Part shown: piece by piece, positions 1 to 64,000 of the stretch
Numbering within the stretch: position 1 is the first letter of the stretch
Layout of the letters: every line of letters starts with the position of its first letter
Source: Aeriscardovia aeriphila
GTDB taxonomy: Bacteria > Actinomycetota > Actinomycetes > Actinomycetales > Bifidobacteriaceae
Reading direction: 5' to 3'
NCBI RefSeq assembly: GCF_002259595.1
Contig: NZ_MWWU01000002.1
Coordinates: forward strand, 62,001 to 126,000
DNA length: 64,000 nucleotides
Notes under the pieces: generated by a model
The model's database searches: none
Seen by the model: the letters and a program-made list of their open reading frames with translations, nothing else
What the model was told of the DNA's origin: nothing
Made by a program: the position numbers and the translations under genes

Positions 1-9
1 CATACCCTG

Positions 10-20
10 CTGATAATCTT
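10..20 (+). repeat. Copy of dispersed TGATAATCT motif
   Basis: Reads CTGATAATCTT and carries the 9-base core shared by 26 sites in this window. A related partial copy, GCGCTCAAGATTA in the opposite orientation, follows at about 86-98. Both lie upstream of the SPFH gene. The interval 1-199 holds no gene that I can support. Confidence 0.7.
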
Positions 21-202
21 TTGGGGTCGCGTGCCCAGGCCATCCGAGCTAAGCGAACGCTGGAGTAAAATTGCGTCAAGTTCAGCGCTCAAGATTAACA
101 CAAACCGTGTCATCATGCGCTTTTGCCTTCGTTCAGCCGTGCCAAAAATGAGGATGAGCTGTCGGTAGAATGGAGGTAACACAAGTTCGGTAAAGGAGCA
201 TG

Positions 203-1096
203 ATGGTTTATCTCGCTGTTGTGATTGCGCTGGTTGCGTTGTGGGCTGTGTGCGGCCTGTTCGTGGTGTCGCAGCAGTCTGCCGTCATTATTGAGCGCTT
301 TGGCAAGTTCCACCGCGTGTGCTTTGCCGGCATCCACTGGAGGCCGCTATTTGTGGATCGCATTGCGCACCGCTCGAGTTTGCGCGTTTCTCAGCTCGAT
401 GTGAAGTTGGAAACGAAGACTTTGGATAATGTTTTCGTCAAGATCGTGGCGAATACACAGTTCCGCATTAACCCTCAGGATGTGATGAAGGCTTATTACG
501 AGTTTTCTGACCCTTCGGCACAGCTTCAGGCTTACTTAGAGGATGCGCTGCGCTCGGCAATCCCGAACCTGAGCTTGGATGATACTTTTGCCAGGAAAGA
601 CGACGTCGCCTTCGACGTGCAAAAGACGGTGGGTGAGGAGATGGCCCGCTTCGGCTTTGAAGTGGTGAAAACGCTGATCACCTCTATCGACCCGTCGAAG
701 CAGGTGAAGGATTCGATGGATTCCATCAACGCTGCTCAGCGTGAGAAGGAAGCCACCCGCCAGCGTGCTGAAGCTTTGCAGATTCAGATTGAAACGCAGG
801 CAAAGGCTGAGGCGGAAAAGACGCGCTTGCAGGGTGAAGGTCAGGCTAACTACCGTCGTGAGATTGCCGACGGTATTGTTGACCAGATCAAGAGCCTGCA
901 AGAAGTGGGTATGGATATTGACGCGGTGAACACGGTGGTGTTGTTTAACCAGTACCTCGATGTCACGCGCTCGCTGGCAGAGTCGAATAATGCGAAGACG
1001 GTCGTATTGCCAGCGGCAACCCCTGGTGGTTTCAACGATTTCTACCAGCAGATGGTCGCCGCTTTGCAAACTGACAAGGCTGCCAACTCTCATTGA
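203..1096 (+). CDS. SPFH/band 7 (stomatin/prohibitin-like) membrane protein
   Basis: The protein is about 297 residues. One hydrophobic N-terminal segment (residues 1-25) is followed by a band 7 domain that begins with SQQSAVIIERFGKF, a typical stomatin start. A long charged helical stretch rich in E, K, Q and A (about 165-225) resembles the coiled coil used for oligomerisation. Family members form large rings at the membrane and act as scaffolds or modulate proteases, but the partner is not identifiable here. The start region reads ATGATG. I prefer the second ATG because the Shine-Dalgarno GGAG at 195-198 is only one base from the first. The gene appears monocistronic, with no close downstream gene on the same strand. 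Family confidence is high and the exact role is unknown. Confidence 0.88.
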   Translation: MVYLAVVIALVALWAVCGLFVVSQQSAVIIERFGKFHRVCFAGIHWRPLFVDRIAHRSSLRVSQLDVKLETKTLDNVFVKIVANTQFRINPQDVMKAYYEFSDPSAQLQAYLEDALRSAIPNLSLDDTFARKDDVAFDVQKTVGEEMARFGFEVVKTLITSIDPSKQVKDSMDSINAAQREKEATRQRAEALQIQIETQAKAEAEKTRLQGEGQANYRREIADGIVDQIKSLQEVGMDIDAVNTVVLFNQYLDVTRSLAESNNAKTVVLPAATPGGFNDFYQQMVAALQTDKAANSH

Positions 1097-1161
1097 GAGC
1101 GGCAAGAGGGACCGTAAGCGATCCAGGCTCTCGCTGAGAGAGCAGAGTGGCTTGAGACGAT

Positions 1162-1299
1162 TCAGGCTTCGACAGCGATGCTGTGAAGCACGCGGATGAA
1201 AGAGTCTGAATCGTTCAGGCACGGCACTACATCATAGCGTCCGCCGCCGTTGCTCATGAACACATTGCGATTATCCAGCTCGAGTTCTTTGAAAATTCG
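1162..1299 (-). pseudogene. Possible C-terminal remnant of a lost gene
   Basis: Minus-strand frame with 45 sense codons, running from just after an in-frame stop (complement of 1300-1302) to a TGA at 1162-1164. Its translation looks protein-like rather than random, for example FKELELDNRNVFMSNGGGRY followed by DVVPCLNDSDSF. No start codon with a Shine-Dalgarno sequence and no full domain is present, so I read it as a decayed gene end. I do not recognise the family. A coincidental open frame of this length is possible. Confidence 0.3.
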
Positions 1300-1491
1300 T
1301 CATGAGCTGAAAAGAAGGAGGGCGGGAGGGCGGGAGAGGTTGGAGGAGTGGAAGTGTGTCCAAGGGAGAGGAAAAGAGGGAACGAGAAGTTTTCATTCTT
1401 TCTGGCATGTTGAGTTTAAACGTGGCATAATGTCATTTTGTCTGTGGCTGAAGGGCAAGCTTTGGATTGCTCATCAGCAATGCACAGACAT
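1300..1491. other. Purine-rich intergenic stretch, no gene seen
   Basis: The + strand is strongly G/A-rich between about 1300 and 1395 (runs such as GGAGGGCGGGAGGGCGGGAGAGG). It is followed by the presumed promoter region of the tRNA-Ser gene (CATAAT at 1426-1431). No convincing coding frame is present. Confidence 0.4.
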
Positions 1492-1576
1492 GGAAGAGTG
1501 TCCGAGCGGCCGAAGGAACACGCCTCGAAAGCGTGCGTAGTGAAAGCTACCGCGGGTTCAAATCCCGCCTCTTCCG
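1492..1576 (+). tRNA. tRNA-Ser(CGA)
   Basis: Acceptor stem GGAAGAG (1492-1498) pairs with CTCTTCC (1569-1575), with discriminator G at 1576. The anticodon stem CACGC/GCGTG closes the loop CTCGAAA, giving anticodon CGA. A long variable arm marks the class II serine type. The T-loop GGTTCAAATCC is present. CCA is not encoded. An intrinsic terminator follows immediately. Confidence 0.95.
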
Positions 1577-1581
1577 CAGCT

Positions 1582-1610
1582 GGGAACCTTTCGGGGTTCC
1601 CATTTTTTTT
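1582..1610 (+). terminator. Intrinsic terminator after tRNA-Ser(CGA)
   Basis: Stem GGGAACC/GGTTCCC with loop TTTCGG is followed by a run of eight T (1603-1610). Confidence 0.9.
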
Positions 1611-1904
1611 GTTTCTGGCCGTGGTGTTACTCGTTACAAGGTATCACTCATCGGTAGGTGTCACTCGTCATCAGAACACAAGGCAGCAGCGATCAAGTCA
1701 GTGCCGTTTGTAAAACGCCCAGCCTTTTGAGACGCAAAGAAAGCGTTACCTTCTTTCATTGCCTTCGCGCTTTCAGTGTTCGGCTCTCGAGAAGAGGCGT
1801 TGACTTCTTCACCGTGCGCACTTGAAGAGCTGTTGAAAGCGTCGTTGTTGGCGTTGATCTGAATTCTTTATCGGGCATTCAAGCGAATAACGCACTTGAT
1901 GAAT
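1611..1904. other. Intergenic, no gene seen
   Basis: About 290 bases between the tRNA-Ser terminator and the terminator of the convergent DUF308 gene. Short open frames here have no ribosome binding site or recognisable protein. Confidence 0.5.
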
Positions 1905-1934
1905 AAAGAAAAAGCCCTCGCGGAAGCGAGGGCT
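1905..1934 (-). terminator. Intrinsic terminator of the DUF308 gene
   Basis: Hairpin AGCCCTCG-CGGAAG-CGAGGGCT (1913-1934), with an A-rich stretch on the + strand side that becomes a T tract on the minus strand. Confidence 0.8.
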
Positions 1935-1943
1935 GAAGCGGGA

Positions 1944-1956
1944 TGATAATCTCAAG
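1944..1956 (+). repeat. Copy of dispersed motif (TGATAATCTCAAG)
   Basis: Full core plus the variable CAAG tail. It lies between the DUF308 stop codon and that gene's terminator, so it would be in the 3' untranslated part of the mRNA. Confidence 0.75.
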
Positions 1957-2018
1957 CCATTGTGGTGCAATTCTAGCAAGGCAGGCTGCAGGAATTGCGA
2001 GCTTGCGGCAAAAGCGAG

Positions 2019-2738
2019 TTAGGCCTTCGGCATCATCAGGCCGCGCACCAAGAGAATAATGCCATCAATCAGAACTGTGATGGCCAGCAGCAGGATGAGC
2101 GTTGCTGTTGAGGTAATTGGCCAGAAGAGCAGCGCCAGGCCGCCCAAGATGGAGATGATGCCGGCGAAGATAGTCCAGCCGTTGCCCAGGAAGCCAGCAG
2201 ACTCGATGATTTGGGCGATGCCGGTCATAATCCAGGAAATGCCGACGAAGATGCCGGTAAACCAGATCAAGAAACCGGTCGAACCGGCGAGATTACGCAA
2301 CATGGTTGCTGCGGCGAGGATCGAGAAGAAACCTACCAGGCCGGTCATTACGCGCCACGAACTTGGGGTGCCCTTCGCGCTAAACGCTCCAGCAACCGCC
2401 GACACGCCTTGGATCAAGAAGGCGACGGCAAGCAGACTGGTGGCGACCATCAGGGACCTTCCTGGCCAGACAAGCAGCGCCACGCCGAGCAGGGTGAAGA
2501 TGATGCCGAGAGCAATCAGGCCGCGGCGCAAGCCCTTGAGGAAGCGAGCAGCAAGATTAACAGGGCTCCAAGCGAAGAACGGGTCGTCAGCGACGTTGCG
2601 CATAAACGGGTTGCTCGGGCCGGTGTAGGCGCTTTGCGAAGAAGAGTTCTGGTCGTTTGGATCGAATTGAGGATTCGGCTGAGAGTAGGGGTTCCGGGAA
2701 TCCTGTGGGTTCTGCGGGGTGAAGTTCGGCTGTGTCAT
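2019..2738 (-). CDS. DUF308 (HdeD-family) multi-pass membrane protein
   Basis: The protein is 239 residues. Residues 1-60 are a soluble tail rich in Pro, Gln, Asn and Ser. Residues 70-235 form about six hydrophobic segments arranged as paired repeats with G..(L/A).GV.LL.WP-type signatures, as in HdeD/DUF308 proteins. The E. coli HdeD relative is linked to acid resistance, but no such role can be read here. The start is well supported by AAGGAGG six bases upstream on the minus strand (2743-2749). The gene is monocistronic with its own terminator and converges on tRNA-Ser(CGA). Confidence 0.88.
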   Translation of the reverse strand: MTQPNFTPQNPQDSRNPYSQPNPQFDPNDQNSSSQSAYTGPSNPFMRNVADDPFFAWSPVNLAARFLKGLRRGLIALGIIFTLLGVALLVWPGRSLMVATSLLAVAFLIQGVSAVAGAFSAKGTPSSWRVMTGLVGFFSILAAATMLRNLAGSTGFLIWFTGIFVGISWIMTGIAQIIESAGFLGNGWTIFAGIISILGGLALLFWPITSTATLILLLAITVLIDGIILLVRGLMMPKA

Positions 2739-2749
2739 GTCAACCTCCT

Positions 2750-3173
2750 TGTGGCGACTGAGTATTCAACAAAACGCTTGGCATGGGCATATCAGAATGC
2801 ACGTGTTTCACAGAGTAAAGCGTATATATCTACATGTTCTAACAGATGTCAGAAGGCTTTCATTCCGCCAGAAACGCTGAGGTGAGCTTGACGATAGGCG
2901 AGGGGACGGCATGCGCTATACTGAGCTGCGCAAGGGTTTGACCTTTGGCGAGGCTCAGTAGTTAGCCATGCGCATCACGAGGGTGTGCAAGGCAAAATTG
3001 GGCTGGCGCGTGTTGCAAGCGTGTTGCGCAAGAAAGCGCAGAATGACGCGGATTTGTGTCACGCGAAACGCCGAAGAGGAAAAACTTGAAGCAAGGGGGT
3101 TGCGGATTTGCTCCTAAAGTGGTTAACTGTTCAAGTTGCCTGATGGAGCAAAGCTCTTGATGACAATGCGTGG
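2750..3173. other. Intergenic region upstream of tRNA cluster, no gene seen
   Basis: About 420 bases. A TTGACG (2888-2893) and a TATACT (2917-2922) are present, but 23 bases apart, too far for a standard promoter pair. Repeated GTGTTGC/TTGCGC words occur near 3005-3040. No credible coding frame is present. Confidence 0.4.
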
Positions 3174-3256
3174 GGCGGGTTTCCCAAGTGGTCAAAGGGA
3201 GCTGACTGTAAATCAGCCGCCGTCGTGCTTCGTAGGTTCAAATCCTACACCCGCCA
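3174..3256 (+). tRNA. tRNA-Tyr(GTA)
   Basis: Acceptor GGCGGGT (3174-3180) pairs with ACCCGCC (3249-3255), discriminator A. The anticodon stem CTGAC/ATCAG region holds the anticodon GTA. A long variable arm and the T-loop GGTTCAAATCC are present, as in bacterial tyrosine tRNAs. CCA is not encoded. It leads a tRNA-Tyr/Thr/Met cluster. Confidence 0.95.
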
Positions 3257-3257
3257 C

Positions 3258-3332
<75 letters not shown>

Positions 3333-3333
3333 T

Positions 3334-3407
3334 GGCGAGGTAGCTCAGCTGGCTAGAGCGTACGACTCATAATCGTAAGGTCGAGAGTTCGAGCCTCTCC
3401 CTCGCTA
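3334..3407 (+). tRNA. tRNA-Met(CAT)
   Basis: Acceptor GGCGAGG (3334-3340) pairs with CCTCGCT (3400-3406) with one G-U closing pair. The anticodon loop is CTCATAA, giving CAT. The order Thr-Met-rpmG is common in actinobacteria and favours elongator methionine over a lysidine-modified Ile tRNA. I cannot fully exclude the latter. Confidence 0.93.
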
Positions 3408-3453
3408 CAAAGCTGAGGTTTTCCTCGCAAACATTTATTCGAGAGGTGTTGAC

Positions 3454-3618
3454 ATGGCTAAGAACGATGTTCGTCCGGGCATCACTCTTGCTTGCACTGA
3501 GTGCAAGGAGCGCAACTACATTACGACGAAGAACCGTCGTAACACTCCAAACCGCCTGGAGCTGAATAAGTTCTGCCCACGCTGCGGTAAGCACACTCTG
3601 CATCGCGAGGCCCGCTGA
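3454..3618 (+). CDS. rpmG: 50S ribosomal protein L33
   Basis: The protein is 54 residues, starting [10 protein letters not shown] and ending HTLHREAR. Two CxxC pairs (CTEC near residue 14 and CPRC near 41) form the zinc ribbon of the zinc-binding (C+) form of L33, a component of the large ribosomal subunit. A GAGAGG Shine-Dalgarno sequence lies 7-8 bases before the ATG. The gene follows tRNA-Met by 46 bases and is probably cotranscribed with the tRNAs. A strong terminator follows at 3632-3657. Confidence 0.96.
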
Positions 3619-3631
3619 ACGGTTTTTATAA

Positions 3632-3657
3632 GAGCCCGGTTAATCCGGGCTTTTTTC
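3632..3657 (+). terminator. Intrinsic terminator after rpmG
   Basis: Stem AGCCCGG-TTAAT-CCGGGCT followed by six T. It closes the tRNA-Tyr/Thr/Met-rpmG unit. Confidence 0.92.
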
Positions 3658-3882
3658 GTATATACACTGCTGTGTTTGCGGGTGGCACTTGCGCGGCAGC
3701 GCTTCTGAATAGCTCCTTCGTATAGGGCTTCCGCAGTGGCGTTTCCGCAGAGGCGCTGTTGGCGGCACGTTCCAGTGGCGCCTCTGAGCATCCCTTCCGA
3801 GCAGCGCCGCCCACCAGTGCATGCGCCCACACGAGTGTCGATAAGCTTGAGAATAGTTTGAGAAGAGTCTGAGAAGGTCAAG

Positions 3883-5307
3883 ATGAGCGTTTCTCCTCGT
3901 TTCGCTGATATCACCACGATTGGTGTGGGTGGTGCGATTGCCCATTTCGTTGAGGCTCACTCTCGCGACGAGTTTATTAACGCCGTCTGCTTCGCCGATG
4001 ACGAAAAGCTGCCTTTGCTCGTTATCGGTGGCGGCTCCAACCTTCTCATCAGTGACGAGAACTTCCCCGGGGTCGTTGTGCGCGACGCTCGACACGCCAT
4101 TCATGTTCTGGGCAGTGACAGTGGCGATGCGAACTCCGATTCTCACGCCGCCCCGGCCCTCACTATCCGCGCCGATGCGGGAGTGCGCTGGGATGCTTTC
4201 GTCGCTTTCGCAGTTTCGCATGGCTTGAGTGGCATCGAAGCGCTCTCGGGAATTCCAGGAACTGTGGGCGCCTCTGTCGTGCAAAACATTGGTGCGTATG
4301 GCCAAGAAGTATCCACAAGCGTGAAAGAAGTGGAAGTGTGGGACCGCAAAACCACATCCACCAAGCATCTGACCGCCTCCGAAATGGGCTTCGGCTACCG
4401 CATGTCTGCGCTCAAAGAAAGCATGTACACCGCCCCGGCTCAGCCCGCAGATCGTTACTTCCCAACCCCGCGCTACATCGTGCTGTCGGTGACGTTTACC
4501 TTGTCCTGTCAATCTTATGGTGTCGTTAACTACTCCCAGCTGGCTCGCGCGTTGAACAGCGAGGTTGGCGTCCACATGCCGATCGAACAGATGAGGCGCA
4601 TGGTGCTGCGCGTGCGCGCGGGTAAAGGCATGGTCGAGGACGCGACACGCTATAAGAATCAATGGATGCGGACGCTTCTGCAGCCGATCGACGTCGACGA
4701 CGCTGACAACCTTCTGGCAAGTTTCAAGCTCAGCGCTCAAGATTATCAGTCCGCTAATTCGCCCGCTGCGCCTCAGAAAACGGGTGTGGTGAGTGAGAGC
4801 GCTGGCCGCGAGAGTGCGGTAGGTGAGGCACGCGAAGGTGCTGGCCGCGAAGGTGCGCTGGCTGATGTGAAGTTGGAGGATGTCGACGAGCAGCTTGTTG
4901 TGAGCGGTATTCCGTCATCAGTAGAGATTTCTGGCCAGCCCACCTATGACAGGCACTCGTGCGGATCGTTCTTCATGAACCCCATTCTGAGCGTAGAAGA
5001 CGCTGAGAAGTTGCCTGAGGATGCACCTCATTTTGCCGCCAGCATGCCGGGAACGGAAGAAGAAGGCGTGAAGACGTCGGCCGCCTGGCTCATTGATCAT
5101 GCCGGTTTCCACAAGGGCTTTACCGGTACAGCTCCTCAGGCGTCGCTATCGACGCTGCACACGCTCGCGCTGACCAACAGGGGTGAAGCGAGCAGCGAGG
5201 ATGTGCGAAGTCTAGCGCGCATCATTCAAGAGGGAGTGCAGAAGCGCTTTGGAATCTGGCTCGTGCCGGAGCCGGTATGCGTGGGAGTTGACCTCGCGCA
5301 GGACTGA
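3883..5307 (+). CDS. murB: UDP-N-acetylenolpyruvoylglucosamine reductase
   Basis: This flavoenzyme reduces UDP-GlcNAc-enolpyruvate to UDP-MurNAc in cytoplasmic peptidoglycan precursor synthesis. The FAD-binding half has TTIGVGG near the N terminus, IGGGSNLL (about residue 48) and SGIPGTVGASVVQNIGAYG (about 122-140). The substrate half has HSCGSFFMNP (about 363, with the catalytic serine) and AAWLIDHAGFHKGF. At 474 residues it is about 100 longer than usual. The excess is a linker at about 283-345 rich in A, E, G, R and S, with an internal near-repeat (GREG/GRES). An exact copy of the dispersed motif is translated there as AQDYQS. The start is supported by GAGAAGG at 3871-3877. Confidence 0.96.
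   Translation: MSVSPRFADITTIGVGGAIAHFVEAHSRDEFINAVCFADDEKLPLLVIGGGSNLLISDENFPGVVVRDARHAIHVLGSDSGDANSDSHAAPALTIRADAGVRWDAFVAFAVSHGLSGIEALSGIPGTVGASVVQNIGAYGQEVSTSVKEVEVWDRKTTSTKHLTASEMGFGYRMSALKESMYTAPAQPADRYFPTPRYIVLSVTFTLSCQSYGVVNYSQLARALNSEVGVHMPIEQMRRMVLRVRAGKGMVEDATRYKNQWMRTLLQPIDVDDADNLLASFKLSAQDYQSANSPAAPQKTGVVSESAGRESAVGEAREGAGREGALADVKLEDVDEQLVVSGIPSSVEISGQPTYDRHSCGSFFMNPILSVEDAEKLPEDAPHFAASMPGTEEEGVKTSAAWLIDHAGFHKGFTGTAPQASLSTLHTLALTNRGEASSEDVRSLARIIQEGVQKRFGIWLVPEPVCVGVDLAQD
4734..4755 (-). repeat. Dispersed motif inside murB linker, 22 bases identical to one in def
   Basis: The + strand begins CGCTCAAGATTATCAG and continues TCCGCT. The same 22 bases occur at 35233-35254 inside def. 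The motif proper (CTGATAATCTTGAG) is on the minus strand. It encodes AQDYQS in a non-conserved linker. Confidence 0.85.
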
Positions 5308-5314
5308 GCGAAGT

Positions 5315-5327
5315 CTGATAATCTCAG
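5315..5327 (+). repeat. Copy of dispersed motif (CTGATAATCTCAG)
   Basis: Begins eight bases after the murB stop codon. It has the exact nine-base core. Confidence 0.75.
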
Positions 5328-5519
5328 TATTTGCAACTACTTAAGCGGTTCGGTTAGGGCACCTGTCATACTGTGATACAGCAGCGTGCCCCTACCGACA
5401 GTGTCTCTGTCAGCGTCGCGTCTTGAAAGGTGTCACGTCACGGCGGTTTCGTGTCTATGTCGGCGTTATGCCATACCAGTGTCGTGGCACGCAAAGGACG
5501 AATGTTCAAGGAGGAACAG

Positions 5520-6884
5520 ATGAGTGAGAAAGTGATCCCGATTCGCGAAGTCTCTGGCCTGCTCGTGCTCGGACGGGAATCGACGCGCGATGCTGGAGCG
5601 ATGAAGGTAAGCGGAACTCAGGCCAAGCCAAGCGCGAGCTCGAAGGCAAGTGCAACTTCGGCGCAACGCGAAACTTCGCCGGCAAGCGCAACTTCACCGG
5701 TGGTTTTGTGGCGAAACGGCTCCGGAATCGAATTCACCACCAACGCGAGCGCAGTGTGGGTGCGTTTCGAAGCAGACTGGCAGCGCATGGAACCGTGGGT
5801 TGCCATCGACCTTGACGGAGTGCAAATCCAGAGGTTTGCCGTTGCTCCCGGGACCAGCGAGATGCAGATTTTCGGCAACATGAACCCCGGGCAGCTGCGC
5901 GACTGGCATGTGCGCATCGTGCGCGAAAACCAGAGCGAGCCTGGCGATGACCAGCAATATCTTGCCATCACCGCCCTGCGCGTCGAAGGCGTTGAGCAAG
6001 GCAGTGGCTTCACTCCAGTCGAGCCCTACGCTCGGCGCATCGAGTTCATCGGCGACTCGATCACCACCGGCGAAGGCGCGACAGGGGCTCGCGGCGACAA
6101 CGACTGGTCATCCGTGTTCTTCAGCTACGAAAATTCCTACGCTAACCTCGTCGGCCGCGCGCTCAATGCCGACGTGCGCGTGTGCTCGCAATCTGGCTGG
6201 GGACTGAGGGCCGACTGGCGAAACGACCGCGCAAACCGTATCCCGCTGATTTACGAGAAGGTGTGCGGCGCGAGTACCGGCGAGTCTCAGCAGGCACGTG
6301 GCTCGCAAGACGCATATGATTTTTCCTCGTGGCAGCCGCAAGCCGTCGTCATCAATCTTGGCACGAACGACCGCAACGGTTTCCGCATGCCCGCCCTTGC
6401 TGACACCACCTCGAAGCTCGAGCCGCAGCCTTTGTTCAAGGAACACCAGGCGGGAGAGCGTGAGCTCGAGGAAAGCATGTGGGTCAACGCTCATATTGCC
6501 GGGCAGTTTGAGCTTGCTGGCACTGATAATCTGGAGAAATTGCGCGACGACGCGCTCAAGATTGCCACTACGCTGAACGCCGACGCCCTGGATATTGCCC
6601 TGTTGCAGCGTGACGCCCGCGAGTTTGTGGCCATGGTGAGGAAGAACAATCCGACCGCGCTCATCGTGTGGGCATTCGGCCTGTACGAGCCAGAATTTGG
6701 CGTGGTGTTTAACCGCGCGCTGGAGCAGTACAGTGAGCTCAGCGGCGATACCAATGTGAAGTTTGTGCTGCTGCCGCAGATGCGTGAGGAGACGACCGGC
6801 GCGCACGAGCATCCGGGAGCCAAGGCGCATCAGGAGTGTGCTCAGGTGCTGGTCAAGGAGTTGAAGGCCGCGCTGAAGTGGTGA
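5520..6884 (+). CDS. SGNH/GDSL hydrolase, carbohydrate-esterase-2-like
   Basis: The protein is about 454 residues. An N-terminal beta-rich region (about 60-150, ending near SGFTPVEPYARRIEF) matches the jelly-roll seen before the catalytic domain in CE2 acetyl esterases. The SGNH blocks follow: IEFIGDSITTGEG with the nucleophile serine (about 180), GTNDRNGF for the oxyanion asparagine (about 283), and HEHPGAKAHQ supplying the catalytic histidine. No signal peptide is visible, so a cytoplasmic deacetylase of carbohydrate substrates is inferred. The ATG at 5520 has an excellent AAGGAGG ribosome site. The longer frame opening at 5430 lacks one. A Ser/Ala-rich stretch at about 30-60 is non-conserved. 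The substrate is unknown. Confidence 0.85.
   Translation: MSEKVIPIREVSGLLVLGRESTRDAGAMKVSGTQAKPSASSKASATSAQRETSPASATSPVVLWRNGSGIEFTTNASAVWVRFEADWQRMEPWVAIDLDGVQIQRFAVAPGTSEMQIFGNMNPGQLRDWHVRIVRENQSEPGDDQQYLAITALRVEGVEQGSGFTPVEPYARRIEFIGDSITTGEGATGARGDNDWSSVFFSYENSYANLVGRALNADVRVCSQSGWGLRADWRNDRANRIPLIYEKVCGASTGESQQARGSQDAYDFSSWQPQAVVINLGTNDRNGFRMPALADTTSKLEPQPLFKEHQAGERELEESMWVNAHIAGQFELAGTDNLEKLRDDALKIATTLNADALDIALLQRDAREFVAMVRKNNPTALIVWAFGLYEPEFGVVFNRALEQYSELSGDTNVKFVLLPQMREETTGAHEHPGAKAHQECAQVLVKELKAALKW
6523..6540 (+). repeat. Dispersed motif within the esterase gene
   Basis: Reads CTGATAATCTGGAGAAAT, differing from the best consensus at one base across 18. It is translated as DNLEK in a region without SGNH catalytic residues. 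Confidence 0.7.
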
Positions 6885-7006
6885 GGATGAGCAACCGCGG
6901 GAGTTGCTGTGAGCGTGAGTTTCCGAGTGCGTGAGTTACCCGCCGCCAATCCAAAGGCGTGCCGCGAGCTGCTTTCGAGTAGACTAGAGGGGTTAAAGGA
7001 GGGTTT

Positions 7007-7351
7007 ATGGCGTACGTAATTGCTGAACCGTGCATCGACGTGAAAGACAAGGCTTGCGTCGACGAGTGCCCTGTTGACTGCATCTACGAAGGCCCTCGAA
7101 CGCTGTACATCAACCCCAACGAGTGTGTAGATTGCGGCGCGTGTGAGCCAGTCTGCCCTGTCGAAGCCATCTTCTACGAAGACGACTTGCCTCAAGATTG
7201 GACGTGGTACCAGCAGGTTGCTGAGGACATGTTTGAACGCGAAGGCAACCCTGGTGGCGCGCAGGATCACCCTCTGGCACAGGACGACCCGAAAATTGAG
7301 GCTATGCCGCCAATGAATGAAGAGCTGCGTAAGAATCTGGGACGCTCATGA
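7007..7351 (+). CDS. fdxA: Ferredoxin, 7Fe-8S type
   Basis: The protein is 114 residues. The N-terminal cysteines sit in [20 protein letters not shown] and a second set in [12 protein letters not shown]. This is the arrangement of actinobacterial FdxA-type ferredoxins with one [3Fe-4S]-like and one [4Fe-4S] cluster. It is a cytoplasmic low-potential electron carrier. The C-terminal 50 residues are the acidic tail usual for the group. The ribosome site AAAGGAGG precedes the ATG. The stop codon overlaps the next start (ATGA at 7348-7351), so the next gene is translationally coupled. Confidence 0.95.
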
Positions 7352-7749
7352 TTGCCAGAAACTCAGAATCGAACGCAGAAAACCGCGAGCAGCAGGACGA
7401 GAGCTACCCTCAGCAGGAGAGCTACCCTCAGCAGGAGAGCTTCCCTCGCCAAGAGCGCAAGAGCTTCTTTGTGCCAATGAAGCCGTCGATTAACCCTGCC
7501 AGCCCGCGCACAGATGTGGCAATCCTCGTTGTGTGCGTGGTGGTTGAAGTTCTCGCTGTGACGATAGGTGCGCTCACGCACGACTGGATGTTCTGCGGTT
7601 TCTTCATTCTTCTCGGTCTCGTTGGGATTGCGTGGGCGGTTGCCACGAGCGACACTCTTGCGCAGGCGCGGGAACGCAAGAAGCTTGCTCGCGCTCACGA
7701 GGAAGAAATGGCTGCAGATACCGAGCACTCTGGTAGCAGCGACGAGTGA
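7348..7749 (+). CDS. Small two-helix membrane protein of unknown function
   Basis: The protein is 133 residues. The N-terminal 45 residues are polar and contain a repeated [12 protein letters not shown] unit. Two hydrophobic segments (about 53-72 and 77-95) are separated by THDW. The tail is charged ([14 protein letters not shown], then acidic). It overlaps fdxA by four bases and is presumably in the same operon. I do not recognise the family. The repeat at DNA level (CAGGAGAGCTACCCT repeated) could vary in copy number. Confidence 0.7.
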
Positions 7750-7940
7750 CTGTGATGATTGGCCGAGACGAGCTGAGCTACTGACGAGCTGAGCTGCCGA
7801 CGAGTATCAGTGAGTACTGTGTCAGAGGCTGCGACGAGTGATTTGCGCGGTGTGTTGGCGTTTTGTTTGCGAAATGCTGATTGCGTGATAAACTTTGAGA
7901 CGTTGCTTTGCCGCCCTTGCGGTGAGTAGCGTTCATAATT

Positions 7941-8027
7941 GGAGACGTGCCTGAGTGGTCGAAAGGGGCACCCTGCTAAGGTGTTAAGGAGCTTGCTCCT
8001 TCGAGGGTCCGAATCCCTCCGTCTCCG
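7941..8027 (+). tRNA. tRNA-Ser(GCT)
   Basis: Acceptor GGAGACG (7941-7947) pairs with CGTCTCC (8020-8026), discriminator G. The anticodon loop CTGCTAA between CACC and GGTG gives anticodon GCT. A long variable arm (AAGGAGCTTGCTCCTT region) marks class II. It is followed by a terminator. Confidence 0.95.
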
Positions 8028-8033
8028 CTTCTG

Positions 8034-8060
8034 AGCTTCCGAGAAATCGGAAGCTTTTTT
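8034..8060 (+). terminator. Intrinsic terminator after tRNA-Ser(GCT)
   Basis: Stem AGCTTCCGA-GAAA-TCGGAAGCT followed by T6. It overlaps the 5' end of the open frame of the next gene, which argues that this gene starts further downstream. Confidence 0.93.
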
Positions 8061-8160
8061 GTTACTAGGGCAGTGTTGCCAGTGGTGTCAGTGTTGCCGG
8101 CAGAGCTTCTGCGGTGGATTTAATGCACAGGATTACAACACCTTCAATCCAACTTCTGAT

Positions 8161-8907
8161 ATGCCGCAGGTGAAGGTTGGTGTGAAGGGCTATGAAGTGT
8201 CGTTGGATGGCGGCAAGACGTGGGCTGAGGATGCTACCGTTCCTGCCGTTAAGCTTTCTCCAACTGACGCATTCCGTTTCGACTACACTGCTCAAGGCAT
8301 TGTGTATAAGAGCCATGACGGCAAGGATGTTCTCACCGACTTGGGCGTGAAGGATCTTCCTGCAGTTCAGGTTCTGTACCGTGTTGCTGCTTCGAAGTCG
8401 GATAACCCGTCGAACCCAGGAAATGAGCCAGCTCAACCAGCTCAGCCAGTTCAACCAGCACTGGCACAGCCAGCTCCACAGGCAGCCCTAGCCCAGCCAG
8501 CTGCAGGCCAGGTACCTACTACTGGTCAGGTTCCTCCTGCAGGTCAAGTTCCGCTTGCTGGCCAGGTTCCTCCTACCGCTCAGCCAGTTCAGCAGCCTGT
8601 TGTCATGCCAATGCGCCCCGCAAAGCATGGCGCAGCCGTTGCTTCGATGGTGCTGGGCATCATCTCGGCAGTATTCTGCTGGTTCGGAATGAGCGCATTG
8701 ATCTCTGTGGTCTGTGGTATCATCGCCGTCTCGCTGGCTCCAGGAGCTCTGAAGCTGACGAAGAACCGTCCAGAGTTCCACGGTGAGCACACCATGGCTA
8801 TGGCAGGTGTGATCTTGGGTGCTATCTCGCTCATCATTGCGGCTATCACGCTGATTACCACCATCATGTTCGTTGGCGCTGCTGTGAACGTGCTGTCGAA
8901 TATGTGA
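8161..8907 (+). CDS. DUF4190-type membrane protein with Pro/Gln-rich linker
   Basis: About 248 residues if translation begins at the ATG at 8161. A soluble N-terminal domain (VKGYEVSLDGGKTWAED and following) leads into a repetitive linker of AQPAQPVQP and (P)AGQVP units (about residues 90-155). Two transmembrane segments then follow in a DUF4190-like region (HGAAVASMVLGIISAVFCWF; GVILGAISLIIAAITL). The frame stays open back to a TTG at 8059, but that lies within the tRNA terminator. No ATG or GTG with a ribosome site exists in between. An ATG at 8123 with GGTGG upstream is in another frame. The 5' end may therefore be truncated or frameshifted. Function is unknown. Confidence 0.7.
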   Translation: MPQVKVGVKGYEVSLDGGKTWAEDATVPAVKLSPTDAFRFDYTAQGIVYKSHDGKDVLTDLGVKDLPAVQVLYRVAASKSDNPSNPGNEPAQPAQPVQPALAQPAPQAALAQPAAGQVPTTGQVPPAGQVPLAGQVPPTAQPVQQPVVMPMRPAKHGAAVASMVLGIISAVFCWFGMSALISVVCGIIAVSLAPGALKLTKNRPEFHGEHTMAMAGVILGAISLIIAAITLITTIMFVGAAVNVLSNM

Positions 8908-8937
8908 TGAGTACAGCGCTTGCGCATAAACGTCTCA

Positions 8938-8970
8938 CTGCTCCCTGCCGCAAGGCGGGGAGCAGTTTTG
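8938..8970 (+). terminator. Intrinsic terminator after the DUF4190 gene
   Basis: Stem CTGCTCCC(T)GCC-GCAA-GGC(G)GGGAGCAG followed by TTTT. Confidence 0.88.
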
Positions 8971-8974
8971 TGTG

Positions 8975-8993
8975 CTGATAATCTTGAGAAATT
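8975..8993 (+). repeat. Full-length dispersed motif CTGATAATCTTGAGAAATT
   Basis: A 19-base copy identical to the reverse complement of 54178-54196, 45 kb away. It lies immediately after the DUF4190 terminator, in non-coding sequence. I use it as the reference form of the motif. Confidence 0.88.
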
Positions 8994-9035
8994 CCAAGCC
9001 GAGAGAGGAGAGACGTTAAAAAGTGTGCAAGTGAG

Positions 9036-9065
9036 TTGGTGTTCAGCGTATTGGCGACTTATAAT
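9036..9065 (+). promoter_or_regulatory. Probable sigma-70-type promoter of the HTH gene
   Basis: TTGGTG (9036-9041) and TATAAT (9060-9065) are separated by 18 bases. The region is AT-rich compared with its surroundings and lies 67 bases before the ATG of the small HTH gene. Confidence 0.6.
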
Positions 9066-9090
9066 AATTTAGTTGTCGCCGTATATACCC

Positions 9091-9108
9091 TCAGGTAAGA
9101 GAACCTGA
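9091..9108. promoter_or_regulatory. Inverted repeat TCAGGT-N6-ACCTGA, candidate operator
   Basis: Perfect 6-base arms with a 6-base spacer. It sits between the -10 box (9060-9065) and the ribosome site of a gene for a putative DNA-binding protein. This is a natural place for an autoregulatory operator, but a short RNA hairpin is equally possible. Confidence 0.4.
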
Positions 9109-9131
9109 CTCCGCAAAGAAAGGGTGTCGTG

Positions 9132-9473
9132 ATGGACCATTACACCACCGATACCGATCATATGGTTGCAAAATACACCAAACAGCTGTTGCGTGAGCAC
9201 GGAATTACCCAGGATCAAGTGCGTGAGATTCTCTCTTCGGAAGGAACAATCCGAAGCTCTTCCTACGTCAATGACCGCCTCAATGCACGCCGTAGTTTTG
9301 CCCTCTCCGAGCTGGACCGCATTGCTCAAGCGGTGGGGATGAAGGATGCTCTCGACCTTGTGGCGGCGGCAAAGTATGGCTCGCGTCCTACCGAAGACGT
9401 GCGAGAAAGTTTGTATATTTTGCTCGGAGCTTTGGCGCGTCGTGAAGCTCTGAGTGGAAATTCGAACAAATGA
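9132..9473 (+). CDS. Small XRE-like helix-turn-helix protein
   Basis: The protein is 113 residues. Residues 10-70 (KYTKQLLREHGITQDQVREI, then SSSYVNDRLNARRSFALSEL and DRIAQAVGM) have the helix spacing of a lambda-repressor/XRE fold. No other domain is visible. The ATG at 9132 is preferred over the GTG three bases earlier because AAAGAAAGGG ends seven bases before it. It has its own promoter and a candidate palindromic operator. dinB follows 17 bases after its stop codon, so the two are probably cotranscribed. A role as a regulator of dinB or of itself is inference. Confidence 0.7.
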   Translation: MDHYTTDTDHMVAKYTKQLLREHGITQDQVREILSSEGTIRSSSYVNDRLNARRSFALSELDRIAQAVGMKDALDLVAAAKYGSRPTEDVRESLYILLGALARREALSGNSNK

Positions 9474-9490
9474 TCGACTAGAATGGTGGT

Positions 9491-10831
9491 ATGAGTACAG
9501 CACCACGTTCGCAAGCAGTAAGGAAAGACTGGGGTCATGACGAGTCCGGTTGCACCTTTTTGCATGTGGATATGGATGCCTTTTTCGCTTCGCTGGAAAC
9601 TGCCCGCCATCCCGAATTGGTGGGCAGGCCAGTCATCGTCGGAGGAGTGGAAGGAGTTCGCGGCGTCGTGTCAACGGCGAATTACGAAGCGCGCCGGTAT
9701 GGAGTTCACTCTGCTCAAGCAATGGCAACCGCTCGACGACTCTGCCCGCAAGGCGCCTTCCTGCCCGTCGATCACCACTATTACTCACACGTCTCTCATG
9801 AGATTTTCACCCAGATTGTTGCGAAAATAACCGACCAAATCGAACAAGTCAGCGTCGACGAAGCCTACATCAACGTGGCTCCCGCCCTCAGAGAATGGAA
9901 AAGCCCGCGAGCTATAGGCGAATGGATTCGCCAGCAGGTTTACCAGCGCTTTCACATCACCTGCTCCGTGGGCATCGGCTCCAACATGCTCATGGCCAAG
10001 CTTGCCTCGACGAATGCCAAACCCAACGGTCTGCTTCTCGTACCCCAAGCGAGAAACGCTGAATTTGTGCGGCTCCTCGACCTCCGTGCCATCAATGGCG
10101 TGGGCCCAGCATTAGAAAAAAGATTATCAAGCTGGGCGGTAACCACCGTGGCGCAAATACAAGAGTTGAGTGAAGCTCAAGTCGTGCGCATGGTAGGCTC
10201 ACGCCAAATCGGACACTGGCTGTGGCTTGCCTGCCAAGGTGAGAGCGAACGAGTGCTCGTCACTCACGCGCTGGAAAAATCAATCGGCCAAGAAATGACC
10301 TTCCCTGAAGACACGAATGATCTCGCGAAAATTCGCGCTCTCCTGCGCAACTGCTGCGACCACATCGCTAGGAGACTGCGCGAAAAACAACTTGTCGCCA
10401 GAACTGTCAGCGTGAAAATCCGATTCGCTGACCTCACCTACGCAACGCGCTCGCAAACCAGCCGCGTACCCATCCAAAACTCTGTGCAAATGATGCAGAT
10501 TGCTGACCAACTCCTGCCAGCAGCGCTCGCCGCCTGGAAAAGAGGGAGAGGTGTGGCTGACGCGGGTGCCAGCCGCGAGGAAGTAAGCGCTGACGCTGGC
10601 CGATCTGCCGTATCTCCCACTTTCGTGAGATTAGCAGGAGTGTCCGTTTCGGGGCTTACCGAGCAAAGCACCACTCTCTACCAGCCCGAGCTTGACTTCG
10701 ACGACACGCAAGAAAATAACGAAACGGGGCTGAAAAAGAATAATGAGCTGGAGAAAGCCCTCGACGCCGTGCGAGCAAAATACGGCTCCTCAGCAGTACG
10801 CCGAGGAGCCACCTCCTGGAGAGATGAGTAG
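9491..10831 (+). CDS. dinB: DNA polymerase IV (Y-family translesion polymerase)
   Basis: The protein is 446 residues. It has the Y-family signatures FLHVDMDAFFASLE (metal-binding aspartates, about residues 24-37), VSVDEAYINV (catalytic Asp-Glu, about 118) and SVGIGSNMLMAKLAS (about 158), then the HhH thumb (INGVGPALEKRL) and little-finger domain. Near the C terminus QPELDF resembles a sliding-clamp-binding peptide. It performs error-prone synthesis past damaged bases. A Gly/Ala/Ser-rich insertion lies at about 350-375. The ribosome site is weak (GGTGG), in keeping with coupling to the upstream HTH gene. No clear LexA box was seen near the operon promoter. Confidence 0.95.
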   Translation: MSTAPRSQAVRKDWGHDESGCTFLHVDMDAFFASLETARHPELVGRPVIVGGVEGVRGVVSTANYEARRYGVHSAQAMATARRLCPQGAFLPVDHHYYSHVSHEIFTQIVAKITDQIEQVSVDEAYINVAPALREWKSPRAIGEWIRQQVYQRFHITCSVGIGSNMLMAKLASTNAKPNGLLLVPQARNAEFVRLLDLRAINGVGPALEKRLSSWAVTTVAQIQELSEAQVVRMVGSRQIGHWLWLACQGESERVLVTHALEKSIGQEMTFPEDTNDLAKIRALLRNCCDHIARRLREKQLVARTVSVKIRFADLTYATRSQTSRVPIQNSVQMMQIADQLLPAALAAWKRGRGVADAGASREEVSADAGRSAVSPTFVRLAGVSVSGLTEQSTTLYQPELDFDDTQENNETGLKKNNELEKALDAVRAKYGSSAVRRGATSWRDE

Positions 10832-10882
10832 AGGAGTTGACGGTGGATGGGGAGGTGAATAGCCGAGTAGCCGAAGCTCGAC

Positions 10883-12184
10883 TCAGCTGTTCTCCTCACC
10901 ACTTGGCAACACGATCAGCTTGACGAGCTCACCAATCGCCGAGGACAGCTGATTGCGATCCGTGGCAGGAAGAGAACGCAAATACTGCGAAATCACAGGA
11001 ATAACAGTGTTCCAATTCTCCCTCAACTGTGAGAACTGAACATAACCCGTCGAATCCAAAGCAGAGAACAAGGTTTCAATAAAGCGCTCGCGCTGAGCAA
11101 CATCCAAGCTCTCCCGCCACCCATTAAGCGTGTTCGCCAAAGCCTGCGAATAACGGGAAAGATGCTCAGTTCTGTCCAAAACCCACAAATCAGAAGGCTG
11201 AGGAGCTGACGCTGTGACGGCAACAGGCTCGTTGGAAGGCTTGAGCGCAGGTTCGTGCGCAGGTTTGTGCGCCTGCTCCTGCGCTTGCTCGCTCGCCGTT
11301 TTCAGCGATGTTTCAGGTGCCTGCTCGTGCGATTCTTCGCTCGTCGATTTCAGCGCAGGTTTCTGCTCTTCGCCCGAAGCTTCTTGCTCGATTTGAGGAT
11401 GAGTAAACAGCCACGTGGAGAGGAAATGCTGCTCCGAACCATGAGCGTTCGAGCGAACCACCGTCTCCTCAACGCCAGAATCAAAAAGCATGCCCACCAT
11501 CGACGACTCAGGAACATACTTGTGAACACGAGAACGGATCGCCTGGAACTGCTTACTTTCGATGAAAGAGCGAATAAAACCAGGAGAATCCTGCGCATAA
11601 ACCGCGCGAATACGAGACTGCACACTGTGTGGCGCGACAGCCGCAGCATAGATTGCAAGGTTTCCGCCCATCGAATGGCCCGTAATGATAATCTCAGGCC
11701 GTTCAGCCAAGTGAGCAGAAGCGTGAGATTTCAAGTAAGCGAGAGCCCGAGCCTGGGAGTCGAGGGGAGGGGTGACGAAAAGCAAGCGGTAATCCTCATG
11801 CCAGCCAGCAATCGTGCCATCCGTACCGCGAAAAGCGATAACGCGCGTCGAATCAGGCAGGATGAAAGTCGCCGCACAAAAACGGTTTGGATCGGCCGTC
11901 GAGTTCGGAGAAATGCGATCTGCCAATCTCACATCGCGAAAACGAGGGCTTTCACCGCACAAACGCAACAATTCCAAGGCTTCCTGGCCATGCGACATCT
12001 CGTCAATGAGAGCCGGGTAGGTTTCACGACGCAAAAGCTGTTGCAAAGTCAGGCTTTTCGTCGCCAGCGCGTCAGGGAAAGAAAGGTAAACCAACTGCGA
12101 AAAGATCAGCGCATCCTCGCCACAAAAAGGCTGCTCGGCAAAAGTGCGAACCTCATCGCGCGCATAATCCAGAAAAGTCGCCAT
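10883..12184 (-). CDS. Alpha/beta hydrolase, DUF2974 (Mbeg1-like) lipase family
   Basis: The protein is 433 residues. The nucleophile elbow ITGHSMGGNLAIYAA (serine near residue 170) sits in a lipase-like fold. The N terminus (FLDYARDEVRTFAEQPF...DALIFSQLVYLSFP) is characteristic of DUF2974 proteins. A low-complexity insertion at about 265-325 consists of repeated EQA/KPA/EPA units. No signal peptide is visible, so it is cytoplasmic. The substrate is unknown. No Shine-Dalgarno sequence precedes the ATG, so a leaderless transcript or weak initiation is likely. It converges with dinB (51-base gap) and diverges from the helicase-nuclease operon. Confidence 0.8.
   Translation of the reverse strand: MATFLDYARDEVRTFAEQPFCGEDALIFSQLVYLSFPDALATKSLTLQQLLRRETYPALIDEMSHGQEALELLRLCGESPRFRDVRLADRISPNSTADPNRFCAATFILPDSTRVIAFRGTDGTIAGWHEDYRLLFVTPPLDSQARALAYLKSHASAHLAERPEIIITGHSMGGNLAIYAAAVAPHSVQSRIRAVYAQDSPGFIRSFIESKQFQAIRSRVHKYVPESSMVGMLFDSGVEETVVRSNAHGSEQHFLSTWLFTHPQIEQEASGEEQKPALKSTSEESHEQAPETSLKTASEQAQEQAHKPAHEPALKPSNEPVAVTASAPQPSDLWVLDRTEHLSRYSQALANTLNGWRESLDVAQRERFIETLFSALDSTGYVQFSQLRENWNTVIPVISQYLRSLPATDRNQLSSAIGELVKLIVLPSGEENS
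11686..11698 (+). repeat. Dispersed motif within the lipase gene (TGATAATCTCAGG)
   Basis: The exact nine-base core on the strand opposite to the gene. It lies next to the codons for the nucleophile elbow, so here it may simply be coding coincidence. Confidence 0.5.
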
Positions 12185-12542
12185 AATGCAGTTCTAACAC
12201 GGGTGGCTGAAAGGTGACTGAGGTGGCAGCTAGATGTCGGGTTGAGTTGAGCGGCAGCTGGGTTCTGGGTTGAGTTGAGGTGGCGGCTAGGTGTTGGCTA
12301 AGTGTTGGGTAGTGATGTCGGGGTCTGCTGGGTGTTGGGCGGGCTGCTGTTACTGGGCGGCGAATTCTCAGCTCAGAGCAAAATTTTGAAAAGTGACGGC
12401 AGGAAGAATGGCGTCATTTCGCAGGAAGATTATCACCTCGAGAAAAACGCGTCCTACCTGAATGTCGACTGCGCGAAATCCTGCGGAAAAAACAGTCCGA
12501 ATTGCGCGTTCAGTTACTATGCATGCTTCCTACACTAGAAGT
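12185..12542. other. G/T-rich divergent intergenic region, no gene seen
   Basis: About 360 bases between the divergent lipase and helicase-nuclease genes. 12220-12350 is rich in GTTGGGT/GGTTGAG words that look like decayed tandem repeats. One exact motif copy (AGATTATCAC, 12428-12437) lies here. The frame of the next gene opens at 12462, but the first 27 residues look non-coding. Confidence 0.45.
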
Positions 12543-15500
12543 ATGAGCACAAAGCCTGTAACGTTGAACCAAGCGAAGAAGCTGATCGAGCAGTTCGCCA
12601 CCGCGAACACACCGCAACGCGCCGCCACGAAGGCTCGCGCGAAAAATGGCTGCGCGCCACAGCTCAAGGTGATGAGAATCTCTGGCTCGCCGCTCTCTGG
12701 CAAATCAACGCTCGCGTTTGAAGCATTCACAGGGCAGTGGAACCATGAGGCTATTCGCAACGGCAAAGCCTACCTGCTCGTCAGCTCCAAAGCAGCAGCT
12801 GACCAGCTCAACACCCCAGTGATCAACGTCGTCCAGCATGCTCAAGAAGGAAGGCCTGTCAGGACGATCGGCTCGCTTGCCTTCTCTCTTCTCACACAAG
12901 AGCGCGCAGAAAAAGGTAAGGCGCTGCCGCACTTCGTCGACGATGCTGAACGCGGCCAAGCAGTGCAACAAGTGCTCGAAAACCACCGCCAACACATGAT
13001 TGCTGGCAATGACTGCGAAACCTGCGATCTTCTGCGCACCTACCTCTCTCTCCACGAGCAAGACAAGCGTGCCGGTGAGCGTACTCAAGCTTCGAATAGT
13101 GCGCAAGGCGAGGTAAATCGCGAGCAGAACGCACCCAGCGAGCAGCTTCTCGTCGACGTCATGACCCCAGCGTTCATCGACCAGCTCGTTCACCTCTTCG
13201 ACATGTTCAACGGCTTGGGTGTAGCCAGTGACTCCGAACATTTCGACGCCATCTTGCACGACCCAGCAGTAGACCAGCGCATGGTGGAAGAATGGCAGCT
13301 CGGCCGAGTATTGCAGCACGAAGCGCAACACGTCCTCCAAGAAGAAGCGCCGGGCCTCTTCCTCGCCGACTTCTCCGCTGTTCTCGCCATCGTTACCCAG
13401 GCGTTGAGTGAGAATACGAGCACTGTGAACGTGCCTCGCGTCGTCATCATGGATGATTGCCAGGACCTCACCGTCGCCGGCTACTCCTTCCTCGAACAGC
13501 TGGCAGCCCACGGATGCGCGGTCATTCTCATTGGCAACGATGATGAAGCAACAAGAACCTACCGCGGAGCATTCCCAGAAGCCCTCAGCGCATTGGAAGA
13601 GAAGGGCTGGAAAGCTGAACAGTACGAGCTGGTCGAGCAGCTGGACCGCGCCACGGATGATGACACGTACGATGACTTTGCTGATGCCGCTGGCGATGTC
13701 ACTGCCGATGAGGTCAGTGTCGATGAGAACAGCATCGAAGCTGAGCTGAGCTACCGCACTCAAGTAGCCACTCGAGTAAGCCTCGCACTCACTTCCTCAA
13801 TGGTCAGCACAGATGTAGCGCTACCTCTACGCCCAGGAAAACTGCGCGCAGCACAAATGGCCTTCATGAAAGACCCTCGTCCAGTGATGGTCGATCACAC
13901 ATTGCAGGGCCGCCTTCTGCGCTCCAACGAAGAACTGTTAGATGACCTCGTGTGGCAAGTTACCACCAGCGTGATGCATAATGAGAAGCTCTCATGGAGC
14001 GACTGTGCGATTATCGCGCATACGAATTCTGTGCTCAGGCAAGTAGGAGAGCGCTTCGAAGAGGAAGGAATTCCTGTTCGCTACTCTTCAGCCTCGCAGC
14101 TTCTCAAGGATTCTGCGATAGTCCAAGGCTTGCTGGCAATCATTCGTTTAAATGCTGCGATTGCGAAGAAAGACCTTTCCAACATCACGCGCTACACTGA
14201 CTTGTTCACGCAAGTGATCACCTCACCGCTCTTCCCAGTAGTCACGAAAGTCGACGGCAGTGCGACGTACCGCAGCGTGCGGGAAGATAAAATGCTCACC
14301 ATATTCCAAACCATCGCTTACCTGTCGCAAGTTGACGAAGCTCAAACTACTTTTGACAGCTTGCACAAAGATTGGCAGGAACTGAGCAACAGCAGCGAAC
14401 CGCTGAATAGGGATGCGATTATTCTCCTGCTGCTCATGGGCTCGGAACAGTCACAAGAGCAAATTTTGAGCATGTACGATCGCATCGCTCGTACTTCTCG
14501 CACGCAGGAGAGCTCGGAAGATGACGGTGATGATCAGTCTCAGTTCGTGAAGTACTGGGAAGCTGTTCGAGCCAAGAAAGGCCCGAGCCATTCGGATGAG
14601 GAAGTTCTCATCCGAGCTATCAGCATTATCCGCACGCTTGAAACCACAGCCGATGAGGATGAACTGCTCTCTCAACCATCCATCGCCTTGTGGAATGCGT
14701 GGACTGCCTGCAATATCAGTGACTTCTGGCGTCAAGAAGCATTGAGCGTAGGAAAACAAGCCGCACGCGCCAACGACTACCTGGATACGGTGGTACGACT
14801 CTTCCGCCGCGCAGAAACTCGAGAAAACGAGGAAAGCGCAGAAGAGTTTGCCGAATGGATTGAAAGCCTCGAAGTGGAAGCAGGCTCACTGGCTCAAGTA
14901 GCACCCAGGCCTGATTCCGTTGTCCTTGCCTCTCCAGATTCGGCTAACACCCAGCACTTCAAGAAAGTGTGGATTATCGGCGTTCAGGAAGGCCAATGGC
15001 CGAACCTTGATGCTCCTGATTCTCTTCTGTCTGGTCAAGCATTCTCCACAGTGGCAATCTCCCATATTTTGAAAGAACAAGGAGTAGAACTCAACCAAGA
15101 GGCAAACCAAAGCCCAGAGAAAGCGGAAATCGAGCTGATGCACACGCTCGACCAGCATGTTTCAGACTTCGAGCTACGCGCCTTCCTCGTTGCACTGACT
15201 CGAGCGAGCGAAGAAACAGTGATTTGCGCGGTGTGGAATGACGACGAAGTACCAAGCGAATACTTGACTTCCTTCCTGCCAGAAGTGTTCTGTGACACGG
15301 GAATTCGCACGGCTGATAACGATTCTGAGCGACACTACACGCCCACTGGTTTCAACCCAGATTTGCAGGAATCTGCCCTCTTTGCCGGTTTTGACACCAG
15401 TGTGGATGGTCTCGCCATAGCTGCGAAAACAGTGCTCGTGGGAAGCCTTGCTGAACAAGAGCGCACAGGTGACACCGACCCAGCACAATTGCAGGATGCA

Positions 15501-16931
15501 CTTTCCGCACTGAAAATCTTGCAAGGAGTGACCAAACAAGCACAACAGCTGAGCACCGGCTTTGTCGGGCAGCAGGTGGGCAACAAGGATGACGACGGCT
15601 TCACCAAAACTCGCCCAGCACAGCACAAGCCAGTGACGCTCAGCCCTTCCGCAGTGGACGCTATTTGGGATTGCCCACTGCGCTGGTCGCTGCAAGATAG
15701 GTTCGCGGGTCCACGCCGCAGCTCGGAGGAAATGACCTTCGGAACCATTATCCACAACTGCGCGCAATGGGCAACAGACAATGGTTATGACCGCTCGCTG
15801 GGTAAAGATGAGCTGCTTCAAGCGCTGATCGAGCATTACCGTGAACTGCGTGAGCAATCACATTTCACCCCTGCAACGTCAAAAGAGCTCTTCAAGCATC
15901 AAAGCAATGACCACGAAGTGACTGATGTGTTGGACAAAATAGCCACCTATTTCGTTGATTCTCGCGATGCCAACTATGCTCCAGTGGGGGCCAAGACAGA
16001 ACAAATTCCAGCAGGAAAGCTCACGGGTTCTGCAGCAGAAGTGAGCGTCAACATTCCGCTGTCACTGTCGGCGATCCTGCCGTTTGTGCGTAATCTCTCC
16101 GGATTAGAGCACACGACGAAAGCAGAACTGTACAGCGCTCTCTCCACGGTGGCAGGTGGTTTTGTCGACGACGAACCACAAGACCTTCGAGCATTCATGA
16201 GCGCTCGCGTGGACCGAGTGGAACGACGCGAAGATGGTGATGGCAACACCGTGTGGAACATCATCGACTGGAAGACGGGTAAAATGCCTCTGAACAGTTT
16301 TAATGATCTGCAGCTCATCTGTTACCAGCTGGGGTTAGCATTCTCTCCCGCTTTGCAGGAGATGAACGAAAAGCTCGAGCAGCAGGCGAGCGAACAATCA
16401 CTTCCGGTATATGAGGTGAAGCAGAAGAGCCGTATGCCTGAAATTAAACGATCCATGCTCTTCTACCCGAGAAAGCAAGACGCTCCAGCACAAAGTTATA
16501 GTGCTGAAAATGGGTTCCAGCCTCAGCTTTTTGAAGGAAATGCGCTGTACGAGGCATACCCGGTTCGTTCGCATTTCCCCACATTTTCCAAGCTTTTTAC
16601 ACCGGAAAGTACTTTTCGTGATCTGCAGCGTGCTCAGGGAATGTCAGATATTGCACAATGGCTCGTTACAAAGGCACGCGCTGTTGTTGAGGGTAACGAA
16701 GCAGAAACCAGTAGTGCCGTGTGGGCTCTGACCATGCTCTCGCGCGTCTTCTACGCCATTTCCTACTCGCAAGCGGATTACTTCCCTGCGAAGAAAACAT
16801 CGAAATGTAGTTATTGCGAGTTCAAACCTGTTTGCCCGCTCTACTCACACGAGTCGCAAACTGTATTTGGACCATTGGCTGGAATGAATATTGAAGAAGT
16901 ACGTCAGCAGGTGAAGAGGAGAAGCGCATGA
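12543..16931 (+). CDS. AdnA/AddB-like helicase-nuclease subunit with degenerate motor and Fe-S nuclease
   Basis: The protein is about 1,462 residues. The N-terminal UvrD-like motor has a Walker A (SGSPLSGKST). Walker B is DDCQDL in place of DEYQD, and motif III is GNDDEATRTYRGA in place of GDPYQSIYAWRGA, so ATPase activity may be reduced. VALTRA (motif VI) is intact. The C-terminal RecB-family nuclease has FGTIIHNC, ARVDRVE, IIDWKTGK and QLICYQ. Cysteines WDCPLRW (about residue 1043) and CSYCEFKPVC (about 1421) form the four-cysteine iron-sulfur pattern of AddB-type nucleases. The stop overlaps the next start (ATGA), indicating a two-subunit end-resection enzyme for double-strand breaks. The ATG at 12543 is chosen because the upstream residues look non-coding. 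The A/B naming is by analogy. Confidence 0.85.
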   Translation: MSTKPVTLNQAKKLIEQFATANTPQRAATKARAKNGCAPQLKVMRISGSPLSGKSTLAFEAFTGQWNHEAIRNGKAYLLVSSKAAADQLNTPVINVVQHAQEGRPVRTIGSLAFSLLTQERAEKGKALPHFVDDAERGQAVQQVLENHRQHMIAGNDCETCDLLRTYLSLHEQDKRAGERTQASNSAQGEVNREQNAPSEQLLVDVMTPAFIDQLVHLFDMFNGLGVASDSEHFDAILHDPAVDQRMVEEWQLGRVLQHEAQHVLQEEAPGLFLADFSAVLAIVTQALSENTSTVNVPRVVIMDDCQDLTVAGYSFLEQLAAHGCAVILIGNDDEATRTYRGAFPEALSALEEKGWKAEQYELVEQLDRATDDDTYDDFADAAGDVTADEVSVDENSIEAELSYRTQVATRVSLALTSSMVSTDVALPLRPGKLRAAQMAFMKDPRPVMVDHTLQGRLLRSNEELLDDLVWQVTTSVMHNEKLSWSDCAIIAHTNSVLRQVGERFEEEGIPVRYSSASQLLKDSAIVQGLLAIIRLNAAIAKKDLSNITRYTDLFTQVITSPLFPVVTKVDGSATYRSVREDKMLTIFQTIAYLSQVDEAQTTFDSLHKDWQELSNSSEPLNRDAIILLLLMGSEQSQEQILSMYDRIARTSRTQESSEDDGDDQSQFVKYWEAVRAKKGPSHSDEEVLIRAISIIRTLETTADEDELLSQPSIALWNAWTACNISDFWRQEALSVGKQAARANDYLDTVVRLFRRAETRENEESAEEFAEWIESLEVEAGSLAQVAPRPDSVVLASPDSANTQHFKKVWIIGVQEGQWPNLDAPDSLLSGQAFSTVAISHILKEQGVELNQEANQSPEKAEIELMHTLDQHVSDFELRAFLVALTRASEETVICAVWNDDEVPSEYLTSFLPEVFCDTGIRTADNDSERHYTPTGFNPDLQESALFAGFDTSVDGLAIAAKTVLVGSLAEQERTGDTDPAQLQDALSALKILQGVTKQAQQLSTGFVGQQVGNKDDDGFTKTRPAQHKPVTLSPSAVDAIWDCPLRWSLQDRFAGPRRSSEEMTFGTIIHNCAQWATDNGYDRSLGKDELLQALIEHYRELREQSHFTPATSKELFKHQSNDHEVTDVLDKIATYFVDSRDANYAPVGAKTEQIPAGKLTGSAAEVSVNIPLSLSAILPFVRNLSGLEHTTKAELYSALSTVAGGFVDDEPQDLRAFMSARVDRVERREDGDGNTVWNIIDWKTGKMPLNSFNDLQLICYQLGLAFSPALQEMNEKLEQQASEQSLPVYEVKQKSRMPEIKRSMLFYPRKQDAPAQSYSAENGFQPQLFEGNALYEAYPVRSHFPTFSKLFTPESTFRDLQRAQGMSDIAQWLVTKARAVVEGNEAETSSAVWALTMLSRVFYAISYSQADYFPAKKTSKCSYCEFKPVCPLYSHESQTVFGPLAGMNIEEVRQQVKRRSA

Positions 16932-19900
16932 GCATCACACTGACATCAGAGCAAGAGGCCATTGTCACCGGCCCGCGCGAAGAGAACTCACTGATCATTG
17001 CTGGCGCAGGTTCGGGTAAAACCTTTACGATGACACAGCGTATTATCTGGCTACTCACCCACCCAGATAAGAATGGTCAGAAAGTAGACCCAGGAACAAT
17101 ACTGGGCCTGACATTCACCAACAAAGCTGCAGAAGAGCTTCGCACTCGCGTCCACACAGCAGTTGATGAGCTTGAAGAGAAGGGAAATGGAGAACCCCAG
17201 TTCACGCGTATTCCTTCCACTCAGCGGCCTCACATCTACACGTATGATTCCTTCTTCCAGCGTTTAGTGCGTCAATATGGTCTGCTCATTGGCGTAGACC
17301 CCAACTCCACGCCTCTCAGTTACGCGGGAGTACACCAGCTGATTGATGAAGTAATCGATGAAAATATCGATGGCATCATGGCGCTCAATTATTCGACCGA
17401 TCGTTTCTGGGAAGGTTTCAAGCCAGAAAGTAGGAATACTTTTGTAAACAATATGAATAAGCTCAACGATGAGATCTTAGGGTACATGATCTCTCCTCAG
17501 TGCCTCACCTTCGAAGCAGCAGTAGAGAGTGTGCGTCAGTGGAACAATGCTCTTATTGAACAGTGCGAAAAGCTGTGTGACGAAGTCATTATCACTAATC
17601 CCCAGTTATGGACTGCTGTGGTGAAAGCATTTATCAATAACTCCAAGCCAAAGGTTGGAAGAGGAAGGTCGAAAAAAGAAGAGGAAATACGAGCTAATCT
17701 CAAAGAAACAGCTCAAAAGCTTGACCTCTACAATGTGCGGCAGATTTACAAAGCGGCGAAAATCCGTGATCTACTTCTCGACTTGTGCTTGCAATTGCAA
17801 CGCAAGAAGCAGGAAGGCCACCTCGCCCAGTATTCTGATTTCCCCGTCTACTCGCTCCAACTCCTGCAGCGTTTCCCCAGTATTGCGCAGCAATATCGTC
17901 GTCGCTTCCGCTACGTATTCCTCGACGAATATCAGGATACTTCTTCCACACAAGCCTCACTAATCGCCCAACTATTCCATCGCGCTGAAAACACTGAAGG
18001 AAACGAAGAAAAGAACGGGCAAGACCGCAACAGTGTCGTCACCGCAGTGGGAGACCCTTACCAGTCGATTTACGCCTGGCGAGGAGCAAGCCCGAGCGCA
18101 TTCATCCTGTTCAAAGAAGACTTTGACGTGGTGGAGAAGAGCATGCACACCTTGTCGCGAACACACCGCAACAAGCCACTCATCCTCGACTTCGCCAACG
18201 CAGTCACCTCTCGTCTGCGCGATATGAACACCATCCATCGCAAGGTCAGCTACCCTGATGATTCACTAGGGCCAAGCGTGAGCGTGAAAAAGCTCGAGCC
18301 AATGCTCATGGAAAACACAGAGGAAGCCCGACGAAAGGCACAAGTCGGCAATCCCGATGACGCAACATTCACCGTGCTCAACTGCCTCTACGCCAGCCAA
18401 GAAGCGAAAGCCGTTGCCAAATGGGCGCGCTACCAAGTACTCAAATACAAGAATGACCCTCGCCATCGTAATGAACAGGGCAAAGGCCCGATTGTTGCGC
18501 TGCTGGATCGTGGTGGTAAAAACCTCGGCCTGTACCAACAAGCGTTAGAAGAGCAAGGCTTGACCTGCCAATCTTTAGGCTGGAGTGCTGTGGCCAACAA
18601 GCCAGAGATTCGCGACATCATGGCCGTAGTGGCATCTCTCGCTGATACGAGTGATTCTTCCCACCTCATGCGCCTGCTCGCCACCCCGCGCTTTGCTCTG
18701 AATGCCGAGCAGCTCAACAGTTTGGCCACTCAGGCGAAGAAAGTGAACGAAAACCAGCAATATAACGCTCTGGTCGCTTCAGCAATCGCCAGTGGAGATG
18801 AGGATGAGAAAGCTCGCCGCGAACTGCTACGCCAGTATCGCGATACTCTGCCGATGGCGATGTCCCTCGTGGATATGCTGCTCAGTGATGACAGCGAGCA
18901 GCTGTTGACTGCAACTTTTGATGATCAGCACAAGGCAGCTGAAAAGAACGGCGAAAGTGCTGCTGAACAGGCCAACGCGCAAGATGGCGAACACGCATCT
19001 GAAAGCGCCACTGAACAGAATCCTCAACAGAAGTCTGAAGCCTACGGCAGTGGTGCCGGCGAGAGCGATGATAATCTTTCTCAACCCCTCGATGAGGCCA
19101 CCAGAGCAGCCTGCCGTGAAGTATCGCGCATCTTGCAAGAAACCGCACGACACAAGAGTGAAGGAGTGATTGCTTGCTTGAAAGCAGCAGCCTCTGTGCT
19201 GGGCATGACATCGGACCTTTCCCTCGCTCGCGCCTTGCAAGCAGGGGATGCCTCGCTCCACTCCCGAGCTGAGATTGCCACGAACATTGACTCTCTTATC
19301 GAGCTTGCTCGCACCTACATGAAGGAAATCCCGGCAAACGTGCGACCCAGCTTGTCTGGCTTCGTCACATGGTTTGACTCATTGCCCGACCGTGAACAGG
19401 ATGCTACGGAAGTAGAGCAAGACCCCAATGTGGACGTCATCTTGATGACTATGCACCGTTCGAAAGGCTTGGAGTGGCCTGCTGTCGCCATCGTTGATGT
19501 GACGGAAGGAAACCACACTGCAGCAAAGCTGAAAGTGGCGAAGCTTAGCCCACTCGCGGATGCTGCTCAGGATCCATTGTGCCCACATACTCTTTCATGG
19601 ATGGAATATCCCGGAAGTGTGCCAGTGCCCATGCGTTCAGACGCATACACTCTGCCAGCGTTCCCCCATAACGTCTCCTTCGACTCAACTGGCTTGGGTG
19701 TTGACCCGATTGCTGACTTGCGTAAGTTCACCACAGTGGAGAGTCTGGCACACGAAGTGTTTAACCCCGACTCACACTTAGTTGACAATCCACTTTTGGA
19801 AAAAGGTGTTGATTACCCTGACTTCCTCACGCTAGAAGAGCGAGAAGGAGAACGTGAATTCGCTGATGAGAACCGACTGTTCTACGTTGCTCTCACACGC

Positions 19901-21427
19901 TCCCAGGGTGATGTTCTCTTCGCATCACATATCTATACGGATGAGGAAGACATTGAGCAAGCGTATCTGAAAGACGAAGATAGGAAAGCGGAATTTAACT
20001 CGTGTGGAATTAATAAAGCAGGAGTGTTCTACCAGCAAGTAGCACAACATGCTCTTGCTCTTGCTGGATATAATGACTTCTCCGGTGTGAAGGTTCCTCA
20101 ACCCGAGGAAAGTTCGTCGAAGCGAAGAAAGTCTTCCAATGAGGATGTTCCTCCTCTCGCAGTCACGTATATTGCTGATCAGATTCAAGTCCAGCAAGCA
20201 GTACTGCCCAGCGCTCCTATCACCGTGCAGACGAGTTTGGAGGACTCGGAGCGTGTTGATGTGGACGGGTTGAGTGTGGGCGTCGACGCTCAGGCTCAAG
20301 CTGCTCTGTTCGGAGATGATCTGGAATATCAGTCAGTTTTGGCTGATCGTCTCGAAAAATCTCCGAGCGCAGCAGCACAGGCATTTGGCCATGGTGCGCC
20401 CGTCTTCTGGCCAACGCATGTGGATAAAACCACGATGTCAATCTTGAGGCGTGCTCAAAAACTGCTTGACGGACTGGCGAGCGCCACCCATGCGGAAACT
20501 CTCACCGAAGAGCTGAACGAGCAGCAAGAAGAGCAAGCTGGGCCATTGACCCGACGCGCGCAAGCTCTCGTACAGCTCACGCGAAGAAACCACGAGCTTG
20601 ACGAACTTGCGCAACAAGACGAGGCGCAAACGCTCAAAAAGCTTGGGGAGATTAACACGACGCGCTCCCTGACGGCCACCAGGCTGCAGCACATCATCAT
20701 GCCGCAAAAACAGCAGGATGTGCACGAGCTACTGGCCCAACAGCTACGCCCGATGCCCCATATTCCTACTGCCGCTTCGACGCTGGGAACGCTTTTCCAC
20801 GCTTGGGTTGCCGACCAGCTCGACCCGCTTTCCGGCCAAGATTGGCAGAAAATCAAGAAGCTCGAGAGTATTGCACAATCTTCTAGCGAGCGAGCCGCCA
20901 CAGTCCAGCGCTGGCAGAAGGCTTACCTCAACTCACCATGGGCTAGACGTCGTGTTTTCGCCGTGGAGAAGGAATACGACATTTCCCTTGCTGGCAGGAG
21001 AGTGCCCGCCCGCCTCGATGCTATCTTCGCGGGAGCTTTGCGCGACCAGGCTGGTGAGGAAACGGCGAACCGCTACACCATCATCGACTGGAAGACAGGC
21101 CGCTCGCCGTACAACGAGGAAGATAAGCGCAGGAAGCTGCTACAGCTGCAAATCTACCGCCTCGCCTTCGCCCAAGCGCAAAATGTTGCTCTCGACGATG
21201 TTGACGCCGCTCTCTTCTACGTTTCTGCAGGCTCAGCTGGCAAGCTCATACCGGTGGAGCACAAACTCAGTGAGCAAGAGATTATCAGCATGATCTATGG
21301 CTCACACCGTTTGCTCGCCTTCCTGCAAGAAGACGACTGGGAAGAGCAGGCTGATGAGAACGAGGCCGATGAGGGAGAGGTTGGTGAGAAAGAGCCTGAT
21401 GAGAACGAGGCTGATGAGAAAGTGTGA
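16928..21427 (+). CDS. AdnB/AddA-like ATP-dependent helicase-nuclease subunit
   Basis: The protein is 1,499 residues. Motor motifs are complete: IIAGAGSGKTFTMT (about 24-37), LGLTFTNKAAEELR, FLDEYQDT (about 333), AVGDPYQSIYAWRGA, MTMHRSKGLEWP and FYVALTRS. The C-terminal RecB-like nuclease has GTLFHAWV, ARLDAIF, IIDWKTGRS (about 1387) and QLQIYRLAFA, without iron-sulfur cysteines. It should be the lead motor of a heterodimer with the preceding gene, which it overlaps by four bases. Mycobacterial AdnB is about 1,100 residues. The extra length here lies in linkers (for example E/A/Q/N-rich at about 675-725) and an acidic repetitive tail of DENEADE units. A terminator follows at 21506. Confidence 0.9.
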   Translation: MSITLTSEQEAIVTGPREENSLIIAGAGSGKTFTMTQRIIWLLTHPDKNGQKVDPGTILGLTFTNKAAEELRTRVHTAVDELEEKGNGEPQFTRIPSTQRPHIYTYDSFFQRLVRQYGLLIGVDPNSTPLSYAGVHQLIDEVIDENIDGIMALNYSTDRFWEGFKPESRNTFVNNMNKLNDEILGYMISPQCLTFEAAVESVRQWNNALIEQCEKLCDEVIITNPQLWTAVVKAFINNSKPKVGRGRSKKEEEIRANLKETAQKLDLYNVRQIYKAAKIRDLLLDLCLQLQRKKQEGHLAQYSDFPVYSLQLLQRFPSIAQQYRRRFRYVFLDEYQDTSSTQASLIAQLFHRAENTEGNEEKNGQDRNSVVTAVGDPYQSIYAWRGASPSAFILFKEDFDVVEKSMHTLSRTHRNKPLILDFANAVTSRLRDMNTIHRKVSYPDDSLGPSVSVKKLEPMLMENTEEARRKAQVGNPDDATFTVLNCLYASQEAKAVAKWARYQVLKYKNDPRHRNEQGKGPIVALLDRGGKNLGLYQQALEEQGLTCQSLGWSAVANKPEIRDIMAVVASLADTSDSSHLMRLLATPRFALNAEQLNSLATQAKKVNENQQYNALVASAIASGDEDEKARRELLRQYRDTLPMAMSLVDMLLSDDSEQLLTATFDDQHKAAEKNGESAAEQANAQDGEHASESATEQNPQQKSEAYGSGAGESDDNLSQPLDEATRAACREVSRILQETARHKSEGVIACLKAAASVLGMTSDLSLARALQAGDASLHSRAEIATNIDSLIELARTYMKEIPANVRPSLSGFVTWFDSLPDREQDATEVEQDPNVDVILMTMHRSKGLEWPAVAIVDVTEGNHTAAKLKVAKLSPLADAAQDPLCPHTLSWMEYPGSVPVPMRSDAYTLPAFPHNVSFDSTGLGVDPIADLRKFTTVESLAHEVFNPDSHLVDNPLLEKGVDYPDFLTLEEREGEREFADENRLFYVALTRSQGDVLFASHIYTDEEDIEQAYLKDEDRKAEFNSCGINKAGVFYQQVAQHALALAGYNDFSGVKVPQPEESSSKRRKSSNEDVPPLAVTYIADQIQVQQAVLPSAPITVQTSLEDSERVDVDGLSVGVDAQAQAALFGDDLEYQSVLADRLEKSPSAAAQAFGHGAPVFWPTHVDKTTMSILRRAQKLLDGLASATHAETLTEELNEQQEEQAGPLTRRAQALVQLTRRNHELDELAQQDEAQTLKKLGEINTTRSLTATRLQHIIMPQKQQDVHELLAQQLRPMPHIPTAASTLGTLFHAWVADQLDPLSGQDWQKIKKLESIAQSSSERAATVQRWQKAYLNSPWARRRVFAVEKEYDISLAGRRVPARLDAIFAGALRDQAGEETANRYTIIDWKTGRSPYNEEDKRRKLLQLQIYRLAFAQAQNVALDDVDAALFYVSAGSAGKLIPVEHKLSEQEIISMIYGSHRLLAFLQEDDWEEQADENEADEGEVGEKEPDENEADEKV
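19069..19084 (+). repeat. Dispersed motif within helicase-nuclease linker
   Basis: TGATAATCTTTCTCAA encodes SDDNLSQ in the low-complexity linker of the second subunit, not in a motor motif. A further core copy (AGATTATCAGC) is at 21279-21289, near the end of the same gene. Confidence 0.6.
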
Positions 21428-21505
21428 CGAAATCCGCCGAAAAATCTGAGAGCAAACACGCGCGGCTTTTGTCAACGGCTCTCTGTTAGAGTTGGTTCAT
21501 TCACA

Positions 21506-21548
21506 GGGGAACGGGGAGGCACAACCTCCTCTTCCCCTCTCATTTTTT
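21506..21548 (+). terminator. Intrinsic terminator after the helicase-nuclease operon
   Basis: Purine/pyrimidine hairpin GGGGA...GGAGG-CACAA-CCTCC...TCCCC followed by TCTCATTTTTT. It lies 80 bases after the stop codon and about 85 before the GNAT gene. It could also act as an attenuator for that gene. Confidence 0.75.
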
Positions 21549-21634
21549 GCACACAAGGGGATAACGCCAGGCAAAAGCTAGAAACACTAGCTCGCACGAG
21601 CGCTGGGTAAACTTCGCAACAGAAAGGGAGCTCA

Positions 21635-22276
21635 ATGCCAGGAATGAACAAGGTCACCATGCGACGCATCATGCCACAAGACATTCCTTGGATTATTTCT
21701 CTTGACCAACGAACCTGGTACCCCCACGAAGAAGGGGACGCCCCCGAAGCAGCACAACTCGAAGCAACCCTCGAAGTTGAAGCTCTCCTCACAGGCATCA
21801 CATGGTCATGCGTCGTGGAAGTCAACGACAAGCCAGCGGGCATTGCCGTAGGCACAATCAACAGTGAAAAAGACGCAGTAGCCCCAGCAATCCAAGCAGA
21901 ACTCACCCGTCTGGGAGACGAAGCGCGCGAGCAGCTCGCCCGCCTCAAGCCTCAGGCAATCCGCTTCCACGCAGCAGATATCGCCGAAGACGAAAAGCTG
22001 GAAAAGCATGCGAAAGCAATGACTGACGCTGAGCTGAGGCTTTTCATTATGGAGCCAGAAGCTCGCGGCTACCATCTGGGTTCTCGAACCTTCAACCAAT
22101 GGTTGACCGCTTTGCGCCAAGCCCAAGCGAAAACATACTTCCTCTTCACCGACTCATCCTGCTCTGTCGGCTTCTATGACCATCGAGGCCTGACCCGCGT
22201 GGCCAGCATGAAGTCGGCCATTTACCCCGAACTGGAAAAGTACATTTACGTCGGCATGACAAACGAAGCCGACTGA
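21635..22276 (+). CDS. GNAT-family N-acetyltransferase
   Basis: The protein is 213 residues. The N terminus (VTMRRIMPQDIPWIISLDQRTW) and the segment ITWSCVVEVNDKPAGIAVG match the first strands of the GNAT fold. ARGYHLGSRTFNQWL near residue 142 occupies the acetyl-CoA pyrophosphate-loop position, although its Q/RxxGxG/A pattern is relaxed. YFLFTDSSCSVGFYDHRGL is the usual C-terminal strand with a late Tyr. The substrate is unknown. The ribosome site GAAAGGGAG supports the start. The MFS gene starts seven bases after the stop, so the two are probably one operon. Confidence 0.78.
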   Translation: MPGMNKVTMRRIMPQDIPWIISLDQRTWYPHEEGDAPEAAQLEATLEVEALLTGITWSCVVEVNDKPAGIAVGTINSEKDAVAPAIQAELTRLGDEAREQLARLKPQAIRFHAADIAEDEKLEKHAKAMTDAELRLFIMEPEARGYHLGSRTFNQWLTALRQAQAKTYFLFTDSSCSVGFYDHRGLTRVASMKSAIYPELEKYIYVGMTNEAD

Positions 22277-22282
22277 CCCACC

Positions 22283-23815
22283 ATGAAGAAAACTGAGGAC
22301 ACTGTGGCAAGTCAGATGAACGCGGCTCAGAACATGCCGTCACAAAACAGCAGAAAACCCCGCAAAGAAAAAAGCCCCTACCTGCAGATTCTCAGCTATG
22401 CAGAAGGCCGCCGTTTCTCCTTCTCCGCAGCAACAGCACGCCTGACGATGTCCATGCTCTCGCTGGGAATCGTGCTGGCCATGCGCATGATCTACAACGA
22501 TTGGACGAACGCAGGAACACTCTCTGCCGTCTACGTGTTCTTCGCCGCCGTGTGCACGCCAATCTACGCGCGCTGCTTTGACAAGTTCGGCCAATACATC
22601 ACCGGCCGCATCGCACTGCCACTCTCCTCTGGGGCACTGCTCGTGTTCGTGCTCGCCCTCGTTTTCCGCGCGCCTCTGTGGTCACTCTATATTTTCGCGA
22701 TCTTCCTCGGCCTGACTCAGTTCTCCTTTGGCGCTCTGGCTCGAACCCGCTGGACCAACCTGCTCAGAAAAGAAGCAGCAGACGGAAAAATGAGCGAAGA
22801 GAAGGCCTCCCAGCTGCTCTCCACCGCATTCGCCTGGGAAGCAGCAATTGATGAGCTCATCTTCATCATCGGCCCTATTTTTGCTACTTCGTTGGCAACC
22901 TCCGTCAACCCGACTTCGCAGCTCATTTTGCCTCTGATCGCCCAGACTATCGGTGGTGCCATCTTCTTCACCCTGCAGTCGGCGAAGGCCAAGTCAACCG
23001 CGCTGATCACCGAAACGACGAGTAAGCCGCAGTCCGCCGAGGCCAACGAACAGAACGATTCCGCTGCGCAGGCTGCTCCAGCCGACAGCACGATCTACCG
23101 CATGGACAGCGACGCCCCGATTTCCGACCAGCAGCGCTTGAGCCGCTTGAGCCCGCGCCGCTGGCTGAGGCTGAAGCGAAGCATGAAGAAGAACGCGCCT
23201 AAACTCGCCCTCGGCTTCCCGGGCATGGTCACACTCTTCCTCACCTTCATCATCTATTCCTCGAGCTTCTCTGCCTATGACGTTTCTGTGGTTGCCTTGG
23301 CTCAAGCTCACCACATTGAAGCAGCTTCTGGCGTCTACCTTGCCGTCTACTCGGCTGGCTCTTTGGTGGGTGCCATTATTTACGGTTCGCGCTCGTGGAG
23401 AATGCCACTGTGGTCACGCTTGCTGACCATGATGCTCCTGCTTGTGGTGGGCTTCGGGCTTATCGACATGTGCAAAGACGATCTCCTTCTCTTCGTGCCA
23501 GCTGCTTTCATCACTGGTATGGTGATTTCCCCAGTCTTTGCAACAGTCAACATGATCGTGGAAGACACCGTTCCTGGTACCTTCCTCACTGAAGGCTTGA
23601 GCTGGCTGAACACCGGTTCTGCGGTGGGTAACTCCATCGGCTCGGCAGCAGTTGGCGTGGTGCTCGACCACTTCGGCTACCAATGGTCCTTCATGATGCC
23701 CTGGGTTTCCGTGCTGTTCGCGGCCCTCTTCGTAATGGCAACACACCCGAGCGTGGTGCCCGAGCTCGCCTCTTACATCCGGTTGCGCATCCGAGAATTG
23801 CGACAGGTAGCATAA
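22283..23815 (+). CDS. Major facilitator superfamily transporter
   Basis: The protein is 510 residues with about 12 hydrophobic segments in two halves. They are separated by a long polar loop (about 235-310) rich in Q, A, S and N that ends in basic residues (RRWLRLKRSMKKN). The loop motif YARCFDKFGQYITGR after TM2 corresponds to the MFS G-x-x-x-D-R-x-G-R/K signature. It is a secondary transporter of the inner membrane with unknown substrate. Sequence style and size suggest a drug-efflux or sugar-efflux type, but I cannot decide. It has no good Shine-Dalgarno sequence and probably depends on coupling with the upstream GNAT gene. Confidence 0.85.
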   Translation: MKKTEDTVASQMNAAQNMPSQNSRKPRKEKSPYLQILSYAEGRRFSFSAATARLTMSMLSLGIVLAMRMIYNDWTNAGTLSAVYVFFAAVCTPIYARCFDKFGQYITGRIALPLSSGALLVFVLALVFRAPLWSLYIFAIFLGLTQFSFGALARTRWTNLLRKEAADGKMSEEKASQLLSTAFAWEAAIDELIFIIGPIFATSLATSVNPTSQLILPLIAQTIGGAIFFTLQSAKAKSTALITETTSKPQSAEANEQNDSAAQAAPADSTIYRMDSDAPISDQQRLSRLSPRRWLRLKRSMKKNAPKLALGFPGMVTLFLTFIIYSSSFSAYDVSVVALAQAHHIEAASGVYLAVYSAGSLVGAIIYGSRSWRMPLWSRLLTMMLLLVVGFGLIDMCKDDLLLFVPAAFITGMVISPVFATVNMIVEDTVPGTFLTEGLSWLNTGSAVGNSIGSAAVGVVLDHFGYQWSFMMPWVSVLFAALFVMATHPSVVPELASYIRLRIRELRQVA

Positions 23816-23833
23816 CGAGCGAAAGTGAATAAG

Positions 23834-23883
23834 CAGGTTGGTAATCTTGAGAAATACAAGAATTTCTCCAGATTACCAACCTG
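23834..23883. terminator. Long hairpin built from two facing copies of the dispersed motif
   Basis: Arms CAGGTTGGTAATCT (23834-23847) and AGATTACCAACCTG (23870-23883) are perfectly complementary. After one mismatch, GAGAAAT and ATTTCTC extend the stem around a six-base loop. Each arm is a GGTAATCTTGAGAAAT-type motif copy. It lies 19 bases after the MFS stop codon and has only a short T stretch, so it may act as a terminator, an mRNA end-protecting hairpin, or both. Confidence 0.75.
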
Positions 23884-23948
23884 TTTCCAGTTCAGGGCAG
23901 GCGCACGGGTAGGCTGGAAGAGTTGAAGAGACTATCACACATGCGAGC

Positions 23949-24031
23949 ACTGTGAACACGCACAGTACCGCCGATAGCGTGACAGAGCTAGCAACCGACG
24001 TAAGCACAGGCAACTGGTGCTAGCGCTCTGT
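23949..24031 (+). promoter_or_regulatory. Two hairpins in the probable leader of the RNase J gene
   Basis: ACTGTG-AACACG-CACAGT (23949-23966), then ACAGAGCTAGCA (23982-23993) pairing with TGCTAGCGCTCTGT (24018-24031) with a two-base bulge. They precede the RNase J gene by 100-350 bases. RNase E and RNase J messages often have structured leaders used for feedback control. That this applies here is inference. No other gene lies in 23884-24128. Confidence 0.4.
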
Positions 24032-24293
24032 TGAATGAGGCCTACAAGCTAGTGCGACTGGCACTGGCCCGAGCGGAAGTTCTGTAGTTGCTGACGGACT
24101 TTCGCCAAAGAGAAAGAAAAATATAGAAATGGTTCGAAATCATTCAGTCCATTCCTCCAGGGTGCATCGTGCGAATTCCGCATCGCGCAGCACGCGCCTG
24201 ACAAGCCACTCCACCCATCGAACCGGCGCTGCTCACGGCAATGCTGCAGTTCATTCGCGCAAATACGGCCGTCGCGCGCAGGGAAGAATACCA

Positions 24294-26033
24294 ATGAAGC
24301 CGCTGCCAGTGCCGAATGAAAACCAGGTGCCGAAGGATGACTCCGAGCTCGTAGCGCCACCAAAGTACCGTCGCGGCAGCATGCGTATCGTCGCTCTCGG
24401 TGGTTTGGGCGAAATCGGCCGCAATATGAACACCATCGAATACAACGGCCACCTGCTGCTCATCGATTGCGGTGTTCTCTTCCCTGACTCCCAGCAGCCA
24501 GGCGTTGACCTGATTTTGCCGGACTTCTCCTACATTCGCCCACGCCTGAACAAGGTGGATGCGCTCGTGCTCACCCACGGCCATGAGGACCACATCGGCG
24601 CTGTTCCTTACCTGCTGCGCGAGAAGCCAGATATTCCGCTCTACGGCTCCTCCCTGACCTTGGCATTCGTACAGGCAAAGTGCGAAGAATTTGGAATTAA
24701 GCCAATCTGCCACGTGGTAGACGATAAGGACACCGCCAAGGTAGGCCCGTTCAACTTGGAGTTTATTTCGGTGACGCACTCCATCCCGGACGCTTTGGCT
24801 GTTGCTGTCTCCACTCCAGCAGGCCGCTTGATTGACACTGGCGATTTCAAGATCGACCCGCTTCCTATCGACCACCGCATCACCGACTTGCGCGAATTCG
24901 CCAAGCAAGGTGAAAAGGGAGTGGACCTGCTCATGGCAGATTCCACCAACGCCGAAATCAAGGGCTTCGTCAAGCCGGAGAGCTCCATCACGCCAGCTCT
25001 TGACCATGCCTTTGCTACTGCTCGTCGCAAGATCATTGTGGCCAGCTTCTCTTCGCATGTTCACCGCGTTCAGCAAGTGGTGGATGTGGCACACAAGTAT
25101 GGCCGTAAGGTCGTGTTCGTCGGCCGCTCCATGGTTCGCAACATGGGTATCGCCGCTGACCTAGGCTTCCTGAAGCTTCCTGAGGACACTGTTGTTGACC
25201 TGCGCGATGCACAGAAGATTCCAGATACGCAACTGGTGTACATGTGCACGGGTTCGCAAGGTGAGCCACTTGCCGCGCTGGGCCGTATTGCCAACGGCAA
25301 CCACCCAACCATTCAGGTCAACGAGTTTGATACTGTCATCCTCGCTTCCTCGCTCATTCCAGGCAATGAGAGCGAAGTGTACCGTGTGATCAACCAGCTG
25401 ACTAGCTTGGGCGCTCAAGTGATCAACCGCGACAACGCAGCCATTCACGTTTCCGGCCACGCTGACGAAGGCGAGTTGCTCTACCTGTACAACATCGTCC
25501 AGCCAAAGAACGCCATGCCAATCCACGGTGAATCCCGCCACCAGGTGGCCAACGGCTTGATCGCTATCAAGACGGGCGTTGACCCACAGAATGTGGTTCT
25601 CGCCCGCGATGGCGATGTGGTCGACCTCTACCAGGGCAAGGCTGCCATCGTCGGCTCGGTTCCATGCCACTACGTGTATGTGGATGGTTCCTCGGTGGGT
25701 GAGCTGACCGATGAAGAACTCGAAAAGCGTAAGATTTTGGGCACCGAAGGCTTTGTGTCGAGCTTCGTCGTCGTCGATACGCGCATCAACAAGGTGGTGA
25801 AGGGCCCTCGCATCTTCCTCAACGCTGTTGCTGAAGATGAAGAGGAGTTTGCCGCTGTTCGTGACGATGTGACCAACACTTTGGAGCGAGCCATGCAGGA
25901 CGGCACTACGGATACTGGCCGCTTGCAGCAGGTGATGCGCCGCACTTTGGGTTCGTGGATTGCCCGCGAATTGCATCGCCGCCCCATGATCGTTCCTGTG
26001 GTGACCGACTTGGCAGTGAAGTCAAAGAAGTAA
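24294..26033 (+). CDS. rnj: Ribonuclease J
   Basis: About 579 residues from the ATG at 24294. The metallo-beta-lactamase core has HGHEDHIG (about 136-143), GDFKIDP and HVSGHADEGEL. The beta-CASP region includes MADSTNAEIKG and VASFSSHVHRVQQ, and a C-terminal domain follows. It is a 5'-3' exo- and endoribonuclease in mRNA decay and rRNA maturation in the cytoplasm. The frame is open from an ATG at 24129 and would add a basic, Ser/His/Arg-rich 55-residue extension. I prefer 24294 because GGGAAG precedes it and the length then fits the family (about 555-580). The longer form cannot be excluded. Confidence 0.93.
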   Translation: MKPLPVPNENQVPKDDSELVAPPKYRRGSMRIVALGGLGEIGRNMNTIEYNGHLLLIDCGVLFPDSQQPGVDLILPDFSYIRPRLNKVDALVLTHGHEDHIGAVPYLLREKPDIPLYGSSLTLAFVQAKCEEFGIKPICHVVDDKDTAKVGPFNLEFISVTHSIPDALAVAVSTPAGRLIDTGDFKIDPLPIDHRITDLREFAKQGEKGVDLLMADSTNAEIKGFVKPESSITPALDHAFATARRKIIVASFSSHVHRVQQVVDVAHKYGRKVVFVGRSMVRNMGIAADLGFLKLPEDTVVDLRDAQKIPDTQLVYMCTGSQGEPLAALGRIANGNHPTIQVNEFDTVILASSLIPGNESEVYRVINQLTSLGAQVINRDNAAIHVSGHADEGELLYLYNIVQPKNAMPIHGESRHQVANGLIAIKTGVDPQNVVLARDGDVVDLYQGKAAIVGSVPCHYVYVDGSSVGELTDEELEKRKILGTEGFVSSFVVVDTRINKVVKGPRIFLNAVAEDEEEFAAVRDDVTNTLERAMQDGTTDTGRLQQVMRRTLGSWIARELHRRPMIVPVVTDLAVKSKK

Positions 26034-26177
26034 GTCCAATAAGTAAGTTGCCAGGGCAGCGCATAACCGAAGAAAGTTTGTGGGGCACTTGACTGAGAGC
26101 AAAAACAGCAGTGAAAACTCGAGGTCGGGTGTCCCACTGTGTAGCATGTGTAAGAAATCACTGATGAAAGGGGCAGC

Positions 26178-28787
26178 ATGCCAGGAGTGAACCTGACGCG
26201 CGTGGAAGCCGAAGAGCGCTTTGCCACCGTGTCCAACCCTCGTTACTGGGTTAACGTTGACCTCACCAAGGGTGATGAGACCTTTGTCTCCCACACTAAG
26301 GTGACGTTTGATGCCGTCGCAGGCCGTTCGACCTTCCTCGACCTCGTGGCAGCAGAAGTTCGTTCTGTGCGCCTGAACGGCAAGGACCTCGACCCGAAGG
26401 CTGTATTCGCAGATTCTCGCATCCAGCTTGATAATCTTGAGGAACACAACGAGGTCGAAGTCGACGCACTCGCCATTTACTCGCACACTGGCGAAGGCTT
26501 GCATCGCTCCGTCGACCCGACCGACGGCAATGTTTACCTCTACACTCAGTTCGAGGTTCCGGACGCTCGCCGCGTTTACTCTGTTTTCGACCAGCCAGAC
26601 CTCAAGGCTGTGTTCTCCTTCACCGTCACCGCGCCAGAATCATGGACTGTTCTGTCCATCATGCCGGGCAAAGCTGAGAAGGTGGAAGGCGAGACCGAAG
26701 AGGGTACGCTCACTGGTGGCAAGAAGGAAGGTATTAAGCGCTGGAGCTTCGAAGACACTCCAAAGATGAGCTCTTACCTCACCGCCATCATCGCTGGCCC
26801 GTACGCTTCCTGGCACACCGAGTACAACAATGAGGATGGCCGCGTGGTGCCAATGGGCATCTACACTCGCCAAAGCTTGAAGGCCGGTATGGATCGTGAC
26901 GCCCAGTACCTCTTCGACGTCACCAAGGCCGGCTTCGCCTTCTATGCCAAGACGTGGAACGTGCCTTACCCATACGCCAAGTATGATCAGATCTTCGTGC
27001 CAGAATACAACGCTGGCGCTATGGAAAACATCGGCACAGTGACCATTCGCGATCAGTATGTGTTCCAGTCCAAGGTGACTGACGCTCTGGTTGACCGCCG
27101 TGATGAAACCATTTTGCACGAGCTCGCACACATGTGGTTCGGCGATCTGGTCACCATGAAGTGGTGGAACGACCTGTGGCTCAACGAGAGCTTCGCTGAG
27201 TTCATGTCCACTCTGTGCACTGCTGAAGCAACGCAGTGGAAGAGTGAATGGGCAACCTTCACCTCTGGTGAAAAGAGCTGGGGTCAGGCGCAGGATCAGC
27301 TTCCTACCACTCACCCTGTTGTAGCTGAGATCAACGATCTGCATGACACCGAAGTGAACTTCGACGGAATTACCTACGCCAAGGGCGGTTCGCTTCTCAA
27401 GCAGCTCATGGCTTATGTTGGTCGTGACAAGTTCTTCGAGGGTATTCACAACTACCTGGTCAAGTACCAGTACTCCAACGCTACTTTGGCTGACCTTCTC
27501 GCTGAGCTGGAGAAGACTTCTGGCCGCGATATGAAGGCATGGAGTGAGAAGTGGCTGGAAACTTCGGGTGTGAACACCTTGCACTCTTTGGTGGAGACTG
27601 ACGACGATGGTGTGATCACCGAGTTCGAAATTCGCCAGACTGCTGATGTTGACCACCCAACCTTGCGTCCACACCGTCTGCGCGTTGGCTTCTACAACAT
27701 GCAGGATGGCTCTGTAGTGCGCACCTCCCAGGTGGAGTTGGACATTGACGGTGCTTGCACGAAAGTTCCACAGCTTGTGGGCCAGAAGCGTCCTGACTTC
27801 ATCTTGCTCAATGATGATGATCTGACGTATGCAAAGCTGCGCTTCGATGAGGATTCGTTGAACTTCCTCGTCGAGCATCTCACTGATTTCGCTGATCCAG
27901 AGGCTCGTGCAACCTCCTGGCTGGCTCTGTGGGATATGACTCGCGATGCTGAGCTTCCTGCCAAGACTTTCGTTCAGACCTCTTTGAAGGCTTTGGCAAC
28001 AGAAACTCAGTCCACTACCTTCCGTTACGCTCTGTCTGAGATTCAGAAGGCTGCAGCTTACTATGTTGCTCCTTCCGAGCGTGAGATGGTGCTCTCCGAC
28101 GCTGCTCGCGAAATGTGGCGTTTGGCTTTGTTGAAGCCAGGCTCTGATGAGCAGTTCCAGTTGGTGGGCGCATGGCTTTCCTTGGCTGCTGACCCTGCCT
28201 TTGCTGATGAAAGCAAGGCCTTGTTGGCTGGCACTTCTGCGATGAAGGGCCTCGAGGTGGACAACAACATGCGTTGGTCCATCCTGCGCGCTCAGGCTCG
28301 TGTGGGCTTGATTGGCGACTTCGAGATTGAGGAAGAGCTCGCTAAGAACGACACCACTGAGAACCGTGAGTTCGCCATGGGTGCTCGTGCTGCGAAGCCA
28401 ACTCCAGAAGCGAAGGCGTGGGCTTGGGATGAAGCTCTGCACGATAGCAAGCTCACCAACGCTCAGATTGGCGAAGTAGTCAATGGCTTCTCGTCCAACT
28501 CTGACCCGAAGCTGTACGCCGAGTATGTGGATAAGTTCTTCGATACCATCAATTGGATTTGGGAGAACAAGAGCTTCCACATGGCTGAGAACATCATCAA
28601 CCCTCTGCGCGGTGGTGGCTTGTATCCTCACTTCGCTGATGCTGGCAAGCTCGTCGAGGCTGGTAACGCTTGGTTGGATAAGAACCCTGATGCCGCTCGC
28701 GCACTTCGCCGTATGGTTCTCGAAAACTTGGATGGCTCTCGTCGTGACCTTCGTGTTCGCGCTTATAACACTACTCTTGGCGAGTAA
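26178..28787 (+). CDS. pepN: Aminopeptidase N (M1 family zinc metallopeptidase)
   Basis: The protein is 869 residues, the expected length for actinobacterial PepN. It has the exopeptidase motif GAMEN (about 280) and the zinc site HELAHMWFGD with the distal glutamate in LNESFAEFM. The ERAP1-like helical C-terminal domain fills the second half. It removes N-terminal residues from peptides in the cytoplasm. AAAGGGG lies eight bases upstream of the ATG. The gene appears monocistronic between two hairpin regions. A motif copy at 26428-26444 (TTGATAATCTTGAGGAA, translated DNLEE) lies in the N-terminal domain. Confidence 0.96.
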   Translation: MPGVNLTRVEAEERFATVSNPRYWVNVDLTKGDETFVSHTKVTFDAVAGRSTFLDLVAAEVRSVRLNGKDLDPKAVFADSRIQLDNLEEHNEVEVDALAIYSHTGEGLHRSVDPTDGNVYLYTQFEVPDARRVYSVFDQPDLKAVFSFTVTAPESWTVLSIMPGKAEKVEGETEEGTLTGGKKEGIKRWSFEDTPKMSSYLTAIIAGPYASWHTEYNNEDGRVVPMGIYTRQSLKAGMDRDAQYLFDVTKAGFAFYAKTWNVPYPYAKYDQIFVPEYNAGAMENIGTVTIRDQYVFQSKVTDALVDRRDETILHELAHMWFGDLVTMKWWNDLWLNESFAEFMSTLCTAEATQWKSEWATFTSGEKSWGQAQDQLPTTHPVVAEINDLHDTEVNFDGITYAKGGSLLKQLMAYVGRDKFFEGIHNYLVKYQYSNATLADLLAELEKTSGRDMKAWSEKWLETSGVNTLHSLVETDDDGVITEFEIRQTADVDHPTLRPHRLRVGFYNMQDGSVVRTSQVELDIDGACTKVPQLVGQKRPDFILLNDDDLTYAKLRFDEDSLNFLVEHLTDFADPEARATSWLALWDMTRDAELPAKTFVQTSLKALATETQSTTFRYALSEIQKAAAYYVAPSEREMVLSDAAREMWRLALLKPGSDEQFQLVGAWLSLAADPAFADESKALLAGTSAMKGLEVDNNMRWSILRAQARVGLIGDFEIEEELAKNDTTENREFAMGARAAKPTPEAKAWAWDEALHDSKLTNAQIGEVVNGFSSNSDPKLYAEYVDKFFDTINWIWENKSFHMAENIINPLRGGGLYPHFADAGKLVEAGNAWLDKNPDAARALRRMVLENLDGSRRDLRVRAYNTTLGE

Positions 28788-28817
28788 GTTGTCATCACCT
28801 GTCAGCTTCAGTTGATG

Positions 28818-28849
28818 GCTTGAGATTATCATTGCCATTCATCTCAAGC
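28818..28849. repeat. Facing pair of dispersed motifs after pepN
   Basis: GCTTGAGAT (28818-28826, continuing TATCA as a full copy) and ATCTCAAGC (28841-28849) form an inverted repeat with a 14-base spacer, 31 bases after the pepN stop codon. Confidence 0.65.
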
Positions 28850-28861
28850 AGGGGAGATCAG

Positions 28862-28910
28862 GTGTGCGAAAAAGCCCGCTGTACTCAGTACAGCGGGCTT
28901 TTTCGCACAC
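28862..28910. terminator. Perfect 49-base palindromic terminator
   Basis: The 23-base arms (28862-28884 and 28888-28910) are perfectly complementary around a TCA loop. An A5 and a T5 sit within the stem, so it could terminate from either side. It separates pepN from the restriction-modification island. Confidence 0.88.
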
Positions 28911-29002
28911 GTAATTGCTCAGCAGGAAGCTTGGCTGGGTGTGAACTAGTATTGCCTTATCGTTAGAGCACATAAGATTAAGTCCTAGAAAAGGAATGAA
29001 CA

Positions 29003-30831
29003 TTGATCCGCGAAAAAATTGTCAACACGGTAGGCCTGAATTACTTAACTACTAACGTTGAAGAAAGCGAATTTAGCTACCCGAAAGCATTCAAAGCAAA
29101 GGGAATTGAATTCATTCCAATAAAGAAGCGGGGGGGGGGGATCGTATTTGGCAAAAAATTGATAGAAGATTTGAGCTCGATGGTGTCTCCCTGCTAATCG
29201 AGACGAAGACAGATTTTGATAAGAAGACATCTGAAGTAGAGGAGCAATTAGCCGCTTACGTTGAGTATGAGAAGCAACTAACCGGAAATAAAATCGTTGC
29301 GATGGTAGCTAATACCAGTGATGACAGAATTCTTGTATGGAGATCTGAAGTTGAGAACGATACGAGGTTAGTAAACGAAACTGCAATACGTTCTATGCCA
29401 GAATATGTCGCGATGTTCGATGCGAAGCATACAAATAACAAAGAAGAAGTTATGCGCAACACCTATCAGCTCAATGAGTTGTTGCATCGCCACGGTATTG
29501 CAGAGAAGCTGCGCTCTCAGTTTGTTGGAACGTGCCTGTTGGCTATTAAGAACGGGCTGAATTACAACAGAAAAATGGAGACCTCCCAGGTTATCAGTGG
29601 AATTCGGACAATTCTGGGAAATCTGCTCGAAGGCTCTTTGCAGAAGGCTGAGAAGCTGACTTTGATTGATCAGCGAGTTCTTCAATCTCAAGATGTTCGT
29701 GAAATGGATAGCGAGAGCTTGTGTCTGATTCTTGATTTCATTAGGACGCGGATTTTCCCATTTATTAATGACAAGAGCACAGCAGGGCAGGATCTTCTTA
29801 ATCTATTCTTCATTACATTCAACAAGTACGTTGGAAAATCAGATAAAAACCAGGCTTTTACACCAGATCACATTACAGACTTCATGACTAAAATATGCAA
29901 TGTCAATCGAAACTCTGTGGTGTTGGATATGACGTGTGGAAGTGGTTCATTCCTAGTAAGGGCGATGACGAAAGCACTTGCAGATTGTCACACCCAGGTA
30001 GAAGAAGATGCAGTTAAAAAGCATCATATTTATGGTGTTGAATACGATGAGCTTGTATATGGCCTTGCCACAACAAATATGTTGATTCATAGTGATGGTA
30101 ACTCCAACATAGTTCAGGGTAGTTGTTTCGAAGAAGTTCCTCGCTTTATAGACGACGGTGTTAAGTTCAATGTGGTGCTGATGAACCCGCCCTATAATGC
30201 CATGGCTAAGCAAGTTCCGAAAAACTATTCGAGCACATGGGGAAAGAGCAAAACTGATCCTTCGAAGGGACTTTATTTTCTCAAGTTCATTCTTGACCAA
30301 ATGAACGAGCATAACATGTCAGGAAAGCTTGCAGTGTTGCTTCCCATGGCTGCTGCTATTGGTAATAACACATTGATGAAGAAGATGAAGAACGCAATTC
30401 TGAAGAATAATACTCTTGATGCAGTGTTCTCGCTACCAGATGACATCTTCTACCCTGGCGCAAGTGCCTGCGCGTGCTGCATGGTCTTTGACGTGGGTAC
30501 GCCGCATAAGTCTGCTAATCGCGAGACGTTCTTCGCCTACTGTAAGGATGACGGCTTCAAGAAGCGAAAGAACCTTGGACGCGTCGAGCAGATGGACGAG
30601 AACGGTACTAGCCTATGGTCGTCCATCGAGAAGAAGTGGCTCAACACGTATAAGAATCGTGATGTCATTACTGGTTTCAGCGCCCGTCAGATGGTTACTG
30701 GTAACGATGAGTGGCTGTGCGAAGCGTACATGGAAACTGATTACACGACACTTACAGAGGACGATTTTCAACAGACGGTCAATGACTACCTCGCTTATCT
30801 GGTGAAAACGGGGGTGGTGTATGAAGCTTGA
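29003..30831 (+). CDS. BcgI-like type IIB restriction-modification subunit A, out of frame at a G11 tract
   Basis: The reading frame from TTG 29003 (AAGGA at 28991-28995) runs MIREKIVNTVGLNY... into a poly-G tract and stops at 29197. The next frame resumes straight after the tract (DRIWQKIDRRFELDGVSLL, then IETKTDFDKKTSEVEEQLAA) and runs to 30831. One G more or two fewer would join them into about 609 residues. The N-terminal part then has a PD-(D/E)xK-type nuclease site (LDGVSLLIETK). The rest is an adenine-N6 methylase with FTPDHITDFM, VLDMTCGSGSFL (motif I) and MNPPYN (motif IV). This fused nuclease-methylase plus a separate 340-residue specificity subunit is the BcgI layout. As sequenced the gene is off. 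An ATG at 29302 lacks a ribosome site. Confidence 0.85.
29130..29140 (+). repeat. Poly-G tract (11 G), probable phase-variation switch
   Basis: Eleven consecutive G within the coding sequence of the restriction-modification A subunit, surrounded by AT-rich sequence. The tract sits exactly at the junction of two frames that otherwise form one conserved protein. (G)9 or (G)12 would restore the frame. Confidence 0.9.
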
Positions 30832-31843
30832 TACGACTAAGTGGAAATGGTTCCAGCTTGGCGGTGATGATGGACTGTTTGATATTCGCAAAGGCAAGCG
30901 CCTAACTTCCGAAGATCAAACTGAGGGTAATACGCCGTATATCGGGGCAATAGATTCCAACAATGGTGTCTCGAATTATATTGGGCAGGAACCCATTCAT
31001 GAGGGCAATACGATTTCATTGAGCTATAACGGCTCGGTGGGAGAAGCGTTTTACCAGCCGACACCCTATTGGGCTACTGACGATGTGAACGCTTTGTATC
31101 TTCGCCCTGAGCACGGAACGCTTTCCCCCGCAACGGGTCTGTTTGTGTGTGCTGTTCTCAAGCATGATAAATACAGGTATTCATACGGTCGTAAGTGGAC
31201 TCTCGACAATATGACGGCCACCAAAGTCAAACTTCCTGCCACATCCGATGGCAAGCCTGATTGGCAGTGGATGGAGTTGTATATCAGTTCGCTACACAGT
31301 GAGCCGCTAAAGACAAGAAATGCTGGGAAAAATACTCTAAAACCTCTCGAGTTTGATATACATGAATGGCGTGAGTTCCGTGCCGAGGAATTATTCGACT
31401 CAATTTATAAAGTTGCGGCATATGATGACAGTGAGCTTGAGCAAGTTGGCGTGTGGAACGAAAAGGTAATTCCGTATGTTACCAGAACTGATTTAGATAA
31501 TAGTGTTAAGTCGCTCGTAGTAAATGCGGGACTGGGCAACGTTGAGAATGGGAACGCAATTGTTATCGGTGATACGACATCCACAATATCGTATCAGCCA
31601 GGGCCGTTTGTGGCAGGCGAACACATTATCGCGGCACGTGCTGATTGGATGAACAAGTACACAGGTCTGTTCATCACGTGTCTGTTGCGGCGGGAGCGGT
31701 ACAGATACTCCTACGGCAGGGCCTTTAAGCTCGATTCAATTCGTAATACAGAGCTTAGGCTTCCTGTGACAAGCGATGGAGTTCCTGATTGGCAGTGGAT
31801 GGAGAACTATATTAAGTCATTACCATATGGCGACCGATTGTGA
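30821..31843 (+). CDS. BcgI-like type IIB restriction-modification specificity subunit B
   Basis: The protein is 340 residues, the size of BcgI subunit B. Two target-recognition halves repeat the same frame: KWKWFQLGGDDGLFDIRKGK... YRYSYGRKW... LPATSDGKPDWQWMELYISSL, then EWREFRAEELFDS... YRYSYGRAF... LPVTSDGVPDWQWMENYIKSL. Each half would read one arm of a bipartite recognition site, as in HsdS. The ATG lies inside the end of the A gene (11-base overlap). No separate restriction gene follows, supporting a two-subunit type IIB enzyme that cuts on both sides of its site. Codon use and base composition are more AT-rich than in neighbours, suggesting transfer. Confidence 0.87.
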   Translation: MKLDTTKWKWFQLGGDDGLFDIRKGKRLTSEDQTEGNTPYIGAIDSNNGVSNYIGQEPIHEGNTISLSYNGSVGEAFYQPTPYWATDDVNALYLRPEHGTLSPATGLFVCAVLKHDKYRYSYGRKWTLDNMTATKVKLPATSDGKPDWQWMELYISSLHSEPLKTRNAGKNTLKPLEFDIHEWREFRAEELFDSIYKVAAYDDSELEQVGVWNEKVIPYVTRTDLDNSVKSLVVNAGLGNVENGNAIVIGDTTSTISYQPGPFVAGEHIIAARADWMNKYTGLFITCLLRRERYRYSYGRAFKLDSIRNTELRLPVTSDGVPDWQWMENYIKSLPYGDRL

Positions 31844-31871
31844 TAGTTCATTACAGCTGTGACAGTATAAG

Positions 31872-31907
31872 AAAAGCCCAACGTTTCTTGTGAACGCTGG
31901 GCTTTTG
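31872..31907. terminator. Bidirectional terminator between the R-M locus and glyA
   Basis: AAAAGCCCA.CGTT-TCTTGTG-AACG.TGGGCTTTT hairpin between convergent genes. A-rich and T-rich flanks suit both directions. Motif-like GACAATCTGAAG follows at 31925-31936. Confidence 0.8.
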
Positions 31908-31959
31908 CAGTGATTATCTGCAGTGACAATCTGAAGTTCTGCCTTGTTGACGGTGCAGC

Positions 31960-33294
31960 TTAATTGGCAGCAGGGAAGTCAGCGACTGAACCGTGAGTTT
32001 GATCGAGGCCTTCGTACAGCGGGAAGTTTTCAGCCAAGCGGGCGGTGCGAGCACGCAAAGCCTCAACATCAGCAGACTTGCCATCACGCAGAGCAGTGGC
32101 AATAATGTCGGCGACCTCTTCAAATTCCTGGGCACCAAAGCCGCGCGTTGCCAAAGCAGGAGTACCAATACGAAGGCCAGACGTGATTTTGGCTGGGCGA
32201 GGATCCCACGGCACAGCGTTGCGGTTGACGGTGATGCCAACCTGGTCGAGGAGGTCTTCTGCCTGTTGTCCATCCAAAGCGGAATTGCGCAAGTCAACGA
32301 GGACCAGATGAACGTCAGTGCCGCCAGTTACCAGGCTAATTCCCGCGTCTTTCACATCATCAGCGAGAAGGCGAGAAGCCAGAATCTTCGCACCCTCCAA
32401 GGTTCTGCGCTGACGGTCTTTGAACTCTTCGCTCATGGCAATCTTGAAGGCTACTGCCTTACCAGCGATGATGTGCATGAGCGGGCCACCCTGCTGACCA
32501 GGGAAGACTGCCGAATCGAGCTTCTTGCCAAATCGTGCAGCATCGCGAGAGAGCAACATTCCCGAGCGTGGGCCGCCGATAGTTTTGTGAATAGTGGTGG
32601 AAACGACATCGGAATACTCAACCGGGTTGGGATGCAAGCCAGCAGCAACGAGGCCAGCGAAGTGAGCCATATCCGTCCACAAGTAGGCGCCGACTTCATC
32701 AGCAATATCGCGGAAAGCTTGGAAATCGAGCTGACGAGGGTAAGCTGACCAGCCGGCAATGATCATCTTCGGGTGCGTTTTCAGCGCCTGCTCGCGAACC
32801 ATGTCCATATTGATGCGGTAGGTTTGCGGGTCCAGCCCGTAGGAAACCATGTGGTAATTCTTACCAGAGAAGTTGATTTTCATGCCGTGAGTCAAGTGAC
32901 CGCCATGAGCCAAAGCCAAGCCCATTACCGTGTCGCCAGGCTCGACGAGAGCGTGATAGACAGCCGCATTGGCCTGAGCACCAGAATGAGGCTGAACGTT
33001 GGCATAGTCAGCGTGGAAGAGTGCTTTGGCGCGCTCAATAGCAAGGTTTTCCACTTTGTCGACTTCTTGGCAACCACCGTAATAGCGACGGCCAGGGTAG
33101 CCTTCCGCATACTTATTGGTGAGCACCGAGCCCATGGCTTGCATGACGGCACGAGGCACGAAATTCTCCGAGGCGATCATCTCCAGGTAGGTTTGCTGGC
33201 GGTGTAGTTCGGAATCGAGAACAGCGGCGACATCAGGGTCGACCACAGAAATTGGTTCATTCAGAACGCTGGCGGGTGTGTGTTCCTGGGTCAT
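31960..33294 (-). CDS. glyA: Serine hydroxymethyltransferase
   Basis: About 444 residues. This PLP enzyme interconverts serine and glycine with tetrahydrofolate, feeding one-carbon metabolism. Visible family blocks are [84 protein letters not shown] with the PLP lysine in TTIHKT, and a C-terminal small domain. I place the start at the ATG giving MTQEHTP because AAGAAGAGAGC precedes it. The open frame extends seven codons to a TTG at 33315 with no ribosome site. The gene is transcribed away from glmM. Confidence 0.96.
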
Positions 33295-33412
33295 GCTCTC
33301 TTCTTTCTCTTGCAATGTGCTACCTTTAGCTTCTCTCGCTGTGAGCTGGTTGCGCGCATGAGAGTGCGATAGTGAAAATTCTACCGGATAGTGGTGCTCT
33401 TTCGCTGAGGTG

Positions 33413-33454
33413 AGCTCAGATACTGCTGGGGCAAGCTCGGATACCGCTGGGGCA
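33413..33454. repeat. 21-base imperfect tandem repeat upstream of glmM
   Basis: Two copies of AGCTCRGATACYGCTGGGGCA (33413-33433 and 33434-33454), differing at two positions, between the divergent glyA and glmM genes. It may touch a promoter, but no effect can be read. Confidence 0.8.
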
Positions 33455-33504
33455 AGCCTGCGGCTACTCTATAAGCAGAAGAGTTTCATGAAGGAGGCAC
33501 AAAC

Positions 33505-34860
33505 ATGCCACGTCTGTTCGGAACTGACGGCGTTCGAGGAGTCGCCAACCAAGAGCTCACACCAAAGATGGCGCTCGACTTGGGTGAAGCTGCTGCTCGC
33601 GTTTTAGGTAAGGATCACACGGGGGAGGGCCGTAAGCGCGCTCTCGTGGGGCGCGATACTCGCGTCTCTGGTGATTTCCTCTCCTCTGCTTTGGCTGCTG
33701 GCATGTCGGCTGGTGGTTTCGACGTCATTGATGTCGGCGTCATTCCCACCCCAGGTTTGGCTTATCTGTCTACTCAGCTCAACGTTGATTTTGCTGGTAT
33801 CGTCTCGGCTTCTCATAACCCGATGATTTATAACGGCATTAAGTTCTTTGCTCGTGGTGGCTTCAAGCTTTCTGATGAGAAGGAAGACCAAATTGAAGCC
33901 ATTCTGGGCCAAGATTGGCAGCGTCCAACAGGCAAGAACGTGGGCCGTATTCACCACGATTCTCAAACCCCAACCCAGATGTACCGCGAGCATATTGTGC
34001 GCTCGGCAACCTCTCAGGACCCGGCACCTTTGAAGGGTCTGCGCATTGTGGTGGATTGCGCCAACGGTGCAACGTCTGCTGTTGCTCCTGATGTTTTGCG
34101 CGAGGCCGGTGCTGAGGTCATCGTCATCAACGCCTCTCCTGATGGCTACAACATCAATGAGAACGCTGGTTCTATGCATCCGGAGCAGCTGCAGGCGATG
34201 GTCGTTGCTGCGAAGGCGGATATGGGTGTTGCTTGCGATGGTGACGCTGACCGCTGCTTGGCTGTGGACGGTAAGGGTAACCTCGTCAATGGCGATCAGA
34301 TTATGGGCATTCTCGCTCGCGCGCTGAAGAATGAGGGCAAGCTCAACCATGACACTCTCGTGGTGACAATTATGAGCAATTTGGGCTTGAAGCTCGCCTT
34401 GCGTGATATGGGCATTAAGACTGTTCAGACTGCCGTTGGCGACCGTTATGTTCTGGAGGAAATGCTGGCTCATGATTACACGCTGGGTGGTGAGCAGTCA
34501 GGCCATGTGATCAACCGCCAGTTTGCCACGACTGGTGATGGCACGTTGACTGCTTTGACGCTGGCTCACGAGGTGTGCAAGTCGGGCAAGAGCTTGGAAG
34601 AACTTGCCGCTGACTTCCCTCAGCTTCCTCAGGAGCTGATCAACGTTCGCGTTCCTCGCAAGAATGAGGCCAATACGGACCCTGAGATTCGCAAGGCGGT
34701 TGAGGAGCAGGAGAAGGTTCTGGGCGAGACTGGCCGTGTGGTTTTGCGCGCGTCGGGCACGGAGCCTTTGGTTCGTGTGATGGTTGAGGCTGCCAGCGAT
34801 GAACAGGCTACTGAGGTGGCTCAGAAGCTCGCTGCCGTCGTTGCTGACCGTTTGGCGTAG
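33505..34860 (+). CDS. glmM: Phosphoglucosamine mutase
   Basis: The protein is 451 residues, starting PRLFGTDGVRGVAN. It converts glucosamine-6-phosphate to glucosamine-1-phosphate for UDP-GlcNAc and cell-wall synthesis. The phosphoserine loop is VSASHNPMIYNGIKFF, the metal loop is ACDGDADRCLAVD, the sugar loop GGEQSGH and the phosphate loop VLRASGTEPLVRVM. GAAGGAGG precedes the ATG. def follows 82 bases downstream in the same orientation. Confidence 0.97.
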   Translation: MPRLFGTDGVRGVANQELTPKMALDLGEAAARVLGKDHTGEGRKRALVGRDTRVSGDFLSSALAAGMSAGGFDVIDVGVIPTPGLAYLSTQLNVDFAGIVSASHNPMIYNGIKFFARGGFKLSDEKEDQIEAILGQDWQRPTGKNVGRIHHDSQTPTQMYREHIVRSATSQDPAPLKGLRIVVDCANGATSAVAPDVLREAGAEVIVINASPDGYNINENAGSMHPEQLQAMVVAAKADMGVACDGDADRCLAVDGKGNLVNGDQIMGILARALKNEGKLNHDTLVVTIMSNLGLKLALRDMGIKTVQTAVGDRYVLEEMLAHDYTLGGEQSGHVINRQFATTGDGTLTALTLAHEVCKSGKSLEELAADFPQLPQELINVRVPRKNEANTDPEIRKAVEEQEKVLGETGRVVLRASGTEPLVRVMVEAASDEQATEVAQKLAAVVADRLA

Positions 34861-34942
34861 GCTCGCCGTTGTTGAGCCTCGCCGTCACCTTTTCGGCGCG
34901 GTTCAAGGCCGCTTGTAGCGGCTCGCTGTTGTAAGGAGTGTT

Positions 34943-35746
34943 ATGGCTTTCTCAGGCCCTATTGATAAGCAGCTCAACCACGAGGTGGAGGGCATGCTCA
35001 AGCGTTTCCCAGACGGATTGTTGCCTATCGTGAGCCTGGGAGAGCCCGTTTTACGCGCCGAATGGCAGGAGTACACCGGCCAGCTGTCCAGCAAAACTCT
35101 GGCCAAGCTCACCAAGGCGATGCGCAAGACGATGTTGGAAGCTCCGGGCGTTGGCCTGGCAGCCCCTCAAATTGGCTTGCCGTTGGCTTTCGCTGTCGTT
35201 GAGGATCACGTCGTCGACCTTTCCGACCTTGACGCTCAAGATTATCAGTCCGCTTCTTCCCTCGACGCCAGCTCTTCCTCTGCGGCTGGTTCGGATGCCG
35301 ACGAGGCTTTCGACGCTGAGGATTATGAGGATGAGGATTACGACGAGGATTACGACGGCGAAGAGCTCGACATGCTCACCCCGCAAAACGACCCTCGCGA
35401 AGTCGCGGAATTCCCCTTCCATCTGATTATCAATCCGGTGTATAAGCCGATTGGTGAGAAGACGGCAAGCTTCTACGAAGGCTGCCTTTCCATGCCTGGT
35501 TATCAGGCAGTGCGCAAGCGCTGGCTGGATATTGAAGCAACCTGGTATGACGAGAAGGGCATGAAGCACAGTGAAAATCTTCATGGCTGGCCGGCTCGTA
35601 TTTTCCAGCACGAAACTGACCACCTTTCTGGCGAAGTCTACATTGACAAGGCAGAAACGCGCTCGCTGGCTACTGACGAGAATTTGGGCGAGCTGTGGTG
35701 GGATCCGCGCCTGATGGACGAGGCGAGGGCAACTCTCGGCTTCTGA
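34943..35746 (+). CDS. def: Peptide deformylase with an acidic insertion
   Basis: The protein is 267 residues. It removes the formyl group from nascent N-terminal methionine. The three family motifs are present: GVGLAAPQIG, EGCLSMPGY (metal Cys) and HETDHLSGEVYID (HExxH metal site). Between the first and second lies an insertion of about 60 residues (about 90-150), first SASSLDASSSSAAG then strongly acidic (EDYEDEDYDEDYDGEELD). Typical actinobacterial enzymes lack it and are 180-220 residues. The insertion begins with AQDYQS, encoded by a motif copy identical over 22 bases to one in murB. The ribosome site AAGGAG is clear. Confidence 0.95.
   Translation: MAFSGPIDKQLNHEVEGMLKRFPDGLLPIVSLGEPVLRAEWQEYTGQLSSKTLAKLTKAMRKTMLEAPGVGLAAPQIGLPLAFAVVEDHVVDLSDLDAQDYQSASSLDASSSSAAGSDADEAFDAEDYEDEDYDEDYDGEELDMLTPQNDPREVAEFPFHLIINPVYKPIGEKTASFYEGCLSMPGYQAVRKRWLDIEATWYDEKGMKHSENLHGWPARIFQHETDHLSGEVYIDKAETRSLATDENLGELWWDPRLMDEARATLGF
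35233..35254 (-). repeat. Dispersed motif inside the def insertion
   Basis: Identical over 22 bases to 4734-4755 in murB. It is translated in the same frame as AQDYQS in both proteins. Confidence 0.85.
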
Positions 35747-35799
35747 AGCTACGCGACTGCTGAGCACAAGCTGAGTGATCCGAGATTATCACCGCGATG

Positions 35800-35830
35800 A
35801 GCGCTGAACCGTGTGGTTCAGCGCTTTTTT
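35800..35830 (+). terminator. Intrinsic terminator after def
   Basis: Stem AGCGCTGAACC-GTGT-GGTTCAGCGCT followed by a T run. A motif copy (GAGATTATCACCG) lies just before it at 35782-35794. The TnpB element begins directly after its T tract. Confidence 0.92.
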
Positions 35831-35832
35831 AT

Positions 35833-37240
35833 GTTTTGCGCTGTACAACCTCCGGCTTTAGCCGGGGGATATAAGGTGCTTATCTTTTTACTATTCTAGC
35901 TCACATATGTAAAGTAGTGTGCTATATTGGAAACATGAACACCAAGACAGTAAAGCGGGCATACCGGTTCCGCTTCTACCCCACGACGGAACAGGAGAAC
36001 ATGCTCCGTCGTACTCTGGGGTGCTGCCGCAAGGTGTACAACATGGCCTTGGACGCCCGCTCGACCGCGTGGACTCTCCACCGGGAGAAGGTCGGCTACT
36101 CGGACACGAGCCGAATGCTCACCGCTTGGAAGAAGACAGAGGAACACTCCTATCTGACGGAAGTGTCGTCTGTCCCGTTGCAACAATCGCTACGGCATTT
36201 GCAGGCTGCGTTCAAGAGGTTCTTCGACAAGACCGGCTCCTATCCGAGATTCAAAGCGAAACACGAGGGCGGTTCCGCCACTTACACGGTCTCCGCGTTC
36301 ACATGGGATGGGGAGCACAGAGCGTTGACGTTGGCGAAGATGCGCGAACCATTGCATATCCGGTGGTCGCGCACCCTGCCACGTCCAAGCCGACCGTCCA
36401 GCGTGACGGTCAGTTTGGACGCGGTTGGACGCTGGCACGTCAGCATACTGGTCGAAGATGTCATCTTTCAACCAGCCAAGAATGGAAACATGGTTGGCAT
36501 CGACATGGGATTGGAACACTTCGCCATCCTCAGCAATGGTGAGAAAATCGACAATCCACGATACTTGAGAAAACACTTGAAGAAACTCGGGCTGTTGCAA
36601 CGAAAACTCGCCCGGAAGAAGAAAGGAAGCAACAATTATCGTAAAGCCCGGTTGAAGGTGGCTAAGGCGTACGCGAAGGTCAAAGACAGTCGCACCGACT
36701 TTCTCCATAAGCTCTCGACGAGAATCATCCGTGAAAACCAAACGGTTGTCATCGAGGACTTGGCTGTCAAGAACATGAGCCGACGCTGCAAGCCAAAACC
36801 TGACTCGGACAATCCGGGACAGTACCTGCGCAACGGGCAGAAGGCGAAAAGCGGTCTGAACAAAAGCATCAGGGACGCAAGCTGGCGACAATTCCGCACC
36901 ATGCTCGAATACAAGGCCGAATGGTACGGACGCCAACTCACGGTCATCGACCAATGGTATCCCAGCAGTCAAATCTGCCACACGTGCGGCAAAAACACTG
37001 GCAGGAAGACATTGGACGTCAGAACATGGGAATGCCCATACTGCCATACCATGCAAGACCGCGACCTGAACGCCGCCATAAACATACTATCCGCCGGACT
37101 GGCGGTTCGAGCCTGCGGGGATTCACGCCTCACCGAAGCAACACTCCGGTAAACACAAGAGCGTGAATCGTCTCAACCTACAGGAAACTCTTCCCCGTGA
37201 GGGGAGGAATCCCCCGACTTCAGTCGGGGGAGGAAGTCAA
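35833..37240 (+). mobile_element. TnpB-only IS200/IS605-type element
   Basis: Left end: hairpin CCTCCGGC-TTTA-GCCGGGGG (35849-35868). Right end: hairpins CCCC-GTGA-GGGG (37193-37204) and CCCCCGACT-TC-AGTCGGGGG (37211-37230), then GGAAGTCAA ending near 37240. IS608 has a TCAA right tip of this kind. No terminal inverted repeats or target duplication are expected for this family. The left boundary is inferred: TTTAT at 35828-35832 would be the flanking target motif. No TnpA transposase gene is present in or near the element, so it cannot move by itself. Confidence 0.75.
35935..37152 (+). CDS. tnpB: TnpB RNA-guided nuclease (IS200/IS605 family)
   Basis: The protein is 405 residues, starting MNTKTVKRAYRFRFYPT. 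The RuvC catalytic residues are all present: Asp in VGIDMGLEHF (about 189), Glu in VVIEDLAVKNM (about 272) and Asp in MQDRDLNAAINI (about 375). The zinc ribbon CHTCGKNTG... CPYC lies between the last two. TnpB proteins use an RNA from the element's right end to cut DNA next to a short target motif, helping the element persist. The ATG at 35935 is chosen over an in-frame ATG at 35917 because the conserved N terminus starts here. The reading frame looks intact and functional. Confidence 0.93.
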   Translation: MNTKTVKRAYRFRFYPTTEQENMLRRTLGCCRKVYNMALDARSTAWTLHREKVGYSDTSRMLTAWKKTEEHSYLTEVSSVPLQQSLRHLQAAFKRFFDKTGSYPRFKAKHEGGSATYTVSAFTWDGEHRALTLAKMREPLHIRWSRTLPRPSRPSSVTVSLDAVGRWHVSILVEDVIFQPAKNGNMVGIDMGLEHFAILSNGEKIDNPRYLRKHLKKLGLLQRKLARKKKGSNNYRKARLKVAKAYAKVKDSRTDFLHKLSTRIIRENQTVVIEDLAVKNMSRRCKPKPDSDNPGQYLRNGQKAKSGLNKSIRDASWRQFRTMLEYKAEWYGRQLTVIDQWYPSSQICHTCGKNTGRKTLDVRTWECPYCHTMQDRDLNAAINILSAGLAVRACGDSRLTEATLR

Positions 37241-37256
37241 ACCGTGAAAACTGTAG
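37100..37256 (+). ncRNA. Candidate omega/reRNA at the tnpB 3' end
   Basis: TnpB guide RNAs overlap the 3' end of tnpB and run through the right-end hairpins. The scaffold would end at TCAA (37240), and the bases just outside the element, ACCGTGAAAACTGTAG, would be the guide. The two hairpins at 37193-37230 are seen directly. The RNA's ends are inferred. Confidence 0.45.
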
Positions 37257-37301
37257 AGACAACTGCGGAATCTGGCCGTGAGACCGGAGCAAAGGGCGGG
37301 C

Positions 37302-40001
37302 CTAAACCGTGAAACCGTTCACAAACAGTGCGCGCACGCTAAACCACAGGTTCGAAGCGTTATCGTGTAAGGTCGAATTGCGCAGAGGGCTCAATATCAT
37401 CATCAACAGCAATAAGAACGTTGCTAAAGTGATCAGGCCCACAAAGGAGTGAACCAGAGCAAGCCCGCGCGTCTTCGTCAAGCCGAAGCGGTGATGAGGT
37501 GTATCCGGCAAACTACGCGCCCACGCCTGGGCGAGGAGCGCGCCCAAAACCGCAAGAAGGGCAAAAGCCCAGGCAAAATCGGCGAGATAGCGCAGTGATA
37601 ATCCTGCGTAGTACGAGTCGAAAGCGCACAACAAAAGGCCCAGCAACCACAAGCCAGAAACCAAACCCACCAAGTGCTTGGCGCGAAGCTGACGCCACGC
37701 CACCAGCGTGATCAGCGCGAGCAAAGTAAACGGGATTAGCCACGGTAGTCCGCCACTCCACTGCTCCTCATACTGCCACGAGCTCAACGGGGTAGCCGCA
37801 ATACCCAAGAAGGGGAAGTGAGCCGAGAATTTCACTGGAATGAGCAAGTAATAGTACATAATCGGCGCGAGCAAGTTGAGCGGCTCTTTATACGTCGTCA
37901 AATCGATGACGGTGAGCTGATACTTGTTGCCAAAGTCAGTAAACGAGCCGAAACGCCAGTAATTGTAAGCCAAGAACGGCAGGAAAGTGAGTAGGCCGGT
38001 GAGGATGACACTCGCATCATTTGTCAGCGATTGCCAGCGTAACTGACGCGCCTTGCCACCGTCCTTCTTCCAGGCGTTCGCCTGAAGCCAGGTGAAGAAG
38101 ACGCCACGGCGAATCTCCGGCCAAAAGATCACGAACGCCAACAACGCCGTTGCTACCAAGTGTGGGCGGGCGCCAATATTCGCGGCGAGCAGCAGCGTTC
38201 CCCACACCAAGTGCAGGCGGGAAACATAGGTGATGGTGAGCTCCGGATGCGTTGACCACAAGGCTTGAGCTTGGCGCTTGTTTGTGGCGAGGTGTGCGTA
38301 GGCGGCAAACTCACGAGCAGAGGTACGAGGAGAGCTCGCACTTGCCGATGAGCTCATGCGACAAGCAGCACGGAGATGCGAAGGCTTGTGCCAGCGCACC
38401 ACCTTCGAGCTCGCCAGCGGAGGGTAGACTCCATCGCTCAAGGCCCACGGGCGGGTGATGAGCTTATCGCGCGGTGACAATCTTAAGAGCAGGGAAGCGG
38501 GCAAAACATGACGAGCGAGCCACGAGCGTTTGCCAGGACGAACTCCCACCACCACGCGACGAGCCGACAGCCAGCACCACAAGCCTTGGAAAGCCAGCAG
38601 CACGCCGAGGGCCACCGGAGTGGCGTAAAAATCAGGCTTAAACAACAGGAAGAACAGATTCGAGCCGGTCATCACGCCAAAGAAGAGCATCAACGCCATA
38701 CCCAAACTCGTCTGTGGGAAATAGCGCTGAATCAGGCGGCTGACGAGCAGCACACACCACACGCTGAGCAGGAAAAGCGTGAGCAGAACAGCATCCGTCG
38801 CTGGTAATCCGTAGCCCTGCCCGCCGTTAAAGAGCATGGTGAGCAGCTCAAAGGGTACGAAGAAGAGCAGAGCGGGGAGCAAGCCGAAGTACACGTACCA
38901 GCGGCCACCCCAAAACACGTGATCCCAAAACACAGGAGCCACACCCTCGGAGAGCATTTGAGCGCGCAAAGCCATAGAATACGGGTTGCGAGCTTGGGCA
39001 AGCTGGTCAGGAACAGGAAGGTCCAGCCAAGGATGCCCGTGAATCAGCGCGTCGGCAAGGCGAGCGTACTGGTCCTGCTCGTAGGTGTAATTGCCAATCG
39101 TTGGCTTCACTGGCCCAATATTCGCCCCACCCAACAAGATTGGCACCACAATGGCAGCCAGAGCGAGAGGAGCAAGCCCCACGCAGATGAGTGCCAGCTG
39201 AGCCGGGCTGCGCGGGTTGTAGCGACGACGGTAGAAGGCTGAGCGTGGGTCGACAAAACAAATGATGAACAGCGCGACGAAAACCAGAAGAGAAACGCGA
39301 AGAGGGCTGATGCTAAAAGGCGGGCGGTCGTTGAGGCGCAACGAGCCAAAAGCAAAAGTCGAGCCCAGGGGAGCTTGGAACCACAAGCGCAAAGCTTGAA
39401 CGCGCTGATGGGGGTTATTGAGCGCATCTACCTTCAAGTAACTCGAAGCTTCAACGCCAGGAGCGTAAGTCTGTTCTTCACCCGTCACCCACTGGTTCGA
39501 ACCGACGGGAAGCACTTGCACGCGCACGCCAACCCACCACTGCCTCTCGCCGGCAACCTTTGCATCGCTATCCGTGCTACTACCCACGAGCTCGGCGGAG
39601 GAGTCGGGAGTGTATTGAGGGGTGGAAATGACATGAACCATGTCAATCGGGTCGGAAAACTCATAGCTATCAATCGGCTTGACCTCAACGTAGCTCTTCT
39701 GCCCGTCAATCACCGTGAAAAGCTCAGAACTCGAACGCTGTAAGCCAGAAGAGTAAGTGACGCGCACTGACTGCGGGTCAAGAGCGCGAGGGGAGGAGAA
39801 GCTTTGCCAGAAGCGAATGTTGAAAACGAAGATTTCCACCAGCAAAATCACCAAAACGGCGCACAAAAGCGAGATCGCCAGGCCGCGACGCCGACGCAAC
39901 CATGCTTTCGCGCGGGCAATGCGCGCGGAATTATTGTCGGCCGTTTCTCTTGTCGTGGCAATCTTGAGGCCAGTGCCTTGAGGTGATTGTGCAGTACTCA
40001 C
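37302..40001 (-). CDS. Large multi-pass membrane protein, possibly a GT-C-type glycosyltransferase
   Basis: The protein is 899 residues, starting at a GTG. A basic N terminus (RARAKAWLRRRRG) and TM1 are followed by an extracytoplasmic beta-rich region (about 70-230) and about 11 further hydrophobic segments. The first big loop after TM2-TM3 (YTYEQDQYARLADALIHGHPWLDLPVPDQL) has the acidic, D/E-containing character of the first periplasmic loop in GT-C enzymes such as ArnT-like mannosyltransferases. I do not see enough to name a substrate. A Ser/Ala/Arg-rich cytoplasmic loop lies around residues 515-575. It is divergent from the operon starting at 40111. Confidence 0.6.
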   Translation of the reverse strand: MSTAQSPQGTGLKIATTRETADNNSARIARAKAWLRRRRGLAISLLCAVLVILLVEIFVFNIRFWQSFSSPRALDPQSVRVTYSSGLQRSSSELFTVIDGQKSYVEVKPIDSYEFSDPIDMVHVISTPQYTPDSSAELVGSSTDSDAKVAGERQWWVGVRVQVLPVGSNQWVTGEEQTYAPGVEASSYLKVDALNNPHQRVQALRLWFQAPLGSTFAFGSLRLNDRPPFSISPLRVSLLVFVALFIICFVDPRSAFYRRRYNPRSPAQLALICVGLAPLALAAIVVPILLGGANIGPVKPTIGNYTYEQDQYARLADALIHGHPWLDLPVPDQLAQARNPYSMALRAQMLSEGVAPVFWDHVFWGGRWYVYFGLLPALLFFVPFELLTMLFNGGQGYGLPATDAVLLTLFLLSVWCVLLVSRLIQRYFPQTSLGMALMLFFGVMTGSNLFFLLFKPDFYATPVALGVLLAFQGLWCWLSARRVVVGVRPGKRSWLARHVLPASLLLRLSPRDKLITRPWALSDGVYPPLASSKVVRWHKPSHLRAACRMSSSASASSPRTSAREFAAYAHLATNKRQAQALWSTHPELTITYVSRLHLVWGTLLLAANIGARPHLVATALLAFVIFWPEIRRGVFFTWLQANAWKKDGGKARQLRWQSLTNDASVILTGLLTFLPFLAYNYWRFGSFTDFGNKYQLTVIDLTTYKEPLNLLAPIMYYYLLIPVKFSAHFPFLGIAATPLSSWQYEEQWSGGLPWLIPFTLLALITLVAWRQLRAKHLVGLVSGLWLLGLLLCAFDSYYAGLSLRYLADFAWAFALLAVLGALLAQAWARSLPDTPHHRFGLTKTRGLALVHSFVGLITLATFLLLLMMILSPLRNSTLHDNASNLWFSVRALFVNGFTV

Positions 40002-40110
40002 GACTTCGATTCTACCGATTCAGCAAGAGCAGGGCTCGAGGAGAGTTTGAAACGGTTATAGTTGAAGCAGTGGCTTAACACGAAACAGCCACTTGCCAGG
40101 AGGGCGAGTG

Positions 40111-49453
<9,343 letters not shown>

Positions 49454-49481
49454 GGTTGAGGGTTGGGTAGTTGCGGCTGGT

Positions 49482-49500
49482 ATTTCTCCAGATTGTCAGG
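49482..49500 (-). repeat. Degenerate motif between convergent mrp and bile salt hydrolase genes
   Basis: ATTTCTCCAGATTGTCAGG resembles the right arm of the hairpin at 23862-23883 and the reverse complement of the esterase copy at 6523-6540. It lies in the 53-base gap between two stop codons. Confidence 0.55.
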
Positions 49501-49506
49501 CTGCGC

Positions 49507-50517
49507 TTAACCCAACAAGCTCAACTCAGCCTTTTCAAAATTAGGTGTGTTCTGCAACGCGACTTGCATCAGGCTTGAGCCTTCCAGCGCGTCAGTTGAC
49601 GGGTGGACTGCCATAATGCGGCGGTTATCATACGTGGTGACGTAGTAGGCAAAATGGCTCATGTCGAGCGCCGCAGAGTAGAGCGTCACCTCAGCCAGGC
49701 CTTCACCGTTCACCGTCGCACCAGCAACCATGCTCACCGCATCCAAAATGTGGAAAACCTGCGTGATACTCGCCTCAACAGTGTCGGGACGAGTTGCGTG
49801 TTGAACGTGGAAAGCGGCACGGATGAAACGTGAAGCGGCAGTGGAATCCCCCGGAATGCCAATCTGGCCAAAGCCTTGAGCGTTCGGGGCCAGCGACAAT
49901 GCCGAGCCAGAAGCGCTGAAATTATTCGCAGGTGCAGTAGGGCTCACATGCATGAAGTAGCGCAAATGCTCCAGCTGGAACTCCAAAGGCGGATTATTCG
50001 TCAACACCTGCGCAGGGTCATCCTTGAGCTCCAGCCGCTCACCCGTTTGCTCGGCGACGAGGGCCTGGCCAGTGAGGTCGGTGAGGAAGAAATGCAAGTC
50101 AGCAACAGGCAAACCCGGCGCAAAAGCCTCATCGGTGAGGTAAGCGTCAGCCAACAGCGTACGAGCCTGCTCAACGGTGTGCGCATGGGTGAGCACATAG
50201 GTGATGAACTCGAAAGACGCGATCCCTAGGCTTGCCGAGCTCTTGCCGCGAGGAACAAAGTGAGCTGAACTAGGGAAGTAGAGGCCAGCCATATACAACC
50301 CGGCCTCGTTGATCGCCTCAGCGTATAGGGGTGTATTTCCCGCGGCTGTAGCCATACCGAGCAGCGCTTCATGCTGGGCTAGCTGCTCACCATTGCGGAA
50401 GGTGAGGGGAAGGTTACGTGGGGTGAGCACAACACGCTCTGAAAAATGACGGTCGAGGTCGAGATTGCGCCCGGCGAAGGTGCCGGCAGGCGTAGGAAAC
50501 ACAAAGGTAGTGCACAT
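49507..50517 (-). CDS. Choloylglycine hydrolase family protein (bile salt hydrolase / penicillin V acylase)
   Basis: 336 residues starting MCTTFVF. As in all Ntn hydrolases of this family, cysteine 2 becomes the N-terminal nucleophile after methionine removal, which fixes the start. The open frame continues to 50547 but would bury the cysteine. Other active-site blocks are GRNLDLD (Arg, Asp), LTNNPPLEFQ (Asn) and GIPGDSTAASRFIRAAF (Arg). The enzyme hydrolyses amide bonds of conjugated bile acids or related N-acyl substrates in the cytoplasm. Bile salt specificity is likely for a gut bifidobacterium, but the sequence does not settle it. It converges with mrp and diverges from the ABC-F gene. 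Confidence 0.9.
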   Translation of the reverse strand: MCTTFVFPTPAGTFAGRNLDLDRHFSERVVLTPRNLPLTFRNGEQLAQHEALLGMATAAGNTPLYAEAINEAGLYMAGLYFPSSAHFVPRGKSSASLGIASFEFITYVLTHAHTVEQARTLLADAYLTDEAFAPGLPVADLHFFLTDLTGQALVAEQTGERLELKDDPAQVLTNNPPLEFQLEHLRYFMHVSPTAPANNFSASGSALSLAPNAQGFGQIGIPGDSTAASRFIRAAFHVQHATRPDTVEASITQVFHILDAVSMVAGATVNGEGLAEVTLYSAALDMSHFAYYVTTYDNRRIMAVHPSTDALEGSSLMQVALQNTPNFEKAELSLLG

Positions 50518-50634
50518 AGAAGTAACTTTAGCGCTGTTGTACGCCACTCGTTCTCTGGCCAGTTCACCTCACTTGTAGGCTCGTTCTCTTTTCCTCGTTC
50601 TATCGGTGTGTTAATCTCAACTCGGACGCCGCTG

Positions 50635-50668
50635 CATGCTACACAGGTAGCCATGCTACACAGGTAGC
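50635..50668. repeat. Perfect 17-base tandem duplication
   Basis: CATGCTACACAGGTAGC occurs twice head to tail, in the 238-base divergent interval between the choloylglycine hydrolase gene and the ABC-F gene. A motif variant (GTTAATCTCAAC) lies just upstream at about 50609. It has no obvious role. Confidence 0.85.
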
Positions 50669-50755
50669 CGGCTCGCGTTTGGTATTCCTTCGTCGAAAGG
50701 CTGACATGAGGCTCTGATGTAGTTCACGCCATCAAATACATGCAAGGAGCTTACT

Positions 50756-52384
50756 ATGTCTATTTCTCCCGTTTTTCGTACTCTTTCCGGACTTCGCGTC
50801 TCGCATTTGAGCTTTTCCTACCCTGGCGCAGACCCGCTTTTTGAAGATATTTCCTTCAGCCTTCCTCGCGGCTGGACGGCACTCGTTGGCGACAACGGCC
50901 TGGGCAAAACTACGCTGATGAATCTGCTGGTCGGTGCGCTTAAGCCTCAGCAGGGCACGATCTCTCCCGCGCCCGAGCAGCTCGTGAGTGCAACTTGCGC
51001 GCAGAACAACACGGTAATCCCTGATAATCTTGAGGAATTTGGTGCCGACTGGTCGCGCTCAGCCTTGAATTTACGCGACTTGCTGGGCATTGGCGACGAC
51101 TGGGCTTACCGGTGGGCCGAGCTTTCGGGAGGCCAGAGGAAACGACTTCAGATTGTCACGACTCTGGCGAAAAATGCCGACCTGGTGATTATCGACGAGC
51201 CGACGAACCACGTTGACGAGGAGACGAAGGCCCAGATTATCACTGCCTTGCAGCAGCAGCGCGATGTTGTGGGGCTGATCATCTCGCATGATCGTGATTT
51301 TGTGGATGCGCTGGCAGATAACACGCTGATCATGACCCGCGAGCATGTTTCAGCAGGTGCGGGTTCGCTGGGGCGTGGTTCTCAGGGGCGCGCGGTGCTG
51401 GGACGTGCGCTACCCGGGCATAATGTGACGGTGATTCGCCACTATGCGTGCAATTTCAGTGAGGCTCAATCTCAATTGCGCGGCCAGCAGCTGAGCAATG
51501 CCGGCAAACTCGACCAGGCGCAAGCTCAAGTAAAGCGCTTAGAAAACCTGAAGCGGGATCGGCAGGCGCAGGTCGCGAAAATTGAGAAGGTGAAGGCCTC
51601 GGGTTCGCGCATTGACCGGCATGACCATGATGCTATCCGACGCTTACAAACGGCGAAAATGATGGGTGCGGATGCGTGGGCGTCGGCGGGAGCTCATCAG
51701 GTGGATGCGAAGCTTCAGGCAGCGCAACTGGCTCTGAGCCAGGTCAGTGTTGCTGCGAAACGGTATGACGCTCAGTTGGAAGCGCTCATGCGCAGCATTG
51801 AGCCGAGCTCGCGCGCAGTAGTGGCGAGCGTGGAACGCGATTTTCTCGGTGACGTTGATCAGGGGAGTGCCGCTACTGGGCAGGCGAAACTTACTGTGGG
51901 AGCGCAGGAGCATATCGGCATCATTGGACGCAATGGTGCAGGCAAAACCACGCTGCTGGAACGCATGAATGCTGCGCTGAATGCTGATATTCCTGCGTAC
52001 TATTTGCCGCAGGAGATCAGTGCGGAAGAAAGCCAGGAGAGCGTGAGCACAGTGCTCGATTTGCCTGCTGAGCTCAAAAGCCAGGTGCTTACTGCTGTGG
52101 CAAGTCTCAATGCTGACCCCGATAAGCTGCTCACGGGCAAAACCCCATCGCAGGGAGAAGTGCGCAAACTGTTGTTGTGCATGGCATTAGTGTGTGATCG
52201 TCCGCAGTTGATCTTGCTCGATGAGCCGACGAATCATCTCGATATTTCCAGCACGGAAGCGTTGGAGCAGGCGTTGGCGGCGTACCGTGGAGCGCTTGTC
52301 GTCGTCTCGCACGATCATCGTTTCCTGCGCGCATGCACCACCACTACCTGGACTGTTCGCGACGGCCAAGTGGACGTGCAGTAA
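50756..52384 (+). CDS. ABC-F family ATPase
   Basis: The protein is 542 residues with two ABC domains and no membrane segments. First domain: GDNGLGKTTLMN (about 43), ELSGGQRKRLQ, VIIDEPTNHVD. Second: GRNGAGKTTLLE (about 395), the degenerate signature TPSQGEVRKLLL, and LLDEPTNHLD. Between them is a charged helical linker of about 100 residues (QAQVKRLENLKRDRQAQVAKIEKVKAS), the position of the P-site tRNA interaction motif in translation-acting ABC-F proteins. It is likely a ribosome-associated translation or antibiotic-protection factor. The subtype is not assigned. AAGGAG precedes the ATG. The motif copy at 51021-51039 is translated DNLEE. Confidence 0.9.
   Translation: MSISPVFRTLSGLRVSHLSFSYPGADPLFEDISFSLPRGWTALVGDNGLGKTTLMNLLVGALKPQQGTISPAPEQLVSATCAQNNTVIPDNLEEFGADWSRSALNLRDLLGIGDDWAYRWAELSGGQRKRLQIVTTLAKNADLVIIDEPTNHVDEETKAQIITALQQQRDVVGLIISHDRDFVDALADNTLIMTREHVSAGAGSLGRGSQGRAVLGRALPGHNVTVIRHYACNFSEAQSQLRGQQLSNAGKLDQAQAQVKRLENLKRDRQAQVAKIEKVKASGSRIDRHDHDAIRRLQTAKMMGADAWASAGAHQVDAKLQAAQLALSQVSVAAKRYDAQLEALMRSIEPSSRAVVASVERDFLGDVDQGSAATGQAKLTVGAQEHIGIIGRNGAGKTTLLERMNAALNADIPAYYLPQEISAEESQESVSTVLDLPAELKSQVLTAVASLNADPDKLLTGKTPSQGEVRKLLLCMALVCDRPQLILLDEPTNHLDISSTEALEQALAAYRGALVVVSHDHRFLRACTTTTWTVRDGQVDVQ
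51021..51039 (+). repeat. Near-full dispersed motif inside the ABC-F gene
   Basis: CTGATAATCTTGAGGAATT differs from the reference 19-mer (8975-8993) at one base. It lies between Walker A and the signature sequence of domain one, in a variable region. Confidence 0.7.
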
Positions 52385-52470
52385 AGCGGGCGGGGGAGCC
52401 TGCGCGGCCACAGAAGTTCTTTCGACGCAGTTGAGCACTGGCCTGAAAAGCAAGCTGCGGAGAGAGCAAC

Positions 52471-52501
52471 AAAAAACGGGAACCGGCTTGGCCGGTTCCC
52501 G
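52471..52501 (-). terminator. Intrinsic terminator of glnA
   Basis: Stem GGGAACCGGC-TTG-GCCGGTTCCC. The adjacent A6 (52471-52476) gives a T tract on the minus strand. Two motif variants, TGGTAATCTAG (52511) and GTTAATCTCAAGAAATT (52528-52544), lie between it and the glnA stop codon. Confidence 0.85.
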
Positions 52502-52614
52502 CAATCGCGCTGGTAATCTAGCGCGCTGTTAATCTCAAGAAATTGAGACCCTAGCAAGCTCAAGCTCCAGCAAGCTCACCTTTCAGCAAACTCAAGCTTG
52601 CCAGCAGGCACGAC

Positions 52615-54057
52615 TCACAGAGTGAAGTAAGTCTCGTATTCTTTCGGGGTTGGCAGAAGCTGCTGCTCAGCAATCTCCGCACGCTTAATCTCCACCCAGG
52701 TTTCAATGAGGTCAGGAGTGAACACATTGCCCTGAGTCAGGAAGTCATGGTCGCGCTCCAACTCGTCCAAAGCCTCAGAGAGCGAGCTTGGAACGAGCTT
52801 GATGCCCTTAAGCTCCTCAGGAGGAAGCTCGTAGAGGTCCTTATCCACTGGCTCTGGTGGGTCGATGCGGTTCATAATGCCATCGAGACCAGCCATCAAC
52901 TGAGCGGAGAAGCCCAAGTATGGGTTGCAGGTTGGGTCAGGAACGCGGAATTCCAGACGCTTGTTCTTTGGAGAGTTACCAGCCAGAGGAATGCGGATGG
53001 CGGCAGAACGGTTACGAGCCGAGTACACCAAGTCGACAGGAGCCTCATAGCCTGGCACCAAGCGACGGTAAGAGTTCGTCGTTGGGTTGGTGAAGGCGAG
53101 CACTGCACCAGCGTGGTGGATCAGGCCGCCAATATACCAGCGAGCGATGTCAGAAAGGCCAGCGTAACCTTCCTCGGAGTAGAACAGCGGCTTGCCGTCC
53201 TTCCACAGGGACTGATGGCAGTGCATGCCAGTGCCGTTCTCACCTGGGATTGGCTTTGGCATGAAGGTGACAACCTTGCCGTTCTCAGCAGCAGTGTTAC
53301 GCACCACATACTTGTACTTCATCAAGTCATCAGCAGCGTGAGCCAGAGTGTTGTACTCGTAGTTGATCTCCTGCTGAGCGTCAGCAACCTCGTGGTGAGC
53401 GCGCTCGAGCTTCAAGCCCACCTTGGTGAGGTTGGAAACCATGTCATCGCGCACATCCTGGTTGTGATCGATCGGTGCGAAGGGGAAGTAGCCGCCGTCA
53501 GCCTTCTGCTTGTAGCCGCGGTTGGGCACAGAAGGGTCATCGGCAGAGTCGAAAGGCTTGCCGGAGTTCCAGGAAGCTTCAGCAGAGTCGACTTCGAAGA
53601 AGGAACGGTGTGCGGAAACATCGTAACGCACGGAGTCAAACAGGAAGAACTCTGCTTCTGGTGCGAAGTAAGCCGTGTCAGCAACACCGGTGGAGCGCAG
53701 GTAAGCCTCTGCCTTGGTTGCCACTTGGCGTGGGTCGCGAGAGTAAGGAGCGTCGGTGACTGGGTCGACCACGGAGAAGAAGATGTTCAGCGTCTTGTGC
53801 TTGCGGAACGGATCGACGTAAGCAGTGTCAAGGTCAGGAATCAGCTTCATATCAGAATCGTTGATCTTCTGGAAGCCGGTGATAGAAGAACCATCGAAGA
53901 ACATGCCACGGGTGAAGCCCTCATCGAGCATCTGTTCGCTTGGCACGTTGAAGTGCTGCTGAACGCCCAACAGATCGGTGAAACCGACGGACACGTATTC
54001 GATATCGTTGTCTTTGATGAATTGGGCCAGATCAGCCTCAGTTGAGATACCGTTCAC
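52615..54057 (-). CDS. glnA: Glutamine synthetase type I
   Basis: About 480 residues. It makes glutamine from glutamate, ammonia and ATP. Visible landmarks are [19 protein letters not shown] (metal glutamates), [19 protein letters not shown], the active-site loop GSGMHCHQ-like [32 protein letters not shown] and [15 protein letters not shown]. The adenylylation tyrosine lies in [10 protein letters not shown], as in GSI-beta enzymes regulated by GlnE. I place the start at the GTG giving [13 protein letters not shown] because AAAGGAAC precedes it by six bases. The open frame extends ten codons to an ATG at 54087 without a ribosome site. Confidence 0.97.
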
Positions 54058-54177
54058 AACAGTTCCTTTCGTTGGTAACGTTTTCATTCTAATAAGTCAG
54101 GTTTCCTGCTCCGCGCGTTTTGGTTACGTCTCTATTTCCGTTTGCTAAATTCCTCGGTTCTCTTACGTTACGAACAA

Positions 54178-54196
54178 AATTTCTCAAGATTATCAG
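54178..54196 (-). repeat. Full-length dispersed motif, perfect 19-base copy
   Basis: Reverse complement reads CTGATAATCTTGAGAAATT, identical to 8975-8993. It lies in the 354-base interval upstream of glnA and downstream of DUF4191. A degenerate GGTAATCTGGGG is at 54309-54320. No gene is seen in 54088-54330. Confidence 0.88.
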
Positions 54197-54334
54197 CGAG
54201 CGCACATCAGCTCCGCCCGTGCCGGTCGTTTCGCGTGCGGGCTATTCGCGCAGGCCAGCCGGCTGGGCCAGGGGACCGCGCTGTTCGCACTGGGAGAGCT
54301 TCCGCACTGGTAATCTGGGGCAATGGGGGGCAAC

Positions 54335-54361
54335 AAAAAAGCCCCTCCTAACGGAGGGGCT
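54335..54361 (-). terminator. Intrinsic terminator of the DUF4191 gene
   Basis: Stem GCCCCTCC-TAAC-GGAGGGGC with A6 on the + strand, which becomes a T tract on the minus strand. It lies 50 bases after the stop codon. Confidence 0.88.
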
Positions 54362-54411
54362 CGTAAAATTACGTTTTCAGTTGCTGACTGCTACTGGCTG
54401 TTACTGGCAGT

Positions 54412-55137
54412 TCAGCGCATCATACGACGGCTGATCTTCAAACGCTTCGGGTCAACAGAGCGAGGCATTTGCTGTTGCTGAGTTTGAAGGGAAGTGATGC
54501 GGCCATTGAGCTGGTCAAGCTCCGTCTTGCTCATCACAATCTTCTTCTTAATCACCGTGCTGCGCAGCTTACGCAAAGGAGTCTGACCTTCGCCGTTGCC
54601 CACGAAAATACGGTAGACAGGGATTTGCGAACCCGGGGTCACGCGGTGAATGGCGGCCTCTAAACGGTTCATTTCACGAGTCAAACGCTGCTTATTGCCT
54701 TCGCCGATCAGGAAAACGCCCGAACGACCGGTGCCTTGCCACACGCCATCCTTGGTCTTGCGGTCGAACCACACCGGAGCCTCATCGAAGTTGTAACCGC
54801 TCTTGTTAATCGAACGCAGAACTGCGGAAGAAGCACCAGGCTGACCTTCCATGCGAGCGTAACCCACCGAGTCGGCTATCCTCGTCAGAACGATGGTGGC
54901 GATCATGACGCCCAGGGTGAGGGCCAGAACCATGGAGAAGACCCACCAGATCCATCCCGAGTGGGTGGCGATGTTGAAGGCGATCATCAACAGCACAGGC
55001 AGCAGAACGGAGAGGACCAGCCACACTGGCAGATCCTTACGATCCTTGGATGCGAATTGGTAAACCTGGATAACTTGCTTAGCGGTCTGGAACCGATCCT
55101 TCTTTGCACCCTTGGTCGACTTGGTGTCGCGTGCCAT
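54412..55137 (-). CDS. DUF4191 family membrane protein
   Basis: The protein is 241 residues. A basic N terminus (about 1-40) is followed by two membrane segments (LPVWLVLSVLLPVLLMIAF and WIWWVFSMVLALTLGVMIA), then a soluble C-terminal domain (SVGYARMEGQPGASSAVL; VFLIGEGNKQRLTREMNRLEA) typical of DUF4191. In other actinobacteria this gene lies beside lipA, lipB and glnA. Here it lies between lpd and glnA while the lipoate genes are missing. The ribosome site AGGAGG is strong. Function is unknown. Confidence 0.9.
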   Translation of the reverse strand: MARDTKSTKGAKKDRFQTAKQVIQVYQFASKDRKDLPVWLVLSVLLPVLLMIAFNIATHSGWIWWVFSMVLALTLGVMIATIVLTRIADSVGYARMEGQPGASSAVLRSINKSGYNFDEAPVWFDRKTKDGVWQGTGRSGVFLIGEGNKQRLTREMNRLEAAIHRVTPGSQIPVYRIFVGNGEGQTPLRKLRSTVIKKKIVMSKTELDQLNGRITSLQTQQQQMPRSVDPKRLKISRRMMR

Positions 55138-55202
55138 TGTGCCTCCTGGCGTGTCGAAACAATAATCAGGTGTTCATTCTACTCGCAAACTGAGAAAACA
55201 GG

Positions 55203-55215
55203 CTGATAATCTCAA
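55203..55215 (+). repeat. Copy of dispersed motif after lpd (CTGATAATCTCAA)
   Basis: Exact core plus CAAG. It lies about 50 bases downstream of the lpd stop codon, in the gap before DUF4191. Confidence 0.75.
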
Positions 55216-55263
55216 GCAAGCCTTGCGAGTTCAAGCCCTTCTGCGAGCTCAAGCCCCGCGAGC

Positions 55264-56850
55264 TTACCGGCTATGAAGCGGCCTGCCATCTGCCTTGAGC
55301 AAAGCTTCGCCCAAAGTTTCCGAGAAAGTGGGGTGAGGGTGGATCAAAGCCGAAGCCTCGTGCACGCCAACGTGGTTACCCACCAGCTGCTCAGCCTCAG
55401 CGACCAGCTCAGTGACGTGCGGACCGACCATCTCAACGCCCAACACGACGCGTTTGCCAGGCTCTTGTTCGCGAATGCCGCTGACCACGGTGATCGTGCC
55501 GGCAGTCTGGCTCATGAAAACGCGAGCGTTACCCATCATCGGAAGGCTCGTCTCCTGAATTTCGGAGAACTGAGGATTGGCCTTCGCCTCTTCGCCCGAG
55601 TAGCCAACCTGCGCAATCTCAGGCTGAGAGAAGGTGACGGAAGGGACGTTGTGGTCGTCCACTGGCTCGCTATCCAGCCCGCAAATCGTTTCAGCAACGC
55701 AGATTCCCTGGGCAAAAGCGCGATGGGCGAGCTGCTTACCTGGCGTGATGTCGCCCACAGCCCAGACGTGCTCCACCGAGGTGCGCCCGTAAGGGTCGGT
55801 GACCACTAAACCTCGGGCATCGAGATTAACACCGAGCTTGCTCATCCAAGGCTGTGCAGTGTTCGGCACGCGCCCCTTTGCCACCAGCGCAAACTGAGCG
55901 GTAAGAGTGACCGTCTGCTCGCCGCCTTCCGGAGCTTTCGCCGTCGGAGGGATCGGAGTGTGCGTGGTCGAGTCAGGGGAGCTGTAGCGCACGGTGACCG
56001 ACTGGTTGTCACCTTCCGTGAGGGAGTGCAGGTCGACGCTTGTGTGAATGTGGATTCCGCGGCGCTTCATTTCGCGAGCCATGAGGGCGGAAATGCGGCG
56101 CGAACCGCGAGGGAAGATGCGTGGCGAGGTCGCCAAAATGGTGACGTCTGCGCCTTGCGAGCTCCACAAGGTGGCAAATTCCAGGCCGATCGGGCCAGAG
56201 CCCAAAATGACGACGGAGTGAGGGATCTGCTGCAGGTTCATCGCGTCGGTCGAGTCGAGGATGGCCTTGTGTGAAATCGGAACGCCGTCGAGTTCGCGCG
56301 GGTGTGAGCCGGTGGCGATGATGATGTCGGTAGCGTGCAAGTGAAGGATGGGGTTAGCTTGACCGTCATCCTCAGCTTGGCCTTGGTCGGCAGTCTGGCC
56401 GCTAGCCTCGCCGTCAACCTGCCCCTCACTCTCGCTTTGGCTTTGCGGCAAATGCAAGGTGAGCTGATGCGGCTGCGTCACCTCCGCCCAGGCTTGCACA
56501 AACGTGACCTTGCGCGCATGCAACAGCTGTTCCAAGCCGGAAGTCATCTGTTCAATTGTGGCTTCCTTATAGCTGACCAGACGGCCAAAGTCGAAGGATT
56601 TCAGCTCGTAATCCATGCCCATCGCTGCAGCATTATCGGCTAAATGGCGCACTTCTGCGGCGCGCAGCAACGCCTTGCTCGGAATGCAACCCTCGTGCAG
56701 GCATACGCCACCAGGGCGAGCGTCCTCTTCGATGAGAACGACAGATTTTCCGAGCTCCGCCAGGCGCAGTGCCGCAGAGTAACCGCCGGTACCAGCACCA
56801 ATGATGGCAACATCGAAATGCTGATTTTCGCTGACATGGTCTACGAGCAT
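55264..56850 (-). CDS. lpd: Dihydrolipoamide dehydrogenase-like flavoprotein disulfide reductase
   Basis: About 528 residues. It has the FAD site (FDVAIIGAGTGGYSAAL), the redox-active disulfide GGVCLHEGCIPSKALL, the NAD site (VVILGSGPIGLEFA), HVWAVGDITPG, and the C-terminal HPHPTFSE carrying the catalytic His-Glu pair. These are the marks of E3 lipoamide dehydrogenases. A Q/S/E/D/G-rich insertion lies at about 165-195. The ATG at 56850 has GGAGGAGG upstream. A longer open frame starts at 56940 without one. No E2, H-protein or lipoate ligase/synthase genes lie nearby, so its partner is unclear. A related disulfide reductase activity is possible. Confidence 0.9.
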   Translation of the reverse strand: MLVDHVSENQHFDVAIIGAGTGGYSAALRLAELGKSVVLIEEDARPGGVCLHEGCIPSKALLRAAEVRHLADNAAAMGMDYELKSFDFGRLVSYKEATIEQMTSGLEQLLHARKVTFVQAWAEVTQPHQLTLHLPQSQSESEGQVDGEASGQTADQGQAEDDGQANPILHLHATDIIIATGSHPRELDGVPISHKAILDSTDAMNLQQIPHSVVILGSGPIGLEFATLWSSQGADVTILATSPRIFPRGSRRISALMAREMKRRGIHIHTSVDLHSLTEGDNQSVTVRYSSPDSTTHTPIPPTAKAPEGGEQTVTLTAQFALVAKGRVPNTAQPWMSKLGVNLDARGLVVTDPYGRTSVEHVWAVGDITPGKQLAHRAFAQGICVAETICGLDSEPVDDHNVPSVTFSQPEIAQVGYSGEEAKANPQFSEIQETSLPMMGNARVFMSQTAGTITVVSGIREQEPGKRVVLGVEMVGPHVTELVAEAEQLVGNHVGVHEASALIHPHPTFSETLGEALLKADGRPLHSR

Positions 56851-57017
56851 GAAGCCTCCTCCATACGCTGTGGCCGCAGGCTCAGCTTGGGCTTCGAGAA
56901 AATTGCTGGAGCATGCGGGCGCAGTTGTGTGCTTAATCACCGTTCATTATACAAAAAGTGCTGGGTTCCTCTCTGAGCTCAGCACTCTGCGAACTTTGTG
57001 TAGTTTACTTGTCATTG

Positions 57018-57031
57018 CTTGAGATTATCAG
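57018..57031 (-). repeat. Copy of dispersed motif after DUF3043 (CTTGAGATTATCAG)
   Basis: A 14-base exact copy about 50 bases downstream of the DUF3043 stop codon. The 229-base interval 56851-57079 contains no gene. Confidence 0.8.
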
Positions 57032-57079
57032 CCCGCTCATTTCACCTCGCAAGCTGACTTCCATCCCGAGCTGCGCTTA

Positions 57080-57691
57080 TCAGCGCGGCCATTCGCCGCG
57101 CTTGGCAGAGCGTGGCTTAGGAATACGCCAACGGCGCACATTCATGGCTCGCGTCACCGCGTAGGAAGCGCAACGAGCGGCCTTGATCTTATCTGTGCCA
57201 AACTTGGCGACGAGCTGTGGCTTCAAACCGTGCAACCACATGACGAACATATCGACGATGGCGGCGAGCATGTACACGTACATGAGAACAACCACGACGA
57301 AGGAGAGAATGGCCAGCTGAGGAAGCATGCCGAAAATGAAGGCGAGGACGATGCACACCAAGCTCACCGGCAGGAACCATTCGGCCAAGTTGCGGCGAGC
57401 GTCAACGTAATCGCGCACGTACACGCGAATAGGAAGCTGCTCGGCGCGAGGCATATTGCGCAGGTCGCCTTGCTCCATGGCTTCATATTGACGATCCTGA
57501 CGGGCGCGAAGCCTCTTCTTCTCTTCCTTATAGCGAGCTTTACGCTCTTCGTTGGTAGGAACGAGAGGGCGATATTCCTTGGCCTGAGCCTGCTTACGGC
57601 TCGGAGTTGGCCTGCCCTTGCCGCCTTGCTTGGCAGACGCCTGTGGCTGCTCGGCTTCGGCCTTTTTGCTCTTAAACGGATTCCATGTCAT
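57080..57691 (-). CDS. DUF3043 family membrane protein
   Basis: The protein is 203 residues. It has a Lys/Arg/Gln-rich cytoplasmic N terminus (about 1-80, including EERKARYKEEKKRLRARQDRQ), then RVYVRDYVDARRNLAEWFLP. Two adjacent membrane segments follow (VSLVCIVLAFIFGMLPQLAIL and SFVVVVLMYVYMLAAIVDMFVMW). This is the DUF3043 pattern, an actinobacterial family of unknown function that often sits beside an M20 peptidase gene, as here (divergent, 107 bases apart). No Shine-Dalgarno sequence precedes the ATG. TATCAT lies 8-13 bases upstream, so a leaderless message is possible. Confidence 0.88.
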   Translation of the reverse strand: MTWNPFKSKKAEAEQPQASAKQGGKGRPTPSRKQAQAKEYRPLVPTNEERKARYKEEKKRLRARQDRQYEAMEQGDLRNMPRAEQLPIRVYVRDYVDARRNLAEWFLPVSLVCIVLAFIFGMLPQLAILSFVVVVLMYVYMLAAIVDMFVMWLHGLKPQLVAKFGTDKIKAARCASYAVTRAMNVRRWRIPKPRSAKRGEWPR

Positions 57692-57798
57692 ATGTCATGA
57701 TGATACGGTCGGGTATTGACCCAGCGGCAGGTGTAACTGGTGTAATTCCGCGCCTTTGAGTCATAACAAGAACGCAGCAACGAAGGAGGAGAGCTTCG

Positions 57799-59169
57799 AT
57801 GCAGTTAGAAAACGTCGAACAACTGAAAGCTCGTGTGGATGAGGAATGGCAAGCTGTTCTGGATATGTTGAGCGAAAAGATTGCCATTGGTTCTGTTTCC
57901 GCGAAGGGCATTACTGCAGAGCATATGCGTCGCTCTGCTGAGTTTGTTGCCTCCATGATGCGCGAGGTGGGTGTGGATGCTCATGTGGAGCAGTCCACCA
58001 ACCCGGATGGCACTCCTGGTGCTTTCGAAGTGATCGGTGAAAAGCATGTTTCTGACGATGCTCCTACCGTTTTGCTGTACGCTCACCACGATGTTCAGCC
58101 TGTTCCTGACCCTTCCGTGTGGGATACAGACCCGTGGAAGGCAACGGTGAAGGGCGACCGCCTCTATGGTCGCGGCTCTTCGGATGATGGTGGTGGCTTA
58201 GCCATTCACCGCGGTGCAATCGGCGCTTTGGCTGATGAGCTGGGCGTCAACATCAAGGTGTTCTTCGAGGGTGAAGAGGAAATGGGTTCGGAATCCTTCA
58301 TCCCATTCATCACCGCGCATAAGGATGATTTCGCCGCCGACGTCATCATCGTGGCCGATTCGGGTAACTATTCTGCTGAAATCCCATCGCTGACCACCTC
58401 TCTTCGTGGTGAAGCGGAATGCGATGTGACGGTTCGCGTTCTCAACCATCCAGTGCACTCTGGCCAGTACGGCGGCCCCATTCTCGATGCGAACACCACG
58501 GCAGCTCTGCTGATTTCGAGCATGTATGACGAGAAGGGCAATGTTGTCGTTCCTGGTGTCAAGAGTCAGGAGGTTGTGGGTGGCCTTCAGCGCGACCTCG
58601 ACGAGAAGACTTTCCGTCATGACTCTTCTGTTGTTGACTCCTACACTTTCGCTGGCGAAGGCTCTTTGGCTTCTCGCTTGTGGGTTAAGCCGTCGATTTC
58701 TGTGATCGGTTTTGATGCTCACCCGGTGGAGGGCTCCTTCAACGTGATTGCTGAGACCGCTCGTTTCCGCCTGTCGATGCGCGTTGCTCCAAGCCAGAAC
58801 CCTCAGAAGGCTCTCGATGCTTTGACTGATTTCCTGGTTTCTCACGCTCCATTTGGCGCGCAGGTGAGCGTCAAGCAGGTTGCTGCAGGTTCGGGTTGGG
58901 CTATGGATATGAGCACGGATGTTGTTCAGGATGCGGAAGAGGCTATGCGTGTGGCTTTCGGCACAGACCCGATTAACAAGGGTGAGGGTGGCTCCATCCC
59001 GTTCATTCCTGAGCTTCAGAAGCTGTACCCGCAGACCAAGGTTTTGGTGACTGGCCCGGAGGACCCGATGAGTAACGCTCATAGCCCGAACGAGTCCATC
59101 TCCCTGTCTGGTTTGAAGAAGAACATCTTAACGGAGGCTCTCTTCTTGCAGGCTTTGGCTCGCAACTAG
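57799..59169 (+). CDS. M20 family metallo-dipeptidase
   Basis: The protein is 456 residues. The M20 zinc-binding series is complete: LLYAHHDVQP (His, Asp), GRGSSDDGGGLAIH (bridging Asp), FEGEEEMGSE (catalytic Glu and zinc Glu), VADSGNYS (Asp), and the late His in NAHSPNESI. A lid/dimerisation domain (about 190-315) includes HSGQYGGPILDANT. It cleaves dipeptides in the cytoplasm, consistent with a nutrient role. AAGGAGG precedes the ATG by about 10 bases. A motif copy follows 26 bases after the stop codon, and a terminator follows at 59284. Confidence 0.93.
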   Translation: MQLENVEQLKARVDEEWQAVLDMLSEKIAIGSVSAKGITAEHMRRSAEFVASMMREVGVDAHVEQSTNPDGTPGAFEVIGEKHVSDDAPTVLLYAHHDVQPVPDPSVWDTDPWKATVKGDRLYGRGSSDDGGGLAIHRGAIGALADELGVNIKVFFEGEEEMGSESFIPFITAHKDDFAADVIIVADSGNYSAEIPSLTTSLRGEAECDVTVRVLNHPVHSGQYGGPILDANTTAALLISSMYDEKGNVVVPGVKSQEVVGGLQRDLDEKTFRHDSSVVDSYTFAGEGSLASRLWVKPSISVIGFDAHPVEGSFNVIAETARFRLSMRVAPSQNPQKALDALTDFLVSHAPFGAQVSVKQVAAGSGWAMDMSTDVVQDAEEAMRVAFGTDPINKGEGGSIPFIPELQKLYPQTKVLVTGPEDPMSNAHSPNESISLSGLKKNILTEALFLQALARN

Positions 59170-59195
59170 GCTCAACTCCTCTCTTGCCATAATGG

Positions 59196-59209
59196 CTTGA
59201 GATTATCAC
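59196..59209 (-). repeat. Copy of dispersed motif after the dipeptidase gene
   Basis: CTTGAGATTATCAC, exact core in reverse orientation, in the 3' untranslated region of the M20 gene. Confidence 0.75.
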
Positions 59210-59283
59210 TGCGCATTGGTGTACGCCCGCATGACATCACCGCTGTGTGATGAGCGAGCGAGTATATGCAGGTGCGCATGCTC

Positions 59284-59316
59284 AGGCGGTACGGCGGCTC
59301 GTCGTACCGCCTTTTG
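59284..59316 (+). terminator. Intrinsic terminator after the dipeptidase gene
   Basis: Arms GGCGGTACG and CGTACCGCC around a nine-base loop, followed by TTTT. Confidence 0.8.
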
Positions 59317-59319
59317 CGT

Positions 59320-59364
59320 TGTGGCAATCTTGCGTGATGGCAATCTTTTGTTCTGTCAATCTCA
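59320..59364 (+). repeat. Cluster of three degenerate motif copies
   Basis: TGGCAATCTTG, TGGCAATCTTT and TGTCAATCTCA follow each other at 15-21-base spacing between the terminator and the TPP riboswitch. All share CAATCT, the variant core with C for T. Confidence 0.6.
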
Positions 59365-59457
59365 TTGTGTAGGCTTCGAGGTGACACGGGAGGTTTCGTT
59401 CCTCATGCCATGTACAACCAGCTGTCGGCGTCGCATAAAGCGACGAGGCATGCGGTA

Positions 59458-59540
59458 GCAAGGCGTGGTGAGGTTCGGGAATCTGAGAAGGGCCTGGAGC
59501 CCAACCGATAGAACGTAACGGGTAATACCGAGACGGACCG
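59458..59540 (+). promoter_or_regulatory. TPP (thiamine pyrophosphate) riboswitch
   Basis: The conserved elements are in order. P3 hairpin AGGTT-CGGG-AATCT leads into CTGAGA (59483-59488). A variable hairpin GGGC-CTGGA-GCCC follows, then AACC (P2 return strand) and GAACGTAACGGGTAATACCG (59511-59530) matching the GAACCUGAUC-UGG-AUAAU-CC block. A CGGA tail ends it. This aptamer binds TPP and controls thiamine genes. The gene it precedes, ykoE, is a thiamine-precursor transporter component, which supports the assignment. The exact 5' boundary is uncertain. Confidence 0.85.
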
Positions 59541-59541
59541 T

Positions 59542-59572
59542 CAATCCCGTGCCCGGACTAACCACGGGGTTG
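59542..59572 (+). promoter_or_regulatory. Hairpin in the riboswitch expression platform
   Basis: CAATCCCGTG (59542-59551) pairs over ten bases with CACGGGGTTG (59563-59572). No T run follows, so it is not a terminator. The right arm contains GGGG, the only Shine-Dalgarno-like sequence for a short ORF starting at 59580. Ligand-dependent sequestration of that site is a plausible mechanism. Confidence 0.5.
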
Positions 59573-59579
59573 AACGGGC

Positions 59580-59642
59580 ATGAGAGCGCAGAAGCTCTTT
59601 CGCCTTTTGATTCCATGGATTTTATCGAAAGGCACAAAGTGA
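59580..59642 (+). CDS. Possible 20-residue leader peptide upstream of ykoE
   Basis: ATG at 59580 reads MRAQKLFRLLIPWILSKGTK, and its TGA overlaps the ykoE GTG (GTGA at 59639-59642). The overlap would couple ykoE translation to the leader, whose ribosome site is in the riboswitch hairpin. Not seen elsewhere by me. Chance is possible. Confidence 0.35.
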   Translation: MRAQKLFRLLIPWILSKGTK

Positions 59643-60292
59643 GTACAACACAAGAATCTGCAACTTCTGCATCCGCATCGTCCGCAGCAACCGCTGTCAG
59701 CACTCCACGTTCTCTTCGCTGGCGCGTTGTCGACATCGCCGTAGCATCGGTGGTCGGCGTCGTTTCCGCATTCATCTTCTGGGCAGCTGTTTTCGTTTAT
59801 GACTTCTTGGGCGGCCCTCTGGAAGGCGCACTGCCCGGCTTGTCTGGCCTACTCAACGGTTTGTGGCTGTTCGCTGGCCCTCTCGCGCTGATCATCGTGC
59901 GCAAGCCCGGTGCAGCAATTTACGCCGAAATCGTCGCTTCTGTTCTCGAAGCTTTGATGGGCAACCAGTGGGGTATCGAAACTCTCTACATTGGCTTCAT
60001 TCAAGGCCTCTTCGCTGAGCTCGCCTTCCTCTTCTTCGCTTATAAGGTGTGGAACCTCGCTGTTACCACGCTTTCTGGCACTCTGGCTGGCTTGGGCTGC
60101 TGGGGCTATAGCTTCTTCACCCACCTTCAGGCCATCAATTGGAACGGCTCGTACGGCTTGGCAAATCTCGTCACCACGCTGATCTCTGGCGCACTGCTCT
60201 CCGGCATCGCCATGTGGTACTTGGCTCGAGGCTTGGGTCGCACCGGTGCTCTCGACCAGTTCGCTTCTGGCCGTGAGGTCCACAAGGCCTGA
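59639..60292 (+). CDS. ykoE: ECF transporter S component for thiamine precursor (YkoE)
   Basis: About 217 residues with about six membrane segments. Landmarks RWRVVDIAVASVVGVVSAFI, GPLEGALPGLSGLLNGLWLF, RKPGAAIYAEIVASVLEALM and GNQWGIETLYIGFIQGLFAE are typical of YkoE, the substrate-binding subunit of the YkoEDC system for hydroxymethylpyrimidine or thiamine. A Ser/Thr/Ala-rich 30-residue N terminus precedes TM1. The GTG start has AAAGG six bases upstream. The frame is open from 59549 but without initiation signals. It is preceded by a TPP riboswitch and followed by the energising subunits. Confidence 0.92.
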   Translation: MSTTQESATSASASSAATAVSTPRSLRWRVVDIAVASVVGVVSAFIFWAAVFVYDFLGGPLEGALPGLSGLLNGLWLFAGPLALIIVRKPGAAIYAEIVASVLEALMGNQWGIETLYIGFIQGLFAELAFLFFAYKVWNLAVTTLSGTLAGLGCWGYSFFTHLQAINWNGSYGLANLVTTLISGALLSGIAMWYLARGLGRTGALDQFASGREVHKA

Positions 60293-60296
60293 GTTT

Positions 60297-60310
60297 CTTG
60301 AGATTATCAG
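60297..60310 (-). repeat. Copy of dispersed motif after ykoE (CTTGAGATTATCAG)
   Basis: A 14-base exact copy starting four bases after the ykoE stop codon, in the 103-base gap before the ATPase gene. Confidence 0.8.
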
Positions 60311-60395
60311 GGCGCTTCATCGCCTGGCTTACTGTGCTCAGGCGCTGTTGCTCTGACTTTTCCGAGCTGTTATGCACAGAGAGGTGAAAGAGAGC

Positions 60396-62939
60396 ATGGT
60401 TGATTCAACCCCACACGCTCAGTCGATTACATTTTCGCAGTGGAGCTATCGCTATGCTTCTCGTAGCACCTTCTCTGTGCATAATTTTTCTTTACATATT
60501 GAAGCTGGTCAGCGCGTGCTGTTGCTGGGAGCATCAGGAGCAGGAAAATCCACGCTGATGGCTGGTATGGCTGGCCTCGTCGGCTCCTCACAAGCAGGAG
60601 AGGATGAGGATGGTGGAATCTCCCAGGGTGAGATTCGCATTGGTCAGCTTCCTGCCCGTCAGGCGGTGGGCACAGTTGGCCTTATTTTGCAGGACCCGGA
60701 TGCTCAAGCTGTTTTTGACCGCCTCGCCGATAACGTCGCCTTTGGCCCAGAAAACTTGGGTGTAGAGCGCGAAGAAATTTGGAAGCGCGTGGACCACAGC
60801 CTCGCCGAAGTGGGTATGAGCTCAGTGGAACACGACCGCTCGATTTTGCACCTTTCCGGTGGCCAGATGCAACGCGCTGCACTCGCCGGAGCGCTCGCCA
60901 TGCAGCCCAGCGTTTTACTGCTTGACGAGCCGACTGCTAATTTGGACCCTTCCGGTGTGCAACAGGTGGTGAAAGCAGTTCACCACAGTGTTGAAGCGAG
61001 TGGTGCGACCATGGTTTTGGTGGAACACCGTGCAGACCCGTGGATGGATATGCTCGACCGCGTAGTGATCGTGGCGCGCAATGAGGAAGGCGACACCTGC
61101 ATTCTCGCTGATGGAACGCCTTCTGCCGTGTTCTCCCGCACGGATATCGACTGGGATGCCTGTGGTATTTGGGTTCCCCAACAATTTGCGGCTTCTTCTG
61201 CAGCTTTACTGGCTTCGCCAACTGATGCCACTTCTGCCACTTTGCCGGTGCGCTCGGCAGACGTGCCACAGGCGCCTTCGCTCAGTTCGGCTACGAGCCA
61301 CACTCTCGTTACCCGTGCAGCCGCACAACCTCACGCCATCCTGCAAACGCACGACCTGTCCATTGGCCGCGGCGAGGAAGTGTACGCTTCCCACATCAAT
61401 CTGCGCATTTACCCGGGCGAAGTTACCGCGCTAGTAGGGGAGAACGGCGTGGGAAAATCCACGCTCGCACTCACTTTGGCAGGCCTGCTCAAACCACTGG
61501 CTGGCCAGGTGCAGGCCAGCGAAGAACTCAGAATTGCGCAGGTGAAGAGCAAGAAGAGTGGCAATCTTGTGCCGAACTCAAGCTGCCCGCAAGAGTGGAG
61601 CTCGACGCAACTGGCCGCCAGAATTTCCTACGTTTTCCAAAATCCTGAGCATCAGTTCGCCACCAACTCGGTGCTGCGCGAGGCGCAACTCGGCCCGCTG
61701 CGAATCGGAATGAGCGAGGAACAGGCTCGTGCCCGCGCCGAACAACTGTTGGAACGCTTCGGATTATCAGCGTATAAAAATGCGAATCCGTATACGCTTT
61801 CCGGCGGCGAAAAGCGCCGCCTTTCTGTGGTTTCGTCACTCGCTGCCGCTCCGCGCGTGCTGATTTTGGATGAGCCGACTTTCGGCCAGGATAAACGCAC
61901 GTGGGCGCATATGGTGGCGATGATTCGTGACCTGGCGCACGATGGCATTGCCATTGTGGTGGTCACGCATGATGAGGACCTTGTCGAGCAGCTGAACGCC
62001 CGCGTGGTGCGTTTGGCGGTGGAGGGGACGCAGCCAGCCGAGCCTTCCCAGCCCGCGCAACAAGCCCAGCCCGCGCAGCCAGTCGAGCCAGCCCAGCGCG
62101 CGACTATCGCTAAGCCGGTCGCCGAAATCTCTGTGACTGCCGTCGAAGAGCGAGTCGAAAAGCGCAAGCCAACGAGCCCCAGCCCGGTGCTTGCCGCACG
62201 CAACCCGGCTTTCCGCTTCATTGCCGCCATGCTCGCGAGCATCCCGCTTGTGCTCTCCCTCGACCCGGTGTCCGCTGGTATCGCCACCCTCGCTGAGCTC
62301 ATCGCATTCCTGGTGATCGGCTACCGCCCGTGGGAGATTATCAAGCGCATTTGGCCTCTCTTCCTCGCCTCGCCGAGCGCTTTGGTTTCCGTGATTCTCT
62401 ACGGCAAAGTCGGTGGCCAGGTGCTGTGGCAGTGGGGGCCGGCCATCGTATCGCAGCAGTCGCTGTGGCTCGCGTTTGCCACTTTTTTGAGGATTTTCGC
62501 CATCGGTATGCCCGCTATTGTGCTGATCGCCGGCATCGATGCGACTGATTTAGCCGATAGTTTGAGTCAACAGCTGCACTTCTCCGACCGTTTCGTTTAC
62601 TCCGGATTAGCAGGAATGCGCCTCTTCTCCGTGATCTCCGACGACTGGGCTGCGCTCAGCCTCTCTCGCCGCTCGCGAGGTTTGGCCGACCAGTCTGCCG
62701 TCAAACGCTTCTTGCCGCAATGCTTCGCCCTGCTCGTCCTCTCCATTCGTCGCTCGACCACCCTCGCTGTTGCCATGCAAGCGCGCGGTTTCGGTGGTAC
62801 GACAAAGCGCACGCATGCGCGTATTTCTCGTGTCACAGGCCTTGATGGGGTGATGCTTGCCATAAGCCTCTTCATTCCTCTCGCCTCTTTGCTCGCCGCC
62901 GTGTTTGCTGGCACTTTCGCCTTCTTCGGAAACGCTTAG
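60396..62939 (+). CDS. Fused ECF energy-coupling module: two ATPase domains plus EcfT permease (YkoD-YkoC fusion)
   Basis: About 847 residues. The first ABC domain has GASGAGKSTL (about 46), LSGGQMQRAALAGAL and LLLDEPTANLDPSG. The second has GENGVGKSTLALTLAG (about 348), LSGGEKRRLSVVSSLA and LILDEPTFGQD. A Q/P/A-rich linker (AEPSQPAQQAQPAQPVEPAQ) leads to a C-terminal membrane region (about 610-847) of EcfT type with coupling motifs SRRSRG and AMQARGFGG. In Bacillus these are separate genes, ykoD and ykoC. Here all three domains form one chain. It powers YkoE for thiamine-precursor uptake. GAAAGAGAG precedes the ATG. The longer open frame from 60372 lacks a site. Confidence 0.9.
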   Translation: MVDSTPHAQSITFSQWSYRYASRSTFSVHNFSLHIEAGQRVLLLGASGAGKSTLMAGMAGLVGSSQAGEDEDGGISQGEIRIGQLPARQAVGTVGLILQDPDAQAVFDRLADNVAFGPENLGVEREEIWKRVDHSLAEVGMSSVEHDRSILHLSGGQMQRAALAGALAMQPSVLLLDEPTANLDPSGVQQVVKAVHHSVEASGATMVLVEHRADPWMDMLDRVVIVARNEEGDTCILADGTPSAVFSRTDIDWDACGIWVPQQFAASSAALLASPTDATSATLPVRSADVPQAPSLSSATSHTLVTRAAAQPHAILQTHDLSIGRGEEVYASHINLRIYPGEVTALVGENGVGKSTLALTLAGLLKPLAGQVQASEELRIAQVKSKKSGNLVPNSSCPQEWSSTQLAARISYVFQNPEHQFATNSVLREAQLGPLRIGMSEEQARARAEQLLERFGLSAYKNANPYTLSGGEKRRLSVVSSLAAAPRVLILDEPTFGQDKRTWAHMVAMIRDLAHDGIAIVVVTHDEDLVEQLNARVVRLAVEGTQPAEPSQPAQQAQPAQPVEPAQRATIAKPVAEISVTAVEERVEKRKPTSPSPVLAARNPAFRFIAAMLASIPLVLSLDPVSAGIATLAELIAFLVIGYRPWEIIKRIWPLFLASPSALVSVILYGKVGGQVLWQWGPAIVSQQSLWLAFATFLRIFAIGMPAIVLIAGIDATDLADSLSQQLHFSDRFVYSGLAGMRLFSVISDDWAALSLSRRSRGLADQSAVKRFLPQCFALLVLSIRRSTTLAVAMQARGFGGTTKRTHARISRVTGLDGVMLAISLFIPLASLLAAVFAGTFAFFGNA

Positions 62940-63008
62940 CGGGAAGCTTTCTGGCAAGGCCCTGGGAAGGCGCGCTGGCAATCCACTTCACCAGATACCC
63001 TTGAAGTT

Positions 63009-63932
63009 ATGCCTTTTAGCCAGCAGTTTATGGACAATCCGAAAGCCGACCGCGTCAAGCGAGTGGCCAGTTTACGCCAAGCTTCTGTTCGCCGCCGCTT
63101 GGGTCTCTTCCTCGTCGAAGGCCCGCAAGCAGTGCGCGAGGCGGTGGCGTATATGCCTGAACGTGTGCACGACGTCTACATTGATACCTCGCACAACCCG
63201 CATGATGACATTATTTCCTCGGCTCTCGAAGCGGCCAACCCGATCTACCTGCACCACGTGTCGACCAAGGTGATGGAAGCGATCAGCCCGGACGCGCAGT
63301 CTATTGCAGCCGTAGTGAGCTCTGAAGGTTTGATCCGCACTCTGGACGATATTGACCTCAACCCGCTGAACACTGAATTTTCCGAGATTGGCAGTACGAG
63401 TAGTGACAATCCCGAGAAAAACTACCAGCCGCAGACGGACCTGATTGTCGCCTGCTGGCAGGCCAGAGACCCAGGAAATGAGGGCACGCTGATTCGTACC
63501 GCCGACGCGAGCGGATGCAGGGCCATCATTCTCGTCGACGACTCCGCCCACCCGCTCAACCCGAAAGTGGTGCGCAGTTCCGCTGGCTCGCTCTTCCACA
63601 TTCCGGTTATTCAAGCCAGCACGGAAGAGTTCTTCGCTTGGGCTGAGAAACATAGCCTGCCAATATGGGCGGCGGATATTCATGGTACGCAAGAGCACGC
63701 GCCTTACGACTTGGTGACTGTGCTGGCCGATCGCAATTCTGGGCTCGTCAAGCCGGCTGCAACACCGATCATGCTGTTTGGCAACGAGGCTCGCGGCCTG
63801 CCAACCGAGATTGTGGAGCGTGCCGGAAGAGCGGTGATGATTCCGTTGTATGGTTCCGCTGAGTCGCTGAATTTGGCGATGAGCGGAGCGGTGATGATGT
63901 ATTCCATCGCCATGGCTCAACACCAAGGCTGA
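63009..63932 (+). CDS. SpoU/TrmH-family RNA 2'-O-methyltransferase
   Basis: The protein is 307 residues. An N-terminal substrate-binding domain (FLVEGPQAVREAVAYMPERV; EAISPDAQSIAAVV) is followed by the trefoil-knot SPOUT domain. Its three motifs are WQARDPGNEGTLIRTADA (motif 1), IMLFGNEARGLP (motif 2) and VMIPLYGSAESLNLAMSGAV (motif 3). It methylates ribose in rRNA or tRNA using S-adenosylmethionine. The exact target is not determined. The ribosome site is weak (GAAG). A polar insertion with Asn/Asp/Ser lies at about 118-140. In many actinobacteria this gene precedes pheST. The window ends 68 bases after its stop codon. Confidence 0.92.
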   Translation: MPFSQQFMDNPKADRVKRVASLRQASVRRRLGLFLVEGPQAVREAVAYMPERVHDVYIDTSHNPHDDIISSALEAANPIYLHHVSTKVMEAISPDAQSIAAVVSSEGLIRTLDDIDLNPLNTEFSEIGSTSSDNPEKNYQPQTDLIVACWQARDPGNEGTLIRTADASGCRAIILVDDSAHPLNPKVVRSSAGSLFHIPVIQASTEEFFAWAEKHSLPIWAADIHGTQEHAPYDLVTVLADRNSGLVKPAATPIMLFGNEARGLPTEIVERAGRAVMIPLYGSAESLNLAMSGAVMMYSIAMAQHQG

Positions 63933-64000
63933 TCCCGCCTCGCCTGTCTGCGTCGGTGTCGGGCTACGTTGAAAGAATAAACAAGGAATAGCTCTCAGCC
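63933..64000. other. Terminal intergenic sequence
   Basis: There are 68 bases after the methyltransferase gene with no recognisable feature. A gene may start beyond the window. Confidence 0.4.

What the first reader, a model, noticed from the sequence alone, without database searches (positions are those of the whole stretch)
29003..31843. Phase-variable BcgI-like type IIB restriction-modification locus, currently off
An 11-G tract at 29130-29140 separates two frames that together form one nuclease-methylase protein. Translation upstream (TTG 29003) and downstream (DRIWQKIDRRFELDGVSLL...) joins perfectly with one G more or two fewer. Because nuclease (LDGVSLLIETK) and methylase (DMTCGSGSF, NPPY) are one chain paired with a 340-residue specificity subunit, slippage would switch restriction and methylation together. 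Phase-variable type I and III systems are well known. A slippage-controlled BcgI-type enzyme in a bifidobacterium would be unusual.
Basis: partly seen in the sequence, partly recalled or inferred. Interest (0 to 1): 0.82.

Follow-up and report, generated by a model that had tools for sequence, protein, structure and literature searches.

The report
G-tract switch on a restriction enzyme
In a Bifidobacteriaceae-like gut bacterium, a run of 11 guanines puts the two halves of a DNA-cutting-and-marking enzyme out of register, so copying slips that add one or drop two guanines should switch this phage-defence system on and off; a second genus of the same family has a guanine run at the same spot that arose separately, and there the gene reads through.

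Summary
An 11-G tract (29130-29140) breaks one reading frame: the TTG frame stops after 64 codons, while 9 or 12 G gives a 608/609-aa protein. No other G or C run in the window exceeds 6. The protein is a BcgI-like (Type IIB) RM subunit: a PD-(D/E)XK nuclease fold with invariant D53/E66/K68 fused to an N6-adenine methylase, overlapping a 340-aa two-TRD specificity gene. The cassette is a low-GC insertion between pepN and glyA, absent from a 90-93%-identical sister genome. The tree requires two independent gains. No other homolog examined has a tract there. The same genome holds a second out-of-frame G-tract gene, a sugar transferase. Best reading: slippage phase variation of the whole enzyme, assembled in the OFF phase. 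The kind is known: Helicobacter BcgI-like S genes and a Campylobacter Type IIG gene are phase-variable, and B. breve pili switch by G-tract slippage. What I did not find described is a tract in the RM subunit of a two-gene Type IIB system. Length heterogeneity and enzyme activity are untested.

The parts
28862..28910 (.). Inverted-repeat hairpin after pepN (likely bidirectional terminator); left boundary of the RM insertion
   Evidence: Read from sequence; identity with the sister genome ends near 28902
29003..29197 (+). Upstream fragment of the RM gene in the 11-G frame: TTG start with AAGGA-like RBS, 64 codons, stop TAA 29195-29197
   Evidence: sequence
29130..29140 (+). G11 homopolymer, predicted slippage site; encodes Gly residues in a loop just before the nuclease core
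   Evidence: loop placement in predicted models
29140..30831 (+). Rest of the RM subunit in the other frame (563 codons + stop): PD-(D/E)XK nuclease core, helical connector, N6-adenine methylase
29161..29208 (+). Nuclease motif D53 ... E66-T-K68 (9-G numbering), invariant in 48 aligned homologs
29926..29952 (+). Methylase SAM-binding motif DMTCGSGSF
30184..30195 (+). Methylase catalytic motif NPPY, invariant in 48 homologs
30821..31843 (+). Specificity (S) subunit, 340 aa, two TRD-type domains; start overlaps the end of the RM gene by 11 bp
31872..31906 (.). Terminator-like hairpin after the S gene
   Evidence: Read from sequence; not flagged by the consensus scan

Best explanation
A two-gene BcgI-like (Type IIB) restriction-modification system whose RM subunit is switched on and off by gain or loss of G residues in a homopolymer near its 5' end. 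In the assembled 11-G state translation stops after 64 codons, so neither nuclease nor methylase is made, and the S subunit has no partner. Slippage to 12 or 9 G restores one 608/609-residue chain, which with S should methylate and restrict a bipartite site. Shown here: the tract, both open frames, intact domains and invariant catalytic residues, a separately gained tract at the same site in another genus of the family, and the accessory insertion. Inferred: slippage in living cells, the OFF state of the population, and enzyme activity.
For: Frames join only at 9 or 12 G among 9-13 tested. Domains: N6_Mtase 4.7e-32 and Methylase_S 1.1e-26; PADLOC Type IIG RM 2.8e-57 and Type II specificity 4.6e-34. 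D53, E66, K68 and NPPY are invariant in 48 homologs. The N-terminal model (pLDDT 91) resembles PD-(D/E)XK nucleases, all weak hits; the whole model aligns to Type IIB BsaXI over residues 1-552. RM gene versus its nearest homolog: dN 0.08 with saturated dS, so no long decay. G185 has a G10 tract at the equivalent position, in frame; the tree forces two origins. No tract there in the ~75 other homologs with that region. A second gene of this genome is also broken by a G-tract and open at 9 or 12 G. In B. breve pili, G-tract lengths are mixed within cultures and determine pilus expression (PMC9187656).
Against: No reads or other strains of this species were available, so no length variant was seen at this locus. 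Both ORF-interrupting tracts in this genome are assembled out of frame, which systematic homopolymer miscounting could also produce. Independent gain at the same site is only two cases, in a variable loop that tolerates glycines. No enzymatic or methylome data.
Confidence: 0.75

Rival explanations
1. Assembly or base-calling error: the true tract is a fixed 9 or 12 G and the gene is simply intact.
For: Long G runs are hard to sequence; the B. breve paper found the annotated G11 differed from the main culture population. Two ORF-interrupting tracts in this genome are both assembled out of frame.
Against: Even then an uninterrupted 9-12 G run is slippage-prone, and the parallel G10 tract in a single-contig genome is in frame. 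The other main ORFs around the locus are intact.
Confidence: 0.1
2. A decaying pseudogene: the frameshift is a one-way loss after horizontal acquisition.
For: Accessory low-GC insertion (RM 43.6%, S 47.0%, window 55.1%) missing from the sister genome. The gene is broken as assembled.
Against: The only lesion is a length change in a homopolymer. The remaining 563 codons and the S gene are open, all checked catalytic residues are kept, and synonymous sites are saturated while dN is 0.08 against the nearest homolog.
Confidence: 0.08
3. The tract works at expression level: ribosome or RNA-polymerase slippage on G11 makes a low constant amount of full-length enzyme, with no need for DNA switching.
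For: A G11 run could slip during transcription or translation (general knowledge, not tested).
Against: No supporting signal was found. The tract in the other genus is assembled in frame, so no recoding is needed there.
Confidence: 0.04
4. A variant of the switch in which the OFF phase is methylase-only: an internal start (ATG 29302) yields a 509-aa protein lacking the nuclease motif but keeping the methylase.
For: ATG 29302 is the first ATG in that frame after the tract and lies past D53/E66/K68.
Against: No Shine-Dalgarno-like sequence before it by eye, and it lies about 100 bases beyond the stop codon of the truncated frame.
Confidence: 0.03

Closest known systems
Hpy99XXII / HP1471-HP1472, BcgI-like systems of H. 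pylori (PMC3936762)
   Same: Two-gene BcgI-like RM + S system with a G homopolymer whose length sets the frame (13 versus 14 G)
   Different: There the tract is in the S gene; here it is near the 5' end of the RM gene, upstream of the methylase and most of the nuclease
Cj0031, phase-variable Type IIG enzyme of Campylobacter jejuni (PMC4889913)
   Same: Nuclease and methylase in one gene that is phase-variable; phase variation alters methylation and phage restriction
   Different: Described as endonuclease and methyltransferase in one gene; here a separate two-TRD S subunit is present.
Bbr_0113/Bbr_1889 pilus G-tracts of Bifidobacterium breve (PMC9187656)
   Same: 10-11 G tract near the 5' end of the first gene, two ORFs joined by slippage, same bacterial family (inferred)
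   Different: Controls pili, not restriction-modification
BsaXI and BcgI, Type IIB enzymes (PMC11997821, PMC3874165)
   Same: N-terminal PD-(D/E)XK nuclease fused to N6-adenine methylase, separate S subunit
   Different: No phase variation described in the passages read; the BsaXI chain in the PDB is 916 aa against 608/609 here

Membership tests
BcgI-like / Type IIB RM | RM subunit with N-terminal PD-(D/E)XK nuclease fused to an N6-adenine methylase | tested here: met
   Pfam N6_Mtase, PADLOC Type IIG RM, invariant D53/E66/K68 and NPPY; nuclease fold supported by the predicted model with weak structural hits
BcgI-like / Type IIB RM | Separate S subunit with two TRDs encoded next to the RM gene | tested here: met
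   340 aa, Methylase_S in 2 stretches, Specificity_II, TRD halves compared
BcgI-like / Type IIB RM | No adjacent HsdR translocase or extra methylase | tested here: met
   Neighbours are pepN and glyA (gene names by eye from the translations)
BcgI-like / Type IIB RM | (RM)2S assembly; cuts on both sides of a bipartite site and methylates both strands | not testable with these tools
   Needs purified enzyme or a methylome
Simple-repeat contingency locus | Repeat inside the coding region whose length sets the frame, both phases otherwise open | tested here: met
   9/12 G open, 10/11/13 G closed
Simple-repeat contingency locus | Repeat far longer than expected by chance | tested here: met
   Next longest G/C run in the window is 6; none of 11 or more in simulations
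Simple-repeat contingency locus | Length varies between strains or cells | tested here: inconclusive
   No second genome of the species; another genus has an independent G10 in-frame tract
Simple-repeat contingency locus | Reversible change of phenotype | not testable with these tools
   Needs culture
Type I RM | Separate HsdR and HsdM with ATP-driven translocation | tested here: not met
   No HsdR gene adjacent; the nuclease is fused to the methylase

The most novel reading that the evidence does not exclude
Gut Bifidobacteriaceae have repeatedly converted horizontally acquired Type IIB enzymes into slippage-switched systems by growing a G-tract at one permissive loop of the RM subunit, so that restriction and genome-wide adenine methylation flip together and split a clonal population into phage-resistant and DNA-receptive cells, and perhaps different expression states.
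Probability: 0.35. Interest if true: 0.65.

Novelty: new variant of a known kind. Interest (0 to 1): 0.45.

Why it matters
If the tract slips in life, restriction and methylation rise and fall together in a gut actinobacterium, which would affect phage survival, DNA uptake, success of genetic tools and possibly gene regulation. The parallel tract in another genus makes this a repeatable evolutionary outcome that can be tested by counting tract lengths in existing long-read data.

Tried and rejected
Strain-level tract variants: no second genome of the species is held; the sister genome lacks the cassette; an exact flank scan of viral contigs found nothing. Plasmid and phage relatives exist but are under 60% identical. 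A wider survey of 395 genomes of the class gave one remote partial homolog. Consensus promoter and terminator scan was uninformative; no Rfam match. Orthologous G-tracts compared between G000 and G001 did not give a clean slippage pair: one (L106/L146, 11 versus 10) looks like a substitution at the tract edge, one is 9 in both with a 10-versus-7 neighbour, and for a third no run of 6 or more G was found in front of the same gene in G001. Type I classification rejected: no HsdR gene adjacent. Pfam on the N-terminal domain of the window protein alone: no match; only weak nuclease-family matches among homologs.

Full report
What was checked. The window carries an uninterrupted run of 11 G at 29130-29140. 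Reading from TTG 29003, the 11-G frame gives 64 codons and then a stop; with 9 or 12 G the frame runs on for 608 or 609 codons to the stop at 30829-30831; 10 and 13 G do not restore it. It is not a chance run: outside this tract the longest G or C run in 64 kb is 6, and Markov sequences of order 1 to 5 gave no run of 11 or more. Genome-wide, 9 runs of 9 or more G exist; most lie outside or at the 5' edge of genes.

What the gene is. The downstream part matches N6_Mtase (4.7e-32) and the next gene matches Methylase_S twice. PADLOC names them Type IIG restriction-methyltransferase (2.8e-57) and Type II specificity subunit (4.6e-34). In 48 aligned homologs G11, E20, E23, D53, E66, T67, K68 and the NPPY motif are invariant. 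Pfam has no significant model for the N-terminal domain of the window protein; some homologs give weak matches to nuclease families such as Hjc, Cas4 and HSDR_N_2, among unrelated weak matches. A predicted model of residues 1-144 (mean pLDDT 91) has the helix, strand, strand, helix, strand order of PD-(D/E)XK nucleases, and its best, individually weak, structural neighbours are mostly nucleases of that superfamily (cap-snatching nucleases, Holliday junction resolvase Hjc, SSO0001, HincII; best E 2.9e-3). The whole model (pLDDT 83) is close to Type I M subunits over the methylase part and aligns with the Type IIB enzyme BsaXI over residues 1-552, with a large rmsd that suggests different domain placement. 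In BsaXI mutagenesis places the nuclease site at E73, D90, E105 and K107 (PMC11997821); E66-x-K68 here matches the E-x-K pair, and D53 is the likely equivalent of D90 (inference from motif order). The frame break lies between the invariant E20/E23 and D53/E66/K68, so the 64-codon product cannot be a nuclease or methylase.

Context. The S gene starts 11 bases before the RM gene ends. The pair sits between pepN and glyA. In a sister genome (G001; about 90-93% identical flanks) the same junction holds about 70 bases instead of about 3.07 kb. G+C is 43.6% for RM and 47.0% for S against 55.1% for the window. The nearest RM homologs, 87% and 83% identical, are in MAG contigs labelled Prevotella and Spirochaetales. 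This is best read as a horizontally acquired accessory cassette. Against the nearest homolog the RM gene has dN 0.08 with saturated dS, so it has been under strong constraint on that branch. TRD1 of the window S protein is 85% identical to TRD2 of the nearest homolog, and against L040 the two TRDs are in the opposite order, which resembles the domain movement described for H. pylori S genes, including a Type IIG system (PMC3077401).

Evidence bearing on slippage. Among 189 genomes of the family, four (the window's own included) carry close homologs. Two of these have a G-tract at the same protein position: the window (11 G, out of frame) and G185 (10 G, in frame, with an intact 357-aa S ORF). 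A pattern search for a G-tract just before the 'LDxRFE'-type motif found only these two genomes, with none in the reversed-pattern control. None of the about 75 other homologs with this region has a tract there. In a tree of 39 RM proteins the window groups with tract-free L022 and L040 (100/100) and G185 lies elsewhere; well-supported branches force two separate origins, although L020 (G185) is a long branch whose exact place is unsure. The glycines fall in a loop (about residues 42-47) of variable sequence and length between homologs, so length changes by whole codons should be tolerated. The same genome has a second gene of this design: a G10 tract 94 bases after an ATG breaks a bacterial sugar transferase (PF02397, 3.2e-66), and 9 or 12 G would join 591 or 592 codons. 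In relatives from other taxa, G8-G9 tracts lie in the linker between the two TRDs of the S gene: L025 and L049 in frame, L029 out of frame.

How it most likely works. Shown: the tract, the two frames, an otherwise intact RM-S operon, and recurrent tracts. Inferred: during replication the tract gains one G or loses two, restoring the 12- or 9-G frame and full RM subunit; RM with S then methylates and restricts a bipartite site; slippage away turns both off. [quoted passage not shown] Turning the enzyme on in an unmethylated genome could harm the cell before methylation is complete; how this is survived is unknown here. The first ATG in the methylase frame after the tract (29302) lies beyond the nuclease motif, so a methylase-only product in the OFF phase is conceivable but has no obvious ribosome-binding site.

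What is known. In H. pylori, the S genes of BcgI-like systems have G13/G14 tracts that decide the frame, and the corrected J99 system methylates TCAN6TRG (PMC3936762); a later study again found G14 in that S gene (PMC12003011). The phase-variable Type IIG gene cj0031 of C. jejuni alters methylation and phage restriction (PMC4889913). In B. breve, G10/G11 tracts near the start of pilus operons decide expression, with mixed tract lengths within cultures (about 37% G11 and 60% G12 at one locus), and joined forms are enriched in mice (PMC9187656). The mechanism and the enzyme family are therefore known; the tract in the RM subunit of a two-gene Type IIB system, gained separately in two genera of one family, was not found in the papers searched. 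That search covers open-licence papers only.

Limits. The genome is 84% complete by the tool's estimate. No reads, no second strain and no activity data were available, so the OFF state and the switching itself remain predictions.

Noticed in passing
L108 (G000:C5:896426-896435, minus strand): G10 tract puts a bacterial sugar transferase (PF02397, exopolysaccharide-priming type) out of frame; 9 or 12 G gives a 591/592-aa ORF. A second predicted slippage switch in the same genome.
   Followed up: partly
L025 5190, L029 5166, L049 5256: G8-G9 tracts in the linker between the two TRDs of BcgI-like S genes in Bacillota; L029 is out of frame, leaving a single-TRD product. Resembles the H. pylori S-gene tracts.
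   Followed up: partly
30821-31843: TRD1 of the S subunit is 85% identical to TRD2 of L022, and the TRD order is reversed relative to L040: domain movement between positions.
   Followed up: partly
L106 (G000:C5:401880-401890), L103, L104, L107: Further G9-G11 runs outside or just 5' of ORFs, including upstream of a solute-binding protein gene (L104); possible promoter- or RBS-level slippage sites.
   Followed up: partly
35917-37152: 411-aa ORF that looks like a TnpB/OrfB-type transposon protein (by eye from sequence, not searched).
   Followed up: no
L022, L040: Closest RM homologs (87% and 83%) are in MAG contigs labelled Prevotella and Spirochaetales, pointing to wide horizontal transfer or mis-binned contigs.
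   Followed up: no
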